A stretch of DNA of 36,502 bases from Methanobacteriota archaeon (GCA_011522915.1 WTIA01000115.1:1-36502); one strand, 5' to 3'. Positions 1-36,502 are shown, numbered from the stretch's first letter. Numbers and translations are program-made. Notes: generated from the letters alone by a model not told the origin.

Positions 1-728
1 CTCCTGTAGCTTACACTCCTGGCGCTGAAGTCGGCATTCCTGGATACGGTACAAGGCATGGCGCATACGACAACGCTGCTGGTTCAAGTATGGTACTCTC
101 AACCGCTAGTGTTCTAGCAGAATTCGATGCAAGGCGAACAATGGTGTTCTGCTTATGGTCATCAGAAGAAGAAGGTCTGTGGGGATCTAGGTCCTTTGCA
201 GGAGATATTCCTGATGGAGTAACGGTTAGCAACTATCTGAATCTTGACATGGCAGGAGTAAATTATCCCGGAGATTACGCTCTCTCGGTTTATCTCGGAC
301 CAGATGGAACTGGTGAAGAAATTGACCAGCCAGGAATGTACTATCTTGCTGAATGGATAGGTGCAGATGCACTCGATCTTGGTTATGAAATTGAGCGCGG
401 AAGAGAAGCATGGCTCGAAGGAGGAGAGAGCCCACTTTGGGGAGATATCTATGAAGACACTGTTGCGATTTACGAATCTCCTACCGCAAGAAGCGACCAC
501 CAATCTTTCCAAAACATCGGTGTTGCTACACTAGGATGGAATGGACTGGTCGATGGATACCCATGTTATCACAGGGAATGTGATACCATGGATACAATGA
601 TTGACTACATGGGAACCGATGATTCTACAGGAATCAACAACTTAGTTCACTCCTGGGATATTGTAACTTGGTGGGCTGTCTATGCATTCTTACACATGGA
701 CCAAACGCCTGTTCCAAACGAATTGTGA
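1..728 (+). CDS. M28-family zinc aminopeptidase, C-terminal part (5' end cut by window)
   Basis: The reading frame is open from the first bases of the window, so the ORF-track start at 90 is internal and the true start lies upstream. Visible M28 metal-site motifs, in order, are GAYDNAAG (bridging Asp), FCLWSSEEEG (catalytic Glu pair), NLDMAG (zinc Asp) and SDHQSF (zinc His). The first His motif would lie upstream of the window. M28 enzymes are co-catalytic two-zinc exopeptidases that release N-terminal residues from peptides. By analogy with its complete paralogue at 4519-6279, this one is probably an exported lipoprotein, but its signal sequence is not visible. The two share many blocks, including the C-terminal ITWWA/VTWWA and FLHMD/FFHLD segments. 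This copy lacks the Gly/Asp-rich insertion of the other. The family call is firm; the substrate is unknown. Confidence 0.88.
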   Translation, partial: PVAYTPGAEVGIPGYGTRHGAYDNAAGSSMVLSTASVLAEFDARRTMVFCLWSSEEEGLWGSRSFAGDIPDGVTVSNYLNLDMAGVNYPGDYALSVYLGPDGTGEEIDQPGMYYLAEWIGADALDLGYEIERGREAWLEGGESPLWGDIYEDTVAIYESPTARSDHQSFQNIGVATLGWNGLVDGYPCYHRECDTMDTMIDYMGTDDSTGINNLVHSWDIVTWWAVYAFLHMDQTPVPNEL

Positions 729-733
729 GTAAC

Positions 734-889
734 TCAACCTTCGATGACTGGAGTTGTATCTTCCTGCTCGGACCTTACCATTTTTGCCCATAGGTAACTT
801 GTTCTTCTTGGTCTGCAAGTACCCTTAACGCATCTTTTCTTTCTCAGTATCTCATGAATAAGTGGGGCTGTCATTACCATTATTCTCAT
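734..889 (-). CDS. Possible small protein of about 51 aa, or a frameshifted remnant
   Basis: This ORF is below the ORF-track cutoff. On the minus strand it runs from an ATG at 889 (other ATGs at 880 and 874) to a stop at 734, ending ...SEQEDTTPVIEG. It would end 5 bp from the stop of the convergent peptidase gene, a spacing like other convergent pairs in this window. A neighbouring frame reads ALRVLADQEEQVTYGQ in the middle of the same stretch. Removing one A from an A4 run and adding one A to an A5 run would join the pieces into a single protein-like sequence. It may therefore be a real short gene, a decayed gene or a gene with homopolymer sequencing errors. No family is recognised. Confidence 0.25.
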   Translation of the reverse strand: MRIMVMTAPLIHEILRKKRCVKGTCRPRRTSYLWAKMVRSEQEDTTPVIEG

Positions 890-1012
890 GTAATAATTAG
901 ACTTAGAAGATTATCAATCCTTCGTATTGCTGTTTTGTGCTATTTTCAATTTCACTTTCAGCCTAAGAGTCTCTTACGAAAGATACTCGACTGAATTGTG
1001 TGATTTCAATTA
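890..1012. other. AT-rich gap upstream of the polymerase block
   Basis: This gap lies between the doubtful minus-strand small ORF and the small conserved gene at 1013. It is rich in T and A. I see no RNA gene, no long repeat and no unambiguous TATA box. If the small ORF is real, this would be a divergent promoter region. If it is not, the non-coding gap extends from 729 to 1012. Confidence 0.4.
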
Positions 1013-1273
1013 ATGGGCAGAACAGTACCTACTTGGAGGAACAGAGTTGAGAGTGAATTAACGTCTCTAAATGCGTTTAGACGGGCGCTGAATTCCTCCG
1101 ACAAAAAGGCGCTGGACGAACTCATGAATGGAGTTCGTAATCGAAGGGCTGCTGGCGGAATGCTTCCATCTATTGATGTATGGAAGCCAATGCTAATCTC
1201 AATGATTTTAGAATCTTACAAAAAAATCGCTGAATTAGAAAATACAATCGAAGAATTGCAAAGTGAGAAGTGA
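1013..1273 (+). CDS. Small conserved protein encoded ahead of a PolB-like gene
   Basis: This is an 86-aa protein beginning MGRTVPTWRNRVESEL. It has a basic N-terminal half and a C-terminal helix of coiled-coil type (LESYKKIAELENTIEEL). The opening MGRTVPT motif resembles short archaeal proteins that I recall being encoded next to B-family polymerase paralogues, but I cannot verify that here. No catalytic motif is visible. Its stop overlaps the GTG start of the polymerase-like gene by 11 bp, which implies translational coupling and a shared function. A plausible role is a small accessory or DNA-binding subunit of the polymerase-like protein. That role is inferred from position only. Confidence 0.75.
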   Translation: MGRTVPTWRNRVESELTSLNAFRRALNSSDKKALDELMNGVRNRRAAGGMLPSIDVWKPMLISMILESYKKIAELENTIEELQSEK

Positions 1274-3719
1274 TGCTTTGAAGGGCTGGGTAATCGATGC
1301 TCAACTCGCAATCTGCGGTAACAAGATGGACGTTTGGATTCTTGATACAAGAGGAGAAATGCGGAGGGTTTCAATCCCGTGGTCTGCATGCATACACGTC
1401 CATGCAGAAGGCCGCCTACTACACAATCTGCCAGAATGGTTGCAGCTTCCAGAGATCACTAAAAAATTTTCAATCGGTTCAATTAGAACCGTGAAAAAAC
1501 GACTATCATTAGATGAGTTTGAGATGCACAATGTATTGGAAATCGACATTCTCGATAATCGGAAAATACGGAAATTGGCTCAGCATATTGAGGCGAGGGG
1601 TGAACATTACAGATATTCGCTATATTCTGTAGACGCCCATTTAGCGCAGCGTTTCTTCATCGAATTTGGAATCTCTCCGTTCCAATTGGTTGAATGGGAT
1701 GGCTTTTCATTTTCATTGTTAGATGAAAATGGTTCTTGGCCAAAAATGAAAGTTATCGAACTTAATTTTGTATATCATTCGAACAACGGATTTGATACTA
1801 TCAATTCCTATCTAAAGCGAATTGACGTTTGTTTGTGGAATGGTTTTCTACCTGACAAGAATATTCATCACAGCATAGAGCGAAGAGACCTAGGAAGTGA
1901 TTTTCTGATAGATTTTCAAAAATGCATTGACCGGCTAAATCCCGACATCATAGTAACAAAAGGCGGTGATGCTCTACATTTTGCCGCCTTGGATAAATTG
2001 GCTAGAAACTCCGGTATAGATTTGAATCTAAGTAGGGCTGAAAGTCGATTAAAACCAAGAACGATGTCTAGAGTGGTGCACTCTTATGGACAAGTAATTC
2101 GTAAAGATGCATACTTTCCACTGAACGGTAGATTGCACATAGACCTCAATGCGAGTTTTATCGTTAGAGAAGGTGGAATTCTAGGTTTGTTTGAATTGAG
2201 TAGGCACTCAAGACAATCTCCTCAAGACATCTCAAGATTATCTCCGGGCTCAGTTATCAGTGCAATACAAATGAGAATTGCAATGGAAGACGAAGTATTA
2301 GTTCCTTGGAAAAAGAATAGAGCAGAGGATACGAAAACTGCGTGGGAGCTTCTAGCAACCGATCGTGGAGGGTTGTATTTAGACAGTAAGCCGGGCGTAT
2401 ATTCAGACGTAATCGAACTAGATTTTGCTAGTTTATTTCCGAGTATAATAGCGACTAGAAATATATCTCCAGAAACCCTGAATTGTGCTTGTTGTCATAC
2501 GACTACAGAGTTTCCGACAAACGATAAATTCGTTCCACTAAGCCCTGATAGTGCAAACAGAACTTTTCGCAAACGTGCGCGTAATGATGCGTTCGCATCG
2601 AAAATTTTCCCAACTTCAAACGCATCTGCTCTGCAGGTTCCTGGACTGAAAACGCACACTTGTGCCCGAACTCATGGTTTCCTTGGAAGGGTTGTTGCAC
2701 CACTGATTGAGAGAAGAATGCAACTGAAAAAATTGAGAAAAAGTAAGGGTGACGTATACGACTTGCAGCAGAACGCTCTCAAGTGGTTACTAGTGACATG
2801 TTTCGGCTATACGGGTTACAAGAACGCAAGATTTGGAAGAATCGAGGCGCATGAAGCAATTTGTGCTTGGGCCAGAGACATTCTTCTCACAACAATATCT
2901 GTAGCTGAAGATGAAGGCTGGAATGTTCTCCATGCGATTGTCGATTGTATATGGATTGAAAATAGTAAGTTGGATAGTCGCGAAGAAAAAATTGAAAGTG
3001 CTATGATGCTCTCAAAAAAGGTAACTGAATTGATTGGAATTCCTTTAGAGTTTGAAGATATATACGACTTCATTGGCTTTTTACCAAGTAGGGTTCACGG
3101 TGCGGGTTCGCTTACAAAATACTGGGCTTGTGGACAAAATGGATTCAAGTTAAGAGGTATCGAGTCCAGACAGCATTCTACCTGTAAATGGATAAGTAGT
3201 CTTCAACAAAAATCATTGCAACTATTGAAAGATAATCTCGACTCCGGACTGAAATATAACTCCGTATTGATCCAAGAAAAAATAATTCGCATGCTACAAG
3301 AAGAGATAAGAGATCTTTACAATAATAGGATTAGCGCTCATGATTTAGTCGTAACAAGAAGGGTTACCAAACGCATTCAAGACTTCTCTGTATCTACTGC
3401 TACTCAGCAAGCGTTGATTCGGGCCAGAAGTCTTGGGCAGAATATTTTGCCAGGTAGAAAGGTCCGTTTCGTGTTCACAAAAAGAATCCCTAGCGTTCCA
3501 GAATCGAGAATTGTTCTCTCAGAAGAATTGGATAAGGATTTGCAAGTTAATGTTGATTTTCCACACTATGAAGAACTGGCCATCAGGGCAATTTGGGCCA
3601 TTCTTGGACCGTTTGGTTGGACAGATAATGAAATCAGGCATGGGAGGAGGAAATATACTCTATTCGATTTCTTCGACTCCTTCAATTCTAAGTCTGGTGT
3701 GGATAATTCTGCTCACTGA
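1263..3719 (+). CDS. Family-B DNA polymerase homologue with eroded catalytic motifs (PolB2-like)
   Basis: This is an 818-aa protein with the order of a B-family polymerase. Motif A is intact as DFASLFPSII (Asp387). Motif B keeps its Lys but reads KWLLVTCFG instead of KxxxNSxYG. Motif C reads HAIVDCIW (Asp561) where YGDTDS is expected, so one of the two aspartates is lost. The exonuclease I position reads VIELNFV (about residues 164-170) instead of a DxE motif, so proofreading is very probably dead. Archaea have a described family of partly inactivated PolB paralogues (PolB2), and this protein fits it. The start is GTG at 1263, because no ATG precedes the conserved region in frame. It overlaps the upstream small gene by 11 bp and the convergent RecA-like gene by 60 bp. 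It could be a weak translesion polymerase or a structural or regulatory subunit. Confidence 0.88.
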   Translation: MRSDALKGWVIDAQLAICGNKMDVWILDTRGEMRRVSIPWSACIHVHAEGRLLHNLPEWLQLPEITKKFSIGSIRTVKKRLSLDEFEMHNVLEIDILDNRKIRKLAQHIEARGEHYRYSLYSVDAHLAQRFFIEFGISPFQLVEWDGFSFSLLDENGSWPKMKVIELNFVYHSNNGFDTINSYLKRIDVCLWNGFLPDKNIHHSIERRDLGSDFLIDFQKCIDRLNPDIIVTKGGDALHFAALDKLARNSGIDLNLSRAESRLKPRTMSRVVHSYGQVIRKDAYFPLNGRLHIDLNASFIVREGGILGLFELSRHSRQSPQDISRLSPGSVISAIQMRIAMEDEVLVPWKKNRAEDTKTAWELLATDRGGLYLDSKPGVYSDVIELDFASLFPSIIATRNISPETLNCACCHTTTEFPTNDKFVPLSPDSANRTFRKRARNDAFASKIFPTSNASALQVPGLKTHTCARTHGFLGRVVAPLIERRMQLKKLRKSKGDVYDLQQNALKWLLVTCFGYTGYKNARFGRIEAHEAICAWARDILLTTISVAEDEGWNVLHAIVDCIWIENSKLDSREEKIESAMMLSKKVTELIGIPLEFEDIYDFIGFLPSRVHGAGSLTKYWACGQNGFKLRGIESRQHSTCKWISSLQQKSLQLLKDNLDSGLKYNSVLIQEKIIRMLQEEIRDLYNNRISAHDLVVTRRVTKRIQDFSVSTATQQALIRARSLGQNILPGRKVRFVFTKRIPSVPESRIVLSEELDKDLQVNVDFPHYEELAIRAIWAILGPFGWTDNEIRHGRRKYTLFDFFDSFNSKSGVDNSAH

Positions 3720-4391
3720 TTCATGTAATGTCTCCTGTGGAGTGATTTCCTTGCGGTAACCCGAAGACCTGGTTGGTAGGTGAAGCAACCACATTTTCTC
3801 TTCGCCCCGAACCTTCCTTCTTACTCCTGAAAGTGATGCTTGGCACCTATTACGCACCATTGTTAACAAATTAGAGTGCCTCTTTGAGTAAGCATTAGAA
3901 GATGTGATTACTACTATTCCAACATCGTTTTCATCGGCTATTTTCCTAAGCAAAATCATCGTCTTTCTGAATAGAGACCTCGCTTCATAATCTCCTATTT
4001 GTGAATCTAAATGCATAGTAATCGGGCCATCGATAACGATCAGTTTTGCCTTGGTGATTTTGATTTCTGATTGTAGTCTCTCGATCAAATGTGCAAACTG
4101 ATGAACTGTAAAACCACGGCCGATGAATAGGCCGTGGAGCAATTGTTCTGCATCGGGAAAGGTTTCGGGAAATGTCCGAATAATTCTTGCAGGATTGAAT
4201 CTGCAAGCTCCGTCTATCCAATGTACATAATCTCCATTCATCAAAGTCATTGCAGTCCATGCTTCAGCAAATGATCGCATGCTCTTTCCCGAACGACCTG
4301 GTCCTTGTAATTGATACAGTATTCCTTTGCGGGGAAGTATCTGAACCTCATCGATTACCGAATGTGCAGAAATTGGTAAAGGCCTTGCCAT
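3660..4391 (-). CDS. RecA/RadB-like P-loop ATPase
   Basis: This is a 243-aa protein. The ORF-track start at 4520 adds 43 hydrophobic residues that lie in the divergent promoter region and overlap the next gene's start, so I chose ATG 4391 (MARPLPIS). It has a Walker A motif GPGRSGKS (residues 30-37) and a Walker B motif KLIVIDGP (about 116-123). A segment DGACRFNPARI recalls the D-x-E-x-x-F-x-P-x-R-I motif after strand 2 in RadA/RadB. The length matches the RecA core alone, with no N-terminal HhH domain. It probably binds ATP and DNA or a recombinase partner, as RadB-like proteins do. It converges on the PolB-like gene with a 60-bp tail overlap, which supports a joint role in repair or recombination. 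The exact subfamily is uncertain. Confidence 0.8.
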   Translation of the reverse strand: MARPLPISAHSVIDEVQILPRKGILYQLQGPGRSGKSMRSFAEAWTAMTLMNGDYVHWIDGACRFNPARIIRTFPETFPDAEQLLHGLFIGRGFTVHQFAHLIERLQSEIKITKAKLIVIDGPITMHLDSQIGDYEARSLFRKTMILLRKIADENDVGIVVITSSNAYSKRHSNLLTMVRNRCQASLSGVRRKVRGEEKMWLLHLPTRSSGYRKEITPQETLHESVSRIIHTRLRIEGVEEIE

Positions 4392-4518
4392 GAGGTTGCG
4401 TTGGAGTCTGTATATCAAATCGGTTTGAGAGCACAGCGCGATAAAAGTAAATGTAAATCTGAAAATAAATGCAACGAGTAATCGCAGCATTGAGAAGGGG
4501 GTGCTACTACGCGTTATC
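4392..4518. promoter_or_regulatory. Divergent promoter region between RecA-like gene and M28 lipoprotein gene
   Basis: This is a 127-bp gap between two divergent starts. It contains A/T-rich runs such as gataaaagtaaat and gaaaataaat, either of which could be a TATA box for the plus-strand gene. I cannot choose between them. No inverted repeat stands out. Confidence 0.35.
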
Positions 4519-6279
4519 ATGCAGCGGCCATTAACAGCGGGTTTTCTGGCGTTGTTATTTTGCCTCGCGCCACTTAGTGGGTGTTTTGGTGAGGACGGAG
4601 ATTCCGCTATTTCAGAAGGTGATGTTGTAGTAACTCCTCAAACGTTGAGTGGCGGGGTTTTCCAAGGAGTAACAATATTCGCAGAAACCGACCTTGCTGC
4701 ATTCGTACCGTACTTGATCTTTAATCCTGAAAATGGATTTGTACAAAATTCAACAGTGGTTGATATCAAGGCTGGAGAATCTGTACAGTTGAACGTTTTA
4801 GCACCACCAAGGACAGATACTGCGGTCGTCTTGGTTGGAGAAATTGGTAGGGAGAACTGGCCAATTCGAGATTTACAGGAGTCTTGGAGAACCTGGTATG
4901 CGCGGGATGGTTTCGACAGGGATGATAACCAGGGAATTGTTAGAGTTTCATCAAACACATCGCTTGATGCCGTTCTGCCATCAGCTGAAAACGGTGGAAA
5001 GGTTCTAGCTCTGCGTCTTTCTATTGATAGATTGAATGCTGCCGCATATTCTGAATCTGATGGTGGCCGCCATTCCACTGGTGTTGTAAATGGTAGAACA
5101 ACCTACAATTATCTCTCGATGCTATCTGATACTACATCAGACCCAACAGATCTTGCTGACGGGGCTGTAGGTTACTTGGACAGGTGGGCTGGCCAAGGCA
5201 ATGCTGCTTACGAAGATGCTGCACAGTATCTAATTCAAACACTGGATAGTTTCGGATTAGAAGTAATAGTACAGAGATTCGTCTACGATTCTACAGAAAC
5301 CGGTGCTCAGAACCCTGAAGCCTACAACGTATGCGGTTACAGATTCGGAGAGGTTGACCCTGACAAATGGATGGTTTTCGGTGCTCACTTTGACATCGCT
5401 CCACCAGTAAACGCCGCATTACTCGACCCACACATATTCGGCAGAACCTACGGAACACGCGTTGGCGCATACGACAACACCGCTGGAACCAGTATGGTGC
5501 TAACGGTTGCTGAAGCCATGGCAACCTACAGCACGCGTAACACCATGGTATTCTGCCTTTGGTCGGGTGAAGAAGGCGGCAAGAGAGGTAGTGATTATTG
5601 GACGGATGAATGGGTCAAGGAAGATAACCCGAATGTCGAGGTAACAAACTACGTGAATCTCGACATGGCTGGCGTAAACTGGCCTGGTGGCGGTGGTGCT
5701 CCTTGTGGCAACGGCCATGGTGGAGGAGAGGGGAATTGTGACCCTGACCCTACAATAGACCCAGATGGTTATCCAAAGGATGAGGAAGTTTGGCCAATGC
5801 GTGTATACATCGGACCAAGCCTAGATCACGATGTAATGAATCAACCTGGAATGGTAAATCTCGCATTATGGATTGGTTCTGATGCCATCGGTGTTGAGGA
5901 GCAAATGTCTCCACTAATCGGTGAAGGTCACGCCGCAGATACATGGAAGGTTGATGACTGGTTAGCAAAAGACCGCCCGGAAATCATAGTCTATGAGGAT
6001 ACAACTGCGCGCTCAGACCACGCTACATTCCAAGACAACCTAGGAACTGTAACAATGGGATTCGGTGGCCTTGTAGATGGTTATTGGTGTTACCACCAAA
6101 CCTGTGATACCCTTGACGAAATGGAAGATTGGATGGATACCACAGGCAAGGATTACGGCGAAGAGCAGACCGGAACCAGTAACCTGGTAGACGCTCTCGA
6201 TACAATCACTTGGTGGGCAACATATTCCTTCTTCCACCTAGATGAAAATCCAGTAAGAAATGCTTACCTCGAAGAATGA
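4519..6279 (+). CDS. M28-family zinc aminopeptidase, predicted lipoprotein
   Basis: This is a 586-aa protein starting at ATG 4519 (MQRPLTAG). The GTG at 4501 would only prolong the signal peptide. The N-terminus is a lipoprotein signal with lipobox LSGC (Cys22), so the enzyme is probably anchored outside the membrane. All five M28 metal ligands are visible: GAHFD, GAYDNTAG, WSGEEGG, NLDMAG and SDHATF. An N-terminal region of about 200 residues precedes the peptidase domain. A Gly/Asp/Pro-rich insertion (GGGGAPCGNGHGGGEG...) interrupts the domain after NLDMAG and is absent from the paralogue at 1-728. The enzyme probably trims peptides from marine protein debris before uptake. It ends exactly where the convergent M50 gene ends, with no base between the two stops. 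Confidence 0.93.
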   Translation: MQRPLTAGFLALLFCLAPLSGCFGEDGDSAISEGDVVVTPQTLSGGVFQGVTIFAETDLAAFVPYLIFNPENGFVQNSTVVDIKAGESVQLNVLAPPRTDTAVVLVGEIGRENWPIRDLQESWRTWYARDGFDRDDNQGIVRVSSNTSLDAVLPSAENGGKVLALRLSIDRLNAAAYSESDGGRHSTGVVNGRTTYNYLSMLSDTTSDPTDLADGAVGYLDRWAGQGNAAYEDAAQYLIQTLDSFGLEVIVQRFVYDSTETGAQNPEAYNVCGYRFGEVDPDKWMVFGAHFDIAPPVNAALLDPHIFGRTYGTRVGAYDNTAGTSMVLTVAEAMATYSTRNTMVFCLWSGEEGGKRGSDYWTDEWVKEDNPNVEVTNYVNLDMAGVNWPGGGGAPCGNGHGGGEGNCDPDPTIDPDGYPKDEEVWPMRVYIGPSLDHDVMNQPGMVNLALWIGSDAIGVEEQMSPLIGEGHAADTWKVDDWLAKDRPEIIVYEDTTARSDHATFQDNLGTVTMGFGGLVDGYWCYHQTCDTLDEMEDWMDTTGKDYGEEQTGTSNLVDALDTITWWATYSFFHLDENPVRNAYLEE

Positions 6280-7173
6280 TTAGAACCATTCAGCAATTCT
6301 CAATGTGGCATCATCGATTGGACTGAATACTCCAGTCCACCACATGTAGATTAGAGCGATAAATACCATGAAGCTGACAAACCAAACCGGCTCACTCCAA
6401 TCTTTTATTTTCGCACCATCAAGTGGCCCAAATGGAATCATGTTGAAGAATCCTAATCCTAGGTTAGCAAATATCCAGAAGTATACGATATCGTAGATCA
6501 TTGCTTTGAGGTTAATTGCTCCAGAATCCAAATATGATGCTGACTCAGTTGCTCCAGTCAAACCAAGAATGATTCCTCCTAGTGGAATTCCTATCAGAAA
6601 TAAACTGAAATTGACCGCTGGTCCGGCGATTGCTATATGCCCATTTTGTCTTCTTGTTACCAATCCAGCAACCATTACAGCACCGGGCGCCATAAACAAA
6701 ATTCCAGTTAGTGCAACCAGCGCGATTCCGAATTTTAATCCGCTTGGGTCAACTCTGAATTCAGCCCAGCATCCGTATTTCTTTGCGACTATTTTGTGGC
6801 CGATTTCGTGCAGCAAAAATGCCGGGCCTACTGCGATTAACATTACAGGCATTGAGAGTAATAGAGTTGCAATCCACTGATTCAATCCACCCTGACTAAT
6901 CCCAAAGATGCTACCTGCCATCAAGACTCCAAGGGCGAATGTGAAAGCTGCTGTTGCTAGGAATAGGTGTTGTTTTTCTTCATCGCTAAAGTGCCAAATT
7001 TTACCTCTGTGCAATTCAACCGGCTGACGGTTATTAATCCCCATGAAGCCTCCTCTAGTGTTGAAATGGATTGTGCCATCTGTAGACCTGTGAGCGTGAA
7101 CTCTGTGGATTCTTGGGCTTTGTTTTGGGAAGAGGTCGTCCTCGAGTATGTCGGCCCGGGGGTCTCTCGCCAT
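6280..7173 (-). CDS. M50-family (site-2-protease-like) membrane metalloprotease
   Basis: This is a 297-aa integral membrane protein. The zinc-binding helix LLHEIGHKIVAKK (HEIGH at about 122-126) and the distal Asp motif NMIPFGPLDGAKI (about 244-256) are the two M50 signatures. Several hydrophobic segments lie between and around them. A soluble, basic N-terminal region of about 65 residues precedes the first membrane segment. ATG at 7173 is used; an alternative Met at residue 44 would drop most of that region. M50 enzymes cut peptide bonds within or near the membrane and often release regulators or trim membrane-protein remnants. No PDZ domain is visible. The substrate is unknown. The gene faces the zinc-finger gene across a 74-bp gap. 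Confidence 0.9.
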   Translation of the reverse strand: MARDPRADILEDDLFPKQSPRIHRVHAHRSTDGTIHFNTRGGFMGINNRQPVELHRGKIWHFSDEEKQHLFLATAAFTFALGVLMAGSIFGISQGGLNQWIATLLLSMPVMLIAVGPAFLLHEIGHKIVAKKYGCWAEFRVDPSGLKFGIALVALTGILFMAPGAVMVAGLVTRRQNGHIAIAGPAVNFSLFLIGIPLGGIILGLTGATESASYLDSGAINLKAMIYDIVYFWIFANLGLGFFNMIPFGPLDGAKIKDWSEPVWFVSFMVFIALIYMWWTGVFSPIDDATLRIAEWF

Positions 7174-7247
7174 GTACCGTTCTTGTCACGGAGGGATTTG
7201 AAGCCTCGCGCGAAAGCATTCTTTGCTATCAGAGATTAGCGATTGGT

Positions 7248-7940
7248 ATGGCGATGCCTCGTAAGGCGATGAAAGACTTGGGTTTCCAAGCTTGCTGCTT
7301 ACGTTGCGATGCTCAAGATATTGCAGGAACTGAAAGATGTAGGGCCTGTATTTCTCACCATAGAAAGGTTAGAGATTCGATAGCAAAAGCACCACAGTCT
7401 GATGAATTGTTTCAGTTGGCAAGAGACCTTTTAGCAATGGCTGCGAATCCGAATCGTTATGACCACGATGAGGTCCATGGGCCAACTCTAATCGATCAAC
7501 AGAGGCTTGCAAATTCTCTTGCAGAAGCCAAACCGCTACCTACAACCGAGGATATTGAACAACTATTCACCAGGCAAGCAACACGAGACAAGACGAGTGT
7601 TGTACAGACTGTAGGAAATCAAAATCCGTGGAAGGATGAACTACCTCCAGAAGAAATTCTAGAGCAGATGGCGGATTCTTTAGAAATAGAAGAATTCGCT
7701 CATGGCGAACGGACAATTCCTAGCCGGCCCATAGCCGCAGTTGACCGTTCTGACCGCTTAGGTGAAGATAGGAAAATGAGTGATAAAGTTGTAGCTGAAA
7801 GAGTGTCAGCAGACGCTCCAGAGCCATTGAAGGACATTGTTGAATCTGCCACAATAGCGGAGAGAGAAAGAGGCCGTTTGGAGTGGGAATCTGCCAAATC
7901 TGAAGTCTCGGAATTACTAGATGATGATTTAGACTTATAG
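7248..7940 (+). CDS. Hypothetical protein with N-terminal zinc-finger motif
   Basis: This is a 230-aa protein. The ORF-track start at 7113 lies inside the opposite M50 gene, so I chose ATG 7248 (MAMPRKAM); ATG 7254 is equally possible. The N-terminus has paired cysteines, CCLRCDAQ...TERCRACISHH, a likely zinc ribbon of C-x2-C...C-x2-C type. The rest is acidic, low in hydrophobic residues and probably partly disordered, with a charged C-terminus (ELLDDDLDL). No enzymatic motif or family is recognised. The gene is divergent from the M50 protease gene and convergent with alaX at a distance of 63 bp. A nucleic-acid or protein-binding adaptor role is possible, but this is inference from the finger alone. 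Confidence 0.75.
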   Translation: MAMPRKAMKDLGFQACCLRCDAQDIAGTERCRACISHHRKVRDSIAKAPQSDELFQLARDLLAMAANPNRYDHDEVHGPTLIDQQRLANSLAEAKPLPTTEDIEQLFTRQATRDKTSVVQTVGNQNPWKDELPPEEILEQMADSLEIEEFAHGERTIPSRPIAAVDRSDRLGEDRKMSDKVVAERVSADAPEPLKDIVESATIAERERGRLEWESAKSEVSELLDDDLDL

Positions 7941-8003
7941 GCTTCCTGATAAGTAATTATAGTAAATGGTTATGGATTATTGGTTAGTGGTTTTAGCAAG
8001 GTT

Positions 8004-8741
8004 TCAACTCTCACAGCCCTCGAGAGTGTAACTTACTCTTGTCGTACCTTTGCCCTTATTCTTCTTGCCCAAAAATTCCATCTTTCCTATCTCCCCCAAT
8101 GCCCTAACGTGAGTTCCTGCACACGGGCATAAATCGACATTGTCTCCTATGCGAATTACTCTCAATTGCTTGACAGATATGGGTAGCATGTCCATGTTTG
8201 TTCGGTCTGGCGGCATGATTGAGTTAATCTCATCTCTAGTCATTATGGTGTCTGTAACCTCGAGGTTTGACTCTACCATTTCGTTGGCTCTATGAAACAA
8301 ATCTTCTATCATTTCTTCATTGAATTTTACCGGATTAAAGTCGATTCTAGACCTGTCTGCATGGATTTGGTTACCTACTGTTCTAGCGCCGTCATATAAT
8401 TCGTAGACAATTCCGCTCACAAGGTGTTGAGCGGTGTGCATGCGCATGTGTGCATGCCTTCTGTCCCAATCGATGTGGCCTTCAATAGAATCTCCAATTG
8501 ACAAACCGTGATCTTCGCCCACAAAATGTTGGACGTCGGCCCTACCTCTTACCTCAGTAACCGATAGTTTTCCACCGTCCCAAACGATTGTTCCAGTATC
8601 CCAATTTTGGCCTCCTCCAAGTGGATAAAATAAAGTTTGGTCGAGTGTTACTGAGTTTTCGTCAACCGCAGTAACCTGTGCTGTGAAGTCTTTCAGATAG
8701 CAAGCGTCGATGCTTTCCATGTAGAGCTTCTTGGATGCCAT
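8004..8741 (-). CDS. alaX: Alanyl-tRNA editing protein AlaX
   Basis: This is a 245-aa protein homologous to the editing domain of alanyl-tRNA synthetase. It hydrolyses tRNA(Ala) mischarged with serine or glycine. The N-terminal beta-barrel motif is FYPLGGGQ (about 38-45). Zinc ligands are HTAQH (102-106) and CPCAGTHV (Cys205/207, His211). The length fits the AlaX-M type, which has the N-terminal domain but no C-terminal extension. ATG at 8741 is used. The gene lies 24 bp downstream of purQ on the same strand and may be transcribed at the end of the purL-purQ unit. All key residues are present. Confidence 0.93.
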   Translation of the reverse strand: MASKKLYMESIDACYLKDFTAQVTAVDENSVTLDQTLFYPLGGGQNWDTGTIVWDGGKLSVTEVRGRADVQHFVGEDHGLSIGDSIEGHIDWDRRHAHMRMHTAQHLVSGIVYELYDGARTVGNQIHADRSRIDFNPVKFNEEMIEDLFHRANEMVESNLEVTDTIMTRDEINSIMPPDRTNMDMLPISVKQLRVIRIGDNVDLCPCAGTHVRALGEIGKMEFLGKKNKGKGTTRVSYTLEGCES

Positions 8742-8765
8742 GGCCTAAGGAGAGGGGGCCATTTC

Positions 8766-9590
8766 TCAAAGGTTTGCTTGAGCGTACTCGACTGCGTTCC
8801 TGAAAATTTGCATTCCTTCTCCAAGAATTTCCTCACTGACCTCTCCTCGGGTGTGATGTGGGTGTAAGAATGTAGCATACGCTGCTTCAGGATGTGGCAT
8901 CAATCCAAACACTAAGCCGGTTGGGTCGCATATTCCTGCGATATTTCTGATGCTTCCGTTCGGGCAAATTGGGAATGGAAGTTCCTCATCAGTGATTCCT
9001 TTTCCAGGCTCTGTTTCTGGATCTACGTATCTGGTGACTATCTGATTATTTTCATTCAACTCATCTAAATCGGTTGTTGAAGGCATCACGAATCTACCTT
9101 CACCGTGTCTCACCGGACACTCTATTCTAGTGATTCCTTTGGTCCAAATGCAAGGGCTATCTGGGTCGAATTCTAACGTAACCCATCTGTCTTCATATCT
9201 TCCGCTATTGTTGAGGGTGAGGCTTGCTCTTTGTTCAAAATCTGGAACCTCTCGGCCAGGAAGTAATCCGGTCTTAACAAGGACCTGAAAACCATTGCAT
9301 ATTCCAATAATCGGTTTGCCGGCTGCAACGAATGCTGATAGTTGCTCTCTCATTGCGAACCTCATGCGATTTCCTAGAAGTCGGCCAGATCCTAGATGGT
9401 CTCCAAATGAGAAGCCGCCGGGTACTGCGAGTATGTGGAAATCGGAAAGGTCTCTTTCTCCATTTACAAAGAGGTTTACGTGGACTCTCTCGCTTTCTGC
9501 TCCAGCCAATTCGAATACTGCTGCTGTCTCTCTATCACAATTTATTCCAAAACCGAATAGTACTGCGACCTTTGGTTTTTGAGTCATCAT
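8766..9590 (-). CDS. purQ: Phosphoribosylformylglycinamidine synthase, glutaminase subunit
   Basis: This is a 274-aa class-I glutamine amidotransferase that supplies ammonia to PurL in the fourth step of purine biosynthesis. Motifs are GFGINCDRE near the N-terminus, VPGGFSFGDHLGSG (about 56-69), the nucleophile elbow GICNGFQVL (Cys98) and the C-terminal His/Glu motif MPHPEAAY. It is longer than the usual bacterial PurQ of about 225 aa because of extra segments in the C-terminal half. ATG at 9590 overlaps the purL stop by 4 bp (ATGA), so the two are translationally coupled. A second ATG lies one codon downstream. Confidence 0.96.
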   Translation of the reverse strand: MMTQKPKVAVLFGFGINCDRETAAVFELAGAESERVHVNLFVNGERDLSDFHILAVPGGFSFGDHLGSGRLLGNRMRFAMREQLSAFVAAGKPIIGICNGFQVLVKTGLLPGREVPDFEQRASLTLNNSGRYEDRWVTLEFDPDSPCIWTKGITRIECPVRHGEGRFVMPSTTDLDELNENNQIVTRYVDPETEPGKGITDEELPFPICPNGSIRNIAGICDPTGLVFGLMPHPEAAYATFLHPHHTRGEVSEEILGEGMQIFRNAVEYAQANL

Positions 9591-12500
9591 TGAACACCTC
9601 CTGTCATGTCAAGGCTGCCTTTCCACGCAGAAACCATGTCTTGTACGCTTGATTCAATGATCAAATCGTCTCCATCCCAAACGCTCAATGTGCCGCTATC
9701 TGTGACTTCGCCCATGTAGGTAAGACTGTGTCCTTTCATAGTCGCTAGGAACTCTTCTCGATTCCCTTGTTTTACACCAACTAGGATTCTACCGAGGGAT
9801 TCGCCCCAAAGTCGGCCCCACAAGTCTGCTTCGCCTGGGCCATCAACATCGATTGCAGCACCGCACCTTCCACCAATGCACATTTCAGCAATAGCCACAG
9901 CTATGCCTCCTTCACTGCAATCGTGGGCGGTTCTAACAATGCCCGATTGAATTGCTTTGGTCAGTGCTTTGTAAGATTCTAGATTCTTTTCTGGATTAGG
10001 TAGGCGCGGTACTTCGCCGCCAATACCATCAGATTCTCCTGATTCGCTTAGCATGTAGGATATCTCGCTAGCGCCTAATTCCTGTTTGGATTCTCCAACC
10101 AAGTACAGACTTTCTCCAGGTTTGAGGTCCGATGTTGTTGTGTATCTAACATCGTGATGGTTTCCAAATAAGGAGAATAGCAGAGTTGGCGGGATTGAAA
10201 TCTTGTTTTCCCCTGTTCCGTAATCGTTCTTCATCGAGTCTTTTCCTGAAATACACGGAACAAAGTAAGCCCTACAAATTCTTTCTAGTTCACGATTTGC
10301 TCTAACTAATTGTGCGAGTTTGAATTTTCCATCTGGGGTCTTTTTGCTCTCGATTGGGTCAGGCCAACAGAAATTGTCAAGGCCTGCAATTTTTGATAGG
10401 TCAACTCCCGTACACACCGCGTTTCTTACCGCTTCATCAACCGCTGCAGCGGCCATTGCACCAGCGTCTATGTCGCTGTATCTTGGAGAGATTCCATTTG
10501 ATACAACAAGGCCGTGTGTAGAACCATGAACAGGGGCAAGTAGTCCTGCATCGCCGGGGCCGTCTCTCTCCAATCCAACGAATGGTTTTACTGCGGTTTG
10601 GGCAATGACCTCATGGTCATATTGACGTACCCAAGTTTCCTTACTGGCTATGTTTGGTCTTGCTAACATTCTCAGTAATAGAGAAGAGTGGTCTGCTTCG
10701 GCTGGTGGATTAAATTCGGGATTCTGTGGGGGTTTCCATTCGCTCTCTAAGCGCAATTGTGGAACTCCATCATGGAGGAACTCTATTGGGAGATTTGCAA
10801 CTGTATCTTCGCCATGTACTACGTGGAATTGACCTGTATTGGTAAAGTCAGCAACCCACGTTGCCTCCACTTCGTGTAGGTTTGCTAGGGCTTCAAACGC
10901 CGGTACGTCGCTTTCTCTAACCGCTACCGTCATTCTCTCCTGAGATTCTGAAACTAGGATTTCCCAAGACGAAAGCCCCTCTTGTTTCAAAGGAACTTTG
11001 CCTAGGTCGATTTTACACCCGTTCGTATATTCTGCCATCTCACCAATGCTTGAGGAAAGTCCTCCGGCTCCATTGTCGGTAATGCATGTAATCAGTCCCG
11101 CATCCCTCGCTTCAAGAATCATATCCAACATTTTCTTTTGAGTGATAGGGTCGCCGATTTGAACGGCGCTCGAAGGTGATTCTTCAGTCAATTCTAGAGA
11201 AGAAAATGTTGCTCCGTGGATTCCATCATACCCTACTCTTCCTCCCACCATGTAGACCCTATCGCCAGCTTCAGGATTCTTGACGTGCGATTCTCTGCCG
11301 TCGGGTAGTCTTCTTGGCATCATTCCAATTGTTCCACAATAAACCAATGGCTTGCCAATGTACCTATCATCGAATACAATGGCGCCATTGACTGTTGGAA
11401 TTCCGCTCTCGTTACCTCCAACCCTAACACCTGCATGAACACCTCTCAATACACGAGATGGGTGGAAGAGATTCTCTGGTAGATCGCCTTCCCAATCAGG
11501 TGGTCCGAAACAAAACACGTCGGTATTTGCGATCGGCCTTGCGCCAAGGCCCGTCCCCAGGATGTCTCTGTTCACACCAACAATTCCTGTCATTGCGCCT
11601 CCATAAGGGTCTAATGCGCTTGGAGAATTATGCGTCTCTGCCTTCATACACATGGACCATTCATCATCCCATGCAATCACTCCCGAATTGTCATGGAATA
11701 CAGAAAGAAGCCAGTCTACCTCTTCCTTCATTTCCAAGGTTGGTTTCATGATATGAGTCTTGAATAGTGAATCTATTTCTGTGTCTTCTCCAGTCTCGGT
11801 ATCAATGTGGTGGATGTGGGCTGCGAATATTTTGTGCTTGCAGTGCTCCGACCATGTTTGAGCTAAACATTCCAATTCAACATCGGTTGGTGCATTTTCT
11901 GGAAGTCCTAGTGCTGCCCTACTGGCTTGAATTTCTGGGTCTCTATAGTGTGCTTGAATGGTTTGCATTTCTTCCAAATTTAATGCGAGAAGGCCCTCTT
12001 CTGAGAGTTTCACAAGTTCTTCGTCTGTAACTTCCAAATCAATAACTGCTGGTGGAGCGTAATTACTGGGTGCAATTGGTGTATACTCAATCAGTGGAAA
12101 TTCTTCACCTTTCAGAGAGTAAAGCACCCTCTCAATTAGTCCGTTGTGAAGTTGCTTAGCTAACCAATCAACTTTGACTCCTTCAGGAACTCCTTCGAAC
12201 ACGTAAGTCAGGTAAGTTGACACGTTAGCATCAGAGCCAGCATCAGGAAAAATCGTTCGAAAACCGTCTAGTGCTGCTTTACCGGGATTATCTGTTACGC
12301 CTGGTTTGAATCCAATAGTTACCACCATATCTGGTTCTTGAGAAAATAATTCCTTGTTTTCCAAATGTAGTGAGTCTGTTGCGCTTTCTTCTATGATTGG
12401 GTCTGCGAATACATCGTCTACCCTTGAGTCTACTTCGTCTGCAGAGATTTCGCTTGAAATCAGGAAGCCCACAATCGACCTAACGCTGCCGATTTCTATG

Positions 12501-12604
12501 TTGTGATCAGCAGCGAGTTGTCTCTTCACAGAGTCTCCTCTGACGTCTTTCATTCCATCTCCAATTTTGGGAGTGGTTTCAACTCTGACTACAATCGAAG
12601 ACAT
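9587..12604 (-). CDS. purL: Phosphoribosylformylglycinamidine synthase, PurS-like/PurL fusion
   Basis: This is an about 1005-aa ATP-dependent FGAM synthase. The first ~150 residues contain two PurS-like segments (VVRVETTPKIGDGMKD... and VVTIGFKPGVTDNPGK...), followed by a full PurL. PurL motifs are TWSEHCKHKIF, AETHNSPSALDPYGGA, the second-half GDAGLLAPVHGSTHG, ISGKDSMKNDY and AHDCSEGGIAVA. Because PurS is fused, only PurQ is needed as a separate partner, and no separate purS is seen here. I prefer ATG 12604 (MSSIVVRVE); a GTG at 12613 adds three residues and would place the start against the hairpin at 12614-12632. It overlaps purQ by 4 bp. It lies about 83 bp downstream of uvrA on the same strand. 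Confidence 0.95.
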   Translation of the reverse strand: MSSIVVRVETTPKIGDGMKDVRGDSVKRQLAADHNIEIGSVRSIVGFLISSEISADEVDSRVDDVFADPIIEESATDSLHLENKELFSQEPDMVVTIGFKPGVTDNPGKAALDGFRTIFPDAGSDANVSTYLTYVFEGVPEGVKVDWLAKQLHNGLIERVLYSLKGEEFPLIEYTPIAPSNYAPPAVIDLEVTDEELVKLSEEGLLALNLEEMQTIQAHYRDPEIQASRAALGLPENAPTDVELECLAQTWSEHCKHKIFAAHIHHIDTETGEDTEIDSLFKTHIMKPTLEMKEEVDWLLSVFHDNSGVIAWDDEWSMCMKAETHNSPSALDPYGGAMTGIVGVNRDILGTGLGARPIANTDVFCFGPPDWEGDLPENLFHPSRVLRGVHAGVRVGGNESGIPTVNGAIVFDDRYIGKPLVYCGTIGMMPRRLPDGRESHVKNPEAGDRVYMVGGRVGYDGIHGATFSSLELTEESPSSAVQIGDPITQKKMLDMILEARDAGLITCITDNGAGGLSSSIGEMAEYTNGCKIDLGKVPLKQEGLSSWEILVSESQERMTVAVRESDVPAFEALANLHEVEATWVADFTNTGQFHVVHGEDTVANLPIEFLHDGVPQLRLESEWKPPQNPEFNPPAEADHSSLLLRMLARPNIASKETWVRQYDHEVIAQTAVKPFVGLERDGPGDAGLLAPVHGSTHGLVVSNGISPRYSDIDAGAMAAAAVDEAVRNAVCTGVDLSKIAGLDNFCWPDPIESKKTPDGKFKLAQLVRANRELERICRAYFVPCISGKDSMKNDYGTGENKISIPPTLLFSLFGNHHDVRYTTTSDLKPGESLYLVGESKQELGASEISYMLSESGESDGIGGEVPRLPNPEKNLESYKALTKAIQSGIVRTAHDCSEGGIAVAIAEMCIGGRCGAAIDVDGPGEADLWGRLWGESLGRILVGVKQGNREEFLATMKGHSLTYMGEVTDSGTLSVWDGDDLIIESSVQDMVSAWKGSLDMTGGVQ

Positions 12605-12613
12605 CTCAGACAC

Positions 12614-12632
12614 CTGCCCCCTATGGGGGCAG
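12614..12632. promoter_or_regulatory. Perfect inverted repeat just upstream of purL
   Basis: CTGCCCCC-TAT-GGGGGCAG is an 8-bp perfect G/C-rich stem with a 3-nt loop. It sits 9 bp upstream of the purL ATG, and directly against the alternative GTG. It could be an operator for purine regulation, an mRNA hairpin that controls purL translation, or a terminator for the upstream uvrA unit. No T-tract follows in the uvrA direction, so a classic terminator is less likely. Confidence 0.5.
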
Positions 12633-12686
12633 ACAATCCGCAGCGACTACCGTCCATGAATACTACGCTTGACGCAAGTTAGCAAT

Positions 12687-15596
12687 TTAGAGGATTTCTT
12701 TGAGGAATTTGCCTGTGAAACTACCCTTCACTTTGGCAACATTCTCAGGAGTTCCTACAGCAACGACTTGGCCCCCTCTGTCGCCGCCTTCAGGGCCTAA
12801 ATCGACAACCCAATCGGCTGATTTGATTACGTCCATGTGGTGTTCTATTACGATAATTGAATGACCGGTAGTTCTCAATCGAAGCAATACGTCGATCAAT
12901 TGCTGGACGTCTGAAAAAGACAATCCAGTTGTGGGCTCGTCGAGGATATACATTGTGTGCCTGTGTGGAGGTCTTCTCAATTCACTTGCCAATTTTACCC
13001 TCTGAGCTTCTCCCCCAGAGAGCGTTGTCGCTGGCTGGCCTAGCCTGATGTAGCCCAGACCGACATCGTTTATCGTTGAAAGTGTCCGGTGGAGTTTTCT
13101 ATGGTTTGCAAAGAATTCAACCGCTTCACCAACCGGCATTTCCAAAATGTCGTGAATGTTCTTTCCTTTCCAAGTCACTTCCAAGGTCTCTCTTGTGTAT
13201 CTTTTACCTTCACAAATGTCACATGTAATCCATACATCTGGTAAGAAATTCATTTCTAATTTAATCGAGCCGCCGCCTCGGCATGCTTCACATCGACCAC
13301 CCTTGACGTTGAAAGAAAAGTGGCCGGGTGTGTATCCTCTCTCTCTTGCAAGTTTTGTTTCCGAAAACAATTTACGAATCTCATCGAATGCTTTTGTGTA
13401 GGTTGCTGGGTTTGACCTTGGAGTCCTACCGATTGGCGACTGGTCGATTACAATTACCTTATCCACTTTGTCAATACCTTCGATTTCATCGTGTGACCCG
13501 GGTACTGAGTCGCTACCATGCAGACTTCTTTGGAGAGCGGGTGCTAAGATGCTCGATACAAGTGACGACTTACCAGAACCTGAAACCCCGGTAACTGCGG
13601 TAAGGCACCCTAATGGGAATTCAACATCGACATTATCGAGATTATTTTGTCTAGCACCTATGATTTTCAAATGTCCTTTGAATGGTGCTACTCTCTCTTC
13701 AGGAACAGGAATCGAACGCTTTCCTGAAAGGTATGCTCCTGTTACTGAATCTTTAGCTCGCATAACAGATTTGGGAGTCCCATTTGCTACTACTTGGCCG
13801 CCTTCTAAGCCGGCCCCTGGACCTAGATCACACAACCAGTCTGCTTGCCTTAGTGTGTCCTCATCGTGTTCAACAACAAGCAGAGTGTTACCCAAATCAG
13901 AGAGTTCCCTGAGTGTTGCGAGTAGTCTTTCATTATCCCTTTGATGTAGGCCGATTGACGGCTCATCTAGTACGTACATAACCCCGGTTAGCCTACTACC
14001 TATTTGGGTCGCCAGACGGATTCTCTGACTCTCTCCACCCGACAGTGTGTTGGCCTTTCGATCAAGGGTAAGGTAATCCAGACCTACGTCGTTTAGGAAT
14101 CCTAGGCGCCCTTCAATTTCCTTTAGAATTTCACGACCGATAAAGGCGCTTCTATCATCTAGTTTTTCTGCGCTTTTTCCTTCACCACGCATTGATTTGA
14201 TGATATCCAACGCATCATGAACACTTGCTGCACCGATTTCAGGTAGGCGTTTGCCTCCCACCGTTACCATACTCGCTGCAGGATTGAGTTTCTCTCCGTT
14301 ACAAGCAGAACATGGCTCATCGTTCATGCAAGCTATCAATCTGCTTCTTGTTCTGTCCGATGAGGTTTCTGTGTACGTCTTTTGTAGCCTAGAATAAACC
14401 CCTTCCCAGGGTTTACTGTACTTGTATTGGGAGCCTGTTTCAGATACGAATTCGAAATGAATTATAGTGGAGCCTGACCCATTCATCATGATGTCTTGGG
14501 CGTCGTCATCTAATTGTGAATAGGGGATGTTTGTTGGAATTCCATAGTGTAATGCTGTTTGTTCCATCAATTTTCGATACCAATGCGGAGACATAGATTG
14601 GCGCCATGGGATAATGCAGCCTTCAGATATTGTTGCCCTTCTATCGACTAGTAATTCTTCACTAAATCTTCTCTGAACCCCAAGCCCTTGGCATGATGGG
14701 CACGCGCCCAAGGGAGAGTTGAAAGAGAATACTCTTGGGCTCATCTCTGGCATGAATGCGCCGTGGTCTGGACATGCGAATTCTTCTGACCAAACTATTG
14801 TTTGTCCGAGTTCTGTCTTCTGAGATTTTGAGCCTTCACTGAACTCAAATTTGTCTTCTGGTAATTTTATGCTTTCAATCGCTACCGTGCCCCCGCCAAT
14901 TCTCAAAGCGGATTCTACTGCTTCTGTAAGCCGCTGTCTGCGCTCTTTTGAACAGCGCATCCTATCAATTCTAACATCGATATCGTGGCGTAAATTCTTG
15001 TCCAAATTGTGGTCGTCCTCAAAGGATGCTTCTCTTCCATTGATTCTTCCCTCGGTCCAACCTTGTTCGACTAGGTGGCGGAATAGGTCTGCATGAGTTC
15101 CCTTTCGGTTCCTGATTGCTGGACTCCAAACTGCAATTGCATGGCCCTCGGTATTCCAAATAATGTCGTCTACTATTTCCTGTACTGTTCTTCTAGCAAC
15201 CTCTACACCACATGTTGGACAATGTGGCTTGCCAATTCTAGCCCACATTAATCTAAGATAATCCATTATTTCTGTCACAGTAGCAACCGTTGAACGCGGG
15301 TTGTGGCTGCCTTGTTTCTGATCGATAGAAATCGCAGGAGAGAGTCCTTCAATACTGTCACAATCCGCTTTTTTCATTTGCCCAATAAATTGGCGCGCAT
15401 AAGAGGATAGGCTCTCCACATACCTTCTTTGTCCCTCAGCATAAAGTGTATCGAAAGCGAGGGATGATTTTCCTGAGCCGGAAACTCCCGAGATTACGAC
15501 GAACTGCCCCCTTGGAAGTTTGACATTGATGTCTTGGAGATTATGTGTTCGCGCACCGCGAACTTCTATCCAGCCATCATCACCTACCTTTGGCAT
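12687..15596 (-). CDS. uvrA: UvrABC excinuclease subunit A
   Basis: This is a 969-aa protein of full UvrA length. It is the dimeric ATPase that finds bulky DNA lesions and loads UvrB. It has two ABC modules. Module 1 has Walker A GVSGSGKSSLAFDTLYAEG near the N-terminus and signature LSGGESQRIRLA. Module 2 has GVSGSGKSSLVSSIL and LSGGEAQRVKLA. Zinc-binding pairs appear as CPTC, CPSC and the long CEAC...CDIC finger after KGGR. The conserved FSFNSPLGACPSCQG region is also present. UvrA is of bacterial origin and occurs in mesophilic archaea by ancient transfer. ATG at 15596 lies 23 bp downstream of the rluA-like gene, so moeA-rluA-uvrA looks like one transcript. uvrB and uvrC are not in this window. 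Confidence 0.97.
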   Translation of the reverse strand: MPKVGDDGWIEVRGARTHNLQDINVKLPRGQFVVISGVSGSGKSSLAFDTLYAEGQRRYVESLSSYARQFIGQMKKADCDSIEGLSPAISIDQKQGSHNPRSTVATVTEIMDYLRLMWARIGKPHCPTCGVEVARRTVQEIVDDIIWNTEGHAIAVWSPAIRNRKGTHADLFRHLVEQGWTEGRINGREASFEDDHNLDKNLRHDIDVRIDRMRCSKERRQRLTEAVESALRIGGGTVAIESIKLPEDKFEFSEGSKSQKTELGQTIVWSEEFACPDHGAFMPEMSPRVFSFNSPLGACPSCQGLGVQRRFSEELLVDRRATISEGCIIPWRQSMSPHWYRKLMEQTALHYGIPTNIPYSQLDDDAQDIMMNGSGSTIIHFEFVSETGSQYKYSKPWEGVYSRLQKTYTETSSDRTRSRLIACMNDEPCSACNGEKLNPAASMVTVGGKRLPEIGAASVHDALDIIKSMRGEGKSAEKLDDRSAFIGREILKEIEGRLGFLNDVGLDYLTLDRKANTLSGGESQRIRLATQIGSRLTGVMYVLDEPSIGLHQRDNERLLATLRELSDLGNTLLVVEHDEDTLRQADWLCDLGPGAGLEGGQVVANGTPKSVMRAKDSVTGAYLSGKRSIPVPEERVAPFKGHLKIIGARQNNLDNVDVEFPLGCLTAVTGVSGSGKSSLVSSILAPALQRSLHGSDSVPGSHDEIEGIDKVDKVIVIDQSPIGRTPRSNPATYTKAFDEIRKLFSETKLARERGYTPGHFSFNVKGGRCEACRGGGSIKLEMNFLPDVWITCDICEGKRYTRETLEVTWKGKNIHDILEMPVGEAVEFFANHRKLHRTLSTINDVGLGYIRLGQPATTLSGGEAQRVKLASELRRPPHRHTMYILDEPTTGLSFSDVQQLIDVLLRLRTTGHSIIVIEHHMDVIKSADWVVDLGPEGGDRGGQVVAVGTPENVAKVKGSFTGKFLKEIL

Positions 15597-15619
15597 GATG
15601 AGATTGCGTTAGTCAGGAG

Positions 15620-16507
15620 TTATTGAGACCTTGCTTTTCCTTCGGGCCCAAATGGGATTGGTGCCTCAAAGCGAACTGGGTCGTCGGTTTCGGGATGTAA
15701 GAATTCCAACGAGCTTGCATGAAGAGCGATACGACCGATTGGATTTCCTTCTGCTCCGTGGGCCTCATCTCCCAAAACAGGACACCCTAGATTTGCTAAT
15801 CCAACCCTGATTTGGTGTCGCCTGCCTGTTTCGATTGTTAGTTGTATTAGACTTGCAAATTCGTCGTGATCTTCGACGTTATAGTGTGTTATTGCCTCTC
15901 TGGCTTTTGGATGATTCTTCTTTACCGCTTTAACCTTCAGAAATTTATCTTCGAGTAACCACTCGTGTATTGTTCCCGATTCTTTTTCTGGCTTACCTTC
16001 TGTTAGTGCGTGATATATTCTGTGAACTTCTCTATTTGCAAATTGTTCCTGGAGGTATTCTTTGTGTCTCTTATGTTTTGAGAATACCATGACTCCTGAT
16101 GTTTCCCTGTCAAGGCGGTGTACAATGAATGCCCATGATTTTTCATTCTCCGTTTTTAGATAGTTTACAACCCTTGAATGAAGTGTGTCGGGCTCCATCT
16201 TATCGGTTGATACCGATAGTAAACCAGCCTGTTTGTTTACCACTATTATGTGTTCATCCTCAAAGAGAATTTTGATTCTTGGGTGTTTCTTTTTCTGAAC
16301 GGGCGGAGGAGATTCTTTTGCTGCTGTTTCTCTATCTGATATTGTTACAGAATCCCCTTTTTTGACTATGAATTTGGCTTTATGAATTACCTCGTTCCCT
16401 ACTTTTACTCGGCCCGAAGTTAGCATTTTTCTCAAGGTGTTACGCTTAGAGTTTGGATAAATTTCTCCAAGGGCGTCAATCAATTCGATTTCTTTGTCAA
16501 ATTCCAT
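15620..16507 (-). CDS. RluA-family RNA pseudouridine synthase
   Basis: This is a 295-aa protein; a GTG at 16516 would add three residues and abut the moeA stop. An S4-like RNA-binding domain comes first (NTLRKMLTSGRVKVGNEVI), followed by a basic linker (PVQKKKHP). The catalytic pseudouridine synthase domain carries the signature HRLDRETSG with its invariant Asp. ETGRRHQIRVGLANLGCPVLGD follows, as is typical of RluA/RluD-type enzymes. The enzyme isomerises uridine to pseudouridine in rRNA or tRNA; the exact site cannot be read from sequence. The RluA family is mainly bacterial and eukaryal, so transfer is likely. It lies between moeA and uvrA in a tightly spaced row. Confidence 0.92.
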   Translation of the reverse strand: MEFDKEIELIDALGEIYPNSKRNTLRKMLTSGRVKVGNEVIHKAKFIVKKGDSVTISDRETAAKESPPPVQKKKHPRIKILFEDEHIIVVNKQAGLLSVSTDKMEPDTLHSRVVNYLKTENEKSWAFIVHRLDRETSGVMVFSKHKRHKEYLQEQFANREVHRIYHALTEGKPEKESGTIHEWLLEDKFLKVKAVKKNHPKAREAITHYNVEDHDEFASLIQLTIETGRRHQIRVGLANLGCPVLGDEAHGAEGNPIGRIALHASSLEFLHPETDDPVRFEAPIPFGPEGKARSQ

Positions 16508-16516
16508 TGTAACCAC

Positions 16517-17722
16517 TCAGAGAATCATTACTTCAACCGTGTCGCCAATTGAATATTCACAACCCGGTTGTAATACAACCATGCCTTCACTCATTGCAAC
16601 GCTTGCTAAATTGCCAGAACCTTGGTGGATGTTTTGATGCGCGGTTAATTCCCCGTTCTCATTTACCAGAGAGACCCTCCTCAGAGTCAAACAGTCTTTT
16701 GTTGGTTTGACACTGGTCGCCAATTTAGCATATACTCGTGGCTCTATCGGGCCACTAGCTTGTGTTGTATGCCTTATCCAAGGAGCAACTAACATCCTGA
16801 ATACTACATGAGAGCTTACTGGATTGCCGGGTAGGCCGAAAATTGGTGTGTTATTCCATAATCCGAACAATGGTGGTGAGCCTGGGCGAAGTTTTACTCT
16901 CCAAAAATGCAGATCTCCCTCCTCCTCCATTATCTTTCTAACAAGGTCCCAGTCGCCCATCGAAACGCCCCCGCTAGTTAGGATTAAATCGAAATTAGTA
17001 GATGCTTGGTTAAGCACTTCTCTGAGATCGTCAATCGTGTCTCCAACGCAATGTAATCTGGTTGCATCATGGCCCAGCCAATTGACTAGACCGAATAGAC
17101 CGAATGAATTAGATTCGTAAATTTCCCCTCGTGCTAATTCTTCACCAGGTTGCTTCAATTCATCCCCTGTAGAGATGATGCCAACTTTCAATTTTTGAAC
17201 GACGGGAATAGATGAATGACCCATAGTGGCGCACAGGCCAACACGAGATGGGGTAAGATGGGTTCCTGACTTTAATGCAACTTGGCCCTTAGTAAGATTC
17301 TCTCCTTTTTTCCTGATGAAGTGTTTCATCGATGCCTGGCTTAGTGTGACCGTGTTTCCTTCCGAGGAAGTTAACTCAACTTGTAGAATCGAGTTCGCAC
17401 CTTTTGGAATTGGCGCGCCCGTCATTATCCTAACCGCTTGTCCCGGACTTACAACTAAGTCGTCTTCCTGCCCCGCTGCTTGAATTGTACCAATTACCTC
17501 CAACGTTGATGGTGGTTCTAAAGTGTCTTCATACCGCATTGCAAAGCCATCCATTGCAGAATTGTCAAAGGGTGGGTCATCGACCAAAGAAGGTAGATCA
17601 ACGGCTAGAATACGGTTATGGCAATTATCCAAATCTACCCTCTCTACAACGGTTTGGATAGTGGTGCTTCTGCAGATCTCCAAAGCTTCGTCGAGTTCTA
17701 CGAAGTATGGAGTTTCGCCCAT
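16517..17722 (-). CDS. moeA: Molybdopterin molybdenumtransferase MoeA
   Basis: This is a 401-aa protein of the standard MoeA length. It inserts molybdate into adenylated molybdopterin to complete the molybdenum cofactor. Diagnostic segments are PSLVDDPPFDNSAMDGFAMR (domain 3), GAPIPKGANSILQVE, the MoCF-fold GIISTGDELKQPGEELARG and TSGGVSMGDWDLVRK, and a C-terminal beta-barrel domain ending GDTVEVMIL. ATG at 17722 is used. It lies 39 bp downstream of a TauE/SafE permease gene and just upstream of the rluA-like gene, on the same strand. Other molybdopterin genes and molybdoenzymes are not in the window. Confidence 0.95.
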   Translation of the reverse strand: MGETPYFVELDEALEICRSTTIQTVVERVDLDNCHNRILAVDLPSLVDDPPFDNSAMDGFAMRYEDTLEPPSTLEVIGTIQAAGQEDDLVVSPGQAVRIMTGAPIPKGANSILQVELTSSEGNTVTLSQASMKHFIRKKGENLTKGQVALKSGTHLTPSRVGLCATMGHSSIPVVQKLKVGIISTGDELKQPGEELARGEIYESNSFGLFGLVNWLGHDATRLHCVGDTIDDLREVLNQASTNFDLILTSGGVSMGDWDLVRKIMEEEGDLHFWRVKLRPGSPPLFGLWNNTPIFGLPGNPVSSHVVFRMLVAPWIRHTTQASGPIEPRVYAKLATSVKPTKDCLTLRRVSLVNENGELTAHQNIHQGSGNLASVAMSEGMVVLQPGCEYSIGDTVEVMIL

Positions 17723-17761
17723 GATGTATCGAATGAGCGGTTAGACTTGATTCTCTCGGTA

Positions 17762-18622
17762 TTATAATCGCGAGGTTAGATCGATTAAATACCGGATTAG
17801 ACTGATGGAGACAACTGATAGGAAAATCCCTGTAACAATTCTTTTTGGAAGATATTTGATTGCGTATTTTGCACCGAAGTACGCCGATGCTAAGGCTAAT
17901 AGAGGAATCGCAATCATTACAAACAATCCTACTTCATCGATAATTAAAGATAAATTTCTGTTGATTATTAAATGGCTGATAAGTGCAACTGGAACTATTG
18001 TTGCAGCAACAAGATAACTAGTGCCTGCTGCTTTTTTTGCGTCCATTTTCAATATCGAGCGGTTGGTTGTAACAAGTATTGCGCCGCCCCCAATTCCAAG
18101 CATTCCTGAAGACATTCCGGCGAATGAAGAGCCGATAATATACTGATTTCTTTTTTCAACAACTGGGATTTCGGGGCTGGTTTCTTGACCTTCAGATATT
18201 GTCTTTCGAATTGTCCTTTCAATTACAAATGTGATAATTATAGCAGCCATTAACTTGATCCCAATGTCACCAACTGCTGAAATCAATACGCCTGATAAAA
18301 CAACTCCAACTATTGCTGAGGGGGCTGCTGAAATTCTTCCGATCTTAGCTGCTTCTTTATCTGCAAATCCAGATTTTGAATGTGCAAGACTGCTACCTAA
18401 AGCGACCATCAATACAAGAGTTAGAGATGCTACCAATGCTTCTGTCATTTCCCAACCTAGCATGTAGTGCATAATTGGGACATACAGAATTCCTCCGCCT
18501 AAACCCAGTGGGCTAAATGCTGCTGCTACAAGCAATAGACAAATTACTGCAGCAATAGACACTGGCTCCACTACAATCACGCCCCAATTATGGATATGTC
18601 TCACGGGATTTGCGTAAAGCAT
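17762..18622 (-). CDS. TauE/SafE-family permease
   Basis: This is a 286-aa hydrophobic protein with about eight predicted membrane segments in two similar halves. Each half holds the Gly-rich family motif: SPLGLGGGILYVPIMHYMLG in the first and GMSSGMLGIGGGAILVTTN in the second. TauE/SafE proteins export or import small sulfur-containing or organic anions such as sulfite and sulfoacetate; the substrate here is unknown. ATG at 18622 gives a 15-20 residue leader before the first segment, and a downstream GTG is possible. It is divergent from a second family member at 18677. Downstream, on the same strand, lies moeA, which could hint at a sulfite/molybdenum-enzyme link but may be coincidence. Confidence 0.88.
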   Translation of the reverse strand: MLYANPVRHIHNWGVIVVEPVSIAAVICLLLVAAAFSPLGLGGGILYVPIMHYMLGWEMTEALVASLTLVLMVALGSSLAHSKSGFADKEAAKIGRISAAPSAIVGVVLSGVLISAVGDIGIKLMAAIIITFVIERTIRKTISEGQETSPEIPVVEKRNQYIIGSSFAGMSSGMLGIGGGAILVTTNRSILKMDAKKAAGTSYLVAATIVPVALISHLIINRNLSLIIDEVGLFVMIAIPLLALASAYFGAKYAIKYLPKRIVTGIFLSVVSISLIRYLIDLTSRL

Positions 18623-18676
18623 CTTTGGCTCTAATCATTGCAAGAACTATTCTACTAGCCATTGTTACCAGTGAAC

Positions 18677-19453
18677 ATGGAAGTGGTCCTAGGGGATATT
18701 ATGCTCCTTTTTGGGCTTTCATTAATCGCAGCGATGTATGCTAGTGTTGGCCATGGTGGCGCATCTGGTTATCTTGCTATTCTTTCTTTAACCGCTTATG
18801 CTGCAAACGACCCTTCGTGGCTTAAACAACATGCCTGGAGTCTAAATTTACTTGTGGCCGGAATGGCATTTTATGCTTACAATAAATCTGGATTTTTTGA
18901 TAAGAAATTGGCCGTTCCTTTTGTTATCACAAGTATACCCGCCGCTCTCCTTGGAGGTTACCTCAGAGTTGATGATGTAGTCTATGATACCTTATTGTCG
19001 CTTACTTTGGTTTTTGCTGCTTGGAAATTATACACATCGAAGAGTGTGATTTCTGATGGTAACATATCGAATCCTCCTTTGGTCCTAGCGCTCCTTATTG
19101 GAGGAGTTGTTGGATTTTTTAGTGGAATTATTGGTGTTGGAGGGGGAATATTCCTGTCCCCCATTATACTATTATTCGGATGGAGTGATCCAAAAACAAC
19201 CGCTGGTGTTGCGGCTATTTTCATTTGGGTAAATTCTCTATCTGGCTTGATAGGAAGTGCTGTTTCAGGACAATTTGCCCTTGATTTTTCTATCTTGCTT
19301 CCTTTCGCAATCGCTGTTTTAATTGGTGGATATTTTGGCTCTAAATTCGGTTCTGAAAAATTCTCACAAACGACGATTAGAAACCTTTTGATATCGGTTA
19401 TGCTAATCGCCGCAATTAGACAAATTCTAGATTTGTTGGGCCTATGGGCCTGA
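18677..19453 (+). CDS. TauE/SafE-family permease, second copy
   Basis: This is a 258-aa membrane protein from ATG 18677. The ORF-track start at 18662 is a TTG with no better support. It has paired Gly-rich motifs of the TauE/SafE family: YASVGHGGASGYLAILSL in the first half and FSGIIGVGGGIFLSPIILL in the second. About eight hydrophobic segments are visible. It is clearly diverged from the neighbour at 17762-18622, so a recent duplication is unlikely and the two may carry different anions. The starts are 54 bp apart on opposite strands, so they share a promoter region. Its stop is followed with no gap by the stop of the convergent zinc-ribbon gene. Confidence 0.87.
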   Translation: MEVVLGDIMLLFGLSLIAAMYASVGHGGASGYLAILSLTAYAANDPSWLKQHAWSLNLLVAGMAFYAYNKSGFFDKKLAVPFVITSIPAALLGGYLRVDDVVYDTLLSLTLVFAAWKLYTSKSVISDGNISNPPLVLALLIGGVVGFFSGIIGVGGGIFLSPIILLFGWSDPKTTAGVAAIFIWVNSLSGLIGSAVSGQFALDFSILLPFAIAVLIGGYFGSKFGSEKFSQTTIRNLLISVMLIAAIRQILDLLGLWA

Positions 19454-19738
19454 TTATTCGAAGAACTCTTGGTGTTCACAGTGTGGACATGTGATGGTGT
19501 ATCTAGCCTTCTTTGGTTTTGGAACTTTCATCATTGTACCACACATTTGGCATTGGTGTTTGATGACGTCTGGAGCTTTTGGTTTGACTTCTTCGTTAAG
19601 TGTTCTACCTACATCTGTTGACCAACCTAATTGGTCTGTGTAAGCATCGGTCTTCTTCATTTTAGAACTCTTCAGTGATAGGCGTATCTTGCGCTTCTTC
19701 TTTTTGCGCTTACCAGGAGGTGCTTTCTTGGTTGCCAT
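19454..19738 (-). CDS. Small basic zinc-ribbon protein
   Basis: This is a 94-aa protein from ATG 19738 (MATKKAPPGKR); the ORF-track start is a TTG. The N-terminal 30 residues are extremely Lys/Arg-rich (GKRKKKKRKIRL). The C-terminus is a zinc ribbon with CQMC and CPHC separated by 17 residues. This layout resembles small ribosome-associated or RNA-binding proteins, or a transcription-factor ribbon, but I do not recognise a named family. The gene lies 45 bp downstream of the beta-CASP nuclease stop on the same strand, so the two may be co-transcribed, which would suit an RNA-related role. That role is inferred. Confidence 0.78.
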   Translation of the reverse strand: MATKKAPPGKRKKKKRKIRLSLKSSKMKKTDAYTDQLGWSTDVGRTLNEEVKPKAPDVIKHQCQMCGTMMKVPKPKKARYTITCPHCEHQEFFE

Positions 19739-19783
19739 GCACAACGGTAGACGTCACTGTATTCAATCACTTCGGAAAAAATA

Positions 19784-21151
19784 TCACTCTACGACTGTCG
19801 ACTCTCCATTGACTGGAGTATGTACTTCGAAGCCTTTTGATTCTAAATCTTCAACCAAAGGCGGTCTCGCGTGTGTTGGGTCTGTATGGTAGACTACGAC
19901 GGTTTCTGCCTTACAATTTTCAGCAAATTCAACGATTTCTTTGTGGCCTGCGTGTGTGGAAAATGAAAATTGGCTTACTTCCAAATCTATTGGTGTTCTT
20001 TTGTCCCAAATCGGTACATGCTTCTCATCAAGTAGCATTCTACCTCCAGATCCTTTGGCTTGATATCCTGTCAAAAGGATAGCATTTCTAGGGTCCATTC
20101 GCAATCTGTTAAGGTACCAGATAGAGGGGCCACCATCCATCATTCCTGATGTAGATACAATGCAATCAGCATCTAATGCTTTCTTTTTATCCGATTTCGA
20201 AGATACTCTGCGGCACCATCTCCAAGCGTCTTCCAATGCACCGGGGTCACGTAGCGACTCTGGATGTTCCATTTGCAACTGGGCTACTCTTTTCCCCATT
20301 CCATCAACATGAACATCCAGTTCAGGAAGATGTTTGTGAAGTGTCATTACAATGTCCTGAGTTCTTCCGTTTGCAAATGCTGGGATTAATGCTGTTCCGC
20401 CTCTTTCAGTAACTTCGATTATTCTGTCAATGAACGCTTGGGTTGTTTCTTCCTTACTAGGATGATTTCTGCCACCGTAAGTTCCCTCGACGAATAAAAC
20501 GTCACATTTTTCTGGTTTTGCACCCGATACAAGCGGTGAATCTCTTGTGTCAAAATCGCCAGTAAAGAGTAGTTTGTGGGTATCTGTTTCCACATTTAGC
20601 ATAGCTGCCCCAGGTATGTGTCCAGCACTTGTTAACTTCAATTTCCAGGAATCTTTCTCCCATGTTTCTCCAAACTGATGCGTTTGCCAAGATGATGTTG
20701 CAATATCTATGTCTCTTTTATCCCAAGCAAGAGGATATCCTTCTAATCTACTAACTTTGTAACAATCATTCCACATCATATGACTAATTTCTGCAGTTAA
20801 TGGAGTGCCATGCAACTTAGTTCTATGATTTGAGCAAAGCCATGGGGCCATACCAAGATGGTCTATGTGAGAGTGTGTGATTACTGCATCCTTGACATTG
20901 GGAGCTTCGTGAGGATATTTTGGAGGATCTGTTGGTGCTAATCCGTAATCGAGGAGCATTCTCGTTCCTTTTGTATCCTCAAACATACACCCTACATTAC
21001 CTACTTCATTACCCCCGCCGAGATAGTGGTAGCGAATTCCGTTAGAAGGAGGATGATCAGGATATGTGGTAGTTCTACCTGGAGAATAGAACACCATATT
21101 GAGTGCTAACATGATTCTATGAATGAAGATGTCGGACCCCTGTATTTCCAT
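19784..21151 (-). CDS. Metallo-beta-lactamase/beta-CASP ribonuclease (aCPSF-like)
   Basis: This is a 455-aa protein. The MBL zinc motifs are HSHIDHLG, SAGHIPGA and GDFDTRD. The beta-CASP part follows with VEGTYGGRNHP, PAFANGRTQDI, STSGMMDGGP and the terminal His motif FSTHAGH. The length matches the KH-less archaeal CPSF paralogue (aCPSF2 type) rather than the KH-containing aCPSF1. Such enzymes act as RNA endonucleases or 5'-3' exonucleases in RNA turnover or 3'-end formation. ATG at 21151 is used, but the conserved region begins near the Met at residue 19, so a later start is possible. It is divergent from the ferredoxin operon across the largest gap in the window. Confidence 0.92.
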   Translation of the reverse strand: MEIQGSDIFIHRIMLALNMVFYSPGRTTTYPDHPPSNGIRYHYLGGGNEVGNVGCMFEDTKGTRMLLDYGLAPTDPPKYPHEAPNVKDAVITHSHIDHLGMAPWLCSNHRTKLHGTPLTAEISHMMWNDCYKVSRLEGYPLAWDKRDIDIATSSWQTHQFGETWEKDSWKLKLTSAGHIPGAAMLNVETDTHKLLFTGDFDTRDSPLVSGAKPEKCDVLFVEGTYGGRNHPSKEETTQAFIDRIIEVTERGGTALIPAFANGRTQDIVMTLHKHLPELDVHVDGMGKRVAQLQMEHPESLRDPGALEDAWRWCRRVSSKSDKKKALDADCIVSTSGMMDGGPSIWYLNRLRMDPRNAILLTGYQAKGSGGRMLLDEKHVPIWDKRTPIDLEVSQFSFSTHAGHKEIVEFAENCKAETVVVYHTDPTHARPPLVEDLESKGFEVHTPVNGESTVVE

Positions 21152-21468
21152 TGGAACTATTTGTGATGGTATTGAGTATTGAGAATGAAATGAATTGATT
21201 ATTAACTAGACGCGATAAACATCAATGGGTCTTGTTTCACATTTATGATGTTCCCATCATTTCTTGTTTCATCATAACCCCAATATTTCCTTTCCAGTGG
21301 AAAGAAGGGGGTGTTTACATGATAATTTATTATGACTAAATTAATTAATTTTTGATTTCTATTCGAAAGTTCTGAAGACAAATATTTTTTCTTGAATTAT
21401 TCTTTTGATATTTCTCCAATGGTCAATCGGCCGATGAATCAATGAGTATGTATCCACTGGAATAATGT
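21152..21468. promoter_or_regulatory. Long AT-rich divergent intergenic region
   Basis: These 317 bp lie between the beta-CASP gene and the ferredoxin operon. They contain a direct repeat TCTTGTTTCA at 21230-21239 and again at 21262-21271, and two short inverted repeats: TGATG-TTCC-CATCA near 21246, and CTTTCC-AGT-GGAAAG at 21290-21304. Very AT-rich tracts follow (aaattaattaatttttgat and acaaatatttttt), which are candidate TATA elements for the ferredoxin operon. No tRNA-like fold or credible ORF is seen. The minus-strand ORF at 21359-21739 is antisense to the ferredoxin gene and is discounted. Confidence 0.45.
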
Positions 21469-21672
21469 ATGGGGGAGTCAAAGTCAGCAATTTTTGTTGT
21501 CGACGAAGATTTATGTTATGGTTGTGGAGCCTGTATTGCTTTGTGTCCAACCAACGCTCTAGACCTTGTTGATAGATTGGCAATTGTGGAACAAAGTAAC
21601 TGTACACTATGTGAGCACTGTATACCTTCATGCCCTGTATTTGCGCTGAGTATTGAGGAAGTGAAAACATGA
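21469..21672 (+). CDS. 2[4Fe-4S] ferredoxin
   Basis: This is a 67-aa protein with two cluster motifs. The first is CYGCGACIALCP (C-x2-C-x2-C-x3-CP); the second is CTLCEHCIPSCP. The spacing is that of a bacterial-type ferredoxin with two 4Fe-4S clusters. It carries low-potential electrons in the cytoplasm. It is the first gene of a three-gene row with a half-length flavoprotein (4-bp ATGA overlap) and GGGP synthase. This suggests it feeds electrons to saturation of archaeal isoprenoid lipids, where ferredoxin-like donors are known for geranylgeranyl reductases. The link is inferred from position. Confidence 0.92.
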   Translation: MGESKSAIFVVDEDLCYGCGACIALCPTNALDLVDRLAIVEQSNCTLCEHCIPSCPVFALSIEEVKT

Positions 21673-22295
21673 TAAATATCTCAGGTGGGGGTGTAAGAGG
21701 TCTTTCATGCGCCCTTTTCTTACTTGAGAGAGGTTTCAAAGTAACTATCTATGAAGCTAGGCAAGAAATTGGTAATCCAGTACGATCTCCTGGAATAATC
21801 AAATCTATGCCAACGGAATTTCTTGAAAAAACCGCAGCAAAAAAAAACGAATATGGGTGGTCATTTAGGAGAGAATGGTTCGAAAAACTACTAGCGAAAA
21901 AAGTTGTAGATAGTGGAGGCCAAATCAAATTGAAAACCCCGGGTCCGGAAGCCTCGATTGACTGCACAGGTGGTAAATCAGTAGCGCCAGGGTGGCCTAA
22001 CCAAGGCATGCAATTCAATCTGGATTTATGGAATGGTGGAATAATGATAAATCAGAACCTTCCACAAGAATTTTCACTTAACGAAATCGAAGATGATAGG
22101 TTTTGTTTTGAGAGGGGAGATGGATTGGTAGAGTGCTGGATAAGAGGTGATTTACCCAGACCAATTCAAGGCTGGTTAGAGATAATGTCGGGAGAGCACC
22201 CAACATCTTCGGCAGAAATTTGGGCCGATGAAGCAATCACCGAAGGGGAAGAAATAGCCAAAAACATCATTCATTCCCTCAAGGAGTTGGATTAA
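21669..22295 (+). CDS. Half-length FAD-dependent oxidoreductase, geranylgeranyl-reductase-like
   Basis: This is a 208-aa protein. It opens with a dinucleotide-binding motif, ISGGGVRGLSCALFLLERG, ending in an acidic strand (VTIYEA). GNPVRSPG follows and resembles the E-P-V-R-C region of archaeal geranylgeranyl reductases. A second nucleotide-site-like element is SIDCTGGKSVAPGW. It is about half the length of a full geranylgeranyl reductase (about 400 aa) and lacks most of the usual substrate domain. The frame is intact and the gene is tightly packed, so it is not obviously a pseudogene. Overlap with the ferredoxin gene and 1-bp spacing to GGGP synthase suggest a role in ether-lipid tail reduction or in assembly of a reductase. 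The family call is moderate and the function inferred. Confidence 0.7.
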   Translation: MINISGGGVRGLSCALFLLERGFKVTIYEARQEIGNPVRSPGIIKSMPTEFLEKTAAKKNEYGWSFRREWFEKLLAKKVVDSGGQIKLKTPGPEASIDCTGGKSVAPGWPNQGMQFNLDLWNGGIMINQNLPQEFSLNEIEDDRFCFERGDGLVECWIRGDLPRPIQGWLEIMSGEHPTSSAEIWADEAITEGEEIAKNIIHSLKELD

Positions 22296-22296
22296 C

Positions 22297-23115
22297 ATGC
22301 TACCGATGGAGGGCTTGGTGAACTATGTTCTAAACCGGGATTACGGTTGCCGACACATCACTCTAATCGATCCTGGAAAACAAAGCGCAGAGGTTGCAAC
22401 TCGTAGAGCGATTGCAGCGATTGAAGCGGGCTCGAGCATGATATTTGTCGGCGGCTCTACAGATACTCCGGATGAAGTTGTACACGAAACTTGCAAATCC
22501 ATTCAGGACGCATTAGAACTACAGGTGTTTGCATCAAGCCAAGATCCTATGTCAGAAGAAGAAAAATGGAAAATTCCAGTTGTTTTATTCCCGGGCGGAG
22601 CACATGCACTTTCCCCAGCCGCCGATGGCATTACATTCATGATGTTGATGAATTCAAAAATTCGTCGATTCTTAATCGGTGAACAATTACGTGGTGCCCC
22701 TTATCTAGAAAAGTTTGGAGTTGAACCCCTCTCTACTGGCTACCTTGTGTTCTCACCCGGTGGAAAAGTAGGAGAAGTGGGTGAAGCCGAATTAATTGAA
22801 AACGGACAAGAAGAAATCGTCCATTCGTATGCACTAACTGCCAAAATGTTCGGTTTCAAACTACTATATCTCGAAGCAGGAAGCGGGGCATCATCTCAGG
22901 TAGACGCAGAATCGATAAAATCAGCAGCCAAAGTAGAGGAACTTTGTCTGATTGTAGGTGGAGGAATTCGAACCGGGGAACAAGCAGCATTAGCGGCAAA
23001 ATCTGGAGCAAATTGGGTTGTAACTGGAACCTTGACCGAAGATGCTTCAAGCATGGATGAACTAAAGCAAAGAATATCTCAGATAGTAGAAGCGATTCAA
23101 TCCTCGTCTTCGTAG
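22297..23115 (+). CDS. Geranylgeranylglyceryl phosphate synthase
   Basis: This is a 272-aa TIM-barrel prenyltransferase. It joins geranylgeranyl diphosphate to sn-glycerol-1-phosphate, the first committed step of archaeal ether lipids. Family segments are HITLIDPGK near the N-terminus, AGSSMIFVGGSTD, PVVLFPGG, KLLYLEAGSGA and the phosphate-binding loop IVGGGIRTGEQA, followed by GANWVVTGT. The length is typical of the long archaeal group. The start is ATG 22297, one base after the upstream stop; a second Met at residue 3 is possible. The last 19 bp overlap the end of the convergent coiled-coil gene. This is one of the best markers that the organism is an archaeon. Confidence 0.95.
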   Translation: MLPMEGLVNYVLNRDYGCRHITLIDPGKQSAEVATRRAIAAIEAGSSMIFVGGSTDTPDEVVHETCKSIQDALELQVFASSQDPMSEEEKWKIPVVLFPGGAHALSPAADGITFMMLMNSKIRRFLIGEQLRGAPYLEKFGVEPLSTGYLVFSPGGKVGEVGEAELIENGQEEIVHSYALTAKMFGFKLLYLEAGSGASSQVDAESIKSAAKVEELCLIVGGGIRTGEQAALAAKSGANWVVTGTLTEDASSMDELKQRISQIVEAIQSSSS

Positions 23116-24389
23116 AGAACAGGATCTCCAGTTCCACCTGGCGATTCAGGTCTAGCTTCCTTTGGGACATCCATTCCTTTCTCGATTACTTCTAATGCCG
23201 TATCTAGGTCTACAGTGCCACCTTCAGCCAACGTTTGCATATCTTCAGCAGTTGGTGCAGAAATTGTTCTTTCAACATCGGGTGCGTTAGAATAAATTTC
23301 CCTTCTCAATTCTCTTTCATCGTGATTACGAACTAGAGAAAGCGAATCTGCAAATACGCGTCCGACAACTTCCCTGGTTCTTTCAGTACGCTTAACACCA
23401 TCCAATTGGTTAACCGCAGTGTCTCTTTGAGCTTCCAACTCTCTAACTTCAGACGTTCTATCTGTTAGGGCAGCCTCCAAGTCACCTATCGTTAGTGACA
23501 TCTGTTGGATTCTCTCATCTCTCTCGAAGACATCGTTGTGTAGCCGCCTCTCTCTTCTCCTCAGAGATTCATATTCTCTGTTTCTTTCAAGCAGGCGCCT
23601 CTTCAATTCTTCTATCTGCTCTACAAGATAATCGTGCTCTGCTGAAACAGATCTTGGCCCCTGCATTACTCTCTCGAGTTGTTCTTCTAATTCCGCTAAA
23701 CGATTGTCTCTAGCATCGAGAAGTCCACGAAGCCTGTCTGCAATATCTCTCAGCCTTTGCCTCTCTTCCTCAAGGGCATCATTTGCGGCCTTTTCAGCAT
23801 CTAAATCTCCTGCTAATGCATCTGCCTGTGCTTTTAGTGCACGAACTTCGTCAGCTGTTACGCTGGTTAAACCAGCATCAGCCGCCCTCTCTAGGGCTTC
23901 GACCATCTGAGACATACGCCCTTCCATTTCTGCGATAACATCATCTTGTTGAGTTGTTAATTCTCGTAATTGAGAAGCCTCTTTTTCTAATGCTTCTCTC
24001 TCCTCGGCCGACATACTTGAACGATTTTCATCCAATTCTTTTCTAGTATCATCGAGCAATCTCTCTAAATGGACGATTCTTGCACTAGACTCTTCGATTT
24101 GACTTTCTGCAGCCTTTAGTTGTGCAACCTCTGGCGCAACCTCGTCTTTGCGCTCAGCCAAATCTAACTCCAAAACCCTCAATCTTTGTTTGGATGTAAC
24201 AAGATCTTCGTTTCTATCAGCGAGTTCTTGCCATGCAACTAGTACCTCTTCTACCAGTTGGTCAACGGGGTAAGCGCGCAGCATTCCCTCTAGAGCTGCT
24301 CGCTCATCACCACTCGAATCAGTCATGCGACGGATGCCACCTGGAGTCTCAGCGCCGAACGTCATTGAGGCCAATCGCACATCAACCAT
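23097..24389 (-). CDS. Long coiled-coil protein, putative partner of actin-like filament
   Basis: This is a 430-aa protein of unknown family. Roughly residues 50-320 are heptad-rich and highly charged (for example ELEEQLERVMQ, EEIEELKRRLLERNREYE-type segments), which predicts a long parallel coiled coil. A short, possibly globular N-terminus comes first (ALEGMLRAYPVDQLVEEVL). The C-terminus is acidic and Pro/Gly-rich and probably disordered. There is no membrane segment or catalytic motif. A GGTTG element precedes ATG 24389. It lies 50 bp downstream of the MamK-like actin gene on the same strand. Genes for filament-binding coiled-coil proteins commonly sit next to actin-like genes, so a tether, cross-linker or polar organiser is plausible, but this is inferred. 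It overlaps GGGP synthase by 19 bp at its 3' end. Confidence 0.8.
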   Translation of the reverse strand: MVDVRLASMTFGAETPGGIRRMTDSSGDERAALEGMLRAYPVDQLVEEVLVAWQELADRNEDLVTSKQRLRVLELDLAERKDEVAPEVAQLKAAESQIEESSARIVHLERLLDDTRKELDENRSSMSAEEREALEKEASQLRELTTQQDDVIAEMEGRMSQMVEALERAADAGLTSVTADEVRALKAQADALAGDLDAEKAANDALEEERQRLRDIADRLRGLLDARDNRLAELEEQLERVMQGPRSVSAEHDYLVEQIEELKRRLLERNREYESLRRRERRLHNDVFERDERIQQMSLTIGDLEAALTDRTSEVRELEAQRDTAVNQLDGVKRTERTREVVGRVFADSLSLVRNHDERELRREIYSNAPDVERTISAPTAEDMQTLAEGGTVDLDTALEVIEKGMDVPKEARPESPGGTGDPVLYEDED

Positions 24390-24439
24390 TCTTCAACCTT
24401 TCATTGGTCACAGGGCCCTTCAGCCCTATTGTGGGACCT

Positions 24440-25444
24440 TCAGTTGATTGCGGTATATTGCTCATCAGGCATGTCTTGAGCCAGTGCCATTGCACCGGTT
24501 GCGACCTTTTCGATTGGGTCGTCAACACATGTCACAGTTACATCTCCGATGTCTGCAATATCATTTGCAACGGCGTCTGCGATGCCTTCGATAAGAGAAC
24601 CGCCGCCGGATAGGATGATGTTGTTTCTTAGAATTGGTTGGTATTCAGGGTCTGCAGATGCAACAATAGTCTTGATTGCAGCACCGACCTTTCCAACAAC
24701 CATTGAACAAGCAGCCTTGATTAAGTCACCAATGTCAACAACTTGCTTCTTTCCTTCAACCGATAATTCGACCATTTGTTCACGGTCGTCTCCGTTGACG
24801 TAGGAAAACTCTTCTTTCCACTTTCGAACCATATCTTTGGTGACTTGTGCTCCGGTGTACTTCTTCTGAACTAGTTCCATAAGTTGCAGATCAATCCAAT
24901 CTCCAGCTTCCTGAATAGTCAATTGGTCTTCTTCGGTCGGGAAGATACCGTAAAGTCGCGCAATGTCGGTAGTACCTGCACCGATATCAACACATATTGA
25001 ACCAGAAATTTCTCCAATACCATACGCTGTTGCGAATGGCTCTGTTACGACCATGATTGCGTTGACTTGTCCACGAAGTGTAGCAACTAGGTTGCTCTTA
25101 TCGGTGAATGAAACGTGGGATGGAGAACAAATTACTCCGAAAACCTCGTCGTAGTCTTCAGGACCAACAGTCTCGATTAAGTGAGTAACGAACGCCTTTG
25201 CTGCTGCAAGGTTTGCCTCATCGTCTTGAGTAACACCAGCTGCCATTGGGCGGTATAGGTTACATGCAAGTTTGTTCTTCAATGCATCATTTCCAAACAA
25301 TACGTCGCGGCCTAGGAAATTTCTTGCGACCGGGTCCTTTGGACGACCAACAACGGTCTCGATAGTTTCTAGCGAACCTGCGCTACTTGCAATTGTAGAT
25401 TGGTATGTTCCCAAATCAATTCCAACATAGAGTCTTTCTCCCAT
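24440..25444 (-). CDS. Actin-like ATPase, MamK/MreB superfamily
   Basis: This is a 334-aa protein. Phosphate-1 motif GIDLGT (8-13), catalytic-Glu motif EPFATAYG (135-142), phosphate-2 motif DIGAGTTD (153-160) and adenosine motif LSGGGSLIEG (279-288) define the actin fold. Compared with MamK as I remember it, several blocks are unusually close: GRPKDPVARNFLGRDVLFG, the EEDQ...AGDWIDLQL segment, RNNIILSGGGS and the tail GAMALAQDMPDEQY. MamK polymerises into ATP-dependent filaments that position magnetosomes. No magnetosome gene is present here, so another cargo or a cell-organising role is likely. A GGTGAG Shine-Dalgarno site precedes ATG 25444. The coiled-coil gene follows 50 bp downstream. 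The fold is certain; the MamK-like subfamily is well supported by eye. Confidence 0.92.
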   Translation of the reverse strand: MGERLYVGIDLGTYQSTIASSAGSLETIETVVGRPKDPVARNFLGRDVLFGNDALKNKLACNLYRPMAAGVTQDDEANLAAAKAFVTHLIETVGPEDYDEVFGVICSPSHVSFTDKSNLVATLRGQVNAIMVVTEPFATAYGIGEISGSICVDIGAGTTDIARLYGIFPTEEDQLTIQEAGDWIDLQLMELVQKKYTGAQVTKDMVRKWKEEFSYVNGDDREQMVELSVEGKKQVVDIGDLIKAACSMVVGKVGAAIKTIVASADPEYQPILRNNIILSGGGSLIEGIADAVANDIADIGDVTVTCVDDPIEKVATGAMALAQDMPDEQYTAIN

Positions 25445-25458
25445 TTTTTACTCACCTT

Positions 25459-25471
25459 TGTCCTTCGGACA
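25459..25471 (-). promoter_or_regulatory. Small hairpin upstream of the actin-gene ribosome-binding site
   Basis: On the minus strand TGTCC-GAA-GGACA forms a 5-bp stem with a 3-nt loop. It ends a few bases before the GGTGAG Shine-Dalgarno element (about 25451-25456) of the actin-like gene. It could modulate translation. The repeat is short and may be chance. Confidence 0.3.
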
Positions 25472-25520
25472 TATAGGCCACGTAGTTTCTTGTTTTAATG
25501 TTCACTCGCGCTCAGAGGAA

Positions 25521-27575
25521 TCATTCTTCCTCGATAAAAGGAGGCGGAACGTCTGTAAACACTCGTTTTTCAAAACCTCTAAACATTGCACCAGCCGCCA
25601 CAATCACTCCCATTATAATCCCGATAACACCTATCACTAATGCCCTATTTTGTTCGGTTTCACTCTCTTCCATAACCGGCTGGTTTTCGTCATCATTTTC
25701 AAGCAAAGGAGAAACCCACCATATTGAGAAATTATTACTGGTGTAAATTGCGATATTTGGGCTTGTCCAAACGGATGAATTATTGTCCGCAACCAGAACT
25801 TCAAACCTCCAATCAAGGCGGTTAACAGGTCTAGGAACCAAGTCCTTTGCAATATTGATTTCACAGGTTGTATTGATTTGTGAATGTGCGATTAATGCAC
25901 AATCTGATAGATCGATAGAAAAGTTCGTATTATTCAATCGAATTGCAAGCACAAAACCATCACCCTCGTTGTCGACGACGTTCACTGAGATTGAGAAATT
26001 ATTAGAATAATTTTCACCACCTACTGGGCCTTGTAAAACCGAGATTGAAGGAGCGCTATTTTGACTCAAGTTCTCGACCCCTGTAGCTATCAAGCCGAAA
26101 CCAATTTTGTCACCCTCAATACCCAACATGCCTGGGTTACTACCATTGTACAAATCATTTGCAATCACTTCAACCTTGACCCATTCCAAACCATTTACCT
26201 CAGATGCAGGTAGGCGAACCATCACAGTTGTTTCATTCGTTGAATTATACGAAAGAGGACTAGCAAACGACTCGTAGTACATTTGGCTATATCCAGAACT
26301 TCCAATATCGTCATCGATTGCAAACCTGCCATCTGAAGTATGCACGACCAATCTCAAATCATCGATGTCATAGCCGTGTGGCCTAGCGTTGTAGGACAAT
26401 ACAACCTCAATATCCTCACCATTAACCGGAGAGAAATACTTGCTCCACGATTCGTTTTCAACAAGGAATGGGCCACTAGCTCCCGCACCATCCCAAGGAT
26501 TGGAAATGAGATTGCTCATATTTCCGCCACGTGCACCCAATACATCGGTCCAATCTTCAATAAAGTAAGAATCGTGAGCAAAATATCCGTTCTCAAAAGA
26601 ATCGAGCGACGGCCTTCCATAACCCTGCATTCCATCTGGGGCCTCACCAGTTATTCCGATTGCAGAGGCTGCCAACATGGCCCGTAGAAGCGGAGCAGAA
26701 GGGGTGTATCCATATTCATCTTCAATCAGTTGTTGAAGGAGGGCGGTGAAAGAGGCCGCCATCGGTGTAGCCATAGAGGTTCCAGTCATTGGAAGAGAAT
26801 CGTTGTTCATACTGTCCACGACGCCGTCGGCCTTTGCCGAGACGATAGACATACCAGGGGCAGCAACAAAAGTTCCTCTTCGATTATTGATGTCAGGTCC
26901 ATGTGAACTACTAGGCCACAAACTACCATTTTCTTCACCGTCACTTGCTGCAACCGAAACAACGTTGTAAGCGTTGGATGGTTCGAGCATCACACCGCCA
27001 GTATTTCCAGGAGCAACAAAGACAAGCGACCAAGGATTCTCAATCGTATATCTATCGATCATCTCGCTCCTTTCGGTATAATTTTGGGAATTATCCCCCC
27101 ACGACCACGAGTTAATTACGGCGCCAAATTTTGCCGACTCTTCCAACAAGGTAGTTACATCCTCTGGTGCTTGCCATCCTTCCGAATCAACAATGTCTTG
27201 GACAACTAATTTTGCGCCACTAGAAATCGAAGTCATATCCCCCTCGCCATCAACTGGGTTGCATGCTAAAATTCCAGCGATGTGTGTGCCGTGCTTGAAT
27301 TGTTGATGTCCTTGAGTATCCCAATCATCGACCGAATCATTCATGTGCACGATTTTTCGATGGCCATCTCCTGGAATTCCAACATCTAAGGTTGAATTTC
27401 TGAAACAACTGTGGTCCATGTCTATTCCAGTATCCGCAACGGCGATTATAACGCCACTACCATCTAGGTATGCAAGACTAGATTCCTCTTCAACGAACAT
27501 CACATTTTCCGACGCTATAACTGGATTCACCATGCAAACCACTAATCCAAAAATTAGCAGTATTGCGCCTCGCAT
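25521..27575 (-). CDS. Secreted, membrane-anchored subtilisin-family serine protease (S8)
   Basis: This is a 684-aa protein. An N-terminal signal peptide (GAILLIFGLVVCMVNPVIAS) is followed directly by the S8 domain. The catalytic Asp is in VADTGIDMDH (Asp48), His in KHGTHIAG (His95), the oxyanion Asn in VAPGNTGG (Asn191) and Ser in MTGTSMATPMA (Ser267). An extracytoplasmic region of about 300 residues follows, rich in Asn/Ser and N-x-S/T sites, with beta-sandwich-like segments. A C-terminal membrane helix (ALVIGVIGIIMGVIVAAGAMF) is followed by a short charged tail. The protease is thus tethered to the cell surface facing outward. It probably degrades environmental protein, in line with the M28 and S15 enzymes nearby. 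It lies 76 bp upstream of the actin-like gene on the same strand; no functional tie is evident. Confidence 0.94.
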   Translation of the reverse strand: MRGAILLIFGLVVCMVNPVIASENVMFVEEESSLAYLDGSGVIIAVADTGIDMDHSCFRNSTLDVGIPGDGHRKIVHMNDSVDDWDTQGHQQFKHGTHIAGILACNPVDGEGDMTSISSGAKLVVQDIVDSEGWQAPEDVTTLLEESAKFGAVINSWSWGDNSQNYTERSEMIDRYTIENPWSLVFVAPGNTGGVMLEPSNAYNVVSVAASDGEENGSLWPSSSHGPDINNRRGTFVAAPGMSIVSAKADGVVDSMNNDSLPMTGTSMATPMAASFTALLQQLIEDEYGYTPSAPLLRAMLAASAIGITGEAPDGMQGYGRPSLDSFENGYFAHDSYFIEDWTDVLGARGGNMSNLISNPWDGAGASGPFLVENESWSKYFSPVNGEDIEVVLSYNARPHGYDIDDLRLVVHTSDGRFAIDDDIGSSGYSQMYYESFASPLSYNSTNETTVMVRLPASEVNGLEWVKVEVIANDLYNGSNPGMLGIEGDKIGFGLIATGVENLSQNSAPSISVLQGPVGGENYSNNFSISVNVVDNEGDGFVLAIRLNNTNFSIDLSDCALIAHSQINTTCEINIAKDLVPRPVNRLDWRFEVLVADNNSSVWTSPNIAIYTSNNFSIWWVSPLLENDDENQPVMEESETEQNRALVIGVIGIIMGVIVAAGAMFRGFEKRVFTDVPPPFIEEE

Positions 27576-27635
27576 ACAGGCTGTGAAAACCCTCTAACGG
27601 TTGAAGATTTAGACAAACGGCATCGCGCCAGCGCG

Positions 27636-27641
27636 TTTAAG
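27636..27641 (+). promoter_or_regulatory. Candidate TATA element for the LX-prefoldin-ftsY operon
   Basis: The element TTTAAG lies about 27 nt upstream of the ATG of the ribosomal LX gene, inside the 90-bp divergent gap with the subtilase gene. At this distance transcription would begin at or next to the start codon, giving a leaderless message, as is common in archaea. The match is weak. Confidence 0.3.
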
Positions 27642-27665
27642 ACACATTCCTCGGTCGGCGGGTTC

Positions 27666-27935
27666 ATGCAAGCCTTCCGAGTATCCGGCACAGCACCTTT
27701 CGGTAGCCAGCGACAAAAGTTCAACATGGACATTGTAGCTAGTTCAGTGGACGATGCAGAACACCGCTGTTATTCCATTATTGGTTCACGACACAAAGCA
27801 AATCGCCGTGCAATCCAAATCGATTCTGTAAAAGAAATAGACCCGCGCACCTCAACCGAACCTATGGTAATCAATGCGTTTAGGGATCAAATTGAAGCCG
27901 CAGGCGGTCCTATAGCGCCTACAGAAGAAGAATGA
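27666..27935 (+). CDS. rplX: 50S ribosomal protein LX (L18a/L20a family)
   Basis: This is an 89-aa protein. It begins MQAFRVSGTAPFGSQRQKF, contains DDAEHRCYSIIGSRHKANRR and has an acidic tail. Length and pattern match archaeal LX, the counterpart of eukaryotic L18a, which binds the large subunit near the 23S/5S region. It opens a plus-strand row with prefoldin alpha and ftsY, an arrangement found in many euryarchaea (LX-pfdA-ftsY). That context strongly supports the assignment despite the short length. ATG 27666 is the first in frame and fits the conserved start. Confidence 0.9.
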   Translation: MQAFRVSGTAPFGSQRQKFNMDIVASSVDDAEHRCYSIIGSRHKANRRAIQIDSVKEIDPRTSTEPMVINAFRDQIEAAGGPIAPTEEE

Positions 27936-27987
27936 TTTACAATCGTCGGGTTCTTCATAGAGGGACCTCTCGCCTAGGGTGAGTGAC

Positions 27988-28491
27988 ATGGTTGATTCAA
28001 ACGAATTACAAAGAATGGCTCGACTGGTTGATATAAACCGTCAGAGGCTTGAAGAAATCAACCAACAAATCGAGAGAATAGAAGCTGTACAACTGGAGCA
28101 CGACGACACAAGGCGTGCACTAGAAGCACTATCCTCTGGCAAAGGAGGACACCTAGCTCTTGGTGCGGGTGTAATGGTTCCTATACCCAGTAAACCTACC
28201 ACAATTGTTGATTTAGGCAGCGGAGTATTCGGAGAAAGATCTCCCGAAAACGCAGGGGAATTGGTCACCAAAAGGTTGGAAGACCTAACAGAATTGAAAT
28301 CACAATTTGAAGGGGAAGCGGCAATGTTAACTCAGAGAATCGAAGAGTTGGCAACCACTTTCGAACAAGCCGCAAAGAGTATGACAGAATCAAAGCCAGA
28401 GGCCAAGGAAGCGGCTGTAACAGAAACCGAAGAGAAACCATCTCGCCGCAGAAGAAAAGGAATTGGCGGAGAACTAACCTTGGATGATTAG
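27988..28491 (+). CDS. pfdA: Prefoldin subunit alpha
   Basis: This is a 167-aa protein from ATG 27988. A GTG at 27979 overlaps a good GGTGAG Shine-Dalgarno site that is correctly placed for the ATG. The first and last thirds are helical with heptads (RQRLEEINQQIERIEAV; DLTELKSQFEGEAAML). The centre holds the prefoldin-alpha beta-hairpin region (LALGAGVMVPIPSKPTTIVD). Prefoldin is a hexameric chaperone that hands unfolded proteins to the thermosome; the beta subunit is encoded elsewhere. The C-terminal tail is unusually long, charged and basic (KPSRRRRKGIGG). It sits between LX and ftsY as in other euryarchaea. Confidence 0.92.
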   Translation: MVDSNELQRMARLVDINRQRLEEINQQIERIEAVQLEHDDTRRALEALSSGKGGHLALGAGVMVPIPSKPTTIVDLGSGVFGERSPENAGELVTKRLEDLTELKSQFEGEAAMLTQRIEELATTFEQAAKSMTESKPEAKEAAVTETEEKPSRRRRKGIGGELTLDD

Positions 28492-28499
28492 GTGAGAAA

Positions 28500-29924
28500 A
28501 TGGGCTTATTCGATAAATTCCGAAAAAAGGTCAGGGATGCTGCATCCGTTGTTGATGAAAGCACTATCTCTGCAGAGGAAGGGACCGAAGAAGCAGCAAA
28601 AGCACTTTCACAACAGAAAGAGTTTGAAGAATCTCAACAAAAAGAAGAGGAAGATACAGTTACTACCCCCGTAGAAGAATTCTCAAACGACTCAGAAGAA
28701 GATTGGGAGGATTTTGAGAATGATGAAGACCTCCAACTTCCATCTAACAATGATGATGAATGGGATGATTGGGAAGAAGAAGAGGAGTATTCACTGCCAA
28801 CGCAATTAACTCGTAAGGAAAAGAAAATTCTAGCCAAGGAAGCCAAAAAAGAGGCTGCTAGGAAAAAAGCCCAACAGAAGGAAATGAAAAAGAGAGGCGC
28901 TAAAGAAGTCAAGAGGCTGGCAGGCTCCAAAGTAGACCTCCACATGATGCGGACGACAACAGGGCGCCAATTAGTGGAAGTCAAGGCTGCGCCTACTGGA
29001 AGTATTGGCAGTGTTGACGATGAAGGAATCACAATCGATCTCGGTGGAGGTGTTGTTGAATCCGGAGGTCGCGTTATCAAAGAAAGCGATGGACTGGACA
29101 ACCTCCTTGAAGAACTTGAATGGATTATGTTAGAATCAGATATTTCATCTGACGCGGTTACAGCGGTGATGGGGGCATTAAAACGCAACCTAATCGGTCA
29201 AAGACTGAGGAAGGGCGCAGACCTGTCTATGGTTCTGGAAGCGAGTCTTAAGAGGGCACTGCGAGGAATTTTGAAAGCAGGATATTGGGATTTTTATGCT
29301 TCAATTCAGAGCTTTATCGACAAAGGAGATACCCCTGCAGTGATCATGTTCGTAGGAGTAAATGGTACCGGGAAAACAACAACCGTCGCAAAAGTTGCTC
29401 ACAATTTGCAAAAGCGCGGGCTATCTGTGATAGCAGCGGCTGGAGACACCTTCAGAGCAGGCGCTATTGAACAACTCGAAACCCATTGTGAAAGGCTAGG
29501 TATTCGTTGCGTCTCCTCTCAAAGAGGAGGAGATAGTGCTGCAATAGCGAGAGACGCAGTGGATTCGGCTAGGGCAAAAGGAATTGATGTCGTTCTAGTC
29601 GATACGGCGGGAAGAATGCAAAATAAGTCCAATTTGATGGCGGAATTAGAGAAAGTTAGACGCGTGGCAAATCCTCATCTTACTCTATTTGTCGGCGACG
29701 CTTTAGCTGGAAACGATGCAGTAGACCAAGCAAAGAATTTCCAACAGATGTTGAAATTCGACGGCGCAGTCCTAACTAAGTTAGACACCGATGCCAAAGG
29801 TGGGGCTGGGCTATCGATTGCCCATGCAACAGGCCAACCGATTGTGCTCTGTGGCGTAGGTCAAGAGTATGACGATCTAATGCAGTTCGACCCAGATTGG
29901 TTGCTACAACAACTATTCGAGTGA
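28500..29924 (+). CDS. ftsY: Signal recognition particle receptor FtsY
   Basis: This is a 474-aa GTPase that docks SRP-ribosome complexes at the membrane. The N-terminal ~150 residues are strongly acidic and then Lys-rich (WEDFENDEDLQ, KKEAARKKAQQKEMKKRG), the membrane-associating A region. The NG domain follows. G1 is GVNGTGKTTTVAKVA. The DTFRAGAIEQL motif, G3 VDTAGRMQNK and G4 TKLDTDAKGG are typical of FtsY. A GGTGAG Shine-Dalgarno site lies directly after the pfdA stop and 3 nt before ATG 28500. The A region is long for an archaeal FtsY. The gene completes the conserved LX-pfdA-ftsY row. Confidence 0.97.
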   Translation: MGLFDKFRKKVRDAASVVDESTISAEEGTEEAAKALSQQKEFEESQQKEEEDTVTTPVEEFSNDSEEDWEDFENDEDLQLPSNNDDEWDDWEEEEEYSLPTQLTRKEKKILAKEAKKEAARKKAQQKEMKKRGAKEVKRLAGSKVDLHMMRTTTGRQLVEVKAAPTGSIGSVDDEGITIDLGGGVVESGGRVIKESDGLDNLLEELEWIMLESDISSDAVTAVMGALKRNLIGQRLRKGADLSMVLEASLKRALRGILKAGYWDFYASIQSFIDKGDTPAVIMFVGVNGTGKTTTVAKVAHNLQKRGLSVIAAAGDTFRAGAIEQLETHCERLGIRCVSSQRGGDSAAIARDAVDSARAKGIDVVLVDTAGRMQNKSNLMAELEKVRRVANPHLTLFVGDALAGNDAVDQAKNFQQMLKFDGAVLTKLDTDAKGGAGLSIAHATGQPIVLCGVGQEYDDLMQFDPDWLLQQLFE

Positions 29925-29933
29925 GGGGATTTG

Positions 29934-30305
29934 ATGTCACAGGAATTTTTTGACGATGAATCAAGCGCTCACCTTTTCCAGTTAGTTCACATGCTACAAA
30001 GAAGTGCTATGATGCACATGGGCATGCTTCAAGATAGCGAGGGAAGAGTCCACTACAACCTCGGTGAAACAAAAGCAGCAATAGATACACTATCAATGCT
30101 GAAAACCAAGATGAAAGGCAATCTTACTCCTAAAGAAAGCACTATGCTGAACGGAATAATATCCGAATTACAATTACAGTTTGTTAAAGCTCCTGCAAGG
30201 CAGCGCGCACTAGAAGACCAGGTGGCCGAGTCTGAAGCGGTAAGAGAAACATTCACCAATCCCCAAGAAGGCCCTTCGGAAATCATCTCAGATGAAGAAG
30301 AATAA
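29934..30305 (+). CDS. DUF1844-like protein
   Basis: This is a 123-aa protein from ATG 29934 with GAGGGG just upstream; the ORF-track start is a TTG. The pattern HLFQLVHMLQRSAMMHMG, then ETKAAIDTLSMLKTKMKGNLTPKE, then LQLQFVKA matches the bacterial DUF1844 family, which has a conserved ID-x-L-x-x-L-x-x-K-T-x-G-N-L segment. The function of that family is unknown. It is all-helical and Met-rich, with an acidic C-terminal tail (SDEEE). It lies 9 bp after ftsY and is probably co-transcribed, which hints at a role near protein export or the membrane. That hint is inference. Confidence 0.75.
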   Translation: MSQEFFDDESSAHLFQLVHMLQRSAMMHMGMLQDSEGRVHYNLGETKAAIDTLSMLKTKMKGNLTPKESTMLNGIISELQLQFVKAPARQRALEDQVAESEAVRETFTNPQEGPSEIISDEEE

Positions 30306-30335
30306 CACCTTTCAGCCGATTTATGCGGTTGATTC

Positions 30336-31019
30336 ATGAGTGTGAAGTATTTCACATACACGTTAGCCATGGTTAAAGTAACCGATGTTGTAGATGATGA
30401 GGCGCCAACAGTCCTTCTTGTCGATAATAACCAGATGTCTTTACACAGACTAACCAATATATTCCGCCAAAGAGAGTTTAACGTCGTAACTTGCGAAGAC
30501 GGCGACAGAGCAGTGGATGAATACATCCGATTGGACCCTGAATTAGTGGTTATATCTCTTGATATTCCATCTATGGACGGCCATCTTGCAGCACTTGAGA
30601 TGCGAGAACATGGAAAGGATTGCAGGATATTATTTTCAGCACCTAAACGCCAAGCCCAATTGGCTCAGGATGCTACCTATTCAGCCGGAGCCATTGGTTG
30701 GGTTGAAAAGCCAATTACTGCAGCCGCAATAGACTCGATTTGGAGTTTGGTTTTGGGACCCATTCCTGAAGCACCAGGTCTAGAGGACCTAGATTCAATT
30801 CATCCAGTAGAAGAGATGATTGAGGTTGAAAGTGATGAGGGGCCAATGCCATTACCAGACCTACCTGCCATTGCACCATTGCCAATTAATCCATTACCGG
30901 TTGAGCAAAGAGTCCAACCCAAGCGTTCTAGCAAAGGCAAACGCCTCGTCATAGTATTGATGATATTTACTGGATTGGGGGCTGCTGGTTGGTATGCGTG
31001 GTCGAATGGACTGATTTGA
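30336..31019 (+). CDS. Membrane-anchored pseudo-receiver (CheY-like) protein
   Basis: This is a 227-aa protein. A GGTTGAT element supports ATG 30336; ATG 30369 is the alternative. The N-terminal half is a response-regulator receiver fold. TVLLVDNNQMS carries only one of the usual acidic pair, the conserved Ser/Thr is in RILFSAPK, and the conserved Lys is in VEKPI (Lys125). At the phospho-acceptor position the usual LVLLDxxMPxMDG reads VVISLDIPSMDG, so Asp is replaced by Ser74. A Pro-rich linker (PLPDLPAIAPLPINPLP) leads to a single C-terminal membrane helix (LVIVLMIFTGLGAAGWYAW). No output domain or kinase gene is nearby. It probably acts as a phosphorylation-independent interaction module at the membrane. 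Its 3' end overlaps the convergent gene by 53 bp. Confidence 0.82.
   Translation: MSVKYFTYTLAMVKVTDVVDDEAPTVLLVDNNQMSLHRLTNIFRQREFNVVTCEDGDRAVDEYIRLDPELVVISLDIPSMDGHLAALEMREHGKDCRILFSAPKRQAQLAQDATYSAGAIGWVEKPITAAAIDSIWSLVLGPIPEAPGLEDLDSIHPVEEMIEVESDEGPMPLPDLPAIAPLPINPLPVEQRVQPKRSSKGKRLVIVLMIFTGLGAAGWYAWSNGLI
30341..30356. promoter_or_regulatory. Short inverted repeat at the start of the pseudo-receiver gene
   Basis: TGTGAA-GTAT-TTCACA is a perfect 6-bp inverted repeat. It overlaps the first codons if ATG 30336 is used, or sits 12 bp upstream of the alternative ATG 30369. It could be a protein-binding site if the downstream start is real. The evidence is weak. Confidence 0.25.
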
Positions 31020-31311
31020 CCTGCCCACTTAGACCAATAGGTATCAATGCAATACGTCCATCCGGCAAGGTTTGACGAATGTATCCGTCTTGATTTATGG
31101 GGATTTGTTGCAGTGCAACCTTCTCAACCCTACTACCTGCCGGTGCTCGAATTACTTCAGACACTTTGTAATTCGTAGAAGACAATAATTCCAAATCGCC
31201 GTCCTTTAATTTTGAATCCAAAAGCCGATTGCTATTCCAGAAATTCCACACCATCCATCCAATTCCAACAGACAAAGGTCCACCAACAAGGAAAGCGACG
31301 ACTAAACTCAT
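30967..31311 (-). CDS. Small membrane-anchored hypothetical protein
   Basis: This is a 114-aa protein with one N-terminal hydrophobic segment (LVVAFLVGGPLSVGIGWMVW). A soluble domain of about 85 residues follows, containing DGYIRQTLPDGRIALIPIGL, which looks like a small beta-structured domain. I do not recognise a family. Its start overlaps the pyrF stop by 4 bp (ATGA), so it is translationally coupled to pyrF. Its last 53 bp lie antisense to the membrane-helix end of the convergent pseudo-receiver gene. Confidence 0.72.
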   Translation of the reverse strand: MSLVVAFLVGGPLSVGIGWMVWNFWNSNRLLDSKLKDGDLELLSSTNYKVSEVIRAPAGSRVEKVALQQIPINQDGYIRQTLPDGRIALIPIGLSGQVKSVHSTTHTNQQPPIQ

Positions 31312-32117
31312 GATTCTCTCTCAATTAATGCGTTCCAGGAAACTTCGGCGTATGATTTTGCAGAGGCGCGAGGGTTTTTAGAGCGATGGATCCCACTTCC
31401 GACAATAATACAATCAGAACCAGCTAGAACCGCTTCTCTTGGGTCTCCATATCTTTGGCCCATTTCTCCATCGCCTACTGCTAAGTTAACCCCTGGAGTC
31501 CAAATCATTTTTTCTTGGCCTACCTTTTTTCGTAATTCAGACAATTCTTCAGGTCTTGACCCGTTGCCGATAAATCCGAAAACACCAGGGTGCTCTCTTC
31601 CTTTAGTCACCACTTGGTCAGTATATTCAGGCGATAGTAAGTTGCCACGGCTTGACATCTGAGCGAGTAATAAAACCCCGCCAACTCTTCCAACATCACC
31701 CCATCCTGCTTGCAACCCGTCGACTACATCAGGTCCACTGATTAGGTGTGACGTCACGAGGTCAGACCAACTTCGAATATCGTAAATACCAGCCATCTGA
31801 GAACGACTAATTTTACCAATATCCGCAAATTTCCTGTCTTCGAAAATCAGTAAATCTGCTTCCTTTGCCGCAGTGCAGAAATCCTTCCATTTTTCTGCAC
31901 TCCAATCATCGACCAGATCAACATGGGTCTTCAAAGCTGCAATGTAAGGCCCGACTTCTTCAAGGAGTTCAAACAATCCAGACATGGTGTTTCTGTCTGC
32001 AGCAAGGCAGACTAGAGATTGCTTTCGCGCTGAAACCTCCATGTATTTTCTAGCGATTTCAGATGTTGAATTTAACCAACGCGCACCCCAAACTTCGCTC
32101 GCCATTATACGAGGCAT
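31308..32117 (-). CDS. pyrF: Orotidine-5'-phosphate decarboxylase, eukaryotic (URA3-like) type
   Basis: This is a 269-aa protein from ATG 32117; the ORF-track start is a TTG and ATG 32105 is also possible. It catalyses the last step of UMP synthesis. The sequence follows the eukaryotic group: the catalytic Lys lies in ALKTHVDLV, and the Asp-Lys-Asp triad in FEDRKFADIGK. LLLAQMSSRGNL and GFIGNGSRP follow, and the phosphate-binding end is IIVGSGIHRS. Most archaeal OMP decarboxylases are shorter (about 215-230 aa) with a D-x-K-x-x-D-I-P style motif, so this gene is of a different lineage. It lies 14 bp downstream of the SDR gene and is coupled to the small membrane protein. Confidence 0.93.
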   Translation of the reverse strand: MPRIMASEVWGARWLNSTSEIARKYMEVSARKQSLVCLAADRNTMSGLFELLEEVGPYIAALKTHVDLVDDWSAEKWKDFCTAAKEADLLIFEDRKFADIGKISRSQMAGIYDIRSWSDLVTSHLISGPDVVDGLQAGWGDVGRVGGVLLLAQMSSRGNLLSPEYTDQVVTKGREHPGVFGFIGNGSRPEELSELRKKVGQEKMIWTPGVNLAVGDGEMGQRYGDPREAVLAGSDCIIVGSGIHRSKNPRASAKSYAEVSWNALIERES

Positions 32118-32131
32118 AGTTAGGATGTGTG

Positions 32132-33097
32132 TCAATCTTGCGCCTTTACCGAATTAACAGAGTCGACTAATGTAGTTACTACTTCATAATCAGGTAAGTC
32201 TAGCGCAGAGAAAGAATCACCGACGTCATAACCGACTTGTATCCCTATGCTATTTTTTAATTGTTTAACCGATAACTTCGGATGGAAAATTGCTAGAACA
32301 TACGCAAGCATTCTTGGCAATTTTTTTGTTGCATACTTTTTTGGAAGATTTGATGAAAGTAGTTGGCCGATTTCACTCATCCACAAACCCTTCTTGTGAA
32401 TGATGTATCGCTCTCTATCCTCGCCCATTTCGAGAGCATTGACATGCGCAATAGCAACATCACGCACATCGACGAAATTTATGTGCACGTCTAAAACAAA
32501 AGGAGGCCCCTTGATGAAATGCTTCAGGTAAGACATGGAACCTTCAAGGTGCCTTTTGTGTAAAATCGGACCAAAAACAATTGAGGGGTGTATGGTAACT
32601 AGGCGCACATTCCTTCCTTCCGCCCATTTTCTGATTATTTTTTCAGCCTGAGCTTTTGCGAATCCGTACGAGTTTCTCTGCTCTGAAGCGTCATTACACC
32701 AATCCTGACTCGTGAAAATTTTCCCATTTTCAAATATTGTAGAACGTATTGCTGCTACCGACGAGGTATGTATTACTCGCTTTACATCATCCATAATACT
32801 GCAGAGATTTTCAACACCTATTACAGAGGGATCTACAACGTCGCGTTTCACATCCTTAGCGCCAACATAAAGCGCAGCAGCGCAATGAATTACATCTTCA
32901 CATCCATCAACCGCCTTCCTAAGAGATTCAATATCGAAAAGGTCTGCTTTTACGACTTCTAAATTTTCACTTTCCGGGAAAATTTCGGCCAGAGACAAAT
33001 CGCGAAGCATAGCTCTAACCCTATAACCTCTGCTCAATAACTCACAAACAACATGAGCGCCAATAAAACCGCTGGCGCCGGTTACTAATACAGTCAT
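32132..33097 (-). CDS. NAD(P)-dependent epimerase/reductase, extended SDR family
   Basis: This is a 321-aa protein. The ORF-track start at 33232 runs through the divergent gene's signal region; ATG 33097 (MTVLVTGASGF) fits the Rossmann start. The nucleotide motif is TGASGFIGAHVV. The catalytic Ser-Tyr-Lys set is HTSSVAA and then SYGFAKAQAEK. The pattern IHPSIVFGP, with a 3-beta-HSD/dihydroflavonol-reductase-like layout, is typical of extended SDRs. These reduce keto groups or epimerise sugar nucleotides or sterol-like substrates; the substrate here cannot be told. It leads a minus-strand row with pyrF and is divergent from the S15 lipoprotein gene with 55 bp between starts. Confidence 0.88.
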   Translation of the reverse strand: MTVLVTGASGFIGAHVVCELLSRGYRVRAMLRDLSLAEIFPESENLEVVKADLFDIESLRKAVDGCEDVIHCAAALYVGAKDVKRDVVDPSVIGVENLCSIMDDVKRVIHTSSVAAIRSTIFENGKIFTSQDWCNDASEQRNSYGFAKAQAEKIIRKWAEGRNVRLVTIHPSIVFGPILHKRHLEGSMSYLKHFIKGPPFVLDVHINFVDVRDVAIAHVNALEMGEDRERYIIHKKGLWMSEIGQLLSSNLPKKYATKKLPRMLAYVLAIFHPKLSVKQLKNSIGIQVGYDVGDSFSALDLPDYEVVTTLVDSVNSVKAQD

Positions 33098-33152
33098 ACA
33101 CATCGCATACATAGCAGGGTCATCTTCTTGCCGCATGGGTGATACGCACAAT

Positions 33153-34946
33153 ATGATGCGAATCGCTATTCTACTGTGCGCGTTGGTTCTGATGGGGCCA
33201 TTAGCGGGCTGTTTTAGTGATGAAGAAGTCATCGAAAATCGCTCTGAAGAGTCGTTCTATCCAGACATTAGGGACAGGCAATATCTCGATTGGGATTGGG
33301 ATGGAACCTATGCTATGGTGCTTGAACAAGGGCCGTATACAGCACTAGACGTCCAAGAAGCATTGATTGAAGTTGATACTTCAGACATTTGGGAAACTGG
33401 GCCACCCACTTCAAACGTACATCTTTCCTATTGGCTGCCATCAAATACCTTGGATGGCGAGCAAGTCCCTGTTATTGCAGTGGTTAGCCCGTATTACTCG
33501 TACGGACAACCTGGTTCGGAATCCAGTGCGACAAACGTAGTAAGCGCTGGGCGCGGTGAATTTATTTTTGACAATTTCATACCTCACGGCTATGCTTTCG
33601 CTCAAGTTTCTGTATTTGGGACCGAAGAGTCCAGTGGTTGCTTTGACTATCGTGGTGCAGGCGAAGGCTTGGGTATCCATTCAGCGGTTGAATGGTTAGG
33701 ACAACAAAACTGGTCTAATGGCAACGTTGGACTGTATGGAAAATCCTACGAAGGTGCAACACAATGGGAAGCCGCAGCTTTGGCCAGCGATCACCTCAAA
33801 ACAATAGTGCCAATTTCTGGTACAACAGCACTTCATCCCCTGCTATACAAGAACGGAAGTGCCGAAGCAAGAAGCCAGATTATGCACATGAATTACTTTG
33901 GAAGCACCGTTGACTACAATGGGGATGACTTAGACAATATTTGTCCAGACATCGTAGAAGGAATTTTTGCAGGACCTGTAACATACGGGTTAGGGGAATT
34001 AGATCCTTACATGGAGAATTATTACGATGAGAGGAGCCACATCGACAAAGCATTCCAAAATTGGAACGGGTCTATTTATTGGATTCAAGGAATGCAGGAT
34101 TGGAATGTCGACCCTCATCAGGTATTTGGCGGCCCATCGGGCGTAAACTGGTACCTTGATTATTCAGCAGCGGGGTATGATGTTCGAGGAATGCTTGGCC
34201 AGTGGGAGCATAATTATCCAGACCAATGGACTAAGCATAACAATCAGGATTCGGGCTATGGCGGCGAAGCGATTCATAACATGACAAGGTGGGATTGGGC
34301 TCAAGACTTGTTTGAGTGGTTCGAATACTACCTCAAAGGCGTAGGGCCAAAGCCTGACAACCACGCTCAAATTCAGAGAAATGACGGCCAGTGGCGTATT
34401 GAAGAATTATGGCCGCCACAAGATGCGACTTGGGAATCGATAGACCTGGGAACTTGTGACCAACAAGGCGCAAATGTAGGCGGAGTGTCTGTAATTGGAG
34501 GCGGCATACAATCAGTAACAATTACCTGTAATGGATTTGAAGAGGACGTGCATATCGCAGGACTCCCAACACTTCACCTTGACGTTACAGCCTCTTACGA
34601 TGGTGGACAAATCTTCGCAGAATTACAAGATGCAGAAACCGGCCTAAGACTTGGTCACGCAACAATGGATATTCGCTATCACGCAGGTGGTTATGAGCCA
34701 CAAACAGTATTCCCTGGCCAAAACCTAGTCATGCTAATGGAATTCCAAGGACTAGACGTTATACTACCAGCGGGGCACGGAATAAAACTCGTCCTAACCG
34801 AGACAGGTGAAGACTACCTCGCCCCAGCTTGTGGAAATTCATGCCCTGTATCTGTTAATGGTGGAACCTTTTCATTCCCAACTGTGGATCGTGATGGAAG
34901 TACGGTTTTTGTTACTCCGCAGAGTTCAGATGCGGCTAACAACTGA
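33153..34946 (+). CDS. CocE/NonD or X-Pro dipeptidyl-peptidase (S15) family hydrolase, lipoprotein
   Basis: This is a 597-aa protein from ATG 33153; ATG 33156 is also possible. The N-terminus is a lipoprotein signal with lipobox LAGC (Cys20) followed by FSDEE, much like the M28 lipoprotein of this window. The alpha/beta-hydrolase nucleophile is GKSYEG (Ser198). Likely acid and His are in GMQDWNVDPHQ and GQWEHNYP. The C-terminal third is the jelly-roll domain of the S15/CocE family (HLDVTASYDGGQIFAEL; LPAGHGIKLVLTETG). Members cleave X-Pro dipeptides or acyl esters. An externally anchored peptidase fits the proteolytic lifestyle suggested by the S8 and M28 enzymes. The exact substrate is uncertain. 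An inverted repeat overlaps its stop codon. Confidence 0.9.
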   Translation: MMRIAILLCALVLMGPLAGCFSDEEVIENRSEESFYPDIRDRQYLDWDWDGTYAMVLEQGPYTALDVQEALIEVDTSDIWETGPPTSNVHLSYWLPSNTLDGEQVPVIAVVSPYYSYGQPGSESSATNVVSAGRGEFIFDNFIPHGYAFAQVSVFGTEESSGCFDYRGAGEGLGIHSAVEWLGQQNWSNGNVGLYGKSYEGATQWEAAALASDHLKTIVPISGTTALHPLLYKNGSAEARSQIMHMNYFGSTVDYNGDDLDNICPDIVEGIFAGPVTYGLGELDPYMENYYDERSHIDKAFQNWNGSIYWIQGMQDWNVDPHQVFGGPSGVNWYLDYSAAGYDVRGMLGQWEHNYPDQWTKHNNQDSGYGGEAIHNMTRWDWAQDLFEWFEYYLKGVGPKPDNHAQIQRNDGQWRIEELWPPQDATWESIDLGTCDQQGANVGGVSVIGGGIQSVTITCNGFEEDVHIAGLPTLHLDVTASYDGGQIFAELQDAETGLRLGHATMDIRYHAGGYEPQTVFPGQNLVMLMEFQGLDVILPAGHGIKLVLTETGEDYLAPACGNSCPVSVNGGTFSFPTVDRDGSTVFVTPQSSDAANN

Positions 34947-34963
34947 AAATTCAATCAGTTGTT
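34938..34963 (+). terminator. Hairpin overlapping the stop of the S15 hydrolase gene
   Basis: AACAACTGA and TCAGTTGTT form a perfect 9-bp stem around an 8-nt loop (34947-34954). The TGA stop codon is part of the left arm. A few T/A bases follow, but there is no strong T-run. It could mark transcript end or processing. Confidence 0.4.
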
Positions 34964-35104
34964 CAAATATTCAATCACGCGCGATTAGCGGGCGCATTTG
35001 AACACCTAAACGCGTGAAATCAACGCCCTATATTATGCAAATTTTCAATTAATACGAAAATTAGTAGTAAAATAGCCTAAGAAAACGGATAAAAATTGAG
35101 CGAT
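34964..35104. other. Gap between S15 hydrolase and glutamine synthetase genes
   Basis: This gap contains interleaved inverted repeats. GTTCAAAT (34961-34968) pairs with ATTTGAAC (34996-35003). TCACGCG (34975-34981) pairs with CGCGTGA (35011-35017). An AT-rich stretch then leads to the glutamine synthetase promoter. No ORF or tRNA is visible. Confidence 0.4.
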
Positions 35105-35106
35105 TG

Positions 35107-35115
35107 TATAATATA
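35107..35115 (+). promoter_or_regulatory. TATA box of the glutamine synthetase gene
   Basis: TATAATATA is a strong archaeal TATA match centred 34 nt before ATG 35145. Transcription would start about 25 nt downstream of its centre, leaving a leader of fewer than ten bases. That agrees with the lack of a Shine-Dalgarno site there. Confidence 0.6.
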
Positions 35116-35144
35116 CCGTACTCGTAACGGCCGCTTTGATACCC

Positions 35145-36146
35145 ATGTGGGCAAAACTAGAGTACATTTGGCTTGACGGAAAAGAGCCAACACAAAGCAT
35201 GAGAAGCAAGACAATGGTAAGGAAAGACTTCGGAGGCAGCATTGAAGAATGCCCGATGTGGAATTTTGACGGCTCTTCAACAAACCAAGCAGACGGCAGT
35301 TCTTCTGACTGCGTGCTAAAGCCAGTAGCAATTTATCCAGACCCAGACCGAAACTCGGGATATCTCGTCATGTGCGAGGTATTGAATGCAGATGGAACAC
35401 CTCACGCTACAAATGGGCGAGCAACCATCGAGGAAGATGACGATGATTTCTGGTTTGGATTCGAGCAAGAATATTTCTTGTGGGACCCGGAGACAAATCT
35501 TCCATACGGATTCCCTCGCGACCAAACCCCTCAAGGCCAATTCTATTGTTCAGTTGGTGCGAAGAACGCATACGGTAGAGATTGCATCGAAGATCACCTA
35601 GATCAGTGTCTAGAAGCCGGATTAAACGTCGAAGGAATCAACGCTGAAGTCGCATGTGGACAGTGGGAGTACCAGATTTTCGCAAAGGGTGCAAAGGATG
35701 CCGGTGACCAAATCTGGGTATCTCGCTACCTAGCTGAGCGCAATGCAGAGAAGTACGGTCTGCATATCGAGTGGCACCCAAAGCCACTTGGAGCGACCGA
35801 TTGGAACGGTAGTGGAATGCACGCTAACTTCTCAGACACCAGAATGAGAGAAGAAGGCGGAGAAGAATTGATGACAAAGATTTGTGAAGCATTTGGAAAG
35901 AACATCGAGAAGCACATCTCAGTTTATGGCGCACACAACGAACAGCGATTGACTGGACTTCACGAGACACAATCCATCCATGAGTTCTCATACGGAGTTT
36001 CCGACCGTGGAGCATCAATCAGAATCCCTGTTACAACCAAGGAAGATGGTTGGATTGGTAGATTGGAAGACCGCAGACCAGCATCTAATGGAGACCCATA
36101 CAAGATTGCTGCAGCGATTATTACCACTACTAAGTCGGCTTACTGA
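35145..36146 (+). CDS. glnA: Glutamine synthetase type II (eukaryotic-type GSII)
   Basis: This is a 333-aa protein from ATG 35145 (MWAKLEYIWLDG); the ORF-track TTG start is less likely given the TATA position. It makes glutamine from glutamate, ammonia and ATP. The sequence is of the GSII class: MWNFDGSSTNQA, FGFEQEYFLWD (metal Glu), EVACGQWEYQIF, WNGSGMHANFS, the ammonia-side YGAHNEQRLTGLHET and RGASIRIP. The length is that of eukaryotic GSII, well short of the GSI of about 450 aa usual in archaea. It lacks the GSI adenylylation loop. GSII in an archaeon points to transfer. It overlaps the convergent SemiSWEET gene by 7 bp. Regulation is probably at the TATA region; no PII gene is nearby. 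Confidence 0.95.
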   Translation: MWAKLEYIWLDGKEPTQSMRSKTMVRKDFGGSIEECPMWNFDGSSTNQADGSSSDCVLKPVAIYPDPDRNSGYLVMCEVLNADGTPHATNGRATIEEDDDDFWFGFEQEYFLWDPETNLPYGFPRDQTPQGQFYCSVGAKNAYGRDCIEDHLDQCLEAGLNVEGINAEVACGQWEYQIFAKGAKDAGDQIWVSRYLAERNAEKYGLHIEWHPKPLGATDWNGSGMHANFSDTRMREEGGEELMTKICEAFGKNIEKHISVYGAHNEQRLTGLHETQSIHEFSYGVSDRGASIRIPVTTKEDGWIGRLEDRRPASNGDPYKIAAAIITTTKSAY

Positions 36147-36418
36147 TTTGATTCGGCTTTTCGAAGGCGCACAACGCCTAAGATTACAGCAAAAATGACG
36201 CTTAGCGTCATTACATTTGCAATAATCATCGAGATCGATTCTACCAGGATTCCGTAAAGTAACCATAAGCCCAAGGCTACAGTGACAACGCTGAATGTAG
36301 GCAAAGAGATTCCCTCGTGTCGTTTGTTAACCCAAACTTCTCGAATTTGGGGAATCCAGGCGATTATTCCGAGTACACCAGCAAAGAGGCCGATTGCCTC
36401 AATCCACATCTCTGCCAT
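36140..36418 (-). CDS. SemiSWEET-type PQ-loop transporter
   Basis: This is a 92-aa membrane protein with three hydrophobic segments, the layout of one SWEET half. The PQ-loop motif is IIAWIPQIREVW (Pro23-Gln24), followed by KRHEGISLPTFSVVTVALGLWLLYGIL, matching bacterial SemiSWEETs. These work as dimers that let sugars pass down their gradient. The length is typical (about 85-95 aa). ATG 36418 starts it. Its 3' end overlaps the glutamine synthetase gene by 7 bp. The substrate is unknown; a sugar is the usual cargo of the family. Confidence 0.9.
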   Translation of the reverse strand: MAEMWIEAIGLFAGVLGIIAWIPQIREVWVNKRHEGISLPTFSVVTVALGLWLLYGILVESISMIIANVMTLSVIFAVILGVVRLRKAESNQ

Positions 36419-36502
36419 GCACTACCCTGTCAGCCAAACCTGTTTCAAACCTTGCAGCGGAACTAAGCTTGATTCGTATTGTAATAATTACCATCAGTCC
36501 AC
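36419..36502. other. Right edge of the window
   Basis: These 84 bp lie upstream of the SemiSWEET gene and hold no complete feature. They probably contain its promoter. No ORF start can be supported before the window ends. Confidence 0.3.

Follow-up and report, generated by a model that had tools for sequence, protein, structure and literature searches.

What does an actin of the MamK type do in an archaeon with no magnetosome gene in view? MamK-type filaments have so far been studied mainly as magnetosome organisers, and the question arises from the window (the whole stretch of 36,502 nucleotides of archaeal DNA that was analysed), where a MamK-like actin gene is followed by a gene for a coiled-coil protein. 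An earlier note had read the two genes as a filament system serving to position some cargo, to give shape or to set polarity. No account of a MamK-like actin in Poseidoniales was found in a literature search whose coverage leaves out most subscription papers, and the ten best-ranked papers on Marine Group II (MGII) are without mention of MamK.

Layout of the locus

The host genome belongs to the Poseidoniales (Marine Group II), since records named Poseidonia or "Euryarchaeota archaeon" carry actins 65–82% identical to that of the window, mostly with the coiled-coil gene after them. The actin gene (actin 1; 24440..25444, minus strand, ATG start), characterised by ORF reading, profiles, a tree and a structure search, encodes 334 residues. 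It is separated by 50 bp (24390..24439) from the start of the coiled-coil gene (23097..24389, minus strand, ATG start), which encodes a predicted rod of 430 residues. Both ORFs, their order with the actin upstream and their spacing are exactly as the earlier note had placed them, and the full set of nucleotide-site motifs that it noticed is present: VGIDLGTYQS (GIDLGTYQS at residues 8–16), VDIGAGTTD (152–160) and SGGGS (GGGS at 280–283).

Directly upstream of actin 1 lies the gene of a secreted S8 subtilase (25521..27575, minus strand), whose membership in the system is uncertain; the minus-strand order is thus subtilase, actin 1, coiled-coil. The end of the convergent GGGP synthase gene (PcrB family; 22297..23115, plus strand) overlaps the end of the coiled-coil gene by 19 bp and provides a synteny anchor outside the system. 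The other edge of the compared locus, opposite GGGP synthase, is marked by a small conserved gene (27666-27935), which on reading is presumably ribosomal L18a/eL20-like. A Pfam scan of the six nearest neighbours yielded no recognisable magnetosome gene, in line with the earlier note.

Family placement of actin 1

Among the NCBIfam models, actin 1 scores highest with MamK (NF040964; 329.6 bits, E=2e-98, below the curated cut-off of 400), followed by BeeR (210.5 bits, below the cut-off of 530) and MreB (77.7 bits, below the cut-off of 293), while the ParM profile gives 16.8 bits. Both salactin profiles also stay below their cut-offs (PF25229, 25.5 against 27.1 bits; NF053533, 32.1 against 400 bits). 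The broad Pfam family MreB_Mbl is matched above its cut-off (79.4 against 27 bits), and the eukaryotic-type Pfam Actin model reaches 43 bits, far under the MamK score. The best solved structure is likewise MamK (5jyg, E=2e-60, 33.5% identity), ahead of BeeR (5e-37, 32% identity) and then MreB (1e-12), so that the resemblance to MamK over MreB recognised in the earlier note is borne out by profiles and structures alike. Residues E135 and D153 of actin 1 align with E143 and D161 of MamK, which we take to be its catalytic Glu and Asp, and their equivalents are kept in all 28 aligned Poseidoniales actins, bar one masked residue.

A tree of 65 rows (IQ-TREE, LG+C20), which included 21 MreBs and no crenactin, Ta0583, ParM or salactin, separates a clade of MamK, MamK-like and BeeR proteins, Poseidoniales actins included, from the MreBs at 100/100; a branching with MreB, named in the earlier note as speaking against its reading, was not obtained. 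The clade also holds bacterial MamK-like proteins from planctomycetes, acidobacteria, Omnitrophota and Desulfobacteraceae. The Poseidoniales actins are sister to MamK plus this bacterial MamK-like group, on a joint branch supported at 95/90, and BeeR branches outside. The MamKs of Magnetococcales, SAR324 and 5jyg form their own clade, in which the Poseidoniales actins are not nested. With this position outside the magnetosome MamKs, a score below the family cut-off and no magnetosome gene in view, "MamK-like" is the right term and "MamK" the wrong one: actin 1 represents a lineage that is sister to the MamKs of bacteria.

The separation from MreB also bears on whether the system could be a cell-shape or envelope scaffold with an MreB-like role. 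Such a role would suit an actin-fold filament protein whose gene adjoins that of a membrane-anchored subtilase. However, MreB stands apart in the tree, and MGIIa cells, which have the actin, and MGIIb cells, largely without it, are alike in morphology, both coccoid and under 1 µm (PMC6864105). A role in shape, one of those proposed in the earlier note, is therefore disfavoured, and we regard a scaffold of this kind as quite unlikely.

Distribution and linkage with the coiled-coil gene

The actin query matches 172 of the 293 genomes of the class and the coiled-coil query 155; in collated tables, 152 genomes have both and 118 have neither. In most of the 20 genomes with an actin and no coiled-coil, actin 2 alone (described below) is found, which fits an actin-1 locus missing from incomplete assemblies. 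Of the three genomes with a coiled-coil and no actin, two are fragmentary and the third has a short form of the protein. An apparent absence of actin 1 in G024 (genus g15) is probably an assembly gap, because the subtilase breaks off at the end of a contig and GGGP synthase opens a different one; actin 2 and its partner were likewise not found in this genome.

Outside the Poseidoniales, a phylum-wide draw of 293 genomes gave a MamK-like actin in one genome only. This lone case (G357, L213:7128-8225) comes from a 5-Mb bin with 7% contamination, carries an N-terminal extension and branches with magnetosome MamKs; it is perhaps a contaminant. A second, weaker match (G483, family f5; L214:5014-6045) is MreB-like and falls inside the bacterial MreB clade.

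Twenty loci from 15 genera were read in detail. Actin 1 and the coiled-coil gene are adjacent, at 15–109 bp, in 15 of them, and inserts of 0.5–3.9 kb part the two genes in four more; altogether, the pair lies on the same strand within 4 kb in 19 of the 20 loci, and the linkage in most relatives that the earlier note had looked for is thus found. In a close relative (G061), the product of the insert is 1229 aa long and contains Ig-like (He_PIG) domains (L067:5255-8944); three other genomes have different inserts. The single unlinked pair belongs to genus g9, where the coiled-coil gene is about 62 kb off or on another contig. Gene order outside the locus has been reshuffled, but the pair has stayed together. 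Purifying selection is very strong on both actins (dN/dS 0.014 each) and strong on the coiled-coil (0.034), which rules out chance. Since the actin does not group with MreB and the coiled-coil gene is linked in most relatives, a filament system is the best reading of the locus.

All 20 loci have the subtilase gene immediately 5′ of actin 1 and co-directional with it, including where the coiled-coil lies elsewhere; its linkage to actin 1 is thus the more constant of the two. Its product has a transmembrane anchor at the C-terminus with a short inner tail, and it is conceivable that subtilase, actin and coiled-coil form one unit in which the filament clusters membrane-anchored surface proteases. 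Against this, the subtilase ranges from 684 to 1381 aa, evolves under a dN/dS of 0.107, about eight times the actin value, and has an inner tail that shows no conservation between genera in the loci read, so that the tail was rejected as a conserved docking motif. Protease clustering is therefore held to be highly improbable.

The constancy of the locus can also be set against the distribution of motility genes. Archaellin and the actins occur together in nearly all genomes of the window's family (f1), and all MGIIa have been reported by Tully to carry motility genes (PMC6336850), as would be expected if the filament positioned the archaellar motor. Yet surveys of archaellin (PF01917) and ArlJ reveal a double dissociation: ArlJ is missing from six g17 and two g22 genomes that carry the actin system, whereas g14 and g21 have ArlJ and archaellins without the actin. 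The archaellum was consequently rejected as an obligatory cargo and is an unlikely cargo altogether; the polarity proposed in the earlier note, understood as archaellum positioning, is contradicted as a general role, and a function in archaellum placement appears very unlikely.

A second actin and its zinc-ribbon partner

Another contig of the same genome (G000:C137) carries a MamK-like paralog, actin 2 (L002:1474-2499), 46% identical to actin 1, and a gene for a partner protein (L002:2597-3685). Actin 2 is found across the same genera as actin 1 and, in nearly all loci read, lies downstream of this conserved protein of about 330–360 aa. The partner gives weak zinc-ribbon and TerB matches and has a strongly conserved middle domain (NGFDGGEEIRLEYPG...); structural searches returned weak matches for its fold, none of them confident (best E=1.2e-3, TM 0.22). 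It is present in all four tested actin-bearing genomes of family f2 and was not found in any of the ten tested genomes without actin. In the 65-row tree, actin 1 and actin 2 each form their own clade at 100/100, and their joining is weak (80/28). In one single-contig genome, actin 2 is split over two frames (G002:C1:1175435-1176456, L083), either through an error in sequencing or because the gene is truly disrupted.

The coiled-coil protein

The coiled-coil protein is predicted to be a rod of six helices (residues 26-39, 42-82, 86-125, 128-171, 179-242 and 248-368), in a featureless model of low global confidence, with a very low pTM, on which no binding surface is visible. Two regions stand out. 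The N-terminal head (residues 24-82; 24144..24320, minus strand) bears the motif LRAYPVDQLVEEVLVAWQEL..., and the conserved core (residues 244-300; 23490..23660, minus strand; GPRSVSAEHDYLVEQIEELKRRLLERNREY...) is a candidate actin-binding module. In a comparison between the two families, the core (about residues 241-300) is 79–92% identical, against 3–73% for the other blocks, and is thus the best-conserved part of the protein. Neither the full protein nor the head nor the profile has a confident Pfam or PDB match. NEMO, SMC and the crescentin rod were rejected as identities, their weak matches being those of generic coiled coils, as was a DivIVA-like head, for which there was no such Pfam match among the families listed.

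In ParM systems, the actin gene has an adjacent adaptor gene. The present layout resembles this arrangement, and SMC models give weak scores for the coiled-coil; the filament might then move chromosomes with the coiled-coil as its adaptor. However, actin 1 hardly matches the ParM profile, the coiled-coil has no recognisable DNA-binding domain, and the locus is chromosomal and vertically inherited, with a clade that has lost it and survives. A ParM-like role in DNA segregation is accordingly considered unlikely.

An actin-less clade that retains the head

In a tree built from five concatenated neighbouring genes, the tested genera without actin (g12, g13, g14, g16 and g21) form one clade (98/95) that arises from within the second family, amid genera that do bear the actins. 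On these sequences, the simplest history is that the actins were present in the Poseidoniales ancestor and then lost once. This derived clade has lost actin 1, actin 2 and the zinc-ribbon protein that accompanies actin 2; of the coiled-coil, the C-terminal two thirds are gone as well. At the syntenic locus, there is no subtilase and no actin, and a coiled-coil gene of 130–165 aa sits in unchanged orientation between GGGP synthase and the equivalent of the small conserved gene (L098:6148-6570; L099:10759-11253; L100:9125-9592; L101:4552-4950; L102:4979-5434). Run against 762 ORFs, a profile of the N-terminal part finds exactly these short ORFs in all five loci (E=7e-22 to 3e-5), and a profile of the core has no match. 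The head profile is positive in 24 of 31 actin-less genomes. Coiled-coil alignments can inflate homology, and it is synteny that backs the short homologs.

Because the actins and the core are lost jointly while the head stays, the retained head suggests a linker, with the head on an actin-independent structure and the core on the filament. The joint loss is compatible with a module lost whole. It most likely happened only once, on one branch of a lineage whose genomes are smaller, so that the co-occurrence of actins and coiled-coil is statistically non-independent.

These observations also weigh on whether the coiled-coil is simply a neighbour with a job of its own, as an SMC-like or chaperone-like rod, with no physical link to the actin and an adjacency inherited as synteny. 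The persistence of the N-terminal part without any actin, the unlinked genes of g9 and a weak, though generic, similarity to SMC coiled-coil profiles are what such a separate function would lead one to expect. On the other hand, the core and the C-terminal two thirds are missing exactly where both actins are missing, the core is the region conserved best, and the pair holds while its neighbours are rearranged. A separate job thus seems rather improbable, and the sequences point to a rod-like protein that probably connects the filaments with another component of the cell.

Proposed mechanism

We consider that there is about an even chance that the locus belongs to a MamK-type actin system of the Poseidoniales, carried on the chromosome and passed on vertically, in which the rod acts as a linker tethering a head-bound structure. 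Given homology and the conserved catalytic residues, actin 1, and probably also actin 2, would polymerise with ATP into cytoplasmic filaments; members of the MamK/BeeR clade with solved structures form such ATP-dependent filaments (PMC11929497). The rod core and the C-terminal half (residues ~160-360, core 244-300) may hold actin, either as filament or as monomers, and the N-terminal head (24-82 and the next helices) may grip an anchor or cargo that is also present in actin-less cells. From the binding of core to actin and of head to structure, it would follow that the filament system positions or tethers, within a small coccoid cell, the structure bound by the head. Of the two-gene filament system first proposed, the filament part stands as the best reading, and the restriction to two genes does not, given the second actin with its partner, the linked subtilase and the head found without actin.

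Comparison with known systems

Actin 1 shares with MamK (5jyg, 5ljv; NF040964) a full-length actin fold, the catalytic Glu/Asp and the lack of an N-terminal extension, and coiled-coil genes are also found near MamK in deep-branching magnetotactic bacteria; it differs in being a widespread chromosomal gene of an archaeal order, with a paralog and no magnetosome genes in view. BeeR of Verrucomicrobiota (8r2n) is a precedent for MamK relatives without magnetosomes in bacteria (PMC11929497), but its disordered N-terminal extension of 30–50 aa is absent from actin 1, which starts directly at the actin fold. Two Desulfobacteraceae loci have a MamK-like gene followed by long coiled-coil ORFs (L141:7487-11720, L150:7634-10477); this layout is an independent instance, and phmmer found no homologs of the Poseidoniales coiled-coil among the ORFs of bacterial MamK-like loci.

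Among systems studied by experiment, Desulfovibrio magneticus is the nearest parallel: its magnetosomes are organised by two actins (MamK and Mad28) together with several coiled-coil proteins, with interactions seen in two-hybrid assays (PMC12748827). Two MamK-type actins and a coiled-coil in one cell are common to both, but D. magneticus has several coiled-coils and magnetosomes, whereas the Poseidoniales have one coiled-coil and no known magnetosomes. Among archaeal actins, the haloarchaeal salactin is nearest MamK in published trees, so that archaea outside the Poseidoniales also have relatives of MamK (PMC10746226); it belongs to another archaeal lineage, and actin 1 scores poorly with its profiles. 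Crenactin is likewise an archaeal actin reported to be encoded near coiled-coil regulators, the arcadins (PMC5173319); actin 1, for its part, matches MamK far better than it does eukaryotic-type actins.

Implications

Many of the commonest archaea of the surface ocean bear two actins related to MamK, one of them beside a long rod-like protein. With two paralogs and a modular linker in coccoid archaea, the role of a MamK-type actin without magnetosomes becomes directly testable, and the clade that kept the linker head after losing the actins is a natural experiment pointing at the cargo. It is possible, though somewhat short of probable, that these genes constitute a new cytoskeleton made of two divergent MamK-type actins, possibly in a mixed filament, with a modular linker to an order-wide structure kept in the actin-less lineages. 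If so, these tiny, coccoid and uncultured ocean archaea would possess a filament-based intracellular organiser, an archaeal cytoskeleton not described before.
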